Below are positions 1-64,000 of a stretch of 64,000 nt of DNA, in pieces (position 1 is the stretch's first letter; each line of letters starts with the position of its first letter). This DNA comes from an uncultured Eubacteriales bacterium (GTDB lineage: Bacteria; Bacillota; Clostridia; Christensenellales; Aristaeellaceae), in assembly GCA_902767565.1 (NCBI GenBank), contig CACXHY010000002.1:62001-126000 (forward strand). Reading direction: 5' to 3'. The position numbers were made by a program, and so were the translations under genes. The notes below the pieces were generated by a model. The model ran no database searches, had not been told where the DNA came from, and saw nothing but the letters and a program-made list of their open reading frames with translations.

Positions 1-476
1 TCCCGATCAAGGTGGAACCCAACTACCACAACCCGAAGCAGGGCTGCTACGAGGAGCGCTTCGTGAAGGACCTGGAGGAGCGGGGCTTCGAGGTGCACAT
101 GTACGACGGCTCGCCCGAGGACATGCAGACCATCGGCCGCAGCCCCATCCGCGAGTTCAAGAAGCAGTATGACGCCATCATCTACTTCATGAACGTGGCC
201 ACCTCCAACTCCGACTCCGCGGCCCGCATCTCCTGGCCCGGCACCCGCGTCACCATCACCATGATGATCCACGATGTGCCCACCATGATGGTCTCCGTGG
301 ACAACCCCTACCACCTGATCGACGCCCCGCGCATCCCCACCTACGTCAACGCGTACAACTCCTCCGAGCTGGTGGTGGACACCCTGGTGGAGAAGCTGAC
401 GGGCGAGAGCGAGTTCAAGGGCGTCAGCCCCGTGGATGCTTTCGTGAAGAAGTATTTCTTCAACACGGACAAGTGA
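1..476 (+). CDS. Glycoside hydrolase family 3 (beta-N-acetylhexosaminidase-type), C-terminal part
   Basis: Only the last ~158 codons lie in the window; the frame is open to the left edge, so the GTG near position 12 is internal rather than a start. The end of the protein resembles the C-terminal domain of Clostridial GH3 beta-N-acetylglucosaminidase-like enzymes: a segment reading NPYHLIDAPRIPTYVNAY followed by EFKGVSPVDAF close to the terminus. Family knowledge says this domain packs on the catalytic barrel, which would lie upstream and cannot be seen. A role in amino-sugar or glycan hydrolysis would fit nagA elsewhere in the window, but the substrate is inference. A strong hairpin terminator follows at 550-583. 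Confidence 0.72.
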   Translation, partial: PIKVEPNYHNPKQGCYEERFVKDLEERGFEVHMYDGSPEDMQTIGRSPIREFKKQYDAIIYFMNVATSNSDSAARISWPGTRVTITMMIHDVPTMMVSVDNPYHLIDAPRIPTYVNAYNSSELVVDTLVEKLTGESEFKGVSPVDAFVKKYFFNTDK

Positions 477-549
477 CCGCATCCCGGTCTCCGTCCCGGC
501 CCTCAGGGCCATCGGCACTGTCCCTGAGACATGACGCCGCATAACAAAA

Positions 550-583
550 GCTGCCCCCGCGGTCAGAGGATCGCGGGGGCAGC
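550..583. terminator. Bidirectional terminator between convergent genes
   Basis: A 12-bp perfect stem (GCTGCCCCCGCG pairing with CGCGGGGGCAGC, 10-nt loop) is followed by a T-rich stretch on the plus strand and by CTTTTG on the minus strand. It lies between the convergent GH3 gene and the small metal-binding gene and can serve both. Confidence 0.85.
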
Positions 584-600
584 CTGTTTCTTCCGGGGGC

Positions 601-810
601 TCAGGCAATACCCTTGACGGTGTAGCCCTTCTCCTCCACGGCCGCCTTCAGCGTTTCGGCGGCCACATCCTGCGACAGCCGCACCACGGCGGTGCCCTTC
701 TCGTGGCTGACCTCGGCGGCGGCGACGCCTTCCAGGGCCTCCAGCGCCTTCTTTACGCGGGCTTCGCAGCGGACGCACATCATGCCGCTGATCTCCATCG
801 TCTTTTCCAT
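601..810 (-). CDS. Heavy-metal-associated domain protein (CopZ-like)
   Basis: A 69-residue single-domain HMA (ferredoxin-like beta-alpha-beta-beta-alpha-beta) protein. The metal site is at residues 9-15, GMMCVRC, a variant of the usual GMTCxxC with Met in place of Thr; Cys12 and Cys15 are the expected Cu(I) ligands. The start is the ATG at 808-810, preceded by AAAGGAG; an in-frame upstream extension has no ribosome site. In this family such proteins carry copper to a P-type ATPase or regulator, but no copper ATPase or CsoR gene is in the window, so it is an orphan here. Domain assignment is firm; the copper specificity is inferred. Confidence 0.85.
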   Translation of the reverse strand: MEKTMEISGMMCVRCEARVKKALEALEGVAAAEVSHEKGTAVVRLSQDVAAETLKAAVEEKGYTVKGIA

Positions 811-891
811 GATCGGATCTCCTTTCGCGTCTCCGGGACGGTCGACGGATCCATTATAGGACCCCGGCGGGCGCCTTGTCAAGGCGCGGCC

Positions 892-1926
892 TCACCCGGG
901 CATCAGCGCCCGCACCAGCGCGGGCTGCGTGACGGCGCCGGTGTGCCGGTCGAAGAGGGCGAAGAAGCCGCAGTCCCACCAGAAGCAGGGGATGCCCTTT
1001 TCCCGGGCCGCCCGCGTGAAGGCCGCGGCGTGCCGGAGCCGGGCGTCGGGGTTGCCCTTGTCCTCGGTGCCGAACTCTCCGATCATGACGGGACAGCCGT
1101 GCTCCGCTGAGAAGGCGGCCAGCCGCGTCATCAGGGCGTCGATCTCCCGCAGGTCCTCCTCCGTGCCCCAGGTGTCCCGCAGCACGCGGCCTTCGGCCCG
1201 GCGCCAGCAGAAGCCCTCGGGATCGTAGTTGTGCACCTGGAGGAGGAGCCGGTCCGGCACCGTGTCCCTTGGCAGGACAAAGCCCGCCAGCGTGGACGGC
1301 ACCGACGCGCCGGAATAGGTCTGCACCGACAGGATCCGTTCCGGATTGTTCCCCCCGGAGGCCCGGACGGTGTCCACGAACAGCTGGTTGAAGCGGTTCA
1401 GCCACGCGTGGTCCTCCGGGTCGACGGGCTGTGTCCAGCGGGCCTCCGCGTCCAGCATCTCGTTGAAGCCCTCAAAGATCAGGCGGCCGCACCGGTCTGC
1501 GAAGCGGTCCGCGATCTGCCGCCAGAGGGACGCGAACCGGCCGGACACCGCGTCCCAGTGCGCCCGGGAGGCGTGGAGCCAGCCACGGGCCCCGGCGTCG
1601 TGGTGGACGTTCAGCACGCAGAAGAGCCCTTCGTCCAGGACCCAGCCGGTCACCTCCGCCACCCGGTCCATCCAGGCGGGATCCACCTCGCCGGACGGGG
1701 CCATGTGCTGGGCCCAGGTGACGGGCAGGCGCACGCAGTCAAAGCCTGCCTGCCCTACGGCCCGGATCAGCTCCCGGGTACAGGGCGGGTTGAACCAGGC
1801 GGTCTCGCTCTCCATGGGAGGAACGATCTCCCCCGGCGCGGCGCTGCGCTTCACGGCGTCCAGGGTGTTGCCGAGGCTCCATCCCGCACGGATGGAGGCT
1901 GCGGCGGAAGAAGCGGATAAAGGCAT
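892..1926 (-). CDS. Glycoside hydrolase family 5 (endoglucanase-like)
   Basis: A 344-residue single-domain GH5 enzyme. Visible family landmarks are GWSLGNTLDA near residue 15, RLPVTW at 66-71, NVHHD at 106-110, the acid/base Glu156 in EGFNEM, and the nucleophile Glu284 in MIGEFG. There is no signal peptide and no carbohydrate-binding module, so it probably acts in the cytoplasm on imported oligosaccharides. The start is the ATG at 1924-1926 behind GAGGTG; an in-frame TTG seven codons upstream is less likely. It lies downstream of purB on the same strand but is separated from it by a terminator, so it is probably not part of the purine operon. Exact substrate (beta-glucan, mannan or other) cannot be told. 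Confidence 0.85.
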   Translation of the reverse strand: MPLSASSAAASIRAGWSLGNTLDAVKRSAAPGEIVPPMESETAWFNPPCTRELIRAVGQAGFDCVRLPVTWAQHMAPSGEVDPAWMDRVAEVTGWVLDEGLFCVLNVHHDAGARGWLHASRAHWDAVSGRFASLWRQIADRFADRCGRLIFEGFNEMLDAEARWTQPVDPEDHAWLNRFNQLFVDTVRASGGNNPERILSVQTYSGASVPSTLAGFVLPRDTVPDRLLLQVHNYDPEGFCWRRAEGRVLRDTWGTEEDLREIDALMTRLAAFSAEHGCPVMIGEFGTEDKGNPDARLRHAAAFTRAAREKGIPCFWWDCGFFALFDRHTGAVTQPALVRALMPG

Positions 1927-1948
1927 GGTGCACCTCACGAAGACCAAA

Positions 1949-1978
1949 GCTCCTGCTCCGGGACGCGGAGCAGGGAGC
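1949..1978 (-). terminator. Terminator after purB
   Basis: Read on the minus strand, GCTCCCTGCTCCG and CGGAGCAGGAGC form a GC-rich stem with one bulge and a short loop, followed by TTTGGTCTT. It closes the purine operon just before the GH5 gene. Confidence 0.65.
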
Positions 1979-2005
1979 GATCATGAACAAGCTATGTGCG
2001 GCGCG

Positions 2006-3439
2006 TCAGACGAACAGTTCCTGCTTTTCGCCCAGCACGTCCGCCGCGGCGGTCAGGACCGGGCGCACGGTCTCCGCCAGGAACGCGTCCACCTGCTCCG
2101 CGCTGCGGCCGGTGAAGTGCTCCGGGGAGAGGATGGCCTCGATCTCGCCGCGGCTCAGGCCGAAGGCTTCGTCGGCGCAGATCCGGTCGATCAGGTCGTT
2201 GTCGCCGCCGTCCTGCTTCACATGGTTCGCGGCGGCCTGGGCGTGGACCCGCAGCCGTTCGTGCAGCTCCTGCCGGTTGCCGCCCTTTTTCACCGCGTCC
2301 ATCATGATGTTCTCCGTGGCCATGAAGGGCAGCTCCCGCATCACCCGCTGCCGGATGACCTTGTCGTAGACCACCAGCCCGTCGCACACGTTCATCATGA
2401 TGTTCAGGATGGCGTCCACGCCGAGGAAGGCCTCGGCCATGGCGATGCGCTTGTTGGCGCTGTCGTCCAGGGTGCGCTCGAAGAACTGGCAGGAGGCAGT
2501 CAGGGCGGGGTTCAGCGCGTCGGTCATGACGTAGCGGGCCAGGGCGTCGATGCGCTCGCAGCGCATGGGATTGCGCTTGTAGGGCATGGCCGAGGAGCCG
2601 ATCTGCTTTTTCTCGAAGGGCTCCTCCATCTCCTTGAAGCTCGCCAGCAGACGCATGTCATAGGCGAATTTGGAGGCGGACTGGGCAACGCCGGAGAGGG
2701 CCGAGGCCACCTGATAGTCCACCTTGCGGGAGTAGGTCTGGCCGCTGACCGGCACCACCCGGTCAAAGCCGAAGTCCGCCGCGATCTGCTTCTCCACCGC
2801 CGCGATCTTCCCGCCGTCGCCCTCGAAGAGCTCGGCAAAGCTGGCCTGGGTGCCGGTGGTGCCTTTGGAGCCCAGCAGGGCGAGGGTGGACAGGCGGTGG
2901 TCGATCTCCGCCAGGTCCATCATCAGCTCATTCATCCACAGGGTGGCCCGCTTGCCGACGGTGGTCAGCTGGGCGGGCTGCAGGTGGGTGTAGGCGAGGC
3001 AGGGCATGGCCCTGTACTTCTGCGCGAAGTCCGCCAGCAGGGCGATGACGTTCACGAGCTTCCGCCGCACGATCCGCAGGCCCTGCCGCATGACGATCAC
3101 GTCGGTGTTGTCGCCCACGTAGCAGGAGGTGGCGCCGAGGTGGATGATGCCGGCCGCCTTCGGGCACTGCAGGCCATAGGCATAGACGTGGCTCATCACG
3201 TCGTGGCGCACCTCGCGCTCGCGGCGCTGGGCGTCCTCGTAGTTGATGTCGTCGGCATGGGCTTCCAGCTCGGCGATCTGTTCGTCTGTGATGTCCAGCC
3301 CCTGGGCCTTCTCCGCCTTCGCCAGGGCGATCCAGAGCCGCCGCCAGGTGCGGAACTTGTTGTCCTCGGAGAACACGAACTGCATTTCGTCCGAGGCATA
3401 GCGCGTGGAAAAGGGGCTGATGTAGCGGTCGTGCGTCAT
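2006..3439 (-). CDS. purB: Adenylosuccinate lyase
   Basis: A 477-residue member of the fumarase/aspartase superfamily that cleaves SAICAR to AICAR and adenylosuccinate to AMP, each releasing fumarate. The superfamily signature is present as GSSAMPYKRNP, the mobile loop with the catalytic Ser, and a TGTQASF segment lies before it. The start is taken at the ATG at 3437-3439 (MTHDRY), the usual N-terminus of the family in Firmicutes; the ATG four codons upstream forms part of the GGAGG ribosome site. It is the last gene of the purine operon but is cut off from purL by an inserted ATPase gene whose stop lies 32 nt upstream, so purB transcription now probably depends at least partly on the ATPase promoter. 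Confidence 0.97.
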   Translation of the reverse strand: MTHDRYISPFSTRYASDEMQFVFSEDNKFRTWRRLWIALAKAEKAQGLDITDEQIAELEAHADDINYEDAQRREREVRHDVMSHVYAYGLQCPKAAGIIHLGATSCYVGDNTDVIVMRQGLRIVRRKLVNVIALLADFAQKYRAMPCLAYTHLQPAQLTTVGKRATLWMNELMMDLAEIDHRLSTLALLGSKGTTGTQASFAELFEGDGGKIAAVEKQIAADFGFDRVVPVSGQTYSRKVDYQVASALSGVAQSASKFAYDMRLLASFKEMEEPFEKKQIGSSAMPYKRNPMRCERIDALARYVMTDALNPALTASCQFFERTLDDSANKRIAMAEAFLGVDAILNIMMNVCDGLVVYDKVIRQRVMRELPFMATENIMMDAVKKGGNRQELHERLRVHAQAAANHVKQDGGDNDLIDRICADEAFGLSRGEIEAILSPEHFTGRSAEQVDAFLAETVRPVLTAAADVLGEKQELFV

Positions 3440-3471
3440 GATGGCCTCCATTGTCGGCGGATCGGGATCGG

Positions 3472-4653
3472 TCAGAGTTCGTTCATCATCAGGAAGTCTT
3501 TCAGACGATAGTGACAGACGGTGCTGGTGGAAAAATCCACATCGTCCGCGGTGATCAGGATCTTCTTGCAGGAATTGTCCAGATTCGCAAAGGCAGAGAA
3601 TTCGCGCTCGTACGCCTTATCCTCAGCCACGCTGTAGGCGACCTGGACCAGATACTGCTTTCCGGCTTTTACGGCCAGAAAGTCGATTTCTCTCCCCTTG
3701 TTGTTGAAAACATGGACCATGTAGTCCATGAAACACAGTTCGTTCAGAACGACGTTTTCGAGATTGTGCGTGAGATCGTACCGCGGGCCGACCCGGCGCA
3801 GGCTGTTGAAGGATACGTCCTCATCGTAGATCTTGCGATAATAGCTCATTGCGGACTTGGCCTTTGCGGAATACTGCGGAACGTCCGTGATGACATAGGC
3901 CTCCCTGAGGTAATCAAGGTATTTGATCACCGTCGGCACGGAGACGGAGACATTCTGGCCCAGCATATAGTCGCTGATGGACTTTGCGCTGAGGATCCTG
4001 GCGTTGGAGACGAGCACATAGTCCACGATCCGTTCAAAAACGTCTTTTCTCCGGATCCTGTACCGGTTCTCCAGGTCACTGTAGATGATCGTGTCATTCA
4101 GATCGCTGAGATATCTGCGCCGTGTACTCTCGTCCGGCTGGATCAGGGCGTCGGGGAATCCGCCCCAGATGAGGTAATCGCTGATCGCGTATTCGCGTCC
4201 CGACTGCGCCATGAAAGCCTGCGCCTCCCTGAACACAAAGGGCCGGACGCGGAAAGAAACATAGCGGCCGGAGAGTTCCTTCGTGAACTCCCGGGAAAGC
4301 AGTTTGGAATTGCTGCCCGTGATAAAGACCGAGCAGTTGAGGAGACGCAGGGTCCTGCAAGCCTCGTTCCAGCCGGCCACATTCTGGACCTCGTCCAGAA
4401 ACACGTACAGTTTTTCGGAACCGATGCGGTCACGAACATGCCGGATCAGTGCGTCCGCATCGGGCAGGGCGCTTCTCACCGGCCGCAGGTCAAAGTCGAG
4501 AAACAGGCAGTTCTTTCCCGATGCCGCCAGTTCGTCCGCGGTCTGCCTGAGGATCACGGACTTCCCGCAGCGGCGGATGCCCGTGATGACCTTGACAAGA
4601 TCGCTGTCACAGAACGGCCTGATCTGCGCAAGATAATGCTCTCTGATCAGCAT
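3472..4653 (-). CDS. AAA-family ATPase with DUF4143-type C-terminus
   Basis: A 393-residue protein. The N-terminal ATPase domain (AAA_14 type, about residues 18-150) has Walker A GIRRCGKS at 25-32 and a Walker B-like LYVFLDEVQNV near 100; the C-terminal half ends in a DUF4143-like region with an NKGREIDFLAV segment reminiscent of PD-(D/E)XK nuclease folds. Function in the family is unproven; many copies are accessory or mobile. The gene is visibly lower in GC than its purine neighbours and sits between purL and purB, which suggests acquisition. ATG 4651-4653 is preferred because similar proteins begin with MLIREHYL-like sequence; GTG 4660 or ATG 4657 are alternatives. With the promoter at 4672-4700 the mRNA leader would be only about 12 nt. 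Confidence 0.85.
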   Translation of the reverse strand: MLIREHYLAQIRPFCDSDLVKVITGIRRCGKSVILRQTADELAASGKNCLFLDFDLRPVRSALPDADALIRHVRDRIGSEKLYVFLDEVQNVAGWNEACRTLRLLNCSVFITGSNSKLLSREFTKELSGRYVSFRVRPFVFREAQAFMAQSGREYAISDYLIWGGFPDALIQPDESTRRRYLSDLNDTIIYSDLENRYRIRRKDVFERIVDYVLVSNARILSAKSISDYMLGQNVSVSVPTVIKYLDYLREAYVITDVPQYSAKAKSAMSYYRKIYDEDVSFNSLRRVGPRYDLTHNLENVVLNELCFMDYMVHVFNNKGREIDFLAVKAGKQYLVQVAYSVAEDKAYEREFSAFANLDNSCKKILITADDVDFSTSTVCHYRLKDFLMMNEL

Positions 4654-4671
4654 TTCCATCACCCCGGGACC

Positions 4672-4700
4672 ATTCTACTTTAAGATTTTCGTATTGTCAA
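4672..4700 (-). promoter_or_regulatory. Promoter of the ATPase gene
   Basis: On the minus strand TTGACA (4695-4700), a 17-bp spacer and TAGAAT (4672-4677) form a near-perfect sigma-A promoter directed at the ATPase gene. The dyad arm at 4676-4689 fills most of the spacer and overlaps the -10 box. Confidence 0.85.
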
Positions 4701-4756
4701 CAAAATCTTAAAGTACTGCTTAAAGATTTTTCACTCTGCGGCAAAATCTTAAAGTA
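4676..4756. repeat. Two tandem dyads (four arms, 41-bp period) at the ATPase promoter
   Basis: Four related 14-bp arms are spaced regularly. Arm 1 TACTTTAAGATTTT (4676-4689) and arm 2 AAAATCTTAAAGTA (4702-4715) are perfect inverted repeats across a 12-nt gap. Arm 3 TGCTTAAAGATTTT (4717-4730, 12 of 14 matches) and arm 4 AAAATCTTAAAGTA (4743-4756, identical to arm 2) repeat the arrangement with the same 12-nt gap. The period is exactly 41 bp, while the gaps are unrelated in sequence, so only the arms are conserved. The arms overlap the promoter, which points to an operator. Confidence 0.85.
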
Positions 4757-4789
4757 AGCGGCCCCGCGTTCCGGATCCCGTATCCCGCA

Positions 4790-7700
4790 TTATCCGAAGT
4801 ACGAGATCCCGCCCTCGAACAGCGGCTGCAGCAGCTCACCCGGCATGTTCCTGTACAGCCATTTGCCGCTGCGCTCCGTGTGGCCCATCTTGCCCAGGAC
4901 CCGGCCGTCGGGGCTGGTGATGCCCTCGATGGCGAAGAGGCTGGCATTGGGATTGAGACGGGTATCCATGGAGGCGCGGCCCTGCTCGTCCACGTACTGG
5001 GTGGCGATCTGGCCGTTGGCCGCCAGCTGCCGGATCAGCGCTTCCGGGCCGACAAAACGGCCTTCGCCATGGCTGATGGCGATGGTGTGGATGTCGCCCA
5101 CGGCGCACTTGCTCAGCCAGGGGCTCATGGCGGAAGCCACCCGGGTGCGCACGCACATGGACTGGTGACGGTGGATCTCGTTGAAGGTGAGGGTGGGGCA
5201 CTCGGCGTCGGTGTCGATGATCCGGCCGAAGGGCACGAGGCCGAGCTTGATCAGCGCCTGGAAGCCGTTGCAGATGCCCAGCATCAGGCCGCCGCGCTCG
5301 TCCAGCAGCTCCGTGACCGCGTCCCGCACGGCGGGATTGCGGAAGAAGGCGGTGATGAACTTGGCGGAGCCGTCCGGCTCGTCGCCGCCGGAGAAGCCGC
5401 CGGGCAGGACGATCATCTGGCTGTTCCGGATGGCCTTCGCCGCCGCTTCGATGCTCTCGGTGATGGCGGCGGGGGAGAGGGTGTTCAGCACGAGGACGTT
5501 CGCCTCGCCGCCGGCCCGCTCGATGGCCCGGGCCGTGTCGTACTCGCAGTTGGTGCCGGGGAAGACCGGGATCAGCGCCCGTGGCTTGGCGAACTTCGCG
5601 GGGGCGAAAGCCGTGCGGGGCCTGTCGGAGGTGAAGGTCTCCGTCTGCTCGCCGGTGTGGCCGCGGTAGGGGAATACCTTGTCCAGCTTGCCTTCGTACA
5701 GGGCCTGGATGTCGGTCAGATCCACCCGGTCGCCCTCATAGCTCAGGGCCCATTCGGGGATGGTGTCGCCCACCTTCTCGCCCAGGCCGCAGCCGGCGTC
5801 GCATTCCAGCAGGATCGCGCCGGGCATCTGGGCGAACAGATCGCCGCCCCAGTCCTCGTCGATCCGCGTGCCGACGGCGTTGCCCAGACCCATCTTGAAC
5901 AGGCCTTCGGCGACGCCGCCCAGGCCCAGCGCCCAGGCGGAGCGCACCTGCCCCGCGCGGATGGCGGCGGTGACGCTGTCCAGCATGGCCTTCAGGGCTT
6001 CCGCGTCCCAGGGATCGCAGGAGACCAGGCGGATCTCGCTGCCGGCCTGCTTGAATTCGGGGGAGATCACGTTTTTCGCCTCGCCCGGCGCCACGGCGAA
6101 GGAGCACAGCGTCGGGGGCACGTCCAGATCCTCGAAGGAGCCGGACATGGAGTCCTTGCCGCCGATGGAGGCGATCTCCAGGTTCAGCTGCGCGTCCAGC
6201 GCGCCAAGCAGCGCCGCGAAGGGCTGGCCCCAGCGGGTGGGATCGGCGGTCATGCGCTCGAAGTATTCCTGGAAGGTGAGGTAGGCGTCCTTGCGGTCGA
6301 AGCCCGCGGCCACCAGCTTCGCCACGCTTTCCACCACCGCCAGGTAGCTGCCCTCGTAGGGGCTCTGGCTCTCCAGCTCCGGGTGGAAGCCGTAGGCCAT
6401 GCCGGAGACGGTGCCGGTCTCGCCCAGGACGGGGAGCTTTGCCACCATGGTCTGGATGGGGGTCAGCATGCGCCGGCCGCCGAAGGGCATCAGCACGGTG
6501 GCCGCGCCGATGGTGGAGTCGAAGCGCTCGGAAAGCCCCTGCTTGGAGCAGATGTTCAGGTTGGCGGCCATGTCGGCCAGCTTTTCGGTGACGGTGGCGC
6601 CGGCGAAGGGGACCTGCTTCAGCTCCGCGTCGGGGACCCGCACGCGGGTGTGCTTTTCCGCGCCGTTGCTGTTCAGGAACTCCCGGCTCACGTCCACGAC
6701 GGTGTGACCCTTCCAGGTCATGCGCAGGCGCTTCTCCTCCGTCACCGTTGCGACGGGGGTGGCCTCCAGGTTCTCCCGGGCCGCGGCGGCCAGGAAGGCG
6801 TCCGCGTCTTCGGGGGCGAGCACCACGGCCATGCGCTCCTGGCTCTCGGAGATGGCCAGCTCGGTCCCGTCCAGGCCCTCATATTTGCGGGGGACCGCGT
6901 CGAGGTCGACCAGCAGGCCGTCGGCCAGCTCGCCGATGGCCACGGACACGCCGCCCGCGCCGAAGTCGTTGCAGCGCTTGATCAGCCGGGTGACGGCGGG
7001 ATCGCGGAAGAGGCGCTGCAGCTTGCGCTCGGTGGGGGCGTTGCCCTTCTGCACCTCCGCGCCGCAGGTCTCGATGGAGGAGCGCTTGTGGGACTTGGAG
7101 GAGCCGGTGGCGCCGCCGATGCCGTCGCGGCCGGTGCGTCCGCCCAGCAGGACGATCACGTCGCCGGGGGCCGGCACCTCGCGCCGCACGTTGGACAGCG
7201 GGGCCGCGCCCAGCACCGCGCCGATCTCCAGCCGCTTGGCGGCGTAGCCGGGATGGTACTGCTCATCCACCAGGCCGGTGGCCAGGCCGATCTGGTTGCC
7301 GTAGGAGGAATAGCCCGCCGCCGCCGTGGTCACCAGCTTGCGCTGGGGCAGCTTGCCGGGCATGGTGTCGCGGACGGGCACCAGGGGATCCGCCGCGCCG
7401 GTGACGCGCATGGCCTGGTAGACATAGGTGCGGCCGGAGAGCGGATCCCGGATGGCGCCGCCGATGCAGGTGGCCGCGCCGCCGAAGGGCTCGATCTCCG
7501 TGGGGTGGTTGTGGGTCTCGTTCTTGAACATCAGCAGCCAGGGCTCTTTCGCGCCGTTCACATCCACGTCGATCCGGATGGAGCAGGCGTTGATCTCCTC
7601 GCTGATGTCGATGTTGGGGGTCAGACCGCGCCTGCGCAGGGTCTTGGCGCCGATGGTGGCCAGGTCCATGAGGTTCATGGGACGGGCGGCGGCTTTCTCG

Positions 7701-8473
7701 CCGTAGACCTCCTCCCGCGCCGCCAGGTACCGCCGGAAGGCGGCCTCCACCCGGGGCTTGGCGATCTCCACGTCGTCGATGGTGGTCAGGAAGGTGGTGT
7801 GCCGGCAGTGATCGGACCAGTAGGTGTCGATCATGCGGATCTCGGTGATGGTGGGATCCCGGCCCTCGTCGGTGAAGTACCGGCGGCAGAAGGCCAGGTC
7901 GTCCGCGTCCATGGCCAGGCCGTAGCGCGCCACGAAATCGGCGGTCTCCGCGTCGGTCATGGCGCGGAAGCCGGTCAGGGTCTCCACGGTGTCGGGGGCG
8001 TCATACCGCTCCCGCAGGGTCGCGCGGGTCCCGAGCGAGGCCTCCCGCGCCTCCACCGGGTTGATGACGTGCTTTTTGATCTGGGCGAACTCCTCGTCGG
8101 TGGGGCTGCCCTGCAGCAGGTACACCCGGGCCGTCCGAACGGTGGGGCGCTCGCACTGGCCCACCAGCTGGATGCACTCCTCACAGGAGGCAGCCCGCTG
8201 GTCGAACTGGCCGGGCAGGTATTCCACGGCGAACACGCGGTCCGCGCCGCCGGGCAGCTCCGTGAAGGTCACGTCCACCTGCGGCTCGGAATAGACGATG
8301 GGCAGGCAGCGTTCATACAGCGCGTCGTCGATGCCCTCCGTGTCGTAGCGGTTCAGCAGCCGCAGCCCGGTGACGCTTTTGATCAGCAGGATGTGCCGGA
8401 TCTCGTGCAGGAGCTCCCGGGCCTCCACGGCGTATTCGGGGCGTTTTTCCACATAGATGCGCTTGACGCTCAT
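4790..8473 (-). CDS. purL: Phosphoribosylformylglycinamidine synthase (single-chain)
   Basis: A 1227-residue fused enzyme converting FGAR, glutamine and ATP to FGAM. It joins a PurS-like N-terminus, the PurL synthetase domains (ATP/metal-site segment with FKNETHNHPTEIEPFGG) and a C-terminal class I glutamine amidotransferase. The amidotransferase shows FPGTNCEYD, the nucleophile Cys near residue 1065 in MLGICNGFQ, and SHGEGRF. Because the glutaminase is fused, no separate purS or purQ is needed and none is seen. The start is the ATG at 8471-8473 behind GGAGGG; it overlaps the purD stop as ATGA, indicating translational coupling. The stop is followed by the ATPase promoter region. Confidence 0.98.
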   Translation of the reverse strand: MSVKRIYVEKRPEYAVEARELLHEIRHILLIKSVTGLRLLNRYDTEGIDDALYERCLPIVYSEPQVDVTFTELPGGADRVFAVEYLPGQFDQRAASCEECIQLVGQCERPTVRTARVYLLQGSPTDEEFAQIKKHVINPVEAREASLGTRATLRERYDAPDTVETLTGFRAMTDAETADFVARYGLAMDADDLAFCRRYFTDEGRDPTITEIRMIDTYWSDHCRHTTFLTTIDDVEIAKPRVEAAFRRYLAAREEVYGEKAAARPMNLMDLATIGAKTLRRRGLTPNIDISEEINACSIRIDVDVNGAKEPWLLMFKNETHNHPTEIEPFGGAATCIGGAIRDPLSGRTYVYQAMRVTGAADPLVPVRDTMPGKLPQRKLVTTAAAGYSSYGNQIGLATGLVDEQYHPGYAAKRLEIGAVLGAAPLSNVRREVPAPGDVIVLLGGRTGRDGIGGATGSSKSHKRSSIETCGAEVQKGNAPTERKLQRLFRDPAVTRLIKRCNDFGAGGVSVAIGELADGLLVDLDAVPRKYEGLDGTELAISESQERMAVVLAPEDADAFLAAAARENLEATPVATVTEEKRLRMTWKGHTVVDVSREFLNSNGAEKHTRVRVPDAELKQVPFAGATVTEKLADMAANLNICSKQGLSERFDSTIGAATVLMPFGGRRMLTPIQTMVAKLPVLGETGTVSGMAYGFHPELESQSPYEGSYLAVVESVAKLVAAGFDRKDAYLTFQEYFERMTADPTRWGQPFAALLGALDAQLNLEIASIGGKDSMSGSFEDLDVPPTLCSFAVAPGEAKNVISPEFKQAGSEIRLVSCDPWDAEALKAMLDSVTAAIRAGQVRSAWALGLGGVAEGLFKMGLGNAVGTRIDEDWGGDLFAQMPGAILLECDAGCGLGEKVGDTIPEWALSYEGDRVDLTDIQALYEGKLDKVFPYRGHTGEQTETFTSDRPRTAFAPAKFAKPRALIPVFPGTNCEYDTARAIERAGGEANVLVLNTLSPAAITESIEAAAKAIRNSQMIVLPGGFSGGDEPDGSAKFITAFFRNPAVRDAVTELLDERGGLMLGICNGFQALIKLGLVPFGRIIDTDAECPTLTFNEIHRHQSMCVRTRVASAMSPWLSKCAVGDIHTIAISHGEGRFVGPEALIRQLAANGQIATQYVDEQGRASMDTRLNPNASLFAIEGITSPDGRVLGKMGHTERSGKWLYRNMPGELLQPLFEGGISYFG

Positions 8474-9753
8474 TTGATTCCCTCCGCTTTCAGCGCGCGC
8501 TGGCCGATATCCCGGCGCAGCTGGCGGTCCCGGAAGCTGATGCAGTCGGCGGCGCGGTAGGCCCGGTCGACGGCCTCCCGCAGGGTGTGAGCGGAGCAGG
8601 TCACGCCCAGCACGCGCCCGCCGGCGGTGACGATGGTGCCGTCGGCCTCCCGGCGGGTGCCGGCGTGGTAGATCTCCGCCAGCTTTTCCGCTTCCTCCAG
8701 GCCGGAGATGCGATACCCGCTCTGATACTTGACGGGGTAGCCGCCGGAGGCGAGGATCACGCAGCAGGTGCAGTCATCCGAGAAGGTGACGTCGGTCTGC
8801 GCCAGGGTGCCGTCGGTGCACGCCTGCATGACGGTCAGCAGGTCGCTCTTGAGCAGCGGGAGCACCACCTGGGTCTCGGGATCGCCGAAACGGCAGTTGT
8901 ACTCGATGACCTTGGGGCCGTCGGCGGTGATCATCAGGCCGAAGTACAGGCAGCCCCTGAAGGTGCGGCCCTCCTTATTCATGGCCTCCACGGTGGGCAG
9001 GAAGATCTCCCGCATGGCCCGGTCGGCCACTTCTTCGGTGTAATACGGGTTCGGGGCGACGGTGCCCATGCCGCCGGTGTTCAGGCCCTCGTCGCCGTCC
9101 AGGGCGCGCTTGTGGTCCATGGAGGAGACCATGGGCCTGATGACCTTGCCGTCGGTGAAGGCCAGCACGGAGACCTCCGGGCCCTGCAGGAATTCCTCGA
9201 TGACCACCCGGGTGCCGCTCTTGCCGAACTTCGTGTTGACCATCATCTCGGTCAGGGCTTCCTCCGCCTCGGGGAGGGTGCCGCAGATGAGCACGCCCTT
9301 GCCCAGGGCCAGGCCGTCCGCCTTCACCACCAGCGGGAAGGCCGCCCCGCCCCGCACGTACGCCAGCGCCTTCTCATAGTCGTCAAAGGTCTCGTAGCGG
9401 GCGGTGGGGATGCCGTAGCGGCGCATCATGTCCTTGGCGAAGATCTTGCTGCCCTCGATCTCGGCGGCCGCCTTCGTGGGCCCGAAGGAGGGAACGCCGA
9501 TCTCCGCCAGAGCGTCCACCATGCCCAGGCACAGGGGATCGTCCTGCGCGACCACGGCGTAGTCGACGGGGTGGGTCCTGCAGAAGGCGGTCACGCCCTC
9601 CACGTCGGTGGCCTTCAGGGGGACAAGCTCGCAGAAGGCGGCCATGCCGCCGTTGCCGGGGGCGGCCCAAAGCTTTTCCACCCTGGGGTTTTCGGCGAGT
9701 TTTTTGGCGATGGCGTGTTCGCGGCCTCCGCCGCCGATGATGAGGATCTTCAT
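8470..9753 (-). CDS. purD: Phosphoribosylamine-glycine ligase (GAR synthetase)
   Basis: A 427-residue ATP-grasp enzyme joining glycine to phosphoribosylamine. The N-terminus MKILIIGGGGREHAIA is the classic PurD nucleotide-binding start, and the ATP-grasp core includes GTVAPNPYY and EYNCRFGDPETQ. The ATG at 9751-9753 was chosen over in-frame upstream codons because of this conserved N-terminus and the GGAGGAAA site before it. The gene overlaps purL by 4 nt. A 219-nt gap separates it from the AICAR transformylase gene upstream. Confidence 0.97.
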   Translation of the reverse strand: MKILIIGGGGREHAIAKKLAENPRVEKLWAAPGNGGMAAFCELVPLKATDVEGVTAFCRTHPVDYAVVAQDDPLCLGMVDALAEIGVPSFGPTKAAAEIEGSKIFAKDMMRRYGIPTARYETFDDYEKALAYVRGGAAFPLVVKADGLALGKGVLICGTLPEAEEALTEMMVNTKFGKSGTRVVIEEFLQGPEVSVLAFTDGKVIRPMVSSMDHKRALDGDEGLNTGGMGTVAPNPYYTEEVADRAMREIFLPTVEAMNKEGRTFRGCLYFGLMITADGPKVIEYNCRFGDPETQVVLPLLKSDLLTVMQACTDGTLAQTDVTFSDDCTCCVILASGGYPVKYQSGYRISGLEEAEKLAEIYHAGTRREADGTIVTAGGRVLGVTCSAHTLREAVDRAYRAADCISFRDRQLRRDIGQRALKAEGIK

Positions 9754-9972
9754 GGCGCTGTTTCCTCCGTCGGTGGGATGGTGGTTTCCGTTTTCCTGTA
9801 TCACGGGGGACATCACTGCCTTCGGGCAGCGAGCGGAGGGCTTTCCGATCGCCCTGCGGACTCCTTCGGATGCCTCGTTTCATGCGGCGGCGCGCTTGCC
9901 GAAGATGCTGCGGCCGCGCATCCGGTCAGACACTGTCAATTCTGAATTCTGAACTCTGAATTCATCATTCTC
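9754..9972 (-). other. Intergenic spacer with UUCG-type hairpin and AATTC-rich repeat
   Basis: This 219-nt spacer between the AICAR transformylase gene and purD holds no gene that I can support. It contains a small hairpin CTGCC-TTCG-GGCAG at 9816-9829 and, next to the upstream stop codon, a degenerate AATTC-rich repeat at 9937-9971. No clear promoter was seen. Confidence 0.6.
9937..9971. repeat. Degenerate AATTC repeat at gene 3-prime end
   Basis: The stretch contains three near-tandem copies of an AATTCTG-like unit ending two bases from the AICAR transformylase stop. A related unit occurs at 12013-12048 beside the purN stop and at 56024-56058 upstream of upp. Confidence 0.6.
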
Positions 9973-11154
9973 TCAGTGGTGGAACAGCCGCTGGTGCGTG
10001 AAGCACATCACCATGCCGTAGCGGTCGCAGGTCTCGATGACCTGGTCGTCACGGATGGAGCCGCCGGGCTGGGCGACGTACAGGACGCCGCTGCGGTGGG
10101 CGCGCTCGATGTTGTCGCCGAAGGGGAAGAAGGCGTCGCTGCCCAGGGACACGCCGGTCTGCCGGTCCAGCCAGTCGCGCTTCTGCTCTTTGGTGAGGGG
10201 AGCGGGCCGCTCGGTGAAGTACAGCTGCCAGCGGCCCTCGGCCAGCACCTCGTCGGGCTCGTCGGAGATATAGACGTCGATGGTGTTGTCCCGGTCGGGG
10301 CGGCCGATGGTGGGCAGGAAGGGCAGGGCCAGCACCTGGGGATGCTGCCGCAGGAGCCAGTTGTCCGCCTTGGAGCCCGCCAGGCGCGTGCAGTGGATGC
10401 GGCTCTGCTGCCCGGCACCCACGCCGATGGCCTGACCGTCCTTCACATAGCACACGGAGTTGGACTGGGTGTACTTCAGGGTGATGAGGGAGATCATCAG
10501 GTCGCGCTTCGCCTCTTCGGGCAGGTCCCTGTTGGCGGTGACGATCTCGGCCAGCATGGCTTCGTCGATGCGGCACTCGTTGCGGCCCTGCTCGAAGGTC
10601 ACGCCGAAGACCTGCTTGCGCTCGATGGGGTCGGGCACATAGTCCGGGTCGATCTGCACGACGTTGTAGCCGCCCTTGCGCTTGGACTTCAGGATCTCCA
10701 GCGCCTCGTCGGTATAGCCGGGGGCGATGACGCCGTCGGACACCTCGGGCTTGATCAGCAGGGCGGTGGACTTGTCGCACACGTCGCTCAGGGCGATCCA
10801 GTCGCCGAAGGAGGACATGCGGTCCGCGCCGCGGGCTCGGGCATAGGCGCAGGCCAGGGGGGAGAGTTCCCCGGCATTGGCCGGCACGAAGTAGATCTGC
10901 CGCAGCACATCGCTCAGCGGAACGCCCACGGCGGCGCCGGCGGGGCTCACATGCTTGAAGGACGCGGCGGCGGGGAGCCCCGTGGCCTGCTTCAGCTCAC
11001 GGACCAGCTGCCAGCCGTTCAGCGCGTCGAGGAAGTTGATGTAGCCCGGCTTGCCGTTCAGCACGGTCACGGGCAGTTCGCCGCCCTCCACATAGATGCG
11101 GGAGGGCTTCTGGTTGGGGTTGCAGCCGTATTTCAGGGCGAGTTCGGTGGACAT
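9973..11154 (-). CDS. purH: Stand-alone AICAR transformylase (PurH C-terminal domain only)
   Basis: A 393-residue enzyme corresponding to the formyltransferase domain of bifunctional PurH. The catalytic Lys-His pair is visible in SFKHVSPAGA, and SDAFFPFGD and AQPGGSIRDDQ are typical of the C-terminal half. The N-terminal IMP cyclohydrolase (MGS-like) domain, about 190 residues in usual PurH, is absent; the ATG at 11152-11154 with AAGGAGG shows that this is a true start and not a truncation. The missing activity is probably supplied by the PurO-like gene 42 nt upstream. It makes FAICAR from AICAR and 10-formyl-THF. Confidence 0.95.
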   Translation of the reverse strand: MSTELALKYGCNPNQKPSRIYVEGGELPVTVLNGKPGYINFLDALNGWQLVRELKQATGLPAAASFKHVSPAGAAVGVPLSDVLRQIYFVPANAGELSPLACAYARARGADRMSSFGDWIALSDVCDKSTALLIKPEVSDGVIAPGYTDEALEILKSKRKGGYNVVQIDPDYVPDPIERKQVFGVTFEQGRNECRIDEAMLAEIVTANRDLPEEAKRDLMISLITLKYTQSNSVCYVKDGQAIGVGAGQQSRIHCTRLAGSKADNWLLRQHPQVLALPFLPTIGRPDRDNTIDVYISDEPDEVLAEGRWQLYFTERPAPLTKEQKRDWLDRQTGVSLGSDAFFPFGDNIERAHRSGVLYVAQPGGSIRDDQVIETCDRYGMVMCFTHQRLFHH

Positions 11155-11196
11155 GGGCGGTTCCTCCTTATATCGGGCGGCGGGTGTGAAAATGGA

Positions 11197-11919
11197 TCAG
11201 GCGTTCTTGTTGAGGATCTTCGCGTTCTCCGCCTCGCCGGTTTCGAGATCGACGAACACCGTGAAGAGGGAGACCTTGTTGTCCGCGTTCAGGTTCTGCC
11301 AGAGCATGTCGGTGAAGGCGTCGAAATCGTTCGGGACGGCCACCTTCTCCGGGTCGCCCTCGAAGGAGGGGATGGGATCGCCGTCGCAGCGGTAGGTGTG
11401 GAGGAAGTGCCCCTCCCCGGCCACCGGCTGAGGGTATTCCCAGAATACCCGCTGCGCGCTGTCGCCGTTGCCGTCATCGCTCTTCAGGATCGACATCCTG
11501 TAGGAGAGGCTGCCGCCGCGCAGGTCCAGCAGGGCGGAGATGCGGGGGGTCCAGTTCGGCGGGTCGGGCTCGAAGGTGCGGGTGCGAAGCGCCTCCTCGA
11601 AGGTCCTGCCCTCCGCGAGGAAGTCCCGGACGGTGTCGGTCTGGTCGCCGTTGGTCACGATCCAGAGGCCCTTTTCGGGAACGCGCACCGGCGCGTAGAT
11701 GATGAGGGACGGGTCCACCATCTTGCTCTCGTCGAAAGCTTTGGTGATGATGCCGCCGTCGGGCTGGGCGACGAACACCCGGTTGCGGGAGTTCACGCTG
11801 CGGCCCATGATGAAATAGCCGATGGCGGCGCGGGTCCCGTCGGGGGTGAGGCCGCAGACGATGCCCCGGCCGGGGTAGGTGTTGTTCCGCAGGAGCTGTC
11901 CGAGGTCAGACGTGATCAT
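11197..11919 (-). CDS. purO: PurO-type IMP cyclohydrolase
   Basis: A 240-residue protein resembling the archaeal PurO family: an NTYPGRGIVCG start, then IMGRSVNSRNR, and later VTNGDQTDTV, which parallels the NGSHTDT segment of archaeal PurO. PurO closes the ring of FAICAR to give IMP. Its place directly before a stand-alone AICAR transformylase, in an operon that lacks the PurH cyclohydrolase domain, strongly supports the role. The start is ATG 11917-11919 with GGGAGGG eight bases upstream; 57 further in-frame codons upstream have no ribosome site and no family resemblance. The purN stop lies 107 nt upstream. Confidence 0.88.
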   Translation of the reverse strand: MITSDLGQLLRNNTYPGRGIVCGLTPDGTRAAIGYFIMGRSVNSRNRVFVAQPDGGIITKAFDESKMVDPSLIIYAPVRVPEKGLWIVTNGDQTDTVRDFLAEGRTFEEALRTRTFEPDPPNWTPRISALLDLRGGSLSYRMSILKSDDGNGDSAQRVFWEYPQPVAGEGHFLHTYRCDGDPIPSFEGDPEKVAVPNDFDAFTDMLWQNLNADNKVSLFTVFVDLETGEAENAKILNKNA

Positions 11920-12012
11920 GGTGGGTCCCTCCCGTTGTTGATGATGTTGATGGGGTCCTCTGTCCGGCAGGCGCAGCGCGACCGAAATCGCGGCGGAAGA
12001 CCGGCAAAGTAT

Positions 12013-12048
12013 GCATGATTCTGAATTCATAGTTCTGGATTCTCGATT
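12013..12048. repeat. Degenerate AATTC repeat overlapping the purN 3-prime end
   Basis: The sequence has ATTCTGAATTCAT and GTTCTGGATTC units like those at 9937-9971. Here the repeat runs into the gene and encodes the last residues of PurN (ENPEL and stop). Confidence 0.55.
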
Positions 12049-12632
12049 TTCCTCGCGGTCTCCTCCACCGCGGCGGGCAGCAGCACCCACTCCGCTTCCT
12101 CCATGACCCTGCGCTGGAGGATCTCCGGGGTATCGCCGGGCAGGACGGCCACGGCTTTCTGGGCGATGATCCCGCCGCCGTCGGGGATCTCGTTGACGAA
12201 ATGGACGGTGGCGCCGGTGACCTTCACGCCGCGTTCCAGGGCGGCCTCGTGGACCTTCAGGCCGTAGAAGCCCTTGCCGCAGAAGCTGGGGATCAGGCTC
12301 GGATGGATGTTCAGGATCCGGTGATCATAGGCGCGGATCACGTTCTCCGGCAGGATGGTCAGGAAGCCGGCCAGCACGCACAGGCCGATGCGGTTCTCCC
12401 GCAGGACGGCCAGGAGGCGTTCGCCGTAGGCTTCGATGGCCTCGCCCTTCTCTTTATGGACGACGATGCCGGGAACGCCGGCCTTTGCCGCGCGCTCCAG
12501 CGCGTAGGCACGGCCGTTGGAGGCGATGACCAGGGCGATCTCCGCGTGGGGGATCTTCCCGGCGGCCTTCGCGTCCAGGATGGCCTGCAGGTTGGTGCCG
12601 CCGCCGGACACCAGCACGGCGGTCCTCAGCAC
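12027..12632 (-). CDS. purN: Phosphoribosylglycinamide formyltransferase
   Basis: A 201-residue 10-formyl-THF-dependent GAR transformylase. The N-terminal loop VLVSGGGTNLQA binds GAR phosphate, and the active-site segment ILNIHPSLIPSFCGKGFYG carries the conserved His, with the following Asp-type region VNEIPDGG; in the usual enzyme the loop reads H-P-S-L-L-P. The start is GTG 12630-12632, which overlaps the purM stop by 7 nt and has GGAGG six bases upstream, implying coupled translation. The C-terminal five codons fall in a dispersed AATTC-type repeat, so the extreme C-terminus may be variable. Confidence 0.95.
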   Translation of the reverse strand: MLRTAVLVSGGGTNLQAILDAKAAGKIPHAEIALVIASNGRAYALERAAKAGVPGIVVHKEKGEAIEAYGERLLAVLRENRIGLCVLAGFLTILPENVIRAYDHRILNIHPSLIPSFCGKGFYGLKVHEAALERGVKVTGATVHFVNEIPDGGGIIAQKAVAVLPGDTPEILQRRVMEEAEWVLLPAAVEETARKIENPEL

Positions 12633-13663
12633 AGGATGACCTCCTTTTCGCCGGGGACGATGTCGCCCAGCACACAGGCGTCCGGTTCGCCGTATTCCCG
12701 CAGCAGCGCCAGCGCCCGGTCGGCGTCTTCTCTGGCCACGGTGATCGTCATGCCGACGCCCATGTTGTAGGTGTTGAACATGTCCCGCTCCGGGACGCTG
12801 CCCTCCCGCATGATCAGGTCGAAGATGACGGGGGTGCGCACGGCCTTTTTCTCGATCCTCGCCGCGCAGCCCTCGGGCAGGCAGCGGGGGATGTTCTCGT
12901 AGAAGCCGCCGCCGGTGATGTGGCTGATGCCGTGGGGCCGGATCTCCTTCATCAGGGCCAGCACGGGCTTCACATAGATCTTCGTGGGGGTCAGCAGGGT
13001 CTCCCACAGCGGCTGATCCAGCTCCGCGTATTTGCGGTTTTCGCCGCCCTCGCCGATCCGGAACACCTTGCGCACCAGCGAGAAGCCGTTGGAATGCACG
13101 CCGGAGGAGGGCAGGGCCAGGATCACATCGCCGGGGCGGGTGGCTTCGCGGTCGATGATCCGCTCCTTGTCCACCAGGCCCACGGTGAAGCCTGCCAGGT
13201 CGTACTCGTCTTCGGGCATCATGCCGGGATGCTCGGCGGTCTCGCCCCCGATGAGGGCGCAGCCGGCCCGGACGCAGCCCTCGGCCACGCCGCCCACGAT
13301 GTCCGCGATGACCTCCGGGACGTTCTTTCCGCAGGCGATGTAGTCCAGGAAGAACAGCGGCGCCGCGCCGCAGCAGATCACATCGTTGACGCACATGGCC
13401 ACGCAGTCGATGCCCACGGTGTCATGCCTGCCCAGCAGGAATGCCAGCTTCAGCTTGGTGCCGACGCCGTCGGTGCCGGAGACCAGCACGGGTTCCTTCA
13501 TCCCGGTCAGCTCCGGCCGGAACAGTCCGCCGAAGCCGCCGATATCGTCCGCCGCGCCGGGCACGGCGGTGCGGGCCACATGCGCCCTCATCAGCTCCAC
13601 GGCGCGGTATCCGGCGGTGATATCCACCCCGGCGGCCTTGTAGCTCGCGCTCTCACTCTTCAT
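12626..13663 (-). CDS. purM: Phosphoribosylformylglycinamidine cyclo-ligase (AIR synthetase)
   Basis: A 345-residue PurM-superfamily ATP-dependent cyclase making AIR from FGAM. Landmarks are the N-terminal SYKAAGVDI, the phosphate-binding SGTDGVGTKLKLA, the CVNDVICCGA segment, and ALPSSGVHSNGFSLVR. The ATG at 13661-13663 overlaps the purF stop as ATGA and is preceded by GGGAGG. The 3-prime end overlaps purN. Length and order are as in the family. Confidence 0.97.
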   Translation of the reverse strand: MKSESASYKAAGVDITAGYRAVELMRAHVARTAVPGAADDIGGFGGLFRPELTGMKEPVLVSGTDGVGTKLKLAFLLGRHDTVGIDCVAMCVNDVICCGAAPLFFLDYIACGKNVPEVIADIVGGVAEGCVRAGCALIGGETAEHPGMMPEDEYDLAGFTVGLVDKERIIDREATRPGDVILALPSSGVHSNGFSLVRKVFRIGEGGENRKYAELDQPLWETLLTPTKIYVKPVLALMKEIRPHGISHITGGGFYENIPRCLPEGCAARIEKKAVRTPVIFDLIMREGSVPERDMFNTYNMGVGMTITVAREDADRALALLREYGEPDACVLGDIVPGEKEVILC

Positions 13664-15105
13664 GCGTTTTCCTCCCTGGCTTTGGAAAGGGGGATCTCGA
13701 ACCGGTGCTTGGTCATGCGCACGGGGGGCGGAACGGGATAGTCTCCGTTGAAGCAGCCCTTGCACATCTCCAGATGCCTGTCGCCGGTCAGCTTGTCCAG
13801 ATCCTCCATCCGCAGGAAGCCGATGCTGTCCGCGCCGATGATCCGGCAGATCTCATCCTCGGTGTGCCGGTTGGCGATCAGCGTGCCCTCGTCATCCACG
13901 TCCGTGCCGAAGTAGCAGGCATAGCGGAAGGGCGGGGCGGAGAAGACCACGTGCACTTCCTTCGCGCCGGCCTCCCGCAGGATGCGGATGACCCGGGCGG
14001 AGGTGGTGCCGCGGACGATGGAGTCGTCCACCAGCACCACGCGCTTGTCCTTCACGGTGGCGGAGACGGCGTTCAGCTTGATGCGGACGCTGTCCTGCCG
14101 CTGCTTCTGCTCCGGCTGGATGAAGGTGCGGCCGATGTATTTGTTCTTGATGAGGCCGATGCCGTAGGGGATGCCGCTCTCGTAGCTGTAGCCCAGGGCG
14201 GCGTCCAGGCCGGAGTCCGGCGCGCCGATGACCACGTCGGCCTCCACGGGATGGGACTTCGCCAGCAGGCGGCCGGCGGTGACCCTTGCCTGGTGCACGG
14301 AGACGCCGTCCACCACGGAATCCGGACGGGCGAAATAGATGAACTCGAACACGCACAGCCCCTTGCGGCCGCCCTCCAGCGGAGGATAGGCGGTGATGCC
14401 GTCGGGGGTGACCACCACCAGCTCGCCGGGAAGGATGTCCCGGACGAATTCAGCGCCGATGGCGGCCAGGGCGCAGGTCTCGCTGGCGAAGACGACGTCG
14501 TCGCCGATGCGGCCCATGCACAGGGGGCGGAAGCCGTGGGGATCCCGGGCGGCGATCATCTTGGTGGCGCTCATCACCACCAGGGAGTAGGCGCCCTCAA
14601 TGATCTCCATGGTGGCGCGGACGGCGGCCTCGATGGAAGGCGTCTTCAGGCGCTGCTGGGTGATGGCGTAGGCGATGACCTCGCTGTCGGTGGTGGTGTG
14701 GAAGATGGCGCCGCCCATCTCAAAGCGTTCCCGCAGGAAGGCCGCGTTGGTGAGGTTGCCGTTGTGGCACAGGGCCATGGCGCCTTTCAGGTGGTTCACC
14801 AGGAGCGGCTGCGCGTTGGCCGCGGTCAGGTTGCCCGTGGTGCCGTAGCGGCAGTGACCCACCGCCATCTGCCCCTCGGCGACGCGGCTCAGCCGGTCGG
14901 GGGTGAAAACTTCCGTGACCAGCCCCACGTCCTTGTGGCAGCGGATGACGCCGTCGCGGTTGACGGCGATGCCGCAGCTCTCCTGCCCGCGGTGCTGCAG
15001 GGCGTAGAGCGCGTGATAGGTCTCGTCCACGACGCCGGTCCCGCTTCTGCGGTAAATGCCGAAGACGCCGCACTCCTCGTGGAGCTTGTCGAACCGATGA
15101 TCCAT
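13660..15105 (-). CDS. purF: Amidophosphoribosyltransferase
   Basis: A 481-residue first enzyme of de novo purine synthesis, making phosphoribosylamine from PRPP and glutamine. The sequence KLHEECGVFGIY shows a short propeptide followed by the N-terminal nucleophile Cys, as in the Bacillus-type enzyme. The PRPP site is visible as VVLVDDSIVRGTTS. The C-terminal Cys pattern (CYFGTDVD and CKGCFNGDYP) is compatible with the Fe-S cluster of the Bacillus-type PurF. The start is ATG 15103-15105 with AAGGAGG. The 4-nt overlap with purM and the order E-C-F-M-N suggest feedback-controlled expression as one transcript. Confidence 0.98.
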   Translation of the reverse strand: MDHRFDKLHEECGVFGIYRRSGTGVVDETYHALYALQHRGQESCGIAVNRDGVIRCHKDVGLVTEVFTPDRLSRVAEGQMAVGHCRYGTTGNLTAANAQPLLVNHLKGAMALCHNGNLTNAAFLRERFEMGGAIFHTTTDSEVIAYAITQQRLKTPSIEAAVRATMEIIEGAYSLVVMSATKMIAARDPHGFRPLCMGRIGDDVVFASETCALAAIGAEFVRDILPGELVVVTPDGITAYPPLEGGRKGLCVFEFIYFARPDSVVDGVSVHQARVTAGRLLAKSHPVEADVVIGAPDSGLDAALGYSYESGIPYGIGLIKNKYIGRTFIQPEQKQRQDSVRIKLNAVSATVKDKRVVLVDDSIVRGTTSARVIRILREAGAKEVHVVFSAPPFRYACYFGTDVDDEGTLIANRHTEDEICRIIGADSIGFLRMEDLDKLTGDRHLEMCKGCFNGDYPVPPPVRMTKHRFEIPLSKAREENA

Positions 15106-15294
15106 AGGATCCTCCTTGCGATATGAGAATTTGGGATCCGGAATGATGGTCTGCCGGGGCGCCCGCGATCCGGAGGGCGTGCGCGGCATAATCAAATGAT
15201 GGATCATGGGTGACAAACGGCGCCCGCCGCCCGGATGCCTCCGGGGGATGGCCGGCGGGATCTGTCATGCATCATTCATGATCCATCGTTCGCG
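15106..15294 (-). other. Intergenic spacer purC-purF with long inverted repeat
   Basis: No gene is seen. GATGGATCATG (about 15198-15208) and its complement CATGATCCATC (about 15278-15288) form 11-bp perfect arms, extended by nearby TGACA and TGTCA, around a GC-rich loop. A GGATCCGG unit near 15134 belongs to the dispersed degenerate repeats described in the findings. The hairpin could attenuate or stabilise the operon mRNA; this is inference. Confidence 0.5.
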
Positions 15295-16005
15295 TCACTC
15301 GCCCAGCAGGCGGTGGCTGATCTCCCGGTAGGCCTCCTCCACGCCGCCCAGGTCACGGCGGAACCGGTCCTTGTCCAGCTTTTCATGGGTCTTCGAATCC
15401 CAGAAGCGGCAGGTGTCGGGGCTGATCTCGTCGGCCAGCACCAGCTGCCCGTCCGTCGTGATGCCGAACTCCAGCTTGAAGTCGATCAGATCGATGTCCA
15501 GGGGCTTGAAGTAGGCGATGAGGAGCTTGTTGACCTTCTGGGCATACTCGGCGATCTGCTTCATGGTGAGCTCGTCGGCCCAGCCCATGGCGGCGATGTG
15601 GTATTCGTTGACCATCGGATCGCCCAGGTCGTCGTTCTTGTAGCAGTATTCCAGAACGGTCCTGCGCAGGGGCGTGCCCTCGGGGAGGCCGAGCCGCTTG
15701 GACAGGCTGCCCGCAGCCACGTTGCGCACGATGACCTCCAGCGGCACGATGGTGACCTTCTTCACCAGGGTCTCGCGGTCGGAGATCTCCTCGATATAGT
15801 GGGTGGGAACGCCGTTCTTTTCGAGCATCTTCATCAGGAAGTTGGTCATGCGGTTGTTGATGGCGCCCTTGCCCTCAATGGTGCCCTTCTTCAGGCCGTT
15901 GAAGGCCGTGGCGTCGTCCTTGTAGTCCACCATCACCACGCCGGGATCATCGGTGGCGAATACCTTCTTGGCCTTTCCCTCGTAGAGCTGTTCCAGTTTC
16001 TTCAT
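15295..16005 (-). CDS. purC: SAICAR synthetase
   Basis: A 236-residue phosphoribosylaminoimidazole-succinocarboxamide synthase, condensing CAIR and aspartate with ATP. Typical motifs are the N-terminal [26 protein letters not shown]-like segment ([16 protein letters not shown]), and the C-terminal [14 protein letters not shown]. Length matches the short bacterial form. The ATG at 16003-16005 has AAGGAGGAG upstream. It follows purE by 36 nt and is followed by a 189-nt spacer before purF. Confidence 0.97.
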
Positions 16006-16041
16006 GAATAGTCTCCTCCTTCGACTCGGGTCTGTCTGTGA

Positions 16042-16530
16042 TCAGTCTTCGACGGTCAGGGCAGCGTCCTTGCGGAGCACCGCGTCCGTCTGTTCTCTGC
16101 GCATGGCGTCGAGCCTGCCGGCCAGTTCGCCGTCGGATACGGCGAGGATCTGCGCCGCCAGCAGGGCCGCGTTGGCCGCGCCGTCGATGGCCACGGTGGC
16201 CACGGGCATGCCCGTGGGCATCTGCACCGTGGAGAGCAGGGCGTCCAGACCGTCCAGGGTTGAGCTCTTCACCGGGATGCCGATGACAGGCAGCGTGGTC
16301 CGCGCGGCGATGGCGCCGGCCAGATGGGCTGCCTTGCCCGCGGCGGCGATCAGCGCGCCGAAGCCGTTCTCCCTGGCGCCGGCCGCGAAGGCGGCACAGG
16401 CGTCGGGCGTGCGGTGGGCCGAGTAAACATGGGCTTCAAAGGGGATGTCCAGCGCCTTCAGCTGCGCGAAGCAGGGCTTCAGCGCAGGGAGATCGCTGTC
16501 CGATCCCATGATGACCGCGACTTTTTTCAT
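16042..16530 (-). CDS. purE: N5-CAIR mutase (class I PurE)
   Basis: A 162-residue class I Pur[29 protein letters not shown] and [13 protein letters not shown] match the class I active site. Class I enzymes rearrange N5-CAIR, which PurK makes, yet no purK lies in the window. The ATG at 16528-16530 has only a weak AAGGATGAA site, and a 39-codon ORF with an ideal ribosome site ends four bases upstream, so translation may be coupled to it. A longer in-frame form starting at 16677 exists in principle but has no ribosome site and would add 49 unrelated residues. Confidence 0.95.
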
Positions 16531-16534
16531 GGAT

Positions 16535-16654
16535 TCATCCTTTATCCTTTCCCGGGGCAACAGAAAAAGCATGACAGACCTGCCACGCCCGCCGATCCGC
16601 ATGCCCGGTGATGATGCCCGCATGCGCCTGTTCCCGGAGTCCGATGAACGCCAT
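16535..16654 (-). CDS. Putative 39-residue leader peptide of the pur operon
   Basis: An ORF of 39 codons starts at ATG 16652-16654 behind AAAGGAGGTG, the best ribosome site in the region, and stops four bases before purE. With the promoter at 16686-16714 it would be the first thing translated, about 26 nt from the 5-prime end. The peptide begins MAFIGLREQAHAG and ends SVAPGKDKG; it has no membrane segment, no obvious run of one amino acid, and no family I recognise. Either it couples ribosomes into purE or it is a short regulatory peptide. That it is translated is inferred from the ribosome site, spacing and position only. Confidence 0.5.
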   Translation of the reverse strand: MAFIGLREQAHAGIITGHADRRAWQVCHAFSVAPGKDKG

Positions 16655-16665
16655 ACGCGCACCTC

Positions 16666-16709
16666 CTTTCCGAACATTACGCCTCATTCTATGCAAAAGG
16701 TTCGGCGTT
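16666..16709 (-). promoter_or_regulatory. Pair of inverted PurBox-like sites (PurR operator)
   Basis: CTTTCCGAACATT (16666-16678) matches the Bacillus PurBox consensus AWWWCCGAACWWT at all but the first base. An inverted partner centred on GTTCGG (16700-16705) reads CCGAACCTT on the minus strand. The two 13-bp boxes are inverted and about 18 bp apart, close to the 16-17 bp known for Bacillus PurR. One box lies in the promoter spacer, the other just past the start of transcription. Confidence 0.75.
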
Positions 16710-16714
16710 GTCAA
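16686..16714 (-). promoter_or_regulatory. Purine operon promoter
   Basis: On the minus strand TTGACA (16709-16714), a 17-bp spacer and TAGAAT (16686-16691) form a near-consensus sigma-A promoter. The predicted start is near 16679, leaving a ~26-nt leader before the 39-codon ORF. There is no room for a riboswitch between this promoter and the first ribosome site. Confidence 0.85.
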
Positions 16715-16835
16715 GGCTTTTCGCAAAGTTTCGGACGCTTGTGTCCAATGTGGGATAAACATGCGCGATCTGGTCGATTCTGAGGCGTCCGGACGAGCCG
16801 TGCGGAGCGATCGTAACAGATCAGAAACGATTAAT

Positions 16836-16847
16836 CCGAACGTTCGG
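16836..16847. promoter_or_regulatory. Perfect 12-bp palindrome containing two PurBox cores
   Basis: CCGAACGTTCGG is a perfect palindrome made of two abutting CCGAAC cores, flanked on the left by TTAAT. It lies about 120 bp upstream of the pur promoter and 75 bp upstream of the efp -35 box. It may be an auxiliary PurR site or a site for another regulator. Confidence 0.5.
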
Positions 16848-16921
16848 ATATCCGGGGGCGGTCGTCCTGCCTCTCCGTGGTATCGGGCGGGACGGTCGGG
16901 GATCCGCTTTGAAAAAAGCTC

Positions 16922-16950
16922 TTTACCATCGCGCAAAGTTGTGTTACAAT
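16922..16950 (+). promoter_or_regulatory. efp promoter
   Basis: TTTACC (16922-16927), 17-bp spacer and TACAAT (16945-16950), directed toward efp about 95 nt downstream. Confidence 0.65.
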
Positions 16951-17043
16951 GATATCCGGAAAATCGTGCCCGTGGGCTGCTGGCTCCTGGCGCGGCATCC
17001 CGGGCATTGGGCCTAAAGACTATAACCATTGGAGGAATGAACC

Positions 17044-17601
17044 ATGATTACAGCCGGCGATTTCAGAAAAGGCATCACCATCGAGTGGGAAGGCGGCGTG
17101 TGGACGATCGTTGACTTCCAGCACGTCAAGCCCGGCAAGGGCGCGGCCTTCGTGCGCACCAAGCTCAAGAACGTCCTGACCGGCGCGGTGGTGGAGACCA
17201 GCTTCAACCCCACCTTCAAGACCAGCAAGGCCATCATCGAGACCAAGGAAATGCAGTATTCCTACAACGACGGCGACCTGTACTACTTCATGGACATGGA
17301 GACCTATGACCAGCTGCCCCTGAACCACGACCAGGTCGAGGAAGCCATCAAGTACGTCAAGGAAGGCACGAACGTTACCATCAAGTTCTTCAAGGGCGCG
17401 GCCTTCTCCGTCGACGCCCCGAACTTCGTCACGCTCGAGGTCACCAACACCGAGCCCGGCTTCAAGGGCGACACGGCTTCCAACACCTACAAGCCCGCCA
17501 CCCTCGAGACCGGCGTCACCCTCCAGGTGCCCCTGTTCATCAACACCGGCGACCTGATCCGGGTCGACACCCGTACCGGCGAGTACATGGAGCGCGCCTG
17601 A
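17044..17601 (+). CDS. efp: Translation elongation factor P
   Basis: A 185-residue protein of the standard three-domain length that relieves ribosome stalling at polyproline. The KOW-like N-terminal domain carries [10 protein letters not shown], in which the Lys between Gly residues is the site modified in other bacteria; the C-terminal end reads [17 protein letters not shown], the family signature. The start is ATG 17044 with GGAGG nine bases upstream. It heads a plus-strand run with the acidic zinc-ribbon gene 20 nt downstream. No lysyl-, rhamnosyl- or 5-aminopentanol-type modification gene is seen nearby. Confidence 0.98.
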
Positions 17602-17621
17602 GACGGAATAGGAGGATCATC

Positions 17622-18224
17622 ATGAGCAACCTGAGCGAGAGAGCCAACTACCTGAAAGGGCTGGCCGACGGGATGCGGCTGAACACGGAGAAGAGCGCCA
17701 ATCGCATTCTGATGGAGGTTCTCGATCTGCTTGCCGACATGGCGGACGAGGTCGAGAGGCTGCGCGCGGAGCACGATGAGCTCTCCGATTACGTTGACGC
17801 GGTGGACGAGGATCTCAGCCAGCTGGAAGAGGAAGTGGAGGACCTGCTGCCTCCGCCGCCCTATTTGCTCTCCGGCCCCGACGATGACGACGACTTCTTC
17901 GGCGACGAGGAAGAGGATGCCGCCGACGCCGGGGACGACGAGGAGGAAGACGAGGAGGAAGACGAGGGCGACGGGGACGACGTCGAGGATGATGCGGACG
18001 ACGCGGAGGACGCGGAAGACGCGGAGGACAAGGATGAGGACGTGGAGCCCGGTGAGGGCGAAGTCGCCTATCGCTGCCCCCACTGTGGCAAGCAGATCCT
18101 GCTGACCATCGACGACAGCATGGACATCGACGAGGACGTGGCCTGCCCCTCCTGCGGCAAGCCCCTCTTCCCCGAGATCGATGACGAGGTCGAGGACGAC
18201 GACTTCGACGACGACGAAGAGTGA
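17622..18224 (+). CDS. CD1247-type acidic protein with C-terminal zinc ribbon
   Basis: A 200-residue protein. Residues 1-75 form an alpha-helical, probably coiled-coil N-terminal domain of the CD1247 type found in Clostridia. Residues ~85-145 are almost entirely Asp, Glu and Ala and are surely disordered. A zinc ribbon follows with YRCPHCGKQ and ACPSCGKP. It ends in another acidic tail. The start is ATG 17622 after AGGAGGATC, and it follows efp by 20 nt, so co-transcription is likely. Function is unknown. The acidic block gives a low-complexity DNA tract, which may vary in length between strains. Confidence 0.85.
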   Translation: MSNLSERANYLKGLADGMRLNTEKSANRILMEVLDLLADMADEVERLRAEHDELSDYVDAVDEDLSQLEEEVEDLLPPPPYLLSGPDDDDDFFGDEEEDAADAGDDEEEDEEEDEGDGDDVEDDADDAEDAEDAEDKDEDVEPGEGEVAYRCPHCGKQILLTIDDSMDIDEDVACPSCGKPLFPEIDDEVEDDDFDDDEE

Positions 18225-18229
18225 TCCAC

Positions 18230-18262
18230 AAGGCCCCGTCCCCCTGCGGACGCGGGCCTTTT
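18230..18262 (+). terminator. Terminator after the efp unit
   Basis: AAGGCCCCGTCC and GGACGCGGGCCTT pair with one bulge across a short loop and are followed by TTCC. It separates the efp unit from rlmA. Confidence 0.7.
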
Positions 18263-18290
18263 CCTGTGAGGCCGGACGGGGGGGACAGCG

Positions 18291-19121
18291 GTGCTCAGCA
18301 AGAAGGAAAGGTTTTTCGCTGCGGCGGAGGAGCTGCGGGCCCTGGTGTGCCCCCGCTGCGGCGGCGATCTGTCCCGCCGGGGCGACAGTCTGGTCTGTCT
18401 GCGGGGGCATTGCCTGGATGTCAGCCGGCGCGGCACGGTGAACGTGCTCTCCGACAGCCGGCGGGAGGACTACACGGAGCCGCTCTTCGCTGCCCGCCGG
18501 CGGATCTTCGGGGCCGGCTTCTATCAGCCGGTGTGCGACGCTCTGGAGTCGCTGATCCCTCCGGGCCCCGCGACCGTTCTGGACGCGGGCTGCGGCGAGG
18601 GATGGTACCTGAACCGGCTGCTTCAGCGGGAAGACCGGCGCGGCGCGGGGATCGACCTCAGCGCGGACGCCGTCCGGCTGGCCTCGGACCTGCCCTGCCG
18701 GGCGGTGTGGTGCGTGGGGGATCTGCGCCGCATGCCTTTCCGGGACGGGAGCTTTTCCGTGATCCTGGACGTGCTGACCCCGGCCGCCTACGATGAGTTT
18801 GAGCGCCTGCTGACCCGGGACGGCGTGCTGCTGAAGGTGTACCCGGGCCGGGAATACCTGAAGGAGATCCGTGCGGCCCGCGGTCTGCCTCCGTATGAGG
18901 AGGGCGGCGTGGAAAAATGGCTCCGGGGCCGCATGCGGCTGCGGGAGACCCGGCGCGTCACGATCGCCTGCCCTGTGACGCCGGACCAGTGGCGGGACTG
19001 GGTGCGGATGACGCCCATGAACCGGGACCTGAGCGAGGCGGAGACGGAAGCCCTCGCGCGGGCCGCCGCCGGGACCGTGACCCTGGACCTGCACGTCGCG
19101 GCCGCGGTGCGCGGGGAATGA
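18291..19121 (+). CDS. rlmA: 23S rRNA (guanine-N1)-methyltransferase, RlmA family
   Basis: A 276-residue SAM-dependent methyltransferase. The N-terminal zinc finger has CPRCGGDL followed by CLRGHCLDVSRRG, the RlmA ligand set (C-x2-C, then C-x3-H). The Rossmann SAM motif is LDAGCGEGWY near residue 100. The family methylates G745 or G748 in helix 35 of 23S rRNA; which one cannot be told, and RlmAII-type enzymes can affect tylosin sensitivity. The start is GTG 18291 behind a GGGGGGGA stretch. The gene lies between a terminator and the promoter of the next gene, so it may be transcribed on its own or by read-through. Confidence 0.9.
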   Translation: MLSKKERFFAAAEELRALVCPRCGGDLSRRGDSLVCLRGHCLDVSRRGTVNVLSDSRREDYTEPLFAARRRIFGAGFYQPVCDALESLIPPGPATVLDAGCGEGWYLNRLLQREDRRGAGIDLSADAVRLASDLPCRAVWCVGDLRRMPFRDGSFSVILDVLTPAAYDEFERLLTRDGVLLKVYPGREYLKEIRAARGLPPYEEGGVEKWLRGRMRLRETRRVTIACPVTPDQWRDWVRMTPMNRDLSEAETEALARAAAGTVTLDLHVAAAVRGE

Positions 19122-19132
19122 CGCGGGCGCAC

Positions 19133-19161
19133 TTGATAATTGCGTTGTTTATTGCTATAAT
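19133..19161 (+). promoter_or_regulatory. Promoter of the secreted papain-like gene
   Basis: TTGATA (19133-19138), 17-bp spacer, TATAAT (19156-19161). The following ATG at 19197 has a GGGAGAGGGGGG ribosome site. Confidence 0.8.
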
Positions 19162-19196
19162 CCGGTTGACGCAAATCGGGAGAGGGGGGATGCGGC

Positions 19197-20267
19197 ATGC
19201 ACCGGCGGATCATCCGTGCGCTGGCGCTGCTGCTTTGCGTGCTGGCATCCCTCGCCCGCGGCGAGACCGTCATCCGGATCCATGAGGCGGGCGGCCGGAC
19301 CGAGGCTTTCACGGTCTCCCTCACGGAGGACTTCCCCGAAGACAGCACGGCCCGGCGGCTCGCCGGCATGCAGATCATCAGCCAGCGGGACCCGCGCTTT
19401 GCGGACGCCTCCTACCGATATATCCGCAAGGCTCCCTTCGAGAAGAACGGCTGCGGTCCGGCCGCGCTGCACAACGGGCTGGCCGTGACGCTCGGCATCG
19501 ACGACCCGGAGCAAAGCGCGCGGATCCTGCTGGAGATCATGACGCTGCTGGCACCGCAGCACAATCCCGCCCAGAACCGCCTCAATTACGACCGCGCCCC
19601 GTCCCTGATCGATGCGGACGCCGAAACCGCTCCCGCGCTGGCGGCCCTGATGGAGACCTGCCCGCACCGGACCGCGCTCACCGGCGTGACCGCCGACAAG
19701 GCGATGGCCTGCATCGGCGCCGGCGAGGGCGATGTGTTCCTGATCGGGCGGTTCAATCTCAACGCCGACACGGTGGAGATCGTGCGGCTGGCGGATGCCC
19801 TGTGCGAGGCCGGCTATCCGGACGCGGTGATCGCCGTGGCGGCCGTCTCAGCGGGGGGAAGCGACTCCCACACGCCCTTCGGCCTGGGAGAGGAAGGGCA
19901 CTTCATCACTGTGATGTTCGTAGCCGGCGAGTTCCGGGAAAAGGGCACGATCTATGTGCTGGACTCGTATCCCCGGGCCATCCGCAACGAGAACCTGAAC
20001 GATGTGTACACGAGCCGCTACTACTTCGCGGCCAATTCCCGGCTGACCTCCTTCCGCGTGAACTATGACGTGACCCGCGTGTCCCCGACGGTGCTGATGT
20101 GCACGCTGCGGGAGGACGCGGCGGCGGAGCTGGCCGGCCTGCGGGAGAAGGCCGGCACGCCTTCCGGCAAAGCCGCCTACGACAAGGCCCGCGCCCGGTA
20201 CGCGGCCTATGTGCGGACCTTCGGCACCGGCACCCTGATGGTGCGGGTGTTCCGGCGGGAGGACTGA
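19197..20267 (+). CDS. Secreted C39-like (papain-fold) cysteine peptidase-like protein
   Basis: A 356-residue protein with a cleavable signal peptide (residues 1-21, basic start, LALLLCVLASLA core, probable cut after Ala-Arg-Gly). A papain-type triad can be proposed: Cys86 in NGCGPAALHNG, His235 in GEEGHFITVMF and Asp256 in YVLDSYPR. This is the order and spacing style of C39/C39_2 peptidases and BtrH-like folds. It has no transporter or bacteriocin precursor next to it, so classic C39 leader processing is unlikely; a free secreted hydrolase or an inactive relative is possible. It has its own promoter and a terminator at 20286-20312. The fold is an inference from motifs. Confidence 0.65.
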   Translation: MHRRIIRALALLLCVLASLARGETVIRIHEAGGRTEAFTVSLTEDFPEDSTARRLAGMQIISQRDPRFADASYRYIRKAPFEKNGCGPAALHNGLAVTLGIDDPEQSARILLEIMTLLAPQHNPAQNRLNYDRAPSLIDADAETAPALAALMETCPHRTALTGVTADKAMACIGAGEGDVFLIGRFNLNADTVEIVRLADALCEAGYPDAVIAVAAVSAGGSDSHTPFGLGEEGHFITVMFVAGEFREKGTIYVLDSYPRAIRNENLNDVYTSRYYFAANSRLTSFRVNYDVTRVSPTVLMCTLREDAAAELAGLREKAGTPSGKAAYDKARARYAAYVRTFGTGTLMVRVFRRED

Positions 20268-20285
20268 CGCCCTTTTGTGACTCCG

Positions 20286-20312
20286 AAGGAGCTGCCTGCG
20301 CGGCTCCTTTTC
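20286..20312 (+). terminator. Terminator after the secreted papain-like gene
   Basis: AAGGAGC and GCTCCTT pair around a 10-nt loop and are followed by TTCCGTTT. Confidence 0.65.
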
Positions 20313-20372
20313 CGTTTGCGGATAATTGATGAAATCAGCACGGATACACGGCAAAATGCGCAAGGAAAACTC

Positions 20373-20401
20373 TTTGCAAACCACGCATTTTGTGGTACAC
20401 T
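20373..20401 (+). promoter_or_regulatory. Likely gyrB promoter
   Basis: TTTGCA (20373-20378), 17-bp spacer, TACACT (20396-20401). Arms AAAATGCG (20354-20361) and CGCATTTT (20384-20391) form an inverted repeat across the -35 region and could be a regulatory or supercoiling-sensitive structure. Confidence 0.55.
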
Positions 20402-20423
20402 ATATAAGGTTACGATTCCATAG

Positions 20424-22445
<2,022 letters not shown>

Positions 22446-22477
22446 CGCGTCGACCCCGCACGGAGGCAAGTGAGCGC

Positions 22478-22945
22478 ATGAAGATCCGATATGCGGAGGA
22501 AAGCGATCTGCCGCGGCTGTGTGAGCTCCACGCGGAGCTGAATCGCCTGCACGCGGCGGCCAGGCCCGACATCTTCAGGCCCGGCACCGAGACTGAGACG
22601 GCGGAGCGCCTGCTCGCGATGCTGCGTGACCCGGATACCGACGTCCTGGCCGCGGAGGAGGACGGCGCACTTTGCGGTTTTGCCGCCGTGAAGCTTGCGG
22701 CGAGGCCCGAGTCAGCCGTCACGCGGGAGATGCGGGATATGCACATCAAGGAGATATGCGTCACGCGAGCCAGCCGCCGCCGGGGCGTGGCAAGCGCCCT
22801 GATCTGGCAGATCCGCTGCCTGGCCCGCGAGAAACGGTGCGAGCGACTGGAACTGAGCCTGTGGACCTTCAACGCGGACGCCGCGGCTTTCTACAAGGCG
22901 TTGGGATTCAGCGCGTACAAGCAGAGCCTCGAGTTGCGGGTTTGA
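22478..22945 (+). CDS. GNAT-family N-acetyltransferase between gyrB and gyrA
   Basis: A 155-residue GNAT protein. The acetyl-CoA pyrophosphate loop is [15 protein letters not shown] and the C-terminal helix motif is [14 protein letters not shown]. Substrate is unknown. It follows gyrB by 32 nt and precedes gyrA by 34 nt, all in the same direction, so it is probably co-transcribed with the gyrase genes. The ribosome site GGAGG lies about 13 nt before the ATG, rather distant. In most Firmicutes gyrB and gyrA are adjacent, so the gene looks like an insertion, though composition resembles its neighbours. Confidence 0.88.
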
Positions 22946-22979
22946 ACGCAGCAACGATAACCGACAAGGAGCCCAATCC

Positions 22980-25544
22980 ATGAGCGATATCAAAGACAGA
23001 CTGATCCCCGTGAACCTGGAGCAGGAGATGAAGAAGAGCTTTATCTCCTATGCTATGGCCGTCATCATCGACCGGGCGCTGCCCGATGTGCGCGACGGTC
23101 TGAAGCCCGTGCACCGGCGCATCCTGTTCGACATGAACGAGCTGGGCATGACGCCGGACAAGCCCTACCGCAAGTCCGCCCGCGTGGTGGGCGACGTGCT
23201 GGGCAAATACCACCCTCACGGCGATTCCTCCGTGTACGACGCCATGGTGCGCCTGGCCCAGCCCTTCAACATCCGCTATCCGCTGGTGGAGGGCCAGGGC
23301 AACTACGGCTCGGTGGACGGCGACGGCGCGGCCGCCATGCGTTACACCGAGGCCCGCATGATGAAGCTGACCATGCACCTGCTCGACGGCATCGACAAGG
23401 ACACGGTGGACTTCTATCCCAACTTCGACGAGACGCTGATGCAGCCCGCCGTGCTCCCGGCCCGGTTCCCGAACCTGCTGGTGAACGGCTCCAACGGCAT
23501 CGCGGTCGGCATGGCGACGAATATCCCGCCCCACAACCTGCGGGAGGTCATCAACGGCGTCATCTGCATGCTGGACGATCCCGACTGCACCGTCGAGGAC
23601 CTGATGCAGCACGTGAAGGGCCCGGATTTCCCCGGCGGCGGCATCATCCTGGGCCGGGCCGGCATCCGGGAGACCTACTACACCGGACACGGCAGGATCC
23701 CCGTCCGCGCCCGCACCAACATCGAGGACATGGGCGGCGGCCGCAGCCGCATCATCGTGACGGAGATCCCCTACCAGGTCAACAAGGCCGTGCTGGTCAA
23801 GAAGATCGCCGACCTGGTGCACGACAAGCTGCTGGAGGGCATCAGCGACATCCGCGACGAGTCCAACGACCGCGAGGGCATGCGGATCGTCATCGAGCTC
23901 AAGCGCGACGCCTACCCGCAGGTGGTGCTGAATTACCTCTACAAGCACACCTCCATGCAGGAGAACTTCAACGCCAACATGCTGGCGCTGGTGGACGGCA
24001 AGCCCCGGGTGCTCGGCCTGCGCGACATGATCTATTACTACGTCCGGCACCAGAAGGACGTGGTCACCCGCCGCACCCGCTTCGAGCTGGACAAGGCCCA
24101 GGCCCGTGCTCACATCCTGGAAGGCCTTATCAAGGCGCTTGATCACATCGACGAGATCGTCGAGCTGATCAAGCAGTCCCCCGACACGCCCACCGCCAAG
24201 GCCGCCCTGATGGAACGCTTCGGCTTCTCCGACCGACAGGCCCAGGCCATCCTCGACATGCGTCTGGCCCGCCTCACCGGCCTGGAACGCGACCGCCTGC
24301 AGGCCGAGTATGAGGAGCTGGAGCGCACCATCGCCCGGCTCACCGCGATCCTGGCCGACGAGAAACTGCTGGTGGAGGTCATCAAGACCGAGATCTCCGA
24401 GATCCGCGACAAGTACTCCGACGAGCGCCGCTCCGAGCTCTCCGTCATCGAGGGCGAGATCGACGTGGAGGACCTGATCGCCGAGGAGGACATGGTGGTG
24501 ACCCTGACCCGTCAGGGCTATGTGAAGCGCATCGCCGCCTCCACTTACCGCCAGCAGCGCCGCGGAGGCCGGGGCGTCTCCGGCATGACCACCAAGGAAG
24601 AGGACTACGCCGTGCAGATGTGCGTGGTCAACACCCACGCGGAGATCATGTTCTTCACCAACTACGGCCGGTGCTACTCCCTGAAGTGCTACCAGATCCC
24701 GGAGGCCGGCCGCACGGCCCGGGGCACCGCCATCGTGAACCTGCTTCAGATCGCGGGCGAGGAGAAGGTATCCACCATGCTGCCGATGCCGCGGGACGCC
24801 GGCGCGTGCGAATACAACCTGGTCTTCGGCACGCGGCTGGCCATGGTGAAGAAGACGCCGCTTTCCGACTATGTGAACCTCTCCAAGCGCGGCCTGATCG
24901 CCATCAACCTGCGGGAGGGCGACGAGCTGATCGGCGTGCGCCTCTCCACCGGCGAGGACGAGCTGATCATGGGCAGCCGCAAGGGCATGGCCATCCGCTT
25001 CAGCGAAAAGCATGTCCGCGCGATGGGCCGCGGAGCCACCGGCGTCCGGGCCATGCGCCTGCGGGAGGGCGACGAGATCATCGACATGGCCATGATCGAA
25101 AAGGACACCGACGTGCTGGCCATCACGGCGCTGGGCTACGGCAAGCGCACCGATCCCGCCGAATACCGGGAGCAGGGCCGCAACGGCTACGGCATCCGGG
25201 CCATGAACCTGACGGAGAAGACCGGCGATATGGCGGCCCTCCTCCTGGTCCACCCGGACGAGGACCTGCTGCTCATCACCGACGAGGGCACCATCATCCG
25301 CAGCGCCGTGGACTCCATCCGGCTGTGCGGACGCTACACCCAGGGCGTCCGGCTGATGAAGCTGAACGACGGCGCCCACATCATCGGCGTGGCCCGGGCC
25401 GAGCGGGAAGAGCCGGAAGATCCGGCGGGCCCCGACGCCGCGGCACGGGATACGGACGGGACCGGAGAGATCCCCGGCATGAGCATCCCGGAAGCCGAAG
25501 ACCGTCCCGTTGACATTCCCGCTCCGGCGGAAGATGATATCTGA
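22980..25544 (+). CDS. gyrA: DNA gyrase subunit A
   Basis: An 854-residue GyrA. The active-site Tyr is in [10 protein letters not shown]. The quinolone-determining region reads [14 protein letters not shown], with Ser and Asp at the two main resistance positions, so it looks like a susceptible allele. The GyrA box in the C-terminal beta-pinwheel is [11 protein letters not shown], which marks it as a gyrase rather than topoisomerase IV. The last ~50 residues after the pinwheel are acidic and Pro-rich, ending APAEDDI, a tail longer than in many homologues. ATG 22980 lies after CAAGGAGCC. Confidence 0.98.
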
Positions 25545-25557
25545 GGAGGAACACATC

Positions 25558-26259
25558 GTGAAGAAACTGGCAAGCGTTATTCTGGCCGCGATCCTGGCCC
25601 TGAGCCTCCTGCCCGCGCTGGCGGAGCAGGCCGACTTCCTGGGCGTCTGGTACCTGCAGAGCTACTCCATCAACGGACAGCACATGGAAGCCGCCGATCT
25701 GGGCATGAGCATGGTCCTGGAACTTGCGGCGGACGGAGCGGGTGCGGCGAGACCCCTGAACGGGCCCGATGAAAGCCTCGAAATGAACTGGCGCGAGGAA
25801 AACGGCCAGGTGCTGGTGAACCAGCAGGGCGTGGACATGGTCCTGACCGTGGAGGGCGAGGAACTGCGCCTTGAGGCTGAGCAGGAAGGGGCCGTCATGA
25901 TCCTGATCTTCACCCGCACCGCGCCCGAACTGCTCACCGCTCCGGAAGGCGAGGAAGTGGCCATCGAGAGCGTCGAGCAGCTGAACGGCACCTGGACCCT
26001 GCTGGGCCTGCAGTCCGGCGGGACCTACGTCTACGGCGAGGCCCTGGAGCAGATGGGCCTGACCTACGGTCTGGTCTTCGCGGACGGCAGCTGCACGGTC
26101 TATGTGATGGACCAGGAGGTCAGCACCCTGCCCGTGGAACTGCGGGACGGCAAGGCCGTGACGGAAACGATGACCCTGACCATGATCGAGGGCGAGATCC
26201 TGGTGCAGACGGACGAATACGAATCCGTCATCTACTACACCCGCGTCCGGCCCGAGTGA
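25558..26259 (+). CDS. Secreted protein with two lipocalin-like repeats
   Basis: A 233-residue protein starting at GTG 25558 (GAGGAGG upstream), 13 nt after gyrA and probably on the same transcript. The signal peptide is about residues 1-22 (KKLASVILAAILALS core, cut after ALA). Two halves each begin with a lipocalin-like Trp motif: LGVWYLQSYSING near residue 30 and LNGTWTLLGLQSGG near 145, suggesting an internal duplication. The mature protein is acidic and beta-rich. No lipobox Cys is present. Function is unknown; such domains occur in small secreted proteins of gut Firmicutes. Confidence 0.72.
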   Translation: MKKLASVILAAILALSLLPALAEQADFLGVWYLQSYSINGQHMEAADLGMSMVLELAADGAGAARPLNGPDESLEMNWREENGQVLVNQQGVDMVLTVEGEELRLEAEQEGAVMILIFTRTAPELLTAPEGEEVAIESVEQLNGTWTLLGLQSGGTYVYGEALEQMGLTYGLVFADGSCTVYVMDQEVSTLPVELRDGKAVTETMTLTMIEGEILVQTDEYESVIYYTRVRPE

Positions 26260-26263
26260 TCGC

Positions 26264-26292
26264 TTGACGCCCGCGGAGGGCTGTGCTATACT
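26264..26292 (+). promoter_or_regulatory. Promoter of the flippase-like gene
   Basis: TTGACG (26264-26269), 17-bp spacer, TATACT (26287-26292), 33 nt before the ATG. Confidence 0.78.
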
Positions 26293-26324
26293 GCCCCGGA
26301 ATCCACCTGACAGAAGGAGACGCC

Positions 26325-27434
26325 ATGAAGCCCCTGACCAAGCGACTTCTGAACCTGGCCCTGATCATCGGCACCTTTGTGATCGTGCTGATCATCGGCT
26401 TCCAGGACAACAATCTGGCGGACACGGTCCGGACACTGACGAAGATCAGCATCCCGTCGGTCGTGATTTGCGTGGCTCTTTATCTGGCCTATGTGGGGTG
26501 CGACTGCGTCAGCGTCTGGTATTTTCTCCGGCGGCAGGGATACAAGATCAGCCTTCCCTATGTCTACTTCACCTCCATCGCGGGGCAGTACTATTCCAAC
26601 ATCACCCCCGGCGCCACCGGCGGCCAGCCCATGCAGATCTACTACCTGCACCAGCGGGGCATCCCCGCGGGCGTGGCCACATCCGCGCTGATCACCCGCT
26701 TCTTCAGCTTCCAGTTCATGCTCTTTGTGCTGGGGACTGTCGCCTGGGCCACCCATTACGACTATGTGAAGGGGGAGTTCGGCGACTGGTACTGGGCGCT
26801 GATCGTGGGCTATGTGTGGAACGTGCTGGTCTGCGGCATGCTGCTGACCTTCTCCTTCTTCCGCCCGGCGGTGCGCTGGATCGTGAACCTGGTGCTGAAG
26901 CTCGGCGCAAAGCTGCACCTCATCAAGAACCCCGACAAGACCGGGGAGAAGTGGATGCGCTCCGTGGATTCCTTCCACAACAGCATGCGCGACATCCTCA
27001 AGCGGCCCGTGGACATGGTGATCCAGCTGCTGATCGGCGGCATCCAGCTGTTCGTGCTGATGTGCATCCTGTGGTTCATCTATCAGGACATCGGCAACGG
27101 CCAGGGCAGGTTCACCCAGATCGTGACGCTGGACGTGCTGGAGTACACCTCCGCGGCCTACACGCCCCTGCCCGGCGCTTCCGGCGCCCAGGAACTGATG
27201 TTCACGCAGGTCTTCAGCGGGGTGTTCGGCGGGGACAACATCTTCCCGGCCCAGCTGCTGTGGCGGTTCTTCACCTACTACATCTCCCTGGTGCTCGGCC
27301 TGGTGGCGGTCACCACGGTGGGCCTGCGCTCCGGCAAAAGCCTGCGCGAGGTCGCCAGCATACGGGATGAGGTGGAAGCCCAAAAAGGGAACGATCAACA
27401 GGCGGAGCCCCGGGGGGAAGCCGCCGAAAATTGA
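26325..27434 (+). CDS. Flippase-like integral membrane protein (UPF0104/LPG-synthase TM family)
   Basis: A 369-residue polytopic membrane protein with about eight hydrophobic segments. Family motifs are TPGATGGQPMQIYYL after the second segment block and TPLPGASGAQELMF near residue 285. These match the transmembrane domain of lysylphosphatidylglycerol synthase/flippase (PF03706), but the C-terminal catalytic LPG synthase domain is missing, so it is the stand-alone type, whose substrate is not known. ATG 26325 lies behind AGAAGGAG. The C-terminal 35 residues are hydrophilic and cytoplasmic. A bidirectional terminator follows. Confidence 0.85.
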   Translation: MKPLTKRLLNLALIIGTFVIVLIIGFQDNNLADTVRTLTKISIPSVVICVALYLAYVGCDCVSVWYFLRRQGYKISLPYVYFTSIAGQYYSNITPGATGGQPMQIYYLHQRGIPAGVATSALITRFFSFQFMLFVLGTVAWATHYDYVKGEFGDWYWALIVGYVWNVLVCGMLLTFSFFRPAVRWIVNLVLKLGAKLHLIKNPDKTGEKWMRSVDSFHNSMRDILKRPVDMVIQLLIGGIQLFVLMCILWFIYQDIGNGQGRFTQIVTLDVLEYTSAAYTPLPGASGAQELMFTQVFSGVFGGDNIFPAQLLWRFFTYYISLVLGLVAVTTVGLRSGKSLREVASIRDEVEAQKGNDQQAEPRGEAAEN

Positions 27435-27446
27435 CAATATGCAAAA

Positions 27447-27485
27447 GCCGCCCGCGGTCCGGCCGGATCGCGGGCGACTTTTTCT
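27447..27485. terminator. Bidirectional terminator between convergent genes
   Basis: CCGCCCGCG and CGCGGGCGAC-type arms with an inner CCG/CGG pairing form a strong stem, followed by TTTTTCT on the plus strand and preceded by GCAAAA, which gives TTTTGC on the minus strand. Confidence 0.85.
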
Positions 27486-27492
27486 GCGGGGA

Positions 27493-28824
27493 TCAGTCCG
27501 CCAGGGTACCCATGGGATCCCAAGGATCCAGCACCGCGGGCTCCTGCTCCGCCAGCGCGGCCAGATCGCCCAGGTACTTGCGTTCGATGGCGGCCTGGAA
27601 GACATAGCGGTCGAACCAGGTATCGGAGCAGAGGTAATAGCCCTTGCTGCCCTTCTCGCCGCCCCAGCTGTTCTCGATCTTCCAGCGGTCCGGCTTGCCG
27701 TCGGTCAGGTTGACGCCCGTCAGGCACATGGCGTGGTTCATGGCGGCAAAGCCGTAGTCCAGGGCATCGGCCTTGCTGATCTCCAGGTCCAGCCCGGTGA
27801 GCAGTTCGAACCCGAAGCATCCGTCGTCCCAGATGCCCTTGTCCCGCTCGCCGTCGTGGCCCACGTCGCTGCCGAACCACACCACCTTGCCGTCCTCCAG
27901 CTGGCGGATGATGGCAGCCTTCAGCTCCTCCATGGTCAGGTTCAGGTGCACCACGGGGCGTCCGCATTCCACGTTGCCCAGGTACCGGATCGTGTAGGTG
28001 CGGTGATACGGCTTGTCCCCGGTGGGGGCGTGGATAACGCTGACCGTCTCCCGCAGGATGGGCAGGGCGTATTTCTCCGCGAAGGCCATGGGGGTCAGGC
28101 CGCGCTCGGCGTGGAAGACCTTGTCCTTATCGGTATACTCGAAATCGAAGACCTTCGGCGGTTCGCCGTAGCAGCTGCACAGGAAGCCGTAGATCCGGCC
28201 CAGCAGCGCGTTTTTGAAGGCCTGGATCTCTTCGGCGGCGGCGCCGTCGCGGACCATCTTCCGCAGCTTCGGAGCGGCGGCCTTCAGGGCGCGGTTCACC
28301 AGGTAGTTCATGCTGCGGGTGTTGGAGGACTGGAAGGTCTCGTCAAACGCGTCCTTCGGCACCACGCCGTACTTCTCCACCAGATTGACGAACATGGTCC
28401 ACTGGCCGCCGTCATGCACGCCGGTTTCCAGGATAAAGCTGACGGTGCGGTCGTCGGCGGGGAGAGCGGCGGTCTCGATGATGCGCTCGCAGAAGTAGTT
28501 GGCACGCTCGAACTTGTCCCAGAAGGCCAGCCAGCTCTGGCTGAGCTCGAAGTTCGCCAGGCCGCACTGCTTCGCGACGGCTTCGCGGATCACATTGGTC
28601 GCGGCGAAGAGCCAGCAGCGGCCGCTGTGCTTCTGGTCGGTCACCGGCAGGGTCTCCAGCTCCAGGGAGAAGCGCGGGTGCATGCGGTTGGCGGCCTGCT
28701 GCGACCAGGCCACGCTCTTCAGCTCCGTGGCCGACAGGGCGTTGGCCGCCAGCTGCCGCACGGGATCGGCGCGGAACTGTTCGCTCCACTGATCCAGAAG
28801 TTCGGTGGTGATGGGGTTGGACAT
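27493..28824 (-). CDS. pepC: Aminopeptidase C (bleomycin hydrolase family, C1B)
   Basis: A 443-residue cytoplasmic cysteine aminopeptidase. The papain-type triad is visible: Cys70 in SGRCWLFAA, His in MNHAMCLTG and Asn in IENSWGGEKG. The C-terminus ends WDPMGTLAD; in this family the C-terminal arm projects into the active site and sets the aminopeptidase character, and here it extends a residue or two past the usual end. It is a hexameric enzyme in relatives. It follows whiA after 147 nt on the same strand and ends at a bidirectional terminator. Confidence 0.96.
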   Translation of the reverse strand: MSNPITTELLDQWSEQFRADPVRQLAANALSATELKSVAWSQQAANRMHPRFSLELETLPVTDQKHSGRCWLFAATNVIREAVAKQCGLANFELSQSWLAFWDKFERANYFCERIIETAALPADDRTVSFILETGVHDGGQWTMFVNLVEKYGVVPKDAFDETFQSSNTRSMNYLVNRALKAAAPKLRKMVRDGAAAEEIQAFKNALLGRIYGFLCSCYGEPPKVFDFEYTDKDKVFHAERGLTPMAFAEKYALPILRETVSVIHAPTGDKPYHRTYTIRYLGNVECGRPVVHLNLTMEELKAAIIRQLEDGKVVWFGSDVGHDGERDKGIWDDGCFGFELLTGLDLEISKADALDYGFAAMNHAMCLTGVNLTDGKPDRWKIENSWGGEKGSKGYYLCSDTWFDRYVFQAAIERKYLGDLAALAEQEPAVLDPWDPMGTLAD

Positions 28825-28971
28825 GGGGGATCATTCCTTTCGGTCGGTCATAAGGGGGAACGGGTCATGATCATGACGGATCCGGATACCCGGACGAGAT
28901 CGCGCAAGGTGCATCGCGGTGGGCATGAATGAGCACCGGGCATCGCCGGCGCACAGCGGAGAGACGATTTG

Positions 28972-29931
28972 TCATCCCGGATCCCGGGTCCCGAATTCCT
29001 CCTCCGCCTCCCGCATCAGCCTGCGCATCCGGCCGCTGACCCCGCTCTTGCTCAGGGGCGGGTCCCGGAATTGGCCCAGTTCCTCCAGGGAGGCGTCCGG
29101 GTGCTCCAGGCGGAGCTCCGCGATCTCCCGCAGGGCGGGGGGCAGGGTGAAGAGGCCCCGGTGGATGGCCAGCAGCTTGATGGCTTCCACCTGCTGCTGG
29201 GCGGCGGTGAGCTGGCGCTCGGTATTGTGCTCGTCGCAGTTGGCGGCGCGGTTGGCCGCCCCGCGCATCTGCCGGGTGATGCGGATGTTTTCCAGCTTCA
29301 TCAGCGACTGGGTGGCGCCCATGACCGTCAGCGCGTCGGCGATGGACTGGGCGTCGGTGAGGCTGATGACCGGGATCCCCCGGCGGATGTAGTGATCGGC
29401 GGCGATGCCGCAGCGGGCGAACTGCTTCTCCGCAAGCCCGCACAGGGCCTCGTCCCGGGCGGCGATCTCCAGCCGGTAGCATTTGTCCGGATTGCTGATG
29501 GCGCCGGCTCCGAGAAAGGCGCCCCGCAGGTAGGCCCTGCGGCAGCAGGCCCGGGTCACCTGGGGCCGGGGAAGGGTGCGCTTCAGGACGGGGGAACCGT
29601 TTTCGTCGGGCTCCATCATGCGCAGCAGGGTCAGCAGGCGCGGGGCCTCGGCCTCCTCCACGGTCAGGACGCAGGTCCGCCGTCCGCCCAGGCGCGCCAC
29701 CTGGACAAAGTGCAGGGAAGGCGCGAAGCCCAGCCCGTCCTTCAGCATGCGGAAGATGCGCCGGGCCAGCGCCGCGTTCTCCACCTGCCAGGAGACGCTG
29801 ATCCGGCCGCCGCCGTGAAAGGACAGGCTGCCGGTGGTCTGGGTCAGGGCGCTGAGCTCGGTGAGGATGCAGCAGTCCCTCTCAAAGGGGAGACGGATCA
29901 GCTCGGCCTTGGTGTCGGAGGAAAAGGACAA
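28972..29931 (-). CDS. whiA: Sporulation/cell-division regulator WhiA
   Basis: A 319-residue protein with the WhiA layout: LAGLIDADG-like N-terminal domain (MSFSSDTKAEL start, YLRGAFLGAGAISNP segment), the linker NRAANCDEHNTERQ, and a C-terminal helix-turn-helix with SLEELGQFRDPPLSKSGVSGR. The start codon is TTG at 29929-29931, four bases after the rapZ stop, with GAGGAG upstream; no ATG gives the conserved N-terminus. The last residues (GTRDPG) are encoded in a GGATCCGGGA-type degenerate repeat. In Gram-positives WhiA acts with the RapZ and MurB neighbours in chromosome segregation and division control. Confidence 0.96.
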   Translation of the reverse strand: MSFSSDTKAELIRLPFERDCCILTELSALTQTTGSLSFHGGGRISVSWQVENAALARRIFRMLKDGLGFAPSLHFVQVARLGGRRTCVLTVEEAEAPRLLTLLRMMEPDENGSPVLKRTLPRPQVTRACCRRAYLRGAFLGAGAISNPDKCYRLEIAARDEALCGLAEKQFARCGIAADHYIRRGIPVISLTDAQSIADALTVMGATQSLMKLENIRITRQMRGAANRAANCDEHNTERQLTAAQQQVEAIKLLAIHRGLFTLPPALREIAELRLEHPDASLEELGQFRDPPLSKSGVSGRMRRLMREAEEEFGTRDPG

Positions 29932-29935
29932 GGGA

Positions 29936-30838
29936 TCACTCCTCGCTCACGCGGTTCCAGCGGGACTGCTCCACCTCCAGGTCCCGGTGCTCCAGCTGCA
30001 CCACGCAGCCGATCTCCCGCAGGTGGGCGGCCACGGCTTCGGCGATGGCCACGGAACGGTGCGCGCCGCCGGTGCAGCCGACGGCAATGACCAGCCGCCG
30101 CTTTCCTTCTTCCTGATAGTGGGGGAGGAGGAAGCTCAGCATGTCGCGGATCTTCTGCATGAAGACCTGCGTGGTGGGGTGGTCCATCACGAAATCCCGC
30201 ACATCCTCGTCCTGTCCGCTGTGGCGGCAGAGCTCGGGGATGTAGAAGGGGTTGGGCAGGAAGCGCACGTCGAACACCAGGTCCGCCTGCCGGGGGAGGC
30301 CCCGCTTGAAGCCGAAGGACAGCACCTCCGCGTGCATGGGCTCGTCCTCGCTGCCCGTACACTCGTCGAACACCGCCTTCAGGCGCTTCTGCAGGGCGCG
30401 GGAGGTCAGGTGCGTGGTGTCGATCAGATAATCGGCGGATTCCCGCAGCGGCTGCAGCAGGGCCCGTTCCCGGGCGATGGCCTCGGTGAGGGTCACGCCG
30501 TCGCCGCAGAGGGGATGCTCCCGCCGCGTCTCCTTGAAGCGGGAGACAAGGGCGTCATCCTCCGCTTCCAGAAAGATGATCTCCACCGGCTGCTCCAGCT
30601 GGTTGGCGTCCCGGATGAGGCGGTGGATGCCGATGGGGTCGAAGAGCGCGCCGGAACGCACGTCCACCGAGAAGGCCGCGGCCGGCCGGGTCATGCCGGT
30701 GCTCTCGCAGGAACGGATCAGGCCCGGGATCATGCTGGGCGGCAGATTGTCCACGCAGAAGGCGCCCAGATCCTCCAGATCACGGAGCGCCAGGGTCTTG
30801 CCGGCACCGCTCATGCCGGTCAGCAGCAGATAGCGCAA
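29936..30838 (-). CDS. rapZ: RapZ/YvcJ-type nucleotide-binding protein
   Basis: A 300-residue ATP/GTP-binding protein. Walker A is GMSGAGKT at the N-terminus, and the C-terminal domain has PNPFYIPELC and the conserved VIAVGCTGGAHRSVAIAE. In E. coli RapZ tunes glmS by binding small RNA; in Firmicutes the role (YvcJ) is less clear. The start is TTG 30836-30838 with AAAGGAG ten bases before; upstream in-frame sequence up to 31039 overlaps murB and shows no similarity. YvcK, often between rapZ and whiA, is missing here. Confidence 0.95.
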   Translation of the reverse strand: MRYLLLTGMSGAGKTLALRDLEDLGAFCVDNLPPSMIPGLIRSCESTGMTRPAAAFSVDVRSGALFDPIGIHRLIRDANQLEQPVEIIFLEAEDDALVSRFKETRREHPLCGDGVTLTEAIARERALLQPLRESADYLIDTTHLTSRALQKRLKAVFDECTGSEDEPMHAEVLSFGFKRGLPRQADLVFDVRFLPNPFYIPELCRHSGQDEDVRDFVMDHPTTQVFMQKIRDMLSFLLPHYQEEGKRRLVIAVGCTGGAHRSVAIAEAVAAHLREIGCVVQLEHRDLEVEQSRWNRVSEE

Positions 30839-30866
30839 GATGACTGACTCCTTTGCGATTCGCGGT

Positions 30867-31790
30867 TCATTGCGGGGCCTCGCCCAGGATGCGGATCTCG
30901 GGCTCGAGGCGGATCCCGGTCTCTTCCAGGACGACCCGGGCCACATGGTCCATGAGGGCTTCAAAATCGGCGGCGCTGCCCCCGGTGGAGACCAGGAAGC
31001 CGGCGTGTTTCTCGCTGACCCTCGCCCCGCCGACGGCATACCCCTTCAGCCCGCACTGCTCGATGAGGGCCCCGGCGAAATGCCCCTCCGGCCGCTTGAA
31101 GGTGGATCCGGCACTGGGCACATCCAACGGCTGTTTGGCCCGGCGGCGCTCGTTGAGCTCGTTCATCTCGGCGGCGATGGTCTTCGGATCGCCCGGCGCC
31201 AGGCGGAAGGACACCCGGGTGACGATGCCGCCCTCGTCCTGCAGGCGGCTGTGCCGGTAACCGAAGCCCATCTCGTCCCCGGCATACCGGAAGGGCGTGC
31301 CGTCCATGCGCAGGCCTTCTACCGCGGTGATGGCATCCTTCAGCTCCCCGCCGTAGGCGCCGGCGTTCATGACCGTGCCGCCGCCCACCGCGCCGGGGAT
31401 CCCCGATGCGAAGGCCAGCCCGGCCAGCCCGGACCGCTGGGCCAGGGCGGCGGTCTCCGCCAGGGACGCGCCGGCCTCCGCGGAGAGGGTCTCCCCGTTC
31501 ACCGACAGATCGCGCATGGCGGAGGCGACGCGGATCACCAGTCCCCGGATCCCGCCGTCCCGGACCAGCAGGTTGGACCCGCGGCCGATCACGGTGACCG
31601 GCACCCCGAATGACGCCGCTTCCCGGAGCAGCCTCCCCAGGGATGCCTCGTCCGACGGTTCCGCCAGCAGGTCGGCGGGTCCTCCCAGCCGGAGGGTCGT
31701 GCAGGCGGAAAGCGGCGCGTCCTCCGTGAGCTGGAGCTCCGGAAGCGCGGTCCGCAGCGCGCCCTGCAAAGGCCGAATGTCGGTGCGCAC
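30867..31790 (-). CDS. murB: UDP-N-acetylenolpyruvoylglucosamine reductase
   Basis: A 307-residue FAD enzyme that reduces the enolpyruvyl group to give UDP-MurNAc in peptidoglycan synthesis. FAD-site motifs are TVIGRGSNLLVRDGG and SGIPGAVGGGTVMNAGAYGG; the catalytic Ser is in SAGSTFKRP and the C-terminal Glu in LEPEIRILG. It resembles the shorter type IIb enzymes (YRHSRLQDEG). The start is GTG 31788-31790 with GGGAGGTGAT upstream. It opens the murB-rapZ-whiA unit; 28 nt separate it from rapZ. Confidence 0.96.
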   Translation of the reverse strand: MRTDIRPLQGALRTALPELQLTEDAPLSACTTLRLGGPADLLAEPSDEASLGRLLREAASFGVPVTVIGRGSNLLVRDGGIRGLVIRVASAMRDLSVNGETLSAEAGASLAETAALAQRSGLAGLAFASGIPGAVGGGTVMNAGAYGGELKDAITAVEGLRMDGTPFRYAGDEMGFGYRHSRLQDEGGIVTRVSFRLAPGDPKTIAAEMNELNERRRAKQPLDVPSAGSTFKRPEGHFAGALIEQCGLKGYAVGGARVSEKHAGFLVSTGGSAADFEALMDHVARVVLEETGIRLEPEIRILGEAPQ

Positions 31791-31812
31791 ACCATCACCT
31801 CCCAATGGCAGT

Positions 31813-31841
31813 ATTGTACGACTTTTCGGCGCGGAACGCAA
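31813..31841 (-). promoter_or_regulatory. murB promoter
   Basis: Minus strand TTGCGT (31836-31841), 17-bp spacer, TACAAT (31813-31818). An imperfect inverted repeat, ACTTTTCGGCG (from 31821) with CGCCGAAAGT (to ~31856), overlaps it. Confidence 0.7.
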
Positions 31842-31932
31842 GAATCCGCCGAAAGTCCTTCACGAAACAGCCTGTTTGCGGCCAAAAAGCAGGAAAAATG
31901 CAGCGCAGTGGTGATCGACCCGCAGCCAAAAC

Positions 31933-31961
31933 TTGCCTTTTTTGCGGAATGGTGCTATGAT
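31933..31961 (+). promoter_or_regulatory. Promoter of the small conserved protein
   Basis: TTGCCT (31933-31938), 17-bp spacer, TATGAT (31956-31961). The ~85-nt leader that follows has no obvious strong structure. Confidence 0.65.
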
Positions 31962-32054
31962 AGGCGGCGGTGCGGAGAAGGAATCCGCACGAATCAAACC
32001 GCGCCAGCCCCCGCAGTCGGCGGAAAGGAACGGCGCAGAAAGCTGAGGAGACAT

Positions 32055-32288
32055 ATGCAGAAGGTTATTTGCAAGGTGACGTACGACACTGAGACCGCGG
32101 AGCTTCTGTTCAAGAAGACCGAAGGCGCGTTCGGCGATCCCGCCGGCTACGAAGAGTGCCTGTACAAGACCCCGGACGGCAAGTTCTTCCTCTACGGCAA
32201 CGGCGGCGAAGCCTCCGCCTACGCCGAGGAGACCATCAAGCGCTTGTCCGCGGCCAAGGCCGACGAGTGGCTGGAAGCCAACAAGTGA
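32055..32288 (+). CDS. Small conserved protein of unknown function (77 aa)
   Basis: A 77-residue cytoplasmic protein. The layout (a KVTYDTETAELL start, LYKTPDGKFFLYGNGGEASAYAE in the middle, and LSAAKADEWLEANK at the end) resembles small proteins common in gut Firmicutes, frequently on mobile elements and of unknown function. Conserved aromatic and Gly residues suggest a compact beta-rich fold. ATG 32055 follows GAGGAG. It has its own promoter and a strong terminator, so it is a single-gene unit. Confidence 0.7.
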   Translation: MQKVICKVTYDTETAELLFKKTEGAFGDPAGYEECLYKTPDGKFFLYGNGGEASAYAEETIKRLSAAKADEWLEANK

Positions 32289-32302
32289 TCGTCCCGGACA
32301 GG

Positions 32303-32328
32303 ATCCCCCGCAGCTGCGGGGGATTTTG
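32303..32328 (+). terminator. Terminator after the 77-residue gene
   Basis: A 22-bp perfect palindrome, ATCCCCCGCAG followed by CTGCGGGGGAT, runs into TTTGTC. Confidence 0.85.
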
Positions 32329-32384
32329 TCATGCCGTGGTTTTTGAAGGAAGACTGCCGACCGGGGATGATGCGTTCGCGGGGC

Positions 32385-33140
32385 CTATGCATTTTCGCTC
32401 CAGTGCCGGCGGAAGTTCGCCTTCCGGTAGGCGGTCGGCGTCAGGCCGGTGTATTCCCGGAAGACCCGGGAGAAATGGCTGTCGGAGGAGAAGCAGAGGT
32501 ATTCGGCGATCTCCAGGCAGGAGAAGGAAGTGTACTGCAGGAGGGTCTTCGCCGTGTCGATCCGCTGGCGCCGGATGTACTCCGAGACCGCCACGCCGGT
32601 CTCCTTCCGGAACAGGGTGGAAAGGTAGGTGGGGGAGATCTTCAGGGCTTCCGCCAGCCTCTCCACCGTCAGGGGCTGCTGCAGGTGGGCCTCGATATAG
32701 TCCAGACAGCGGTAGACCTGCAGGGAGTAGATCTCCTTCCGGTTGATGGCCTGCATGCGGGTGGTGTAGTCCCGGATCATGGTGTCATGCAGGTCGAAGA
32801 CCTCCCGCACGCTGCGGCAGCGGTCCATCCGGCGGATGTACAGGTCGCTGAGGTTGAAGGCCGTCTCCGAGGGCATGCCTCCCTCGATGCAGAAGCGGCA
32901 CGCCAGGGTGATGGAGGCGATGAAAAGGTACTGGTAGTTCTTCAGCGGATCGTCGGAGAGGGAGCCGGTGGTGGGCCCTTCGAACATCTGCTTCGCCGCG
33001 TCCGGCGCGCAGGGATCGCCCCGGCGCACGTACTCGTACTGCCGCAGGTCCTCGTCGTAGGTATGGTGGCGGACCTGATCCTCCCGGTGCTCAAAGTGCA
33101 GCCGGTTCAGGGATGCCTCGATTTCGCGGTTCACAGCCAT
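32385..33140 (-). CDS. AraC-family transcriptional regulator
   Basis: A 251-residue regulator. The C-terminal ~100 residues hold two helix-turn-helix motifs (VERLAEALKISPTYLSTLF and CLEIAEYLCFSSDSHFSRVF) ending in the AraC signature GLTPTAYRKAN. The N-terminal 150 residues are a helical ligand-sensing domain of the type common in Clostridia and not a cupin. ATG 33138 has GGAGGAGG upstream. It is divergent from the MFS gene and very probably controls it; its own promoter has a good TATACT -10 box (about 33174-33179) but no -35 match, as expected for an activated promoter. Confidence 0.9.
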   Translation of the reverse strand: MAVNREIEASLNRLHFEHREDQVRHHTYDEDLRQYEYVRRGDPCAPDAAKQMFEGPTTGSLSDDPLKNYQYLFIASITLACRFCIEGGMPSETAFNLSDLYIRRMDRCRSVREVFDLHDTMIRDYTTRMQAINRKEIYSLQVYRCLDYIEAHLQQPLTVERLAEALKISPTYLSTLFRKETGVAVSEYIRRQRIDTAKTLLQYTSFSCLEIAEYLCFSSDSHFSRVFREYTGLTPTAYRKANFRRHWSENA

Positions 33141-33339
33141 GGACGCGCCTCCTCCGGGTGGAATACTGCTGCCGTCAGTATAGCACACGCGATGCCGATT
33201 GAGAAGCATGAATCTGCTGTTATTCCTACGAATCTGTCAGAAAAGGACGCTGATCGGTCTATCCTGAACGCGGGCAGAGGGAATTGGCCGGACACGCGGC
33301 CCAACCTGCCGGGACTTCCATTCACGAGGAGCGTCGACC
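33141..33339. promoter_or_regulatory. Divergent araC-like / MFS control region
   Basis: This 199-nt region lies between the divergent regulator and transporter. A TATACT -10 box faces the regulator and a TATCCT box (33260-33265) faces the transporter; neither has a good -35, which suggests activator dependence. No clear operator repeat was identified. Confidence 0.55.
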
Positions 33340-34557
33340 ATGCGGAAGACATTTATCCGGTTCTGTGTGATGCAGGCTTGCTGGTGGGGTTTTCAGGCCG
33401 CCATGCCGGGTTTCATGACCGCCAGGATGGCGGCGCAAGGGATCGGTGCGGCCGCCATGGGTACCATCCTTGCGGCCAATCTGCTGTGCGTGTTCCTTGG
33501 CTGCCTCTTCTGGGGGCGCTGGGTGGACCGGCATCAGGGCAGCCGCCGGTACTATCTGATCGGCAATGCCGCGGCCTTGCTGAGCCTGCTGCTGTGGACC
33601 TTTGCCGACAGCGTTCCCCTGCTGATGATCCAGTATCCGCTCTTCGGCTTTTTGACCGGTGCGGTGGCTACGGTGCTGGACGCCTGGGTTATTGCTTCCT
33701 TCCCGGAACGGCGGGATGCGGGAAGCCGCTCCCGTTCCTTCGCCACCCTGACGTATGCCTTTGTCATGCTGGCGACAGGCCGACTGATCCCCCGGCTGGG
33801 TTATGCGGTCATGCCGATCATCGGCTTTTCCTTCCTGGCTGTCTCCGCCCTGGCGGCGCTGGGACAGAGCGAGGTCAGCGGACCGGTCCTCCCCAGGGGG
33901 CAGGCCGGACAGAAGGGCGGCATCCGGGAGCTGCTGAATGTGCGGGTGTGGGTGCTGCTGGTGGGCGGCATGTTCTTCACCGGCATGTGCGCCGCCCCCA
34001 TCAACAACATGAAGGTGCTGATCCTGGAGAGCGTGGGCGGGGACGTCGGTTCTCTGGGCCTGGATTCCTTTGTCGGGTGCATGGTGCAGGCGCCGTTCCT
34101 GCTTTTCTCCGGCCGCCTGCAGCGCATCTCCGCCGGGAAGCGCCTGATCCTCGGCGCCATGGCCGCCATGGGCTACGCCGTGATGGTGATGATCGCGCGG
34201 GCTCCTGCCCTTGTGACGGCGGGGACCATCCTCAACAATGTTTCCTTCGGGCTCCTGTATCCCGCCATGCGCCAGATGACGGAGGAGAATGTGCCCGCCC
34301 GCCTGCGCAACACCGCCCACAGCCTGGTGGATGTGGCCTACGGGAGCCTCTCCGGTATGGCCGCCTCCGCCTGGGGCGGCATGGTGATGGGTTCATCCGG
34401 CAAGCAGGGCCTCACCGCGGTCTGCATCGCCTTCCAGTGCGTCTCACTGGTTTTCTGCACCCTGGTCCTCCTGTCCCAGTCCCGGGGCAGGCGCGGCGAA
34501 GGGCTTGCCCGGCGGGCCGCGGGAACCCTGAAGCGGGAACTGAGGATGATGAATTGA
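33340..34557 (+). CDS. Major facilitator superfamily transporter
   Basis: A 405-residue membrane protein with about 12 hydrophobic segments in two six-helix halves. The A-like loop between helices 2 and 3 reads GRWVDRHQGSRRYY, matching the MFS G-x-x-x-D-R-x-G-R-R motif, and a central loop of about 20 residues joins the halves. Substrate cannot be told; the adjacent AraC-type regulator suggests a sugar, nucleoside or drug. ATG 33340 follows ACGAGGAG. A perfect terminator palindrome follows at 34649. Confidence 0.88.
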   Translation: MRKTFIRFCVMQACWWGFQAAMPGFMTARMAAQGIGAAAMGTILAANLLCVFLGCLFWGRWVDRHQGSRRYYLIGNAAALLSLLLWTFADSVPLLMIQYPLFGFLTGAVATVLDAWVIASFPERRDAGSRSRSFATLTYAFVMLATGRLIPRLGYAVMPIIGFSFLAVSALAALGQSEVSGPVLPRGQAGQKGGIRELLNVRVWVLLVGGMFFTGMCAAPINNMKVLILESVGGDVGSLGLDSFVGCMVQAPFLLFSGRLQRISAGKRLILGAMAAMGYAVMVMIARAPALVTAGTILNNVSFGLLYPAMRQMTEENVPARLRNTAHSLVDVAYGSLSGMAASAWGGMVMGSSGKQGLTAVCIAFQCVSLVFCTLVLLSQSRGRRGEGLARRAAGTLKRELRMMN

Positions 34558-34648
34558 GGCGGAAGCGATCTGATGCGGACGGGGCGGAAAGCTCCCGGAT
34601 CCGTCACAGGACATCGCGGATCGGAAACCGCATGACCGCACGATCTCC

Positions 34649-34680
34649 ACATAAAAACCGGCCGCGGCCGGTTTTTATGT
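34649..34680. terminator. Perfect 32-bp palindromic terminator
   Basis: ACATAAAAACCGGCCG and its exact complement form a perfect 32-bp palindrome, with A-rich and T-rich edges on both sides. It terminates the MFS gene and, from the other strand, the large secreted gene. Confidence 0.88.
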
Positions 34681-34787
34681 GCGTTGAAAGGGTCAGCCGA
34701 TGCGGGCCGGTGAAACAGGAGAGCCGTTGATCCGGGGACTTTTCGGTCTGTCGGCGGCCCGTCCGACGCGTCGATCCGGCTTGCCCC

Positions 34788-36884
34788 TCACTCCTCCGGA
34801 ACGCCCACGATGTACGCGGAGGGACAGCTCCGGCCGCCGACCTCGATCTCGGCGAGGAAGCACAGCATGCGGCCGTCGGAGACGAAGGGCCACCGGTCGC
34901 AGAGCTCGTCCCACATGGGGGTCTCCGCCAGCATCTCCGCGATGGCGGTCAGGGTCACGGGATCGCCGTCCGCCAGCGCGGCGCAGCAGATCATGGCGGC
35001 CGCCAGCGCTTCCTGGGGATCGCCGCTGAAGTTGACGATCTGGATCCGCTGGATGGGGTCGTCCTCGGAGGCGGTGGCCGTGTCGATCCTCACGAGCGTC
35101 GTCCCCAGCAGCCAGCTGTGGCTGACGGACTCCGTGTATTCGTTCCTTGCGTAAAAGTCGAAGGAGGTGAAAACGCCCGATACGGGCAGCAGCGACTTCA
35201 CCCGGTCGGTAAACACCCGCACGGAGATCACGTCTCCTCCGATGACGGGCATGAGCTCCCCGTCATCGAACTCCCGGATGTTCACCCGCAGAGCGGGGAC
35301 ATCGTCGGGAACGATCCGCACGCAGTCATAGAAGAGCTCTGACCGGGGATGCCGCACGGAGGAGAAGACCGCGGTGCCGCATTCCAGCCGCAGGTCCTGC
35401 CCGGCGCTTCCGGCACCGAGGCTGCCCAGCGTTTCCTCATCCCCGCCGCACAGGGCCCACGCGCAGAGGCGGGCCAGCTTCGGCATGTCCGGCGCTTCAT
35501 CAAAGGCGCCGATGACCCGGATCTCCCGGATGGCGGCGTCCGGCTCCGGCCCGTCCAGCGAGACAAAGGCGAAGCCCAGCGCGGGGTCCTCGGCCGGCGT
35601 GACGGTCCGGAGCCACTCTCCGTCCGTGAACAGGGCCGTGCTCAGCACCAGGCCGTCCGATCCGCAGCCGAGAGAGAAGCGGTCTTCGTCGCAGGCGGCG
35701 CCTGCCCGCAGCAGAAAGCCGGACAGCGAGGTGCCCGGGGCGGGAAGATCCGCCGCGGGGCTGACATCCGTGACCGTGGCGGAAGACTTGTCCTCCGCCG
35801 GGACCAGGTCCGTGCCGGTGGATGCGGCGGTCTCCTCCGCGGGCCGGACAGACGCCAGGAAGGCCTCGCCGGCGGGGGTCTGGTCCGTCAGGATGGCGCA
35901 GGTGCCCTGCGGGCCGGCATAGATGCGGACGTGGGTCCGGGGACCGTATTCGCCCAGCGGCCGCGCGTGCCGGGACTGGGTGTCGAAGTCGAACTGCAGC
36001 ATGTCCGGCGCGGGCCGGGACAGCACCGCGTTCTCCATGGCCTCGGCCCCGAGAGAAGTCAGCGCGGTGGTGCGGGCGAGGGCTTCCGCCGTTTCGCGGT
36101 CCGCGTCGGTGCCGGTCAACGTCGGGGCATAGTCCCACCACTGGACATCGATCAGCGTATAGTCCGCCGACAGGCAGGAAAGCTCGCTGCCGTTCCCGTT
36201 CCGCGGGGAGCCCGCGGTGAGGTCGGTGGGCGCGCAGGGGAAGGTCATGGTCAGACCGCAGAGGGTCATGTCGACGGGGGTGCTGCGCTCCGCCCGGAAG
36301 GCTTCCGCGTTCTCCGCCCGCAGGAAGCGCATGCTGTCCAGCACGGCCCCGGAGTGTTCGCACTCCTCGATCACCAGGGAGGTGGCGCGGGTGCCCTCCA
36401 GAGTGGCCTTGCCGTAATACTGCACACCCGGGGTGTCGGGGTAGGTGAAGGTGAACTCGATGAGGGCGTCGCCGGTGGCCCGGTCATAGCTCGGAGTGAC
36501 GTCGCCCAGCTCCGCGCCGAAGCTGAAGGGGAAGATGCCGGCGAAGGTCATCAGCGCGTTGAGGCGGACCTGCGGTTCCTCCCGGTCCGGGTGCTGGGCC
36601 GCCTGGGATTCCAGCAGACCGCCGATGTCGGCGGTGTTGAACTGGTACTCTCCGCCGTCCGCCGCGCAGTTTCCGGTGAGCTCCGTCCAGTCGGTGATAT
36701 AGCCGGGCATGTCCTGATTGACAAAGCGCAGCGGCGCGCCGGGCAGGGAGAAGTGCACATTCCCGGAGAGACCCTGGTAAGCCTCCATCAACGCGGAGAC
36801 CGGATCGGCGGGCGCCGCGTCTGCCATGCCTGCGGCCGGCAGGAGCAGGGAGAAAACCAGAAGCACAATGAGCAGGCGTTTCAT
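34788..36884 (-). CDS. Large secreted protein of unknown function
   Basis: A 698-residue protein with a typical signal peptide (KRLLIVLLVFSLLLPAAGM, cut probably after ADA near residue 24). The mature part is acidic, beta-rich and repeatedly alternates short beta segments with negatively charged loops. No lipobox, LPxTG or SLH motif is seen, so it is either released or bound by an unknown means. A low-complexity Thr/Ser/Pro stretch near residues 355-385 may be a linker between two halves. I do not recognise a family. ATG 36882 has AAAGGAGG. It lies 30 nt after larC on the same strand, probably in one transcript. Confidence 0.7.
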   Translation of the reverse strand: MKRLLIVLLVFSLLLPAAGMADAAPADPVSALMEAYQGLSGNVHFSLPGAPLRFVNQDMPGYITDWTELTGNCAADGGEYQFNTADIGGLLESQAAQHPDREEPQVRLNALMTFAGIFPFSFGAELGDVTPSYDRATGDALIEFTFTYPDTPGVQYYGKATLEGTRATSLVIEECEHSGAVLDSMRFLRAENAEAFRAERSTPVDMTLCGLTMTFPCAPTDLTAGSPRNGNGSELSCLSADYTLIDVQWWDYAPTLTGTDADRETAEALARTTALTSLGAEAMENAVLSRPAPDMLQFDFDTQSRHARPLGEYGPRTHVRIYAGPQGTCAILTDQTPAGEAFLASVRPAEETAASTGTDLVPAEDKSSATVTDVSPAADLPAPGTSLSGFLLRAGAACDEDRFSLGCGSDGLVLSTALFTDGEWLRTVTPAEDPALGFAFVSLDGPEPDAAIREIRVIGAFDEAPDMPKLARLCAWALCGGDEETLGSLGAGSAGQDLRLECGTAVFSSVRHPRSELFYDCVRIVPDDVPALRVNIREFDDGELMPVIGGDVISVRVFTDRVKSLLPVSGVFTSFDFYARNEYTESVSHSWLLGTTLVRIDTATASEDDPIQRIQIVNFSGDPQEALAAAMICCAALADGDPVTLTAIAEMLAETPMWDELCDRWPFVSDGRMLCFLAEIEVGGRSCPSAYIVGVPEE

Positions 36885-36914
36885 CGGGATGCCTCCTTTC
36901 AGGTTTCGGGACCT

Positions 36915-38255
36915 TTACGGCTTCAGTTCCCGCAGCACCTCGTCCAGGGACTGATCCCGGGCTTTTGCCAGGGCTGCGATATCCTCGTATTCGGCTTTGC
37001 GGCGGGTGACGCCCAGCCCTTGCGCGGTCTTGAACCGGACGGGGCCCAGGGGCGTTTCCTCGGTCTCCACCCGGCGGGCCAGGGCGTAGCGGCTCATGTC
37101 CAGGCGGCGGATGCCCAGGGTGGTGGTGTGCTTCATCATCAGGGCGGCCAGGCGGTCGGCGTCCTCCGGCAGGCAGATCACGCTCAGCAGAACGCCCGGG
37201 CGGCTCTTCTTCATGCCGATGGGAGTGGTGTACACATCGCGGGCGCCCGCCGCGAACAGCACTTCCGCCGCGAAGCCCAGGGCCTCGCCGGTCATGTCGT
37301 CCAGGTTGCACTCCAGCCGCGTGATCTCTTCCCGCTTCGTTTCCGCCTCGCCCAGGAAGGCCCGGACGCAGTTGGCGCGCTCGAAGTCCTTTTTGCCCAT
37401 GCCGTAGCCGATGGCGGAGGCCGCCATGACGGGGCGGTCGCCGAACCGGGCGGCAAAGTGCTTCAGCAGGGCCGCGCCCGTGGGCGTGCACAGCTCTCCC
37501 CGCACCTGCCCGCCGTAAGTGGGCACGCCCCGCAGGATCAGCGCCGTGGCCGGGGCGGGCACCGGGAGGATGCCGTGGGCGCAGTGCACGTGACCGCTGC
37601 CCACATGCACCGGGGAGGCGGCGATCTCCTCCGCGCCGATGCGCTCCATCAGCATGCACACGCCCACCACGTCCGCCACGGCGTCCATGGTGCCCACCTC
37701 GTGGAAGTGCACCTGGTCCACGGGCTTGCCGTGCACCGCGCTCTCCGCCTCCGCCACCAGACCGAAGACGGCTTTGGCATTTGCCTTCACCCGGTCGGAC
37801 AGGGCCAGTCCGTCGATCACCGCCGCGATGTCCGCCACGGAGGCGTGGCGGTGATGATGCTCATGATCATGGTCGTGCTCGTGGTCATGATCGTGATGAT
37901 GCTCATGGTCATGGTCGTGCTCGTGGTCATGATCGTGATGATGCTCATGGTCGTGGTCATGCTCGTGGTCACGATCGTGATGATGCTCATGGTCATGCTC
38001 GTGGTCATGATCATGATGATGCTCATGGTCATGCACGTCCCCGGATCCCTCTTCCTCTCCGCAGACGGTGACCTTCATGTGGGTGCCGGTGATGCCGCAC
38101 TTGACCGCGGGCTCGGCCTCCACCCGGACCCCCGGCAGTCCCAGGGCGTTGATCTCGTCCAGAAAGGCCTGCCGGTCCGGGATCAGCTCCAGAAGGGCCC
38201 CCATCAGCATGTCGCCGGCCGCGCCCATGGCGCATTCGACATACAGGGTCTTCAT
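36915..38255 (-). CDS. larC: LarC, nickel insertion protein for the lactate racemase cofactor
   Basis: A 446-residue LarC, which inserts Ni into pyridinium-3,5-bisthiocarboxylate mononucleotide. Family motifs include the N-terminal ECAMGAAGDMLMGALLEL, HFHEVGTMDAVADVVG, SGHVHCAHGILPVPAPAT and the C-terminal ECNLDDMTGEALG. In some lactobacilli LarC is made from two frames by a programmed frameshift; here it is one uninterrupted frame. Residues 75-137 are a His/Asp/Glu tract with about 36 His in 63, a likely nickel store. The start is ATG 38253-38255; upstream in-frame sequence runs into the tRNA gene. No larA, larB or larE is in the window, so the client enzyme is elsewhere or different. Confidence 0.93.
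   Translation of the reverse strand: MKTLYVECAMGAAGDMLMGALLELIPDRQAFLDEINALGLPGVRVEAEPAVKCGITGTHMKVTVCGEEEGSGDVHDHEHHHDHDHEHDHEHHHDRDHEHDHDHEHHHDHDHEHDHDHEHHHDHDHEHDHDHEHHHRHASVADIAAVIDGLALSDRVKANAKAVFGLVAEAESAVHGKPVDQVHFHEVGTMDAVADVVGVCMLMERIGAEEIAASPVHVGSGHVHCAHGILPVPAPATALILRGVPTYGGQVRGELCTPTGAALLKHFAARFGDRPVMAASAIGYGMGKKDFERANCVRAFLGEAETKREEITRLECNLDDMTGEALGFAAEVLFAAGARDVYTTPIGMKKSRPGVLLSVICLPEDADRLAALMMKHTTTLGIRRLDMSRYALARRVETEETPLGPVRFKTAQGLGVTRRKAEYEDIAALAKARDQSLDEVLRELKP
37845..38033 (-). repeat. 42-bp in-frame tandem repeats encoding the LarC His tract
   Basis: Units starting GATGATGCTCATG repeat every 42 bp: two differ at one base, a third differs at a few, a fourth is 36 bp and a fifth is partial. 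Each full unit encodes 14 residues of alternating His, Asp and Glu. Length variation by slippage in multiples of 6 or 42 bp would keep the frame. Confidence 0.9.
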
Positions 38256-38328
38256 CGCGTTCCTCCTTGCGGTCGATGATCTGTCCGCGGCAGTCGTCCG
38301 CGCCGCGCTGTCCGGTTTCTCTGGGACT

Positions 38329-38357
38329 ATGATACACCATTTTGCGCCGCCGCGCAA
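38329..38357 (-). promoter_or_regulatory. larC promoter
   Basis: Minus strand TTGCGC (38352-38357), 17-bp spacer, TATCAT (38329-38334). No nickel-responsive operator was recognised. Confidence 0.6.
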
Positions 38358-38397
38358 CCGGCGGATGAAATGTTGCGATCCACGGCGCTCCGGCGGC

Positions 38398-38428
38398 AAA
38401 AAAACACCGGGACCCTTTCGGATCCCGG
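38398..38428 (-). terminator. Terminator after tRNA-Ala
   Basis: On the minus strand CCGGGATCC and GGTCCCGG form a stem around GAAAG, followed by TGTTTTTTTG. It ends the tRNA transcript before larC. Confidence 0.85.
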
Positions 38429-38434
38429 CTTCGA

Positions 38435-38507
38435 TGGAGCATAGCGGATTCGAACCGCTGACCCCCACACTGCCAGTGTGGTGCGCTACCAGCTGCGCTA
38501 ATGCCCC
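38435..38507 (-). tRNA. tRNA-Ala (anticodon GGC)
   Basis: All arms fold: acceptor GGGGCAT with ATGCTCC (one G-U), D stem GCGC/GCGC, anticodon stem CCACA/TGTGG with loop CTGGCAG giving anticodon GGC, and T arm AGCGG-TTCGAAT-CCGCT. Length is 73 nt including the discriminator A. The CCA end is not encoded (TCG follows), so it must be added by a nucleotidyltransferase. It stands alone with its own promoter and terminator. Confidence 0.97.
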
Positions 38508-38520
38508 GTCAACAGGATGT

Positions 38521-38549
38521 ATATTACCACGATTCCGGCTGTTTGTAAA
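38521..38549 (-). promoter_or_regulatory. tRNA-Ala promoter
   Basis: Minus strand TTTACA (38544-38549), 17-bp spacer, TAATAT (38521-38526), ending 13 nt before the tRNA 5-prime end. Confidence 0.82.
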
Positions 38550-38590
38550 GGGGGAAAATCAAATTTTGTGGAAAACGCGCCGACAGCCGG

Positions 38591-38793
38591 TTACTGTTCA
38601 GCCGTCGGCATACCCATGCGGATCGATAGACGGGAAACCCACGAAGCGGGTGTCTTCCATGCCGACCGCACATGGCGGGTGCGGGCCGCAGGCCGGCTCT
38701 CTCTTCTCCCCCTTCCCTCGGGGGGCAGGGGGATGGGGCGCCGCGGCTTGCGGATCGTTCGCGGCACAATACGCCGGGCGGACTGAACAGTTA
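38591..38793. mobile_element. MITE-like element, copy 1 (203 bp)
   Basis: The ends TTACTGTTCAG and CTGAACAGTTA are inverted repeats (10 of 11). The element is flanked by a perfect 10-bp direct repeat CGACAGCCGG (38581-38590 and 38794-38803), which reads as a target-site duplication. The interior matches a second, inverted copy at 63232-63437 over most of its length, including AAGCGGGTGTCTTCCATG, CGCACATGGCGGGTGCGGG and GGCAGGGGGATGGGGCG. It has no transposase and no convincing gene; a GC-rich hairpin near 38707-38735 could act as a terminator for nagA. It sits between the tRNA promoter and the nagA 3-prime end. Confidence 0.8.
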
Positions 38794-38830
38794 CGACAGC
38801 CGGAGCGGCGGTCATGCCGGATCCCGCCGT

Positions 38831-39955
38831 TCAGATCTCCGCTCCGTCCACGAAGACGCGCAGCACCCGCAGATCCTCGCCGCAGACGAGGAAGTCCGCC
38901 CGCTTGCCCGGCTCAACGGAGCCGAGATCGGCGTCCGCGCCGATGGCCCGGGCGGGGTTGAGGGTGGCCGCTGCGACGGCTTCATCCTCGGGAATACCGA
39001 AGCGGACCGCGTTCCGCAGGCAATCCGCGAGGGTGACGGCGGAGCCCGCGATGGTACCGTCCGCCAGCCGGGCCACGCCGTCCTTCAGGAAAGCGGTCTG
39101 GCCGCCCAGCTCACAGGGACCGTCGGGCAGGCCGCAGCAGCGCAGGGCGTCGGAGATCAGGCAGATTCGCCCGGGGAAGAGCCGGAAGGCCATCCGCACG
39201 GCGCTGGGGTGTACATGCATGCCGTCGCAGATGAGCTCCGCCGTCACGCTTTCGCGCTCGCTGCCCGCGCCGATGACGCCGGGACGGCGGTGGTGGACGG
39301 GGGGCATGGCGTTGAACAGGTGGGTGATGTGGGAAGCGCCCGCGTCGAACACGGCGCAGGTCCGGTCGTAGTCCGCGTCGGTGTGGGCCACGGAGACGGC
39401 GCACAGGCGGGCGGCGCGGCGGGTGAAATCGACTGCGCCCTCCAGCTCGGGAGCCACGTCCACCAGCCGGATCAGCCCGCCGCAGTCTTTCTGCAGGCCC
39501 TCGAAGGCGGAAAAATCCGGCAGCCGCAGATGAGCGGCATTCTGGGCTCCCTTCTTTGTCTCCGACAGGAAAGGGCCTTCCATGTGGATGCCGACGATCC
39601 TCGCGCAGCCGGGGTCCGGGGCGTCGTGCAGCTGCCGGGCCGCGGCAAAGGCCCGGGCGAGGGTCTCATACGGCAGGGTCATGGAGGCGGGAGCGAAGGA
39701 GGTCACCCCGTGCGCGGCGAGATACCGCGCCATCCTGCGGAGCCCCTCCGGATCGCCGTCGGAGAAGTCCGCGCCGGAGTTGCCGTGGGTGTGGATGTCC
39801 ACCAGGCCCGGGATCACCTTCGCGCCTCCCAGATCCACGGCCGCCGGGTCGGGGCACGCTCCGGGCAGGATCCTCCCGAAGCGGCCTTCCGTCACCTCAA
39901 AGCACCCGGAGACGGATCCCCGGGGCGTGAAGACGCGCGCATTCGCATACCACAT
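38831..39955 (-). CDS. nagA: N-acetylglucosamine-6-phosphate deacetylase
   Basis: A 374-residue amidohydrolase that makes glucosamine-6-phosphate. Metal and substrate motifs are present: DIHTHGNSGADF (the His-x-His of the two-metal type), HMEGPFLS with the metal Glu, SVAHTDADYD, SHITHLFNAMPPVHHR, DGMHVHP and the catalytic Asp in LISDAL. ATG 39953 has GAGGG upstream. No nagB or PTS gene is adjacent; the gene stands alone between the feo operon and the MITE-like element, and the only candidate terminator downstream is within that element. Confidence 0.95.
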   Translation of the reverse strand: MWYANARVFTPRGSVSGCFEVTEGRFGRILPGACPDPAAVDLGGAKVIPGLVDIHTHGNSGADFSDGDPEGLRRMARYLAAHGVTSFAPASMTLPYETLARAFAAARQLHDAPDPGCARIVGIHMEGPFLSETKKGAQNAAHLRLPDFSAFEGLQKDCGGLIRLVDVAPELEGAVDFTRRAARLCAVSVAHTDADYDRTCAVFDAGASHITHLFNAMPPVHHRRPGVIGAGSERESVTAELICDGMHVHPSAVRMAFRLFPGRICLISDALRCCGLPDGPCELGGQTAFLKDGVARLADGTIAGSAVTLADCLRNAVRFGIPEDEAVAAATLNPARAIGADADLGSVEPGKRADFLVCGEDLRVLRVFVDGAEI

Positions 39956-40054
39956 ATTGATCCCTCGGTTCCCGCCTGTCGGTTCTGACCGGATCGGCCC
40001 GGTCCTTCACCCGGATAATTGGACGGCCGCCCCGCCTTTCCTGCTGTTCCGCAG

Positions 40055-40086
40055 CAAAATAGCGCGGAGCCGTCGCCGCTCCGCGC
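40055..40086 (-). terminator. Terminator of the feo operon
   Basis: GCGCGGAGC and GCTCCGCGC (9 bp, 7-nt loop) are followed on the minus strand by TATTTTGCT. Confidence 0.8.
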
Positions 40087-40098
40087 CGTTGTAACGCT

Positions 40099-40302
40099 TC
40101 AGGAAAGGGGCTTTCCTTCCTGCCTCATCGCGTGGCATTTCCCCGCCATGGGGCAGCAGCCGCAGCTGCCGCCGCAGGAGGTCTTTCCCTGCTTCCTGTC
40201 CCTGCGCAGCCGGAGGATGATCCACGCCACCAGCGCCGCCAGGGCCAGGGTCAGCAGGATCGTGCCGGCATTGTCGATGATCGCCTGCAGCATGGGTTTC
40301 AC
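40099..40302 (-). CDS. FeoB-associated Cys-rich membrane protein
   Basis: A 67-residue protein: one N-terminal transmembrane helix (about residues 8-30), a basic stretch RLRRDRKQGK, then CGGSCGCCPMAGKC, the Cys-rich tail of the FeoB-associated family. It starts at GTG 40300-40302, which overlaps the feoB stop by 4 nt as GTGA; the ATG three codons later is an alternative. The role is thought to be in ferrous iron transport at the membrane with FeoB, but is unproven. It ends the operon before a terminator. Confidence 0.87.
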   Translation of the reverse strand: MKPMLQAIIDNAGTILLTLALAALVAWIILRLRRDRKQGKTSCGGSCGCCPMAGKCHAMRQEGKPLS

Positions 40303-42749
40303 ACTTTCCGGGTCAGCTTGTCGGCCTCATGGTATTTCTTGAAGAACAGCATCCAGATCATCCCGCCCAGCACCGCGAAAGCCGTGATCAGGCCGAGGAC
40401 GTCCGGCTTGCCCGCAAACAGGCTCCCGAACTGGTTGATCATCAGGGCCACGCAGTAGGCGAACCCGCACTGGTAAGCGATGGCGAACCAGGTCCAGCGG
40501 GCGTTGTTCATCTCCCGGCGGATGGCGCCGATGGCCGCGAAGCAGGGGGCGCACAGCAGGTTGAACACCAGGAAGGCCATGCCGGTGACGGCGGTGAAGT
40601 CATGCGCCAGATTGGCATAGGCCTCGGTCCCGCCGTAGAGGGAGCCGATGGTGGCGACGATGTTCTCCTTGGCCACGAGGCCCGTGATGGAGGCCACGGC
40701 GGCCTGCCAGGTGCCGAAGCCGAGAGGTGCGAAGATCCAGGCGATGGCCCGGCCCACGGCCGCGAGGATGGAGGCGTCCAGCTCATCCTCAGCCAGCATC
40801 CGGAAGACGCCGTCCGCCACGCCGAAGCGGCTCAGGAACCAGACCACGATGGTGGACAGCAGAATGATGGTGCCGGCCTTTTTGATAAAGCTCCAGCCGC
40901 GCTCCCACATGGAGCGGAGCACGTTGCGCACCGTGGGCCAGTGGTAGGCGGGCAGTTCCATGACGAAGGGGGCGGGATCCCCGGCGAAGGCCTTCGTCTT
41001 TTTCAGCATCAGGCCGCTGATCACGATGGCCGCCATGCCGATGAAGTAGGCACCGGTGGCGATCCAGGGGGAACCGGCGAACAGCGCGCCGGCGATCATG
41101 GCGATGAAGGGCATCTTCGCGCCGCAGGGGATGAAGGTGGTGGTCATGATGGTCATGCGGCGGTCCCGCTCGTTCTCGATGGTGCGGGAGGCCATGATGC
41201 CCGGCACGCCGCAGCCCACGCCCACCAGCATGGGGATGAAGGATTTGCCCGACAGGCCGAACTTGCGGAAGATCCTGTCCAGCACGAAGGCGATGCGGGC
41301 CATGTATCCGCAGGCCTCCAGGAAGGCCAGCAGCAGGAACAGCACGAGCATCTGGGGCACGAAGCCCAGCACCGCGCCGACACCGGCCACGATGCCGTCC
41401 AGGATCAGACCCTTGAGCCAGTCGGCGGCGTGGATGGCGTCAAGGCCGCGCTCCACCAGCACGGGGATGCCGGGCACCCACACGCCGTAATCCGCGGGAT
41501 CGGGGGCGCCGGTCCCGGTGTACTTCGTGACGGCGTCCGCAAGGGCTTCCCTGTCGGCGGTCAGCTCCGTGGTCTCCAGGGTCTCCTCGTCCTGCACCTT
41601 GTAGGTGAGGGCAAAGTCCTCGGGCGTCCTTTCCAGGGCGGCCCGCAGGGCTTCCGCGGCGGCGTCGGGGTCCTCCGCGTCGAGGGTCACCTCATAGCCT
41701 TCCGTCGCCGCGAAGGCCGCGACGATCGCGTCGGAATCGCCGTAGTCCTCCACGGCCTGCTCATATTCCTTCGCGCCGTTGCCGAAGAGATGCCAGCCGT
41801 CGCCGAAGAGGCCGTCGTTGGCCCAGTCCGTGGCCGGAGTGCCCACCGCCACCATGGCGATCCAGTACACCGCGAACATGACCAGGGCGAAGATGGGCAG
41901 GCCCAGCCAGCGGTTGGTGACCACCTTGTCGATCTTGTCGGAGGTGCTCAGGCTGCCGGTGCTGTGCTTGCGGTAGCAGGACTGGATCACCTGGGCGATG
42001 TAGACATAGCGCTCGTTGGTGATGATGCTCTCGGCGGCGTCGTCCAGCTCGGCTTCGGCGGCGGCGATGTCCTTCTCGATATGGCTCAGGGTCTCCTCCG
42101 GGATGGCCAGCTGCTCCAGCACCTTCTCGTCCCGCTCGAACACCTTGATGGCGTACCAGCGCTGCTGCTCGTCGGGCAGATTGTGGACGATGGCCTCCTC
42201 GATGTGGGCCAGGGCGTGCTCCACCGGACCGGAGAAGGTGTGCTGGGGCACGGTCTTCGTTCCCTGCGCCGCCTCGATGGCCGCCTCGGCGGCCTCCTGG
42301 ATGCCCGTGCCCTTCAGGGCGGAGATCTCCACCACCCGGCAGCCCAGCCGCCGGGACAGGTCCTCCGTGTTCAGCTTGTCGCCGTTCTTCTTCACCACGT
42401 CCATCATGTTGATGGCGACCACCACGGGGATGCCCAGTTCCACCAGCTGGGTGGTGAGATACAGGTTGCGCTCCAGGTTGGTGCCGTCGATGATGTTGAG
42501 GATGGCGTCCGGGCGCTCGTTGATCAGATAGTTCCGGGCCACCACCTCCTCCAGGGTATAGGGCGAGAGGCTGTAGATGCCCGGCAGATCGGTGATGGTG
42601 ACGCCGTCGTGCTTGCGGAGCCTGCCCTCTTTCTTTTCCACGGTGACGCCGGGCCAGTTGCCCACAAACTGGTTTGACCCGGTCAGCGCGTTGAAGAGCG
42701 TGGTCTTGCCGCTGTTGGGATTGCCCGCCAGGGCGATGCGGATGTCCAT
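40299..42749 (-). CDS. feoB: Ferrous iron transporter FeoB
   Basis: An 816-residue GTP-dependent Fe(II) transporter. The N-terminal G domain has GNPNSGKT (9-16), DLPGIYS (54-60) and NMMD (114-117). The membrane core shows GYMARIAFVLDR, SFIPMLVGVGCGVPGIM and PCGAKMP. Between the first hydrophobic segment and the next, residues ~323-425 form an acidic, Ala/Glu/Asp-rich insert absent from E. coli-type FeoB, probably on the outside. ATG 42747 follows AGGAGG. It lies downstream of two feoA genes under an iron-type operator. Confidence 0.96.
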   Translation of the reverse strand: MDIRIALAGNPNSGKTTLFNALTGSNQFVGNWPGVTVEKKEGRLRKHDGVTITDLPGIYSLSPYTLEEVVARNYLINERPDAILNIIDGTNLERNLYLTTQLVELGIPVVVAINMMDVVKKNGDKLNTEDLSRRLGCRVVEISALKGTGIQEAAEAAIEAAQGTKTVPQHTFSGPVEHALAHIEEAIVHNLPDEQQRWYAIKVFERDEKVLEQLAIPEETLSHIEKDIAAAEAELDDAAESIITNERYVYIAQVIQSCYRKHSTGSLSTSDKIDKVVTNRWLGLPIFALVMFAVYWIAMVAVGTPATDWANDGLFGDGWHLFGNGAKEYEQAVEDYGDSDAIVAAFAATEGYEVTLDAEDPDAAAEALRAALERTPEDFALTYKVQDEETLETTELTADREALADAVTKYTGTGAPDPADYGVWVPGIPVLVERGLDAIHAADWLKGLILDGIVAGVGAVLGFVPQMLVLFLLLAFLEACGYMARIAFVLDRIFRKFGLSGKSFIPMLVGVGCGVPGIMASRTIENERDRRMTIMTTTFIPCGAKMPFIAMIAGALFAGSPWIATGAYFIGMAAIVISGLMLKKTKAFAGDPAPFVMELPAYHWPTVRNVLRSMWERGWSFIKKAGTIILLSTIVVWFLSRFGVADGVFRMLAEDELDASILAAVGRAIAWIFAPLGFGTWQAAVASITGLVAKENIVATIGSLYGGTEAYANLAHDFTAVTGMAFLVFNLLCAPCFAAIGAIRREMNNARWTWFAIAYQCGFAYCVALMINQFGSLFAGKPDVLGLITAFAVLGGMIWMLFFKKYHEADKLTRKV

Positions 42750-42788
42750 TGCCGTATGCCTCCTGTATGCGATTCGGTCAGTGCGCGG

Positions 42789-43010
42789 TCATTCCACCTC
42801 GATGCTCTCGGCGTCCGCCTTGCGGATGGAGAGCTCGTAGCCGCGGACGGTGATCTCGATGGGATCGCCCAGCGGCGCGACCTTGCGCACGCGGACCTCC
42901 ACGCCCTTCGTGATGCCCATGTCCATGATGCGGCGGCGGACCGCGCCCTCACCGTGGATCCTGACGACCTTCGCCGTGCCGCCGACCGGCACTTCGCGCA
43001 GATTGTTCAT
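42789..43010 (-). CDS. feoA: FeoA (SH3-like) protein, second copy
   Basis: A 73-residue SH3-like FeoA domain: NLREVPVGGTAKVVRI start, RRRIMDMGITKGVEVRV and ITVRGYELSIRKADAESIEV. It assists FeoB-mediated iron uptake in the cytoplasm. It lies 14 nt after the first feoA and 39 nt before feoB. The ATG has AGGAGG upstream. Having two single-domain FeoA proteins before FeoB is common in Clostridia. Confidence 0.95.
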   Translation of the reverse strand: MNNLREVPVGGTAKVVRIHGEGAVRRRIMDMGITKGVEVRVRKVAPLGDPIEITVRGYELSIRKADAESIEVE

Positions 43011-43024
43011 GGCAGTTCCTCCTG

Positions 43025-43237
43025 TCAGATCATGATCTTCCGGGCCATGGCTTCGTCGATGGCCACGCGGGATTCCTTCACCTTCACGATCACATTGCCG
43101 TTGAGGGACGTGATGACGGTGGCGGTTCCGCCCACGACAAAGCCGAGGTTCTCCAGATGCTTTTTGACTTCCGGGCTCCCGCCGATCCTGCGGATCACGG
43201 CTTCCTCCCCGGGGTTGGCGTAACTGAGCGGTATCAT
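43025..43237 (-). CDS. feoA: FeoA (SH3-like) protein, first copy
   Basis: A 70-residue FeoA domain: MIPLSYANPGEEAVIRRIGG start, HLENLGFVVGGTATVI and VIVKVKESRVAIDEAMARKI. The ATG at 43235-43237 with GGGAGGAG is chosen; a 19-codon upstream extension would run through the operator region and lacks a ribosome site. It is the first gene of the feo operon. Its sequence differs from the second FeoA, so the pair is not a recent duplication. Confidence 0.95.
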   Translation of the reverse strand: MIPLSYANPGEEAVIRRIGGSPEVKKHLENLGFVVGGTATVITSLNGNVIVKVKESRVAIDEAMARKIMI

Positions 43238-43276
43238 GGGTCTCCTCCCAACGGTGTCCATGCTCGGATCGAGTGC

Positions 43277-43328
43277 GTTAGCATTCACTAACATGACGCA
43301 TTATAGTTAGAGAATGCTAACTTGTCAA
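43277..43328 (-). promoter_or_regulatory. Consensus feo promoter with paired metalloregulator-like operators
   Basis: On the minus strand TTGACA (43323-43328), a 17-bp spacer and TATAAT (43300-43305) form a perfect consensus promoter. GTTAGAGAATGCTAAC (43306-43321) fills the spacer, and GTTAGCATTCACTAAC (43277-43292) lies just downstream. The two 16-bp sites are inverted copies (15 of 16) and each is itself a TTAG-N8-CTAA dyad, the style of DtxR/IdeR/MntR operators. Repression under iron repletion is the natural inference. Confidence 0.85.
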
Positions 43329-43399
43329 GAGCCTATCGGCATTTTCCGGAAAAAAGATGAAAGTGGATCCGGGAAGGCTGCATTTCTCCTGCTTTCCCC

Positions 43400-43428
43400 T
43401 TGCCAAGCCCGAAATATTGCGATAAACT
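43400..43428 (+). promoter_or_regulatory. Possible promoter of the metal ABC transporter
   Basis: TTGCCA (43400-43405), 17-bp spacer, TAAACT (43423-43428). The match is moderate. No Zur-like or MntR-like dyad is seen on this side. Confidence 0.4.
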
Positions 43429-43473
43429 GCACCATGGCGGGCTATGTCCCGATCACGATCCCGGAGGAAGCCC

Positions 43474-44208
43474 ATGGAACATTCCTGTCATCTCTGCCAT
43501 ATCGACGTGCAGAATGTCTCTGTCTCCCGCGGGGGGCAGGAGCTGCTGCGCGATGTGTCCATGCATATCCACTGCGGCCAGCTGACGGCGCTGATCGGCC
43601 AGAACGGCGCGGGCAAGACCACCTTCATCCGCGCCCTGCTGCGGCAGATCCCCTTCAGCGGCTCCATCCGCCATGTGAACGAGCACGGCCGCGACATCTC
43701 CCGTCTGGTGACCGGCTATGTGCCCCAGCACCTGGAATTCGACCGGGAGATGCCCCTGACCGTGCAGGACCTCATGGCCACGGCCTTCACCCGCCGCCCG
43801 GTGTGGACCGGCGTCAGCAAGGCGGTGCGCGGACAGATCCTGGAGGCCCTGGCGGAGGTCAACGCCACGGACCTCATCGACCGGCCCCTGGGGCGCTGCT
43901 CCGGCGGCGAGACCCAGCGGATGCTGCTGGCCCTCTCCCTGCATCCGGCCCCGGACCTGCTGGTGCTGGACGAGCCCGTATCGGGCGTGGACGCGGGGGG
44001 ACTGACCCTCTTCCTGGAGACCCTGGACCGCCTGCGCGCTTCCCGGCACATGGCCATCCTGCTGGTGAGCCATGACCTGCGCCTGGTGCGGGAATACGCC
44101 GATCATGTGGTGCTGCTGGACCGCACGGTGCTGACCCAGGGCGCCCCGGACTATGTGTACCAGACCCCGGAGTTCGACCGGGTCTTCGGCAGCGGGGAGG
44201 TTGTGTGA
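43474..44208 (+). CDS. Metal ABC transporter ATP-binding protein (ZnuC/MntB type)
   Basis: A 244-residue ABC ATPase. Walker A is GQNGAGKT, the Q loop is VPQHLEFD, the signature is RCSGGETQR and Walker B is LLVLDEPVSGVD. The N-terminus has CHLCHID, an unusual Cys/His stretch before the domain begins. ATG 43474 follows GGAGGAAG. It pairs with the permease two bases downstream. No solute-binding protein gene is nearby, so the importer is incomplete here. Zn versus Mn specificity cannot be told. Confidence 0.9.
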   Translation: MEHSCHLCHIDVQNVSVSRGGQELLRDVSMHIHCGQLTALIGQNGAGKTTFIRALLRQIPFSGSIRHVNEHGRDISRLVTGYVPQHLEFDREMPLTVQDLMATAFTRRPVWTGVSKAVRGQILEALAEVNATDLIDRPLGRCSGGETQRMLLALSLHPAPDLLVLDEPVSGVDAGGLTLFLETLDRLRASRHMAILLVSHDLRLVREYADHVVLLDRTVLTQGAPDYVYQTPEFDRVFGSGEVV

Positions 44209-44210
44209 GC

Positions 44211-45110
44211 ATGGAAGCGGTGTATCATCTCTTCGGGGCGATCCCCCTGGAGTCCCTCCAGTTCGGCTTTGTGCAGAAGGCGCTGCTGGCGGTGCTGCTG
44301 CTGACGCCGCTCTTCGGCCTGCTGGGCACCATGGCGGTGAACCACCAGATGGCCTTCTTCTCCGACGCGCTGGGGCACAGCGCCCTCACCGGCATCGGCC
44401 TGGGCATCCTCCTGGGCCTGCGCAACGATCTCGCGGCCATGCTGATCTTCGGCGTGATCTGGGCCCTGCTGATCCTTGTCATCAAGCGCACCGGCGCGGC
44501 CTCGGCGGATACGGTCATCAGCGTGTTCTCCTCCACTTCGGTGGCGGCGGGCCTGCTGATTCTCGCGGCGGGGGGCGGCTTTGCGAAGTACTCCTCGCTG
44601 CTCATCGGCGACATCCTCACCATCGAGGACAGCGAGCTGATCTGGCTGCTGGCGGCTCTCGCGGCCGGGGTGACGCTGTGGGCCTTCATCTATAACGGCC
44701 TGCTCCTCACCAGCGTCAACACCCCGCTGGCGAGATCCCGCGGCGTGCGCACCAGGCTGTGGGAGAGTGCCTTTGTGGTGATGGTCGCGGTGGCGGTGAT
44801 GCTCTCCATCCGCTGGATCGGCGTGCTGCTGATCAACGCCCTGCTGATCCTCCCCGCGGCCGCCGGCCGGAACCTGGCCCGCACCATCCGCCAGCACGCG
44901 GTCATCACCGTGTGCATCGCCCTGGTCTGCGGGGTGGGCGGCCTGCTGCTCTCCTGTGAGACGGGCACCGCCACCGGCCCCACCATCGTCCTGTGCTGCG
45001 CCGCCTGCTATGTCCTGTCCCTGCTCGGGAAGGGCCTGCGGGACCGGCAGAAGACCCCGGCCGCGCCCGCGAAGCAGAACGAGCTTCCGCCGGACGCCCC
45101 CTCCGCCTGA
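44211..45110 (+). CDS. Metal ABC transporter permease (ZnuB/MntC type)
   Basis: A 299-residue ABC-3 family permease with about eight hydrophobic segments. Family motifs include FFSDALGHSALTGIGLG near residue 50 and IRWIGVLLINALLILPAAAGRNLA near 200. The ATG at 44211 is preferred, ten bases after GGGGAGG; GTG 44205, overlapping the ATPase stop, is an alternative. The C-terminal tail is Pro/Ala-rich. It lies in one unit with the ATPase and threonine dehydratase genes. Confidence 0.92.
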   Translation: MEAVYHLFGAIPLESLQFGFVQKALLAVLLLTPLFGLLGTMAVNHQMAFFSDALGHSALTGIGLGILLGLRNDLAAMLIFGVIWALLILVIKRTGAASADTVISVFSSTSVAAGLLILAAGGGFAKYSSLLIGDILTIEDSELIWLLAALAAGVTLWAFIYNGLLLTSVNTPLARSRGVRTRLWESAFVVMVAVAVMLSIRWIGVLLINALLILPAAAGRNLARTIRQHAVITVCIALVCGVGGLLLSCETGTATGPTIVLCCAACYVLSLLGKGLRDRQKTPAAPAKQNELPPDAPSA

Positions 45111-45126
45111 TGAATAGGAGTTCGCC

Positions 45127-46329
45127 ATGCTTTCATTGGATCAGATCTATCATGCTTCCTATGTCCTCCGGGATGTGGCCCGGAAGACCGACATGATCGA
45201 GGCCGCCGCCCTCAGCTCCATGGCGGGCTGCCGCCTCTTCCTGAAGACCGAGAACCTGCAGCTGACGGGCTCCTTCAAGCTGCGGGGCGCTTACTACAGG
45301 ATCAGCAAGCTCACCGACGAGCAGAAGAAGGCCGGCATCCTGGCCTGCTCGGCGGGAAACCACGCCCAGGGCGTGGCGTTGGCCGCCTCCCGGGCGGGGC
45401 TGCGCTCCGTGATCTGCATGCCCGACGGCGCGCCGATCTCCAAGGTGGAGGCCACCAAGGCCTTCGGGGCCGAGGTGGTGCTGGTGAAGGGCGGCTATGA
45501 CGACGCCTACGCCCATGCCTGCAGGCTCCGGGAGGAGACGGGCATGACCTTCATCCACCCCTTCAACGACGAGGACGTCATCGCCGGCCAGGGCACCATC
45601 GGCCTGGAGATCCTGGACCAGCTGCCGGACGCGGACGCGGTCCTGGTGCCGGTGGGCGGCGGCGGGCTCCTCAGCGGCGTGGTGTACGCCATCAAGTCCC
45701 TGAACCCGAAGGTGCAGGTCTGGGGCGTGCAGGCGGAGCATGCAGCCTCTATGCAGCGCAGCCTGCAGGCGGGCACGCCCATGACCCTGGACAGGGCGCA
45801 GACCTTCGCCGACGGCATCGCGGTCAGACGCCCCGGCGATCTGACCTACGACATCTGCAGCCGGTACGCCGACGGCATCCTCACCGTGACGGAGGACGAG
45901 ATCGCCGCCGCCATCCTGGCCCTGTTGGAGAAGCAGAAGATGATCTCCGAGGGGGCCGGCGCCGTGGGCCTGGCCGCCGTGCTGGCGAAGAAGCTGGACC
46001 TGCGGGGGAAGAAGGTCTGCTGCCTGATCTCGGGCGGCAATATCGACGTGAACATCCTCTCCCGGGTCATCGCCCGGGGCCTCATCACCACCGGCCGCCG
46101 GGTCACCCTGCAGGTGGCCCTGGAGGACAAGCCCGGCCAGCTGGTGGACGTCAGCAGGATCGTGGCCGAGTGCGGCGCGAACGTCATCAGCGTGGTGCAC
46201 AACATGGGCAACGCCGGTACCGCCGTGACCTCCTGTACCCTGACCCTCGGCCTGGAGACCCGCGACGCCGCCCAGATCGCCGAGATCCGCGCGCGCCTGG
46301 CGGAAGCCGGGTTCGCGCTGGTGGAATGA
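45127..46329 (+). CDS. ilvA: Threonine ammonia-lyase with C-terminal ACT domain
   Basis: A 400-residue PLP enzyme deaminating threonine to 2-oxobutanoate. PLP Lys51 is in LTGSFKLRGA, the phosphate loop is PVGGGGLLSG, and SAGNHAQGVA is the substrate loop. Residues ~325-400 form a single ACT domain (VTLQVALEDKPGQL). This single-ACT layout of ~400 residues fits the catabolic/short type (tdcB-like) as well as short ilvA, so the symbol is tentative. ATG 45127 follows AGGAG, 16 nt after the permease gene; the stop overlaps the next gene as ATGA. Confidence 0.93.
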   Translation: MLSLDQIYHASYVLRDVARKTDMIEAAALSSMAGCRLFLKTENLQLTGSFKLRGAYYRISKLTDEQKKAGILACSAGNHAQGVALAASRAGLRSVICMPDGAPISKVEATKAFGAEVVLVKGGYDDAYAHACRLREETGMTFIHPFNDEDVIAGQGTIGLEILDQLPDADAVLVPVGGGGLLSGVVYAIKSLNPKVQVWGVQAEHAASMQRSLQAGTPMTLDRAQTFADGIAVRRPGDLTYDICSRYADGILTVTEDEIAAAILALLEKQKMISEGAGAVGLAAVLAKKLDLRGKKVCCLISGGNIDVNILSRVIARGLITTGRRVTLQVALEDKPGQLVDVSRIVAECGANVISVVHNMGNAGTAVTSCTLTLGLETRDAAQIAEIRARLAEAGFALVE

Positions 46330-47210
46330 CCATGATCTGCACCCTCTGCCCCCGCCGCTGCGCCGCCCTCCGGGACGCGGCTTCCGGCGCGGGCTTTTGC
46401 CGCCTGCCGGAGGAGATGCGCATCGCACGGATCGCCCCGCACCTGTGGGAGGAGCCGCCCATCAGCGGCACCCGGGGCACCGGCGCGGTGTTCTTTTCCG
46501 GCTGCACCCTCCGCTGTATCTTCTGCCAGAACGCGGAGATCAGCCACCGCAACGCCGGACGCCCCTTCACCCCGGAGCAGCTAGCGGACAGCCTGCGCCG
46601 CCTGACCGACATGGGCATGCACACCATCTCCTTCATTACGGCCACGCCCTATGTGCCGCGGATCCTGGAGACCCTGGCCATCTACCGCCCGCCGGTGCCG
46701 CTGGTGTGGAACACCTCCGGCTATGAGACCGTGGAGACCCTGCGGATGCTGGATGGGGCGATCGATGTGTACCTGCCGGACCTGAAGCATTACAGCCCCC
46801 GGATGGGCCGGCTGTGCGCCGGGGCGCCGGACTACTTCGACGCCGCCTCCGCCGCCATCCGTGAGATGGTGCGCCAGACCGGCACGCCGGTCTGTGACGG
46901 GGACGGCATCATGCGGCGGGGCACCCTGATCCGCCATCTGGTGCTCCCCGGGGCCACGGGGGAGAGCATCGCCCTGCTGAACTGGGTGAAGGACAGCCTG
47001 CCGGAAGGGATCCCCGTGTCCCTGATGAGCCAGTACATCCCCTGCAACGATGTGGCTGTCCCCGGCCTGCGGCGCCGGGTGACGAAACGGGAGTACGACC
47101 GGGTGACGGACGCCATGCTCGCCCTGGATCTCCCGGGCTTCACCCAGGAGGAAGCCAGCGCGGACCGGGATTTCGTGCCCGTATTCAACCGGGACGAGAG
47201 CTTCGTCTGA
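46326..47210 (+). CDS. Radical SAM protein, PflX-like (COG1313)
   Basis: A 294-residue radical SAM enzyme. The cluster Cys are Cys60, Cys64 and Cys67 in SGCTLRCIFCQN. An N-terminal CTLCPRRC plus a downstream GFC supply further Cys, and PHLWEEPPISGTRGTG is the family-specific segment. This group is similar to pyruvate formate-lyase activase but its substrate is unknown. The start ATG 46326 overlaps the threonine dehydratase stop by 4 nt; ATG 46332 is a close alternative. No glycyl-radical enzyme is near. Confidence 0.9.
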   Translation: MTMICTLCPRRCAALRDAASGAGFCRLPEEMRIARIAPHLWEEPPISGTRGTGAVFFSGCTLRCIFCQNAEISHRNAGRPFTPEQLADSLRRLTDMGMHTISFITATPYVPRILETLAIYRPPVPLVWNTSGYETVETLRMLDGAIDVYLPDLKHYSPRMGRLCAGAPDYFDAASAAIREMVRQTGTPVCDGDGIMRRGTLIRHLVLPGATGESIALLNWVKDSLPEGIPVSLMSQYIPCNDVAVPGLRRRVTKREYDRVTDAMLALDLPGFTQEEASADRDFVPVFNRDESFV

Positions 47211-47235
47211 TGCGGATATGTGAGGAGGAGACGGC

Positions 47236-47994
47236 ATGCGGCTGCTGCTGGTGCGCCACGCGGAACCGGATTACAGCGTGGATTCCCTGACTCCCGGCGG
47301 ATGGATCGAGGCGGAGCTTCTGTCCCGCCGCCTGCGCCGGCTCAAACGGGTGGAGGGCTGGTTCTGCTCGCCCCTGGGGCGGGCCCGGGATACAGCCGCC
47401 CCCACCATGGAGGCCGTGGGCGCGGAACCGGAGATCCTGGACTGGCTGCAGGAATTCCGCGGCCGCTGCCCGGATCCGGAGACCGGCCGGGAGCGCATCC
47501 CCTGGGACTTCAAGCCCCGGATCCTGGAGCGGCATCCGGAGCTGTGGCGGCCCGACGGCTGGCTGGGATCGCCCCTGTACGACGGCACCGACATCCCCGC
47601 CGTGGCGCGGGAGACCCGGGAAGGCCTGGCGCGGCTGCTCGGCCGCTTCGGCTATACCCGGGACGGTTTGCTCTGGCGCTGTGACGGCAACCGCCGCGGG
47701 ACGATCGTGTGCTTCTGTCATTTCGGCATCGCCATGGTCGTCTGCGGAGAGCTGCTGAACATGTCCCCGGTGGCTCTATGGCACAGCATGTGCATGCGCC
47801 CCTCCTCCGTCACCTCCCTGGTGACCGAGGAACGGGTGAAGGGGGAGGTCTGGTGGCGCTGCGAAGCCATGGGGGATACCTCCCATCTGGCCGTGGCGGA
47901 CCGCACGCCCTCCACCGCCGCCCAGTTCCCCGAGATCTATACCGGGCAGGACAACACCGAACCGATCCTGTGGGATGACGACGCAGAGCCGTGA
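47236..47994 (+). CDS. Histidine phosphatase family protein
   Basis: A 252-residue phosphoglycerate-mutase-like phosphatase. The phosphohistidine motif LLLVRHAEPDY is at residues 3-13, where Glu replaces the usual Gly of RHG; the second Arg is in SPLGRARDTA and the second His in VCFCHFGIAM. Substrate is unknown. ATG 47236 follows GAGGAGGAG, 25 nt after the radical SAM gene. A weak GC hairpin lies at 48017-48044 between it and recQ. Confidence 0.88.
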   Translation: MRLLLVRHAEPDYSVDSLTPGGWIEAELLSRRLRRLKRVEGWFCSPLGRARDTAAPTMEAVGAEPEILDWLQEFRGRCPDPETGRERIPWDFKPRILERHPELWRPDGWLGSPLYDGTDIPAVARETREGLARLLGRFGYTRDGLLWRCDGNRRGTIVCFCHFGIAMVVCGELLNMSPVALWHSMCMRPSSVTSLVTEERVKGEVWWRCEAMGDTSHLAVADRTPSTAAQFPEIYTGQDNTEPILWDDDAEP

Positions 47995-48080
47995 GCGGTG
48001 AAACCGGGCAGAGACCGCGGGCGTCCGCCTTCCGGACCCGCGCCGTCCTTCTCCGTGACCGCTGACCGAGAGGAGGCATC

Positions 48081-49967
48081 ATGACAAAATCCGAAGCCCT
48101 CAAGACCCTCTTCGGCCACGATGACTTCCGGGAAGGGCAGGAAGACTTGATCGACGGCCTGCTCTCGGGCCGCGATGTTCTGGGCATCATGCCCACCGGG
48201 GGCGGGAAATCCGTCTGCTACCAGATCCCGGCGATGCTGCTGCCGGGCATTGCGCTGGTGATCTCGCCCCTGATCTCGCTGATGAAGGATCAGGTGGCGG
48301 CCCTGCGGGAGGCGGGGGTCCCTGCGGCCTTCCTCAACGCAACGCTGACGCCGGAGCAGCAGGCCCTGGCCCTCAGCCGGGCAAGGGAGGGCCGCTACAA
48401 GCTCATCTACGTGGCCCCGGAGCGCCTGAAGGCTCCTTCCTTCCGCTCCTTCGCGGAGTCGGCGGACATCAGCCTCATCGCCGTGGACGAGGCGCACTGC
48501 GTCTCCCAGTGGGGGCAGGACTTCCGGCCGGACTATCTGCGCATCCGGGCCTTCCTCGACAGCCTGTCCCGGCGGCCGCCGGTGGGCGCCTACACCGCCA
48601 CCGCCACGCCCCATGTCCGGGAGGACATCGTGCGCCTGCTGGGCCTGAGGCAGCCGACCATGGTGATGACCGGCTTTGACCGCCCCAACCTCTTCTACGA
48701 GGTCATCCCCCTGAAGGGCAGGCGCGACGCGGCGCTGACGGGGATCCTGCAAGGCATGCGGGGCCGCAGCGGCATCGTGTACTGCGCCACCCGCAAGAGC
48801 ACGGAGAGCGTGTGCGCCATGCTGCGGGCGCAGGGCTTCTCCGCCGTCCGCTACCACGCGGGGCTCTCCGAGGAGGAACGCCGGTCCGGCCAGGAGGCCT
48901 TCCAGTACGACCGGGCGGACATCATGGTGGCCACGAACGCCTTCGGCATGGGGATCGACAAAAGCAATGTCTCCTTCGTCATCCACTACAACATGCCCCG
49001 GTCGGTGGAGGCCTACTACCAGGAGGCCGGGCGCGCCGGGCGGGACGGCAGCGAAGCGGACTGCGTGCTGCTCTATTCCCGGCAGGACATCGTGACCGCC
49101 CGCTATCTCATCGAGCACCGGGAACCCAACCCGGAGCTGACCCCGGAGCAGGAGGCCCAGGTCACGGCCATGGAGCGCTTCCGCCTGCAGCGGATGATCG
49201 ACCTGTGCGAGGGGAAGGACTGCTTCCGCGCCGGTCTCCTGCGCTACTTCGGCCAGCCCGCCCGGACGCCCTGCGCCGGCTGCTCCCGCTGCCGGGGCCC
49301 CCGTTGGACAGAGCCGGCCAGGGAGGCGGCGGAGGAAGCAGGCACCGGGCGGCGCGCCCGCAAAGCCGCGAAGCCGGCCCCGTTGAGCCGCCCCGCTTCC
49401 TCCGCTCCGTCGGATGCCGAAAGCGAGCTCTTCGACCGGCTGCGCGCCTGCCGTATGGACATCGCCCGCGGCCGGGGCGTGCCGCCCTACGTCATCTGCC
49501 ATGACCGCACCCTGCGGGAGATCGCGGCCGCCCGTCCCTCCACCCTCGAAGAACTGTCCGCGATCTACGGCATGGGCAGCCGCAAGGTGAGCGATTTCGG
49601 CGCCCGGCTGCTGGCCGTGGTGAACGGCGCTCCGCCCTCCGACGGACCGCACGGCGGCGTCCCGGCGTCCGCGCTGCCCGACGGACCGCCCGCCGGCGTC
49701 TTCTCCGACCCCGACCCGGAGGATGACGTTCCGATCCCCGCCGACGATCTTCCGCCGTCTGCCGTCGATCCCGCCGAAGCCCCGGAGGAGACTGCCTCCG
49801 CGCCCTCCTGGACCGCAGAGCAGACCGCCCGGCTCTTCGACCTGTGGTATGCCGGGGCGCCCATGGCCGGGATCGCCGAGGAACTCGGCCGGGACCGCGC
49901 GGAGGTGCTCCTCCGCGCCGATGATCTGGGCATCCTTGCCCCCAATACAGAAAGGAAACAGCCATGA
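48081..49967 (+). CDS. recQ: RecQ-family ATP-dependent DNA helicase lacking the RQC domain
   Basis: A 628-residue helicase. Motif I is TGGGKSVCYQIPA, motif II DEAHC, motif VI QEAGRAGRDG. The zinc site is complete as C-x16-C-x2-C-x2-C (DCFRAGLL to CSRCRG). After it come only ~45 linker residues before an HRDC-type domain (ELFDRLRACRMDIA to GSRKVSDFG). The ~100-residue RQC winged helix usual between them is absent. After an acidic Pro-rich linker, the last ~45 residues (WTAEQTARLFDLWYAG onward) look like a helix-turn-helix. ATG 48081 follows GAGGAGG. It is coupled by ATGA overlap to a small membrane protein. Confidence 0.95.
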   Translation: MTKSEALKTLFGHDDFREGQEDLIDGLLSGRDVLGIMPTGGGKSVCYQIPAMLLPGIALVISPLISLMKDQVAALREAGVPAAFLNATLTPEQQALALSRAREGRYKLIYVAPERLKAPSFRSFAESADISLIAVDEAHCVSQWGQDFRPDYLRIRAFLDSLSRRPPVGAYTATATPHVREDIVRLLGLRQPTMVMTGFDRPNLFYEVIPLKGRRDAALTGILQGMRGRSGIVYCATRKSTESVCAMLRAQGFSAVRYHAGLSEEERRSGQEAFQYDRADIMVATNAFGMGIDKSNVSFVIHYNMPRSVEAYYQEAGRAGRDGSEADCVLLYSRQDIVTARYLIEHREPNPELTPEQEAQVTAMERFRLQRMIDLCEGKDCFRAGLLRYFGQPARTPCAGCSRCRGPRWTEPAREAAEEAGTGRRARKAAKPAPLSRPASSAPSDAESELFDRLRACRMDIARGRGVPPYVICHDRTLREIAAARPSTLEELSAIYGMGSRKVSDFGARLLAVVNGAPPSDGPHGGVPASALPDGPPAGVFSDPDPEDDVPIPADDLPPSAVDPAEAPEETASAPSWTAEQTARLFDLWYAGAPMAGIAEELGRDRAEVLLRADDLGILAPNTERKQP

Positions 49968-50131
49968 AACTGCTTGTCTGGGCCATCTGCATCGCCGCGG
50001 CGGCGGGGATCATGCTGATCCTGCGCGCATCTGTTGCGGATGCCGGCCCCATCCTCCTGGCGCTGCCCTTCGCCGTGGCCTCCACCGTCGCCACGGTGGT
50101 GACCAACAACATGAAGGACGGAAAGAAATAA
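49964..50131 (+). CDS. Small two-helix membrane protein (55 aa)
   Basis: A 55-codon ORF starts at ATG 49964, overlapping the recQ stop as ATGA, with AAAGGAAA upstream. The product has two hydrophobic segments (about residues 3-20 and 28-46), a short polar turn, and a basic tail NNMKDGKK. No family is recognised. The position between recQ and the FecCD permease gene and the coupled start support real translation. Confidence 0.65.
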   Translation: MKLLVWAICIAAAAGIMLILRASVADAGPILLALPFAVASTVATVVTNNMKDGKK

Positions 50132-50147
50132 GCTCCCGGAGGTGCCC

Positions 50148-51170
50148 GTGTTCCGCGAACGCTTTGCCCCTGTGGCGTACCTGCTGCTCACCGCCGCGCT
50201 GCTGGCGGTGATGGTTTTGTGCGTCTGCGCGGGCAACCAGCCCATCCCCTTGCGAGAGACACGGGCGGTCTTTTTCGGCGGGGAGGTCTCGGAGGCGAAC
50301 CGCAGCATCCTGGTGAACGTGCGGCTGCCCCGGGTGCTGTGCGTAGCCCTGGTGGGGGCATCCCTGTCCCTGTGCGGCGCGGCCATGCAGGGGCTGCTGC
50401 GGAACCCGCTGGCGGACGGTTCCACTCTCGGCGTGTCCTCCGGGGCTTCCCTCGGCGCAGTGATCGCCCTGGCCTTCGGCATCGCCGTCCCCGGCCTGCC
50501 CCACGCGGGGACGATGGTGACGGCCATGTTGTTCGCTTTCGGGTCCCTGGCGCTGATCCTGTCCCTGGCCTGGATGCTGGACCGTTCCCTGGAGACCAAC
50601 TCCATCATCCTCATCGGCGTGATCTTCTCCATGTTCGCCTCCAGCATGATGAACCTGGTGATCTCCTTCGCCGGGGAGCGCATCAAGTCCATCACCTTCT
50701 GGACCATGGGCTCCCTGTCCGGCAGCCGCTACGACTATGCGCTCATCCTCGCGGTCTCGCTGCTGGTCTGCGGCGGGGTGATCCTGCTGCACGCCCGGGA
50801 ATTGAACGCCTTCGCGGTGGGGGAGGAGAACGCCCGGCACATCGGCGTGAACGTCCGCCGGGTGAAGCTGACGCTGATGATCGCGGTGTCGGTGCTGATC
50901 GGCGTGTGCGTGTCGGTGGGCGGCACCATCGCCTTTGTGGGCCTCGTGACGCCCCACATGGCCCGGCTGATCGTCGGCCCGAACCACAAGCGGCTGCTGC
51001 CGGCGTCCCTGTTCTCCGGGGCCATATTCCTGCTGCTGGCGGATCTGGCGGCGCGGACGATCCTGCGTCCCCGGGAACTGTCCATCGGCGTGGTGACGTC
51101 GCTGGTGGGCGCCGTTGCCTTCACCCTGATCCTGCGCTTCAGGCGAAAGGGGGCGGACGGCGATGCTTGA
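50148..51170 (+). CDS. FecCD-family ABC permease (siderophore/cobalamin type)
   Basis: A 340-residue permease with about ten hydrophobic segments. Family motifs are VRLPRVLCVALVGASLSLCG and GLLRNPLADGSTLGVSSGA near the N-terminus, and GTIAFVGLVTPHMARLI near the C-terminus. The start is GTG 50148 with GGAGG five bases before; GTG 50142 is within the ribosome site. It overlaps the ATPase gene by 8 nt. No periplasmic-type binding protein gene is found within the window. Confidence 0.94.
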   Translation: MFRERFAPVAYLLLTAALLAVMVLCVCAGNQPIPLRETRAVFFGGEVSEANRSILVNVRLPRVLCVALVGASLSLCGAAMQGLLRNPLADGSTLGVSSGASLGAVIALAFGIAVPGLPHAGTMVTAMLFAFGSLALILSLAWMLDRSLETNSIILIGVIFSMFASSMMNLVISFAGERIKSITFWTMGSLSGSRYDYALILAVSLLVCGGVILLHARELNAFAVGEENARHIGVNVRRVKLTLMIAVSVLIGVCVSVGGTIAFVGLVTPHMARLIVGPNHKRLLPASLFSGAIFLLLADLAARTILRPRELSIGVVTSLVGAVAFTLILRFRRKGADGDA

Positions 51171-51915
51171 GATCGAGCACCTGACCGTGCGCTACGGCCG
51201 CCGCACGGTCCTCCGGGACTGCTCCCTCCGCGTGGGCGAGGGGGAATGGTGGATGCTGGTGGGTCCCAACGGCGCGGGCAAGTCCACCCTGATCCGGGCG
51301 GCGGCGGGGGCTGTGCCCTGCGAGGGAGAACTGCGCTTCGAGGGGGAGGACCTGACCCGCATGAAGCCCGCCCGGCGCGCCAGGCTCATCGGCATCCTGG
51401 ACCAGCACAACACCTCTTCCTATGACTACAGCGTGGAGGAGATCGTGGGGCTGGGGCGCTACGCCCACCGGGGCATGCTGGGCGCCGATCCCCGGGGAGA
51501 CGAGGCGGTGGAGCGCGCCATGCGGGAGACCGGCATGACCGGGCTGCGCCGGGCCAGCGTCCTGTCCCTGTCGGGCGGCGAGCGGCAGCGGGCCTTCCTG
51601 GCCCAGGTGCTGGCGCAGGACCCCCGGCTGATGATCCTCGACGAGCCCGTCAACCATCTGGACCTGCCCTATCAGCAGGCCATCTTCACCCTGATCGCCG
51701 ACTGGCTGCGCAAGCCCGGCCGGGCGGTGCTGTCGGTGGTGCACGATCTGAGCCTGGCCCGGTGCTGGGGTACCCATGCCATGGTGCTGCGGGGCGGCGA
51801 GTGCCTGGCCCGCGGACGCGCGGCGGAAGCCCTCCGGGACGGGATCCTGCGGGAGGCCTACGGCATGGATGTCGGAGCATGGATGCGGGACCAGCTGGAC
51901 GTGTGGAAGGAGTGA
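51163..51915 (+). CDS. FecE/BtuD-type ABC transporter ATP-binding protein
   Basis: A 250-residue ABC ATPase pairing with the FecCD permease. Walker A is GPNGAGKST, the signature VLSLSGGERQR, and Walker B MILDEPVNHLD. The D-loop His and following LPYQQ are typical for the siderophore/B12 group. ATG 51163 lies inside the permease 3-prime end behind GAAAGGGGG, so translation is coupled. The substrate (ferric siderophore, heme or cobamide) cannot be told. Confidence 0.93.
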   Translation: MLEIEHLTVRYGRRTVLRDCSLRVGEGEWWMLVGPNGAGKSTLIRAAAGAVPCEGELRFEGEDLTRMKPARRARLIGILDQHNTSSYDYSVEEIVGLGRYAHRGMLGADPRGDEAVERAMRETGMTGLRRASVLSLSGGERQRAFLAQVLAQDPRLMILDEPVNHLDLPYQQAIFTLIADWLRKPGRAVLSVVHDLSLARCWGTHAMVLRGGECLARGRAAEALRDGILREAYGMDVGAWMRDQLDVWKE

Positions 51916-51921
51916 TCCCCC

Positions 51922-52401
51922 GTGCGGTTTTGTTCCACGGATGACCTGCGGGACGGGACGATCCTGCTGCGGCTGGATCATACCTGCGAGGCGCAGCCGG
52001 AGAAGCGTTGGCTCCCCGCTTACCGGTTCGATATCTGTCTCGCCGACGGGACGAAGATCGGCACCTGCGACCTGCGGATCGGCCACAACGACAAGACCTA
52101 CATCGGCGGGAACATCGGCTACGCGATCGACGAACCCTTCCGGGGCCGCCGGTACGCCGCCTGTGCCTGCGCCCTGCTCTTCCGGCTGGCGCGCAGGCAC
52201 GGCATGGACTACGCCATCATCACCTGCGTGCCCGGCAACCGCGCCTCCTCCCGCACCTGCGAGATCGCGGGCGGCACATACCTGGAGACCGCGCCCATCC
52301 CGGAGGACAACGAGATGTACGCCGAGGGCAAGCGGGAGGTCATGGTGTACCGGTTTGAGCTGGCAGGGGCCTCCCCTGCAGCGATCAAAAGTGACGGATG
52401 A
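51922..52401 (+). CDS. GNAT-family N-acetyltransferase
   Basis: A 159-residue protein with a GNAT-like core: YIGGNIGYAIDEPFRGRRYAAC contains the strand and acetyl-CoA loop (pattern R-G-R-R-Y-A), and VPGNRASSRTCEIAGG is the typical Asn-containing C-terminal helix. Start is GTG 51922 with AAGGAG ten bases upstream, 7 nt after the ABC ATPase, so it is probably in the same transcript. Substrate is unknown. A long terminator hairpin follows at 52490. Confidence 0.85.
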   Translation: MRFCSTDDLRDGTILLRLDHTCEAQPEKRWLPAYRFDICLADGTKIGTCDLRIGHNDKTYIGGNIGYAIDEPFRGRRYAACACALLFRLARRHGMDYAIITCVPGNRASSRTCEIAGGTYLETAPIPEDNEMYAEGKREVMVYRFELAGASPAAIKSDG

Positions 52402-52489
52402 ACGCCGCTGATCGACCCGTCAGGGCCAGCGTTCCCCTGATCGCATGCTGACCGCGGCACTCTGCCCCTGGGCCGGTCCTGACTTCGCT

Positions 52490-52526
52490 CCACAGAAAAA
52501 CGCAGCGTCGCTGCGTTTTTCTGTGG
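52490..52526. terminator. Bidirectional terminator, 17-bp perfect stem
   Basis: CCACAGAAAAACGCAGC pairs exactly with GCTGCGTTTTTCTGTGG around a GTC loop. The A and T runs inside the stem serve as U-tracts for both directions. It separates the convergent GNAT and hypothetical genes. Confidence 0.85.
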
Positions 52527-52529
52527 CTA

Positions 52530-53228
52530 TTATTCTGTAAATATGCCGCCCTGTTCCTCCGCGAACTCCACGGGGTCGAGGAAGCCGAACCGTGCCTTGC
52601 GCAGGGGATCCCGCTGGAAGGTGACCGTGAGGGTCAGGCCCTCCGGGATGCGGCCCTCCACCTCCACCGCGCTTACCGGCAGCAGGGCCAGCACGTCCCT
52701 CGCGCAGCGCAGGGCCAGTCCGGCCAGCAGGCGGCGGGCGTCGGTCTGCGCCTCCAGGGCGGTGAAGGCCACCCTCACGGTGTCGCTGTCCGCCGCGGAG
52801 ACCGTGACCGACTGCGCGAAGGGCTTGAGATCCGCCAGGGGATCGACGGTCTGCAGCACCTCGGCGTAGGCCTGGGTATCTCCGGCCAGCACCCGCTCCG
52901 CCTTCTCGTGCAGGAAACGCCAGCGCTCCGGGTCCGTCAGGCCGTCGTGGGATTCGGGGTTCAGCAGGGCTTCCGTCCATTCCACCCGCTCGTCGGCCCG
53001 GCGCCAGTATTCCTCAAAGGGCGGGACAGCGGGCGCTGCGGAGGTCGTCTCGTACAGCACCTCATGAGACGGGGCGGCGGCATTTGCCTGGGCGGGTTTC
53101 TCCGCCGCCGCGGTCTCGCCCTCGTTCCCCAGCTGAAGCACCGGGGGCACATAGTCCGAGGGCCACAGGTCGCCCACGATCTGATACAGCATGTCCAGGG
53201 GATTCCTGGGCCGGTTCTCATTCGCCAT
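52530..53228 (-). CDS. Hypothetical protein paired with the AAA+ ATPase
   Basis: A 232-residue cytoplasmic protein. The first ~85 residues are poorly ordered and Ala/Pro/Glu-rich; the remainder is predicted helical then beta-rich, with WRRADERVEWTEALLNP and a C-terminal FLDPVEFAEEQGG. I recognise no family. Its ATG (53226-53228) lies 11 nt inside the AAA+ gene, so the two are translationally coupled and should act together, for example as substrate adaptor or structural partner of the ATPase; this is inference from context only. Confidence 0.7.
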   Translation of the reverse strand: MANENRPRNPLDMLYQIVGDLWPSDYVPPVLQLGNEGETAAAEKPAQANAAAPSHEVLYETTSAAPAVPPFEEYWRRADERVEWTEALLNPESHDGLTDPERWRFLHEKAERVLAGDTQAYAEVLQTVDPLADLKPFAQSVTVSAADSDTVRVAFTALEAQTDARRLLAGLALRCARDVLALLPVSAVEVEGRIPEGLTLTVTFQRDPLRKARFGFLDPVEFAEEQGGIFTE

Positions 53229-55113
53229 CGGGATCCTCCTCTCCCGCGACGCGGCACCGCAGCTCCGGCGGGTTCGCGCTCACCTCAAAGTGTTCGATGG
53301 TGACGTCGGCGTCCGACAGCACCTCGTGATCGAAGAGCCACCGGGACAGGGGGTTGATCAGCAGGCTCTCCACCTGGTTGCCCACGCCGCGCCCGCCGTT
53401 GGACAGATCCTCCAGCGCAGCGGCCTTCAGCTCCTCATAGGCCTCGTCGGTGACCTTCAGGCGGATCTGCTTCTGCTCCTCCATGCGGCGGACGATCTTG
53501 TTCACCTGGGCCCGCAGGATGGCCTCGCCGGCTTCCTGGCGGATGTAGTCGAAGACCACGATGTTCTCGCCGATGCGGTTGAGGATCTCCGGCCGGCCCA
53601 GCTCCAGCTTGAAGTGGTCCTCAATGGCGCTGCGGACCCGGGCCTGGACCTCCTCGTAGGGCATGTCCATGGTGACGTTGGCGTGGCGCTGTCCCAGGGC
53701 GTCCTTGACGTAGATGCCCAGGTTGCTGGTGAAGATGATGATGGTTTCGCCGAAGTATACCGTGTTGCCCTGGCCGTCGGTCATGCGGCCGTCCTCCAGG
53801 ATCTGCAGGAACTTGTCGAGGATGTTGGTGTGGGCCTTCTCGATCTCGTCGAAGAGCAGGATGCAGAAGGGATTGTTCTTGATGGCGTTGGTCAGCTGGC
53901 CGCCGGCCTCATAGCCCACATAGCCGGGAGGCGCGCCCATCAGCTTCTGGTCGGAGTGGCTCTGGCCGTACTCGCTCATGTCGAAGCGGACGCAGGCGCT
54001 CTCGTCGCCGAAGAGTTTTTCCGCCAGGGCCTTGGCGGTCTCGGTCTTGCCCACGCCCGTGGGGCCGGCGTAGAACAGCACGCCCTTGGGCTTGGAGGTG
54101 GAGGAGGAGGACAGGCCGTTCATGCCGGTGACGGCGCGCTTCACCACGTCGAGCGTGCGCTCCAGGGCGGCGTCCTGCCCCTTGATGCGCTTCTGGAAGT
54201 CTGCCTTCGCCGTCTTCAGGCTGGCCATGGACAGGCGCTCCCAGGGATTGTCCTTGAAGCCGTACTTGTACAGGTCCACCACCTGGCACAGGTCGCGGAT
54301 GGCGGAGAGCTCCTGCTTGCCCAGGGTGCGCAGGGCGTCCAGCTCCGTGAAGGTCAGGCCCTCGGTGAGGCCCACGAACTTCTCCTGCAGCTTGGCCAGC
54401 TCGTCGGGGTGCTCCTGGTACCAGGGCATGTCCTTGCGGTAGACCGCCCCGTCGAAGAAGGAGGCGAACTGGCTCTGCACCAGCTGCATCCGCTCTTCCC
54501 GGCCGGGAGCCTCCAGGGTGATGGCACGGCAGCAGGGATTGTTCAGATAGAACCAGGCGGGCAGGTCATTGCGCTTGTTCACCAGCACCACCAGCAGGTT
54601 GTGGCGGCGGCCCTGGGGCGTGCGCACGGTGGCTGCGGACAGGGCGGACTGCAGCAGCAGGTTGAAGCTGTTCATGTCCTGCTGGTCCATGCGGTCCGGG
54701 GCGGTGATGTAGAAGCTGGCCAGTTCCAGCACCGTCACCGTGGCCAGCTCCTTCTGCTGCATGGCCCGGCTGATGACGTTGGGCGCGGTGCTGACCGCCG
54801 TTCCCCGGAACTCCGCGGGGATCACGCCGTTCTTGGTCTCGGCCCGGGCCGCCTTCGCGTAGCGGGCCAGCATCTCCGGGTCGTAGGGGTTCATCAGCCC
54901 GACAAGGTTGGAATAGAACACCACCGAGTCCCAGCCCTGGTCGACAAAATAGCCCATCAGGTAGCGGGGCAGGGGCACCAGTTCGTTTTCGCGGACGGAG
55001 CCCGCCACGGGGTAGCGATACTGGTCGGTGATGTTGCCTTCGAGGATGATGAGGGGCTTGACCGTGCTGAACAGTTCCAGCTCACGGTGCCATTTCGGGA
55101 TGAAAGAGCCCAT
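53218..55113 (-). CDS. ClpB/ClpA-like AAA+ ATPase with P-loop-less N-terminal half
   Basis: A 631-residue protein. The C-terminal half is a Clp/Hsp100 second AAA+ module: Walker A AGPTGVGKTETA, pore-type loop GAPPGYVGYE, Walker B LLFDEIEKAH, sensor 1 IIFTSNLG, Arg finger region GRPEILNRIGE, then a ClpB D2-small domain. The N-terminal ~300 residues look like an AAA-type fold (LIILEGNITDQY start, NLLVVLVNKRNDLPAW resembling a sensor strand) but have no Walker A. There is no ClpP-binding IGF loop visible and no ClpN repeat. Start ATG 55111 follows GGAGG; an upstream TTG is within the ribosome site. An operator-like dyad lies in its promoter. Confidence 0.88.
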   Translation of the reverse strand: MGSFIPKWHRELELFSTVKPLIILEGNITDQYRYPVAGSVRENELVPLPRYLMGYFVDQGWDSVVFYSNLVGLMNPYDPEMLARYAKAARAETKNGVIPAEFRGTAVSTAPNVISRAMQQKELATVTVLELASFYITAPDRMDQQDMNSFNLLLQSALSAATVRTPQGRRHNLLVVLVNKRNDLPAWFYLNNPCCRAITLEAPGREERMQLVQSQFASFFDGAVYRKDMPWYQEHPDELAKLQEKFVGLTEGLTFTELDALRTLGKQELSAIRDLCQVVDLYKYGFKDNPWERLSMASLKTAKADFQKRIKGQDAALERTLDVVKRAVTGMNGLSSSSTSKPKGVLFYAGPTGVGKTETAKALAEKLFGDESACVRFDMSEYGQSHSDQKLMGAPPGYVGYEAGGQLTNAIKNNPFCILLFDEIEKAHTNILDKFLQILEDGRMTDGQGNTVYFGETIIIFTSNLGIYVKDALGQRHANVTMDMPYEEVQARVRSAIEDHFKLELGRPEILNRIGENIVVFDYIRQEAGEAILRAQVNKIVRRMEEQKQIRLKVTDEAYEELKAAALEDLSNGGRGVGNQVESLLINPLSRWLFDHEVLSDADVTIEHFEVSANPPELRCRVAGEEDPDGE

Positions 55114-55144
55114 CTTTCCGCCTCCGTTCAAGTTTCATGGGGTG

Positions 55145-55173
55145 AGTATAGCACAATCCGCTCCGGATTGAAA
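55145..55173 (-). promoter_or_regulatory. Promoter of the AAA+ pair with dyad operator
   Basis: Minus strand TTTCAA (55168-55173), 17-bp spacer, TATACT (55145-55150). The spacer holds a perfect 7-bp inverted repeat, CAATCCGCTCCGGATTG (55154-55170), suggesting a repressor site. Confidence 0.7.
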
Positions 55174-55216
55174 GACCGCCCGCAAGAATTGCACTGTTCG
55201 GGCGGCCGACACGAAA

Positions 55217-55246
55217 ACGCCCCTCCCCGCGCACGGGAAGGGGCGT
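55217..55246 (-). terminator. Terminator after upp
   Basis: On the minus strand ACGCCCCTTCCCG and CGGGGAGGGGCGT pair with one mismatch and are followed by TTTCGTG. Confidence 0.75.
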
Positions 55247-55301
55247 GAAAGGGGCCCTGCGGCAGACCGGTGAGATCCCGGTGGAGCCGGTGCAAATATG
55301 C

Positions 55302-56108
<807 letters not shown>

Positions 56109-56139
56109 CTACCGGTCCGGTCCGGCTTTCGTTCCGGAT

Positions 56140-58149
56140 TCAGCCCCGCGCAAGCGCCATGACGCCGCAGACCGGGAGCGTGATCTCGCCGGAGAGGGAG
56201 GCGCCGGTCAGGAGGTCGGTGCGGGGATCCGGGAGGGTGACGGTCTGTTCTCTGCCGCTGTAATTCTGCAGGAAAACGCAGCCGCCGCGGTCCCGGGCGA
56301 CGACGCCCTCGGGAAGGGGAACGGACAGGGCCCGGGGGATGCCGAGGCTTCGGCAGATCCCGTCCAGCAGGGCGGTGAGGGCGGCCTCGTCGGTCCGGGC
56401 GGCCAGGTACCAGGCTTCGCCCTTGCCGAACCGATTACGGGTGAGGCACGGGCGGCCGGCGTAGAAATCGTCGCGATAGGTGCCGAGGACCTCCGCGTCT
56501 TCCGTGCGGATCACCTCGCATACGCCGGTGACGGGCCATTCGCGGCCGTCCATGATCATGGCGTTGGACTGGGAGGGATACAGCACGTCCAGTTCCTCCG
56601 TCACCGCGCCGAACACGTCCGTCAGGGCATGGGGGGTGAGGCTCAGGAAGGCCCGGCCGTCCCCGTCGATGACGCCGCAGCCGTAGGTGGCCGCCAGGGT
56701 GCCGCCCTGCTCCGTGAATCGGCGCAGCTTCTCCTCGATCCCGCCGCGGAACATGAACAGGGTGGGGGCGATCACCAGCGCGTAGCCGGAGAGATCCGTC
56801 TCCTCCCGCATGTCGCGGAAGTCCACGGCCACGCCCATCTTCCACAGCGCCCGGTACCAGGCGTTGACGGTCTCCGGGTAGTCCTTGACGGCCTCGCTGC
56901 CCATCTGGGCGTAGTGGAGGGCCCACAGGCAGCTGTAGTCATAGAGGATGCACACCCGCGGCTTCTCCTGCGGCGCGCCGTACAGCGGGGCCAGCTTCTC
57001 CAGCGCCTCGCCCACCTGCCGCACTTCTTTGAAAACCCGGGTGTCGGCGGTGCCGTCGTGGCCCACCACCGCGCCGTGGAACATCTCGGAGCCGCCGCGG
57101 CCCTTGCGCCACTGGAAGTACATCACGCTCTGGGAGCCGTGGGCCAGGGGCAGCATGGAGGACAGCAGGTGCATCCCGGGCCGCTTCACCCGGTTGACCT
57201 CCTGCCAGTTCACCAGCGAGGGCGTGGATTCCATCAGCAGGAAGGGCCGATCCTTGAACGAGCGCATCAGGTCATGGGTCATGGCGTGCTCGGAGGCGGC
57301 CTTCACATCGTCCAGCCCCCAGCCGGGATAGGAATCCCAGGACACCACGTCCAGGGCCTCGCTCAGGTCGAAATAGTCGTAGTCAAAGAACCGCTGCATC
57401 AGGTTGGCGGTCACCGGGATCTCCGGGCAGACACTGTGGACGGCCTCCTTTTCCATCAGGATGAAGTCCTTGCACTGATGGGTGGAGAACCGCCGCCAGT
57501 CCACCCACATGGCCGGGTTGGCGTCCTGTCCCACGGGGGAGGGCGGCTCGATCTGGCTCCAGTCCGTGTAGGCCATGGACCAGAACCCCGTCCACCACCG
57601 GTCGTTCAGGGCTTCCAGGGTGCCGTATTTCTCCCGCAGCCACGCCCGCCATTTCTCCTGGCACAGGGGGCAGTAGCAGTCGCCGGAGAACTCGTTGGAG
57701 ATGTGCCACAGGATCACGCCGGGGTGCTTTGCGTAGCGCTCGGCCAGCGCCGTGTCGATGGCGCGCACCTTCTCCCGGTAGACGGGGGAGGAGGGGCAGT
57801 GGTTGTGCCGCCCGCCGAAGTGCCGCCGCTGAAACCGATCGTCCACCCGCAGCACCTCGGGATACTTCTGCGCCATCCAGGCCGGACGCGCGCCGGAGGG
57901 CGTCGCCAGGTCCACCCGGATGCCTGCCTTCCACAGGCGGTCGATCACAGCGTCCATCCAGCCGAACTCGTAGCGACCTTCCTCGGGCTCCAGGGCCGCC
58001 CAGGCGAAGATGCCCAGGGAGACGCAGTTGACCTTCGCCTTCTTCATCAGGCGGACGTCCTCCTCCAGGACGTCAGGATACTTCAGCCACTGGTCGGGGT
58101 TGTAGTCGCCGCCGTGGAGGAAGACGGGGAAACGCGGGGTCAGGGACAT
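56140..58149 (-). CDS. Glycoside hydrolase family 42 beta-galactosidase
   Basis: A 669-residue GH42 enzyme. Domain order: TIM barrel (1-~390), trimerisation domain (~390-600), small beta domain. Acid/base Glu153 is in WHISNEFSGD and nucleophile Glu307 in LLMESTPS. The zinc site typical of many GH42 enzymes is present: Cys118, Cys158, Cys160 and Cys163. There is no signal peptide, so it acts in the cytoplasm on imported galactosides. ATG 58147 follows AAAGGAG. It is divergent from an esterase gene and no sugar transporter or regulator lies beside it. Confidence 0.95.
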   Translation of the reverse strand: MSLTPRFPVFLHGGDYNPDQWLKYPDVLEEDVRLMKKAKVNCVSLGIFAWAALEPEEGRYEFGWMDAVIDRLWKAGIRVDLATPSGARPAWMAQKYPEVLRVDDRFQRRHFGGRHNHCPSSPVYREKVRAIDTALAERYAKHPGVILWHISNEFSGDCYCPLCQEKWRAWLREKYGTLEALNDRWWTGFWSMAYTDWSQIEPPSPVGQDANPAMWVDWRRFSTHQCKDFILMEKEAVHSVCPEIPVTANLMQRFFDYDYFDLSEALDVVSWDSYPGWGLDDVKAASEHAMTHDLMRSFKDRPFLLMESTPSLVNWQEVNRVKRPGMHLLSSMLPLAHGSQSVMYFQWRKGRGGSEMFHGAVVGHDGTADTRVFKEVRQVGEALEKLAPLYGAPQEKPRVCILYDYSCLWALHYAQMGSEAVKDYPETVNAWYRALWKMGVAVDFRDMREETDLSGYALVIAPTLFMFRGGIEEKLRRFTEQGGTLAATYGCGVIDGDGRAFLSLTPHALTDVFGAVTEELDVLYPSQSNAMIMDGREWPVTGVCEVIRTEDAEVLGTYRDDFYAGRPCLTRNRFGKGEAWYLAARTDEAALTALLDGICRSLGIPRALSVPLPEGVVARDRGGCVFLQNYSGREQTVTLPDPRTDLLTGASLSGEITLPVCGVMALARG

Positions 58150-58196
58150 GGGCAGGACTCCTTTCGCGGAACGGGTTCCGATGTTCCGTTGACGGT

Positions 58197-58225
58197 ATTT
58201 CACCACAAACGGGGCAATTTGTAAA
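58197..58225 (-). promoter_or_regulatory. GH42 promoter
   Basis: Minus strand TTTACA (58220-58225), 17-bp spacer, TGAAAT (58197-58202). On the opposite strand a TATACT box at 58254-58259 faces the esterase gene but has no clear -35. Confidence 0.6.
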
Positions 58226-58322
58226 GGGTATGGCGATTTTTCGTATCCTATGCTATACTGTGCGCGGCCCATGGATGCCGAAGACGGCTTTTTCGCCGCG
58301 TGGACCGGATCGGAGTGTCTCT

Positions 58323-59087
58323 ATGCTGCTGAAACAGGATTTCTGGTTTGATTCCCTGGGCGCGAACCGCCCGCTGCACATCCGCGTGCCGGACGAGGGG
58401 GAGGGGCCCTTCCCGGTCATGTACCTCTTCGACGGCCATAACCTCTTCCGCGACGAGGACGCCACCTACGGCAAGTGCTGGGGGCTGGATGCGTTCATGT
58501 CCGAATGGGGAAAACCCATGATCCTCGTGGGGATCGAGTGCGGACACGTGGGGGACGAGCGCCTCTCCGAGTACCTGCCCTATCCGGCGGAGCGCGCCTG
58601 GCTCAGGGGCGCGCAGCCCATGGGCGACCTGACCATGCAGGGCATCCTGTTCGAGGTCAAGCCCTACATCGACCGGGTGTTCCGGACGATCCCCTTCCGG
58701 GAGTGCACCGGCATCGGCGGCTCCAGCATGGGCGGGCTGATGGCGGCTTACGCGGTGCTGCGCTACAACCGGTACTTTTCCAAGGCCGCGGTGCTGTCCC
58801 CCTCGCTGGGGGCGGTGACGGAGGACTACTGGAAAGAACTGGATGAGACGGAGATCGATCCCGACACCCGGGTCTATCTCTCCTGGGGCACCCTGGAGGC
58901 CGGGAAACTGAAAAACCCGTGGGTCGAGGACCGGCGCAGCGGCATGTACCGGGTGTGCGCCGGCACGGCGGAGCGCTTCCGCAGGAAGGGCGCGCAGGCC
59001 ATGACTTACTGCCAGATCGGCGGAAAGCACTGCGAGGCCGACTGGGAAAAGCAGAACGAGATCTATATGGACTGGCTGTGGGCATGA
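58323..59087 (+). CDS. Alpha/beta hydrolase, esterase D-like
   Basis: A 254-residue cytoplasmic hydrolase. The oxyanion segment PVMYLFDGHNLF is at 31-42, the nucleophile Ser135 sits in IGGSSMGGLM, and a catalytic His is likely in IGGKHCEADW near residue 238. This matches putative esterases (feruloyl/acetyl-xylan or S-formylglutathione type); acyl-glycan substrates are plausible next to GH42. Start ATG 58323 has CGGAG upstream. It is followed by lgt after 31 nt in the same direction. Confidence 0.87.
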   Translation: MLLKQDFWFDSLGANRPLHIRVPDEGEGPFPVMYLFDGHNLFRDEDATYGKCWGLDAFMSEWGKPMILVGIECGHVGDERLSEYLPYPAERAWLRGAQPMGDLTMQGILFEVKPYIDRVFRTIPFRECTGIGGSSMGGLMAAYAVLRYNRYFSKAAVLSPSLGAVTEDYWKELDETEIDPDTRVYLSWGTLEAGKLKNPWVEDRRSGMYRVCAGTAERFRRKGAQAMTYCQIGGKHCEADWEKQNEIYMDWLWA

Positions 59088-59118
59088 CCCTCCGGCCGGA
59101 CCGCAGGGAGGCGAAACC

Positions 59119-60036
59119 ATGTCCCCGGGCGAATTCCTGATCGGACCGATCCGCTGGTACGCCGCGCTGATCGTCACGGGCATGGCGCTGGCGGTGTGGC
59201 TGGCGACGCTGGAGGAGCGGCGGCGCGGCCTTCCGAAGGACACGATCCTCGACCTGGCCCTTTGGCTGCTGCCCATCGGCGTCCTCGGCGCGAGAATCTA
59301 TTATGTGATCTTCAGCTGGGACAGATACGCCGCCGACCCTCTCTCGGCCCTCTATATCTGGGAGGGCGGGCTGGCCATCTACGGCGGGGTCATCGCCGGT
59401 GCGCTGACTGCGCTGGTCTTCGCGAAGAAGCGCGGGCTGCCGCTGAGGGTGCTGGCCGACATGATCGCGCCGGGGCTGGCCCTGGCCCAGGGCATCGGCC
59501 GCTGGGGCAATTTCTTCAACAGCGAGGCCTACGGCGTGGAGACGGCAGTCCCCTTCTGGCGGTTCTTCCCCGCCTCGGTGCTCATCGGCGATACCTGGCA
59601 CCTGGCCTGCTTCTTCTACGAGTCCGTGCTGGACATCGCGGTCTTTGTCTGGCTGTGGTGCCGCCGGAAAAAGCGCCTCCGCGACGGGGACACCACCCTG
59701 GGCTATCTGCTGCTCTACGGAGCCGGCCGGATGCTGATCGAAGGCCTCCGCACCGACAGCCTGTACCTGACCGGCACCCTGCGGATCAGCCAGCTGCTGA
59801 GCGCGGCCATGGTGCTGGCGGTGTGCGTCGTGTGGATGACGCGGGTGAAGGGGCCGACCCGCCTGTGGCTGCTGCTGCCCGCGGCGCTGCTGGCGGCGGC
59901 GACGGTCTGCGGCGTCCTGGGGGCTTCCCTGGGCGTCATGAGCGCGGTGATCGCGGGATACGGCGCCGCGGCGATCCTCTGCACGGCGATCTTTGAAATC
60001 AAGGCGGGAGGTCTGTCATGCCCCACGGCAAGCTGA
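59119..60036 (+). CDS. lgt: Prolipoprotein diacylglyceryl transferase
   Basis: A 305-residue membrane enzyme that attaches diacylglycerol to the lipobox Cys of lipoproteins. It has about seven hydrophobic segments and the family motifs RWYAALIVTGM near residue 12, GLAIYGGVIAGAL near 88 and GRWGNFFNSEAYG near 128, with the conserved Arg in EGLRTDSLY. ATG 59119 follows GGGAGG. Its 3-prime end overlaps the serine hydrolase gene by 19 nt. It extends somewhat at the C-terminus with two further hydrophobic segments. Confidence 0.96.
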   Translation: MSPGEFLIGPIRWYAALIVTGMALAVWLATLEERRRGLPKDTILDLALWLLPIGVLGARIYYVIFSWDRYAADPLSALYIWEGGLAIYGGVIAGALTALVFAKKRGLPLRVLADMIAPGLALAQGIGRWGNFFNSEAYGVETAVPFWRFFPASVLIGDTWHLACFFYESVLDIAVFVWLWCRRKKRLRDGDTTLGYLLLYGAGRMLIEGLRTDSLYLTGTLRISQLLSAAMVLAVCVVWMTRVKGPTRLWLLLPAALLAAATVCGVLGASLGVMSAVIAGYGAAAILCTAIFEIKAGGLSCPTAS

Positions 60037-61190
60037 ACAACGGCATCTACCGGGCTCTGCTGCCGGTGATGGCGCCCTCCCCGCGGGGGCATATGATGCA
60101 CGACCTGTCCGGGCTGCCGCTGACGGATCTTCAGGGCTATGTCCGGCTGCTGCTGCGGCACCATGTGCTGGGGGCCTCCCTGCTCCTGCGGGACGGGGAT
60201 CGGCAGGCGGCGGTGTTCACCTCCCTGACGGGGGACGCTCCGAAGGCTTCTTCGGAGAAAACGCTGTTCCGGGCGGCCTCCCTCACCAAGATGGTGACGG
60301 CCCTGTGCATCCTGCGCCTGCGGGAAGCGGGGAAGCTGGACACGGACGCCCCCGCCGCCGCCTTTCTGCCCGACGCGGAGGGCCTGCTGCCCGGCGTGAC
60401 GATCCGGCACCTGCTGAGCCACACCTCCGGTCTCCGGGATCTTCCGGCCCAGGACCGGGCGCTGATGCGGGGCGACACCTTCCATGCCGCGCTGCGGGAG
60501 AACGGCTGTACGGCGGCAAAGCCGGGAGAGACCTTTGCCTACTGCAATTTCGGCTTCGGGCTGCTGGGCTGCGTCATCGAGACCGTGACCGGTCAGCCCG
60601 TGTCCGACGCCGTCCGGGAGCAGGTGCTGCAGCCTCTGGGCATGCGCGGCACCCTGGACGGCTCCACCCTGGACGAAAAGGACATCATGCCCATCAACCG
60701 GGTGCTGACCCGGCGCCGGCAGCCGGACGTGCGGGTCACGGAACTGGGGCGCAGACCGCTGACGGCTCCCGACCCCGCCCGGCATTTCGGCCACACCGCC
60801 GGCGCCCTGTACACCGACGCGGCCTCCCTGTCGCGCCTGCTGGCCATGCTGGCCGGCCGCGGCGTCCTCGACGGCGAGCGCTTTCTGCCGGAGGCGGCCG
60901 TCGCGGACATGACCCGGGAGCACGCCGTTTACGGACAGGAGAGCCCCACGCTGTCCTACGGGCTGGGGCTGCTGATCATCCGGGACAGGCGGCTGTCGGA
61001 GCACCGGCTGCTGGGACACCAGGGCTTTGCCTACGGCTGCGCGGACGGCGCGTTCCTGGAGGAGGACACGGGCCGCCGGGTCGTCTTCCTCAACGGCGGC
61101 TGCAGCGAGGCCCGGTCGGGGCGGCTGGGAGTCGCCAACCGGGATGTGCTGCGCTGGGCCATGCGGAAGGAGATGCCCGCATGGAAGTGA
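60018..61190 (+). CDS. Beta-lactamase-like serine hydrolase (class C/DD-peptidase fold)
   Basis: A 390-residue serine hydrolase. The S-x-x-K motif is Ser88-Leu-Thr-Lys91 in AASLTKMV, the Y-x-N motif is Tyr175-Cys-Asn177, and the KTG-like triad is replaced by HQGFAYG near residue 340. No signal peptide or membrane anchor is seen, so despite the fold a cytoplasmic esterase or peptidase is more likely than a true beta-lactamase. ATG 60018 has GGGAGG and lies inside lgt; the stop overlaps recX by 10 nt. Confidence 0.9.
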   Translation: MPHGKLNNGIYRALLPVMAPSPRGHMMHDLSGLPLTDLQGYVRLLLRHHVLGASLLLRDGDRQAAVFTSLTGDAPKASSEKTLFRAASLTKMVTALCILRLREAGKLDTDAPAAAFLPDAEGLLPGVTIRHLLSHTSGLRDLPAQDRALMRGDTFHAALRENGCTAAKPGETFAYCNFGFGLLGCVIETVTGQPVSDAVREQVLQPLGMRGTLDGSTLDEKDIMPINRVLTRRRQPDVRVTELGRRPLTAPDPARHFGHTAGALYTDAASLSRLLAMLAGRGVLDGERFLPEAAVADMTREHAVYGQESPTLSYGLGLLIIRDRRLSEHRLLGHQGFAYGCADGAFLEEDTGRRVVFLNGGCSEARSGRLGVANRDVLRWAMRKEMPAWK

Positions 61191-61825
61191 CGGACGTCCG
61201 GCGTGTGCGGGGGACCTGGCTCATCACCCTGAACGGGGAGACCCTCCGCATCCCCCGTGCGCTCTATGAGGAGCGCCCAATAACCGTCGGCGACGACATC
61301 GATCCGGAAGAGTACGATCGGTGGCTGCTGCTGCGGCAGTTCCGGCCGGCCCTGGACTACGCCGTGTCCCTGCTGGCCCGCCGCCCCCACGCGGAGGGAG
61401 AGCTGGAGGCGAAACTGAAGGCGCGCGGCTGCCGTCCCGTGACCATCGAACTGGTGCTGCACAAGCTCAGCAAACACGGCCTGACCGACGACGCGGACTT
61501 TGCCCGGCAGTGGGCGGAGGCGAGGGTCCGGCGGGGCGTGGGACCCAAGAGGATCGAACAGGAACTGCGCCAAAGGAAGATCGCCGCGGAAGACGCGGAG
61601 GAAGCCATGGCCGGACTGGATGAGGACGGGCAGCGGGCCGCTGCGGTGAAGCTGGCGCAGAAGGCCCTCCGCGCGGCAAAGCCCGGGGAGGACCGGCGGA
61701 AGACCGATCAGCGGATCGCGGCCATGCTGATCCGCCGGGGCTACCCCTATACCATGGCCAGGGAGGCCATCCGCGCCGTGCGGGAAGATGATCAGGAGGA
61801 GACAGACGATGATCGAGACCGGTGA
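61181..61825 (+). CDS. recX: Regulatory protein RecX
   Basis: A 214-residue helical RecX protein that modulates RecA filaments. The three-helix repeats are recognisable: [38 protein letters not shown], and a third repeat ending [19 protein letters not shown] 61181 has AAGGAG and overlaps the serine hydrolase stop. It also overlaps the next gene by 17 nt. recA is not within the window. Confidence 0.92.
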
Positions 61826-63155
61826 GATCCTGCAGACCCTGCACATGATCCAGGAGGAGAACTTCGATATCCGCACCATCACCCTGGGGATCAACCTCCT
61901 GGACTGCTCCGACCGGGATCCGCAGGCCTGCGCCGACCGGGTCTACGAGAAGGTCTGCCGGGTGGCGGGGAATCTGGTGAAGACGGGGGAGGACATCTCC
62001 CGTGAGCTGGGCATCCCCATCGTGAACAAGCGGGTGTCCGTCACGCCCGTCAGCCTGATCTGCCAGGGGGATCCCCGGCCCATCGCCCTGGCCCTGGACC
62101 GGGCGGCCCACACCATCGGCGTCAATTTCATCGGCGGATACTCCGCGCTGATGCACAAGGGGGCCACGGCGGCGGATGAACGCCTGCTGGCTTCCATCCC
62201 GGAGGTGATGACCGAGACCGAGCGCCTGTGCAGTTCGGTGAACGTGGGCTCCACCCGGGCCGGCCTCAACATGAACGCCGTGCGGGAGATGGGGGAGATC
62301 ATCCGCGAGACCGCCGTCCGCACCGCGGATCAGGACGGGCTGGGCTGCGCGAAGCTGGTGGTCTTCTGCAATGCCGTGGAGGATAATCCCTTCATGGCGG
62401 GCGCCTTCTGCGGCATCGGCGAGCCCGAGTGCGCGGTGAACGTGGGCGTCTCCGGCCCCGGTGTGGTGAAGAAGGCCCTGGAGTCCGTGAAGGGCGCGCC
62501 CTTCGACATCGTGGCGGAGACGGTGAAGCGCACGGCCTTCAAGATCACCCGCGTGGGCCAGCTGGTGGCGCGGGAGGCCTCCCAGCGCCTGGGCATCCCC
62601 TTCGGCATCGTCGATCTGTCCCTGGCGCCGACCCCGGCCCGGGGCGACTCCGTGGCGCACATCCTCACGGAGATGGGGCTGGAGATGGCCGGCGCTCCCG
62701 GCACCACGGCGGCCCTTGCCCTGCTGAACGACGCGGTCAAGAAGGGCGGCGTCATGGCTTCGAATCACGTGGGCGGACTCTCCGGTGCCTTCATCCCGGT
62801 CAGCGAAGACATTGGCATGATCGAGGCTGCGGCGGCCGGCGCCCTGACGCTGGAAAAGCTGGAGGCCATGACCTGCGTCTGCTCGGTGGGCCTGGACATG
62901 ATCGCCATCCCCGGCGACACCTCCGCGGCCTCCATCTCCGGCATCATCGCGGACGAGGCGGCCATCGGCATGGTGAACAACAAGACCACGGCGGTCCGCG
63001 TGATCCCCGCCATCGGCAAGAAGGCCGGGGACCGGGTGGAGTTCGGCGGCCTGCTGGGCTTCGCGCCGGTGATGCCCGTCAACCGCTTCACCTGCGATGA
63101 CTTCATCGCCCGGGGCGGCCGCATCCCCGCCCCCCTCCACAGTCTCCGCAACTGA
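61809..63155 (+). CDS. UPF0210 (DUF711/PFL) family protein
   Basis: A 448-residue protein of the UPF0210 family: [20 protein letters not shown] start, [14 protein letters not shown] near residue 115, [13 protein letters not shown] near 215, and a Gly-rich end [14 protein letters not shown]. Structural relatives resemble glycyl-radical-like alpha/beta folds, but function is unknown. It is normally found behind a small ACT-domain protein (UPF0237); that partner is absent here and recX overlaps its start instead. ATG 61809 has CAGGAGGAG upstream. Confidence 0.92.
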
Positions 63156-63231
63156 CCGCACCGGCGAATTCCGCTCCGGTCACCCGCCCGATGCGGGCAC
63201 GCTTTTGTCCGGTTTTCACATTTTTCGTTCG

Positions 63232-63437
63232 TAACTGTTCGGTCCGCTCTGTGTACTGTGTCAGCAAACGATCTCCGAACCGATCCGCCCCATCCCCCTG
63301 CCCCCTTCCCGAGGGAAGGGGGGAGAATAGAGCGCGGGCCCGCGGCCCGCACCCGCCATGTGCGACTCGCATGGAAGACACCCGCTTCATGCGTTTCCTG
63401 TCCATCCATGCCGGTCTGCCGACCGACTGAACAGTCA
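63232..63437. mobile_element. MITE-like element, copy 2 (206 bp, inverted relative to copy 1)
   Basis: Ends are TAACTGTTCGG and CTGAACAGTCA, matching the copy 1 ends. Read in reverse it shares most of its interior with 38591-38793. The ten bases on each side share TTCGTTC in the same register (7 of 10), as expected for a decayed 10-bp target duplication. It occupies most of the 339-nt gap between UPF0210 and obgE. A weak CCCGC/GCGGG hairpin at 63183-63199, before the element, may terminate UPF0210 transcription. No obgE promoter is obvious outside the element. Confidence 0.78.
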
Positions 63438-63494
63438 CCTTCGTTCTTCATTCTGCGTTCTTCATTCGATCCCCACCATCCGCGGAGGGCTCAT

Positions 63495-64000
63495 ATGTCC
63501 AACTTTGTCGATCGCGCCCGGATCACCTGCAAGGCGGGCGACGGCGGCAACGGCTGCGTGTCGTTCCACCGTGAGAAATTCGTCCAGAACGGCGGCCCCG
63601 ACGGGGGCGACGGCGGAAACGGCGGCAGCATCTTCCTGTACGCCGACCCCAACATGCACACCCTGCTGGACTTCCGCTTCAAATCGAAATACACCGCCCC
63701 GGACGGCCTGCCCGGCGCCGCGCTGCGCTGCAAGGGGAAGACGGGGGAGGACCTCACCATCAAGGTGCCCGTCGGGACCGTCCTGCGGGACCTGGACACC
63801 GACCGCGTGGTGGCCGATATGGACGAGCCCGGCGAGACGCGCCTCCTGCTGAAGGGCGGGCGCGGCGGCTGGGGCAACGCCCACTTCGCCACCCCCACCC
63901 GGCAGGCTCCCAACTTTGCCCGGCCGGGCATCAAGACCGGCGTCCACGCCTTCCAGCTGGAGCTGAAGACCATCGCCGATATCGGGCTGGTGGGCTATCC
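63495..64000 (+). CDS. obgE: GTPase ObgE/CgtA, N-terminal part
   Basis: The first 168 codons of an Obg GTPase; the gene runs off the window end. The glycine-rich Obg fold is complete: ARITCKAGDGGNGCVSFHREK, GGPDGGDGGNGGS, LKGGRGGWGNAHFATPTRQAP. The reading frame ends at DIGLVGYP, the start of the Walker A region GYPNxGKS. Obg acts in 50S assembly and the stringent response. ATG 63495 has GGAGGGC upstream. Confidence 0.97.
   Translation, partial: MSNFVDRARITCKAGDGGNGCVSFHREKFVQNGGPDGGDGGNGGSIFLYADPNMHTLLDFRFKSKYTAPDGLPGAALRCKGKTGEDLTIKVPVGTVLRDLDTDRVVADMDEPGETRLLLKGGRGGWGNAHFATPTRQAPNFARPGIKTGVHAFQLELKTIADIGLVGY

What the first reader, a model, noticed from the sequence alone, without database searches (positions are those of the whole stretch)
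38581..38803. MITE-like repeat with terminal inverted repeats and perfect 10-bp target duplication
A 203-bp element has 11-bp inverted ends, is bounded by identical CGACAGCCGG repeats, and shares its interior with a second inverted copy at 63232-63437, 24 kb away, which also shows a decayed duplication in the same register. It contains no transposase. This fits a non-autonomous transposon moved by an unknown element.
Basis: seen in the sequence. Interest (0 to 1): 0.62.

Follow-up and report, generated by a model that had tools for sequence, protein, structure and literature searches.

The report
IS66-driven MITE family, ~40 copies
The repeat is a small transposon without its own enzyme, present in about 40 copies in this uncultured Clostridia genome, and its ends and 8-bp target duplications show that it was moved by transposases of the IS66 family (ISBst12 group); it is a new family of a well-known kind.

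Summary
The element is 38590-38794 (205 bp). Its ends are GTRACTGTTCAG (GTRACTGTTCAGTC in most copies) and the target duplication is 8 bp (GACAGCCG), not 10. The own genome holds 39 copies with both ends and about 20 fragments. Of the 39, 23 have flanking octamers matching at 7-8 of 8 positions, against about 0.16 expected; no other duplication length shows a signal. The "unknown element" can be named by class: ISBst12-type (single-ORF) IS66 insertion sequences. In related Clostridia, IS66 elements carry the same ends and 8-bp duplications, including one intact copy (1,589 bp, 492-aa transposase, duplication CTTCTGTT) and one with the exact MITE ends. ISDge4, an ISBst12-group element seen to transpose in Deinococcus, has GTGACTACTCAGCA/GTAACTGCTCAGCA ends and an 8-bp repeat. 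No IS66 transposase was found in the own genome (89% complete, one 2.2-kb contig unreadable), so the family is probably orphaned there. Extras: unrelated interiors share these ends in other genera, and an apparent IS110 element has inserted repeatedly at one point of this MITE's central hairpin. Ordinary in kind, but well resolved.

The parts
38582..38589 (.). left copy of the 8-bp target duplication GACAGCCG
   Evidence: sequence; register test
38590..38794 (+). MITE copy 1, 205 bp, no transposase gene
38590..38603 (+). left terminal inverted repeat GTTACTGTTCAGCC
38781..38794 (-). right terminal inverted repeat (GTAACTGTTCAGTC read on the - strand)
38795..38802 (.). right copy of the 8-bp target duplication GACAGCCG
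63223..63230 (.). target duplication TTTCGTTC (7 of 8 with the other side)
63231..63438 (-). MITE copy 2, 208 bp, about 80% identical to copy 1 and 94% to the family consensus
63439..63446 (.). target duplication CTTCGTTC

Best explanation
A MITE family of about 205 bp cross-mobilised in trans by an ISBst12-type IS66 transposase. Shown: about 40 dispersed copies with 12-14-bp inverted ends GTRACTGTTCAG(TC) and 8-bp target duplications, no gene inside, and IS66 elements in related genomes with the same ends and the same duplication length. Inferred: the transposase binds the two ends, cuts or copies the element out and joins it to target ends staggered by 8 bp, and repair makes the duplication. 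The interior is passive cargo. The parental IS66 is no longer detectable in the genome, so the family is probably immobile now.
For: 43 matches in the own genome; 82 TIR hits versus 5 control. Flank test on 39 copies: 10 perfect and 13 one-mismatch octamers versus 0.08 and 0.08 expected, signal only at length 8. IS66 with the same ends: L142 1,349 bp, ends GTAACTGTTCAGCC/GTAACTGTTCAGTC, duplication ATGCTTTT; L137 1,589 bp with intact 492-aa transposase, ends GTAACTATTCAGTC, duplication CTTCTGTT; L136 1,591 bp, duplication ACGGAAAG; exact ends also beside IS66 genes in L139, L141, L146, L114 and L167. The transposase family is PF03050. L101/L132 in G089 is a 489-bp deletion derivative with both ends and an IS66 C-terminal remnant inside, an intermediate between IS and MITE. 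Literature: ISDge4, ISBst12 group, ends GTGACTACTCAGCA/GTAACTGCTCAGCA, 8-bp repeat, 449-aa single-ORF transposase, transposition observed (PMC12898284); 8-bp repeats for IS66 (PMC11946415; PMC3281130).
Against: No IS66 transposase in the own genome by Pfam model, single protein or profile, so the actual mobiliser was not seen beside this family. The genome is 89% complete and contig C20 (2,247 bp) reads as N, so one could be hidden. Beyond the first ~14 bp the MITE shows no evident similarity to the IS66 ends seen. Transposition itself was not observed.
Confidence: 0.91

Rival explanations
1. A functional intergenic RNA or DNA hairpin element (REP-, terminator- or attenuator-like) kept by selection, whose ends only look like a transposon.
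For: The DNA fold of copy 1 is somewhat more stable than shuffles (z -2.6); the central 60 bp is the most conserved part and makes two hairpins; nearly all copies are outside coding-like frames (2 of 36 inside, crude test).
Against: Compensatory changes do not exceed shuffled columns convincingly (22 versus 16.4 +/- 3.2) and broken pairs equal the shuffled number (382 versus 387); no Rfam family matches; the 8-bp duplications show insertion; the repeat is absent from 11 same-genus genomes.
Confidence: 0.04
2. A MITE moved by a transposase of another family that also makes 8-bp duplications.
For: No IS66 gene is visible in the own genome; a Y1 (RAYT-like) gene lies near one such end in L118.
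Against: The ends match IS66 elements of relatives at 13-14 of 14 bases with identical duplication length in several loci. The end in L118 resembles the 5' end of the IS66 element in L146. Y1 enzymes do not make target duplications (own knowledge).
Confidence: 0.05

Closest known systems
IS66 family, ISBst12 group (e.g. ISDge4 of Deinococcus geothermalis, PMC12898284)
   Same: Ends GTRACTNYTCAG-like, 8-bp target duplication; relatives' elements have the same single-ORF DDE_Tnp_IS66 transposase and about 1.6 kb length.
   Different: The window element has no transposase and only 205 bp; its interior is not recognisably related to the IS66 gene.
Bacterial MITEs such as MITECca01 (IS982-derived, PMC9769881) and MITEPsy1 (IS5-like, PMC3189936)
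   Same: Short, multicopy, inverted ends shared with a parental IS, no gene; target duplication (shown for MITEPsy1).
   Different: Other parental families; here the parent class is IS66 and is not detectable in the same genome.
IS110-family elements that target REP sequences (IS621, PMC11208160)
   Same: An IS110-like element in this genome inserts repeatedly at one point of a repetitive extragenic hairpin, here the MITE core.
   Different: The target is a MITE hairpin, not a REP; the bridge RNA was not tested, and the transposase gene was only seen in a relative.

Membership tests
MITE (non-autonomous DDE transposon) | Short element with terminal inverted repeats | tested here: met
   199-214 bp for unsplit copies, ends GTRACTGTTCAG(TC)
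MITE (non-autonomous DDE transposon) | Flanking target duplication of fixed length | tested here: met
   8 bp; 23 of 39 copies at 7-8 of 8
MITE (non-autonomous DDE transposon) | No transposase gene inside; multicopy | tested here: met
   205 bp with at most incidental frames; 43 matches
MITE (non-autonomous DDE transposon) | Shares ends with an autonomous element | tested here: met
   IS66 elements in related genomes; not in the same genome
MITE (non-autonomous DDE transposon) | Transposition in trans observed | not testable with these tools
   needs a mobility assay
IS66-derived / ISBst12-group mobilised | Ends beginning GTRA and like those of ISBst12-group elements | tested here: met
   GTRACTGTTCAGTC versus IS66 ends GTAACT(A/G)TTCAGTC and ISDge4 GTGACTACTCAGCA/GTAACTGCTCAGCA
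IS66-derived / ISBst12-group mobilised | 8-bp target duplication | tested here: met
   the same in L136, L137, L142
IS66-derived / ISBst12-group mobilised | Single-ORF IS66 transposase in the partner, no tnpA/tnpB | tested here: met
   L137 is 1,589 bp with one 492-aa gene; PF03050 in its relative
IS66-derived / ISBst12-group mobilised | Interior descended from an IS66 element | tested here: inconclusive
   no IS66 coding match in the own genome; no evident similarity beyond the ends on inspection. A deletion derivative with IS66 remnant exists in G089
Structured RNA / REP-like element | Compensatory base changes in the hairpins | tested here: not met

The most novel reading that the evidence does not exclude
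The MITE core hairpin acts as a preferred landing site for an RNA-guided IS110 element in this genome, so that one mobile family supplies harmless targets for another; and a single ISBst12-type end sequence supports a family-wide guild of MITEs with unrelated interiors.
Probability: 0.25. Interest if true: 0.5.

Novelty: new member of a known kind. Interest (0 to 1): 0.33.

Why it matters
It names the class of transposase behind an abundant repeat in uncultured Clostridia and shows that ISBst12-type IS66 ends support several MITE families with different interiors across genera. Searches of the open-access library found no described IS66-derived MITE, although subscription papers and ISfinder were not available. 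It also explains where this genome's assembly breaks.

Tried and rejected
A 10-bp duplication: rejected by the register test. The 1,737-bp TIR pair at C2:264461-266197 as the autonomous partner: rejected, it is a MITE copy with an IS481-like element inserted. A conserved RNA: no covariation excess, no Rfam match. RAYT as mobiliser: one gene near one end in L118, that end resembling an IS66 5' end. An IS66 gene in the own genome: three searches negative. Viral contigs: no exact hit to the MITE left end. Empty sites in same-genus genomes were not aligned; these genomes lack the repeat altogether. Literal TIR search in papers: only unrelated papers by their titles.

Full report
Observation. The two copies lie at 38590-38794 (+) and 63231-63438 (-). 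The terminal repeat begins with G: GTTACTGTTCAG on the left and GTAACTGTTCAG on the right of copy 1. Copy 2 has 7 of 8 bases left.

Genome-wide. The window lies in contig C2 (62001-126000) of a 2.05-Mb, 20-contig genome, 89% complete. A search with copy 1 gave 43 matches. The end GTRACTGTTCAG with up to one mismatch gave 82 hits against 5 for the reversed control. A profile search of the fetched regions gave 59 hits; 38 have both ends, and one further copy is split by an inserted IS. Mean pairwise identity is 81%, and single copies are 67-94% identical to the consensus, which suggests an old or repeatedly active family rather than one recent burst (inference).

Target duplication. For the 39 copies the flanking octamers match at 5.8 of 8 positions on average, 2.1 expected. 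Ten are perfect and 13 have one mismatch, expected 0.08 and 0.08; no permutation of 20,000 did as well. Identity per position is 0.67-0.79 inside the 8 bp; mean identity for every other tested length (4-12 bp) is 0.25-0.34. This is the strongest single evidence that the repeats were inserted by a transposase making 8-bp staggered cuts. Ten copies match at 4 or fewer positions; these are old, rearranged or mis-bounded copies (inference).

Partner. The own genome has no IS66 transposase (Pfam PF03050; protein; profile), with the caveats of 89% completeness and of contig C20 (2,247 bp), which reads as N. Related genomes supply the link. In the same taxonomic family the MITE's 14-bp end (pattern GTRACTGTTCAGNC) occurs in 19 of 120 genomes, up to 121 times in one, with almost no control hits. 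IS66 elements in that family carry these ends: L142 (exact ends, duplication ATGCTTTT, reading frame broken), L137 (intact 492-aa gene, 1,589 bp, GTAACTATTCAGTC at both ends, duplication CTTCTGTT), L136 (duplication ACGGAAAG), and single exact ends beside IS66 genes in L139, L141, L146, L114 and L167. Pfam confirms the family. L101/L132 is a 489-bp element with both ends and a ruined IS66 C-terminus between them, the kind of deletion product from which MITEs are thought to arise. Named records from the one public-genome scan place close relatives of this transposase in uncultured Clostridia, several from the rumen.

Literature. ISDge4 of Deinococcus geothermalis, ISBst12 group of IS66, has ends GTGACTACTCAGCA and GTAACTGCTCAGCA, one 449-aa gene and an 8-bp repeat, and was seen to transpose (PMC12898284). 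The GTGAC/GTAAC asymmetry is the same as in many MITE copies. IS66 elements in Frankia and Paracoccus also make 8-bp repeats (PMC11946415; PMC3281130). Searches for IS66 with MITE found none described as IS66-derived; the library is open-access only.

Interior. The most conserved part is a central block with two G+C-rich hairpins. Double changes that keep pairing do not exceed shuffles convincingly (22 versus 16.4 +/- 3.2) and broken pairs equal the shuffled number, so I see no sign of selection for RNA structure. Copies are mostly outside coding-like frames (2 of 36 inside, a crude test). No copies were found in 11 same-genus genomes or 48 other relatives; fragments of the hairpin block alone occur in a few.

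Nested insertions. Three contigs end (C2, C9, C14) and three begin (C6, C12, C18) inside the MITE at the same point of the central hairpin, joined there to one foreign sequence at the ends and another at the starts. C2's end has left octamer AAGCGAGA and C18's start has right octamer AAGCGAGA, so these two are most likely halves of one MITE copy. The 80-bp foreign end has relatives in six other genomes of the family; in G298 it lies next to an IS110 transposase (PF01548, PF02371). An IS110-type element therefore seems to use the MITE core as a site, as IS621 uses REP sequences (PMC11208160). The bridge RNA was not tested, and the assembly joins rest on short sequence.

Mechanism. Most likely: an ISBst12-type IS66 transposase recognised the GTRACTGTTCAG(TC) ends in trans and inserted the element at 8-bp staggered targets. 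Shown: ends, duplications, copy number, partner class in relatives. Inferred: transposition chemistry, that this transposase class was once in this genome, and that the family is now immobile there.

Verdict. A real, well-defined MITE family; a new member of a known kind, of modest interest.

Noticed in passing
own genome C2:282251, C9:97015, C14:56938 (ends) and C6, C12, C18 (starts); loci L062, L067, L078, L064, L065, L066: An IS110-like element appears inserted at the same point of the MITE core hairpin in at least three copies, in the same orientation; the target duplication AAGCGAGA pairs the end of contig C2 with the start of C18.
   Followed up: partly
L109:1501-1975, L122:783-1531, L107, L108, L119, L120 (genus g7): Other MITEs with the same end sequence but unrelated interiors; one end is a 31-bp palindrome of two ends around 3 bases (GTRACTGTTCAGWCnnnGWCTGAACAGTYAC). 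L109 and L122 have perfect 8-bp duplications.
   Followed up: partly
L061:3962-5698 (C2:264461-266197): A MITE copy interrupted by an IS481-like element (rve, LZ_Tnp_IS481); the outer duplication is still 7 of 8.
   Followed up: yes
L168 (Methanolobus), L170 (Methanosarcinaceae): IS66-like elements with GTAACTATTCAGCC ends also occur in archaeal genomes, so this end type is very widespread.
   Followed up: no
window 37809-38054: Tandem array of 12-18-bp units (GTGATGATGCTCATGGTC...) inside a large reading frame; read on the - strand it would give a His/Asp-rich stretch, suggesting a metal-binding segment.
   Followed up: no
own genome C17:31828-32037 and C17:32103-32305: Two adjacent MITE copies with variant ends (GCTGCCGTTCAG / GCATCTGTTCTG) and the same octamer CTGCATTC, possibly a tandem duplication of one insertion.
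   Followed up: no
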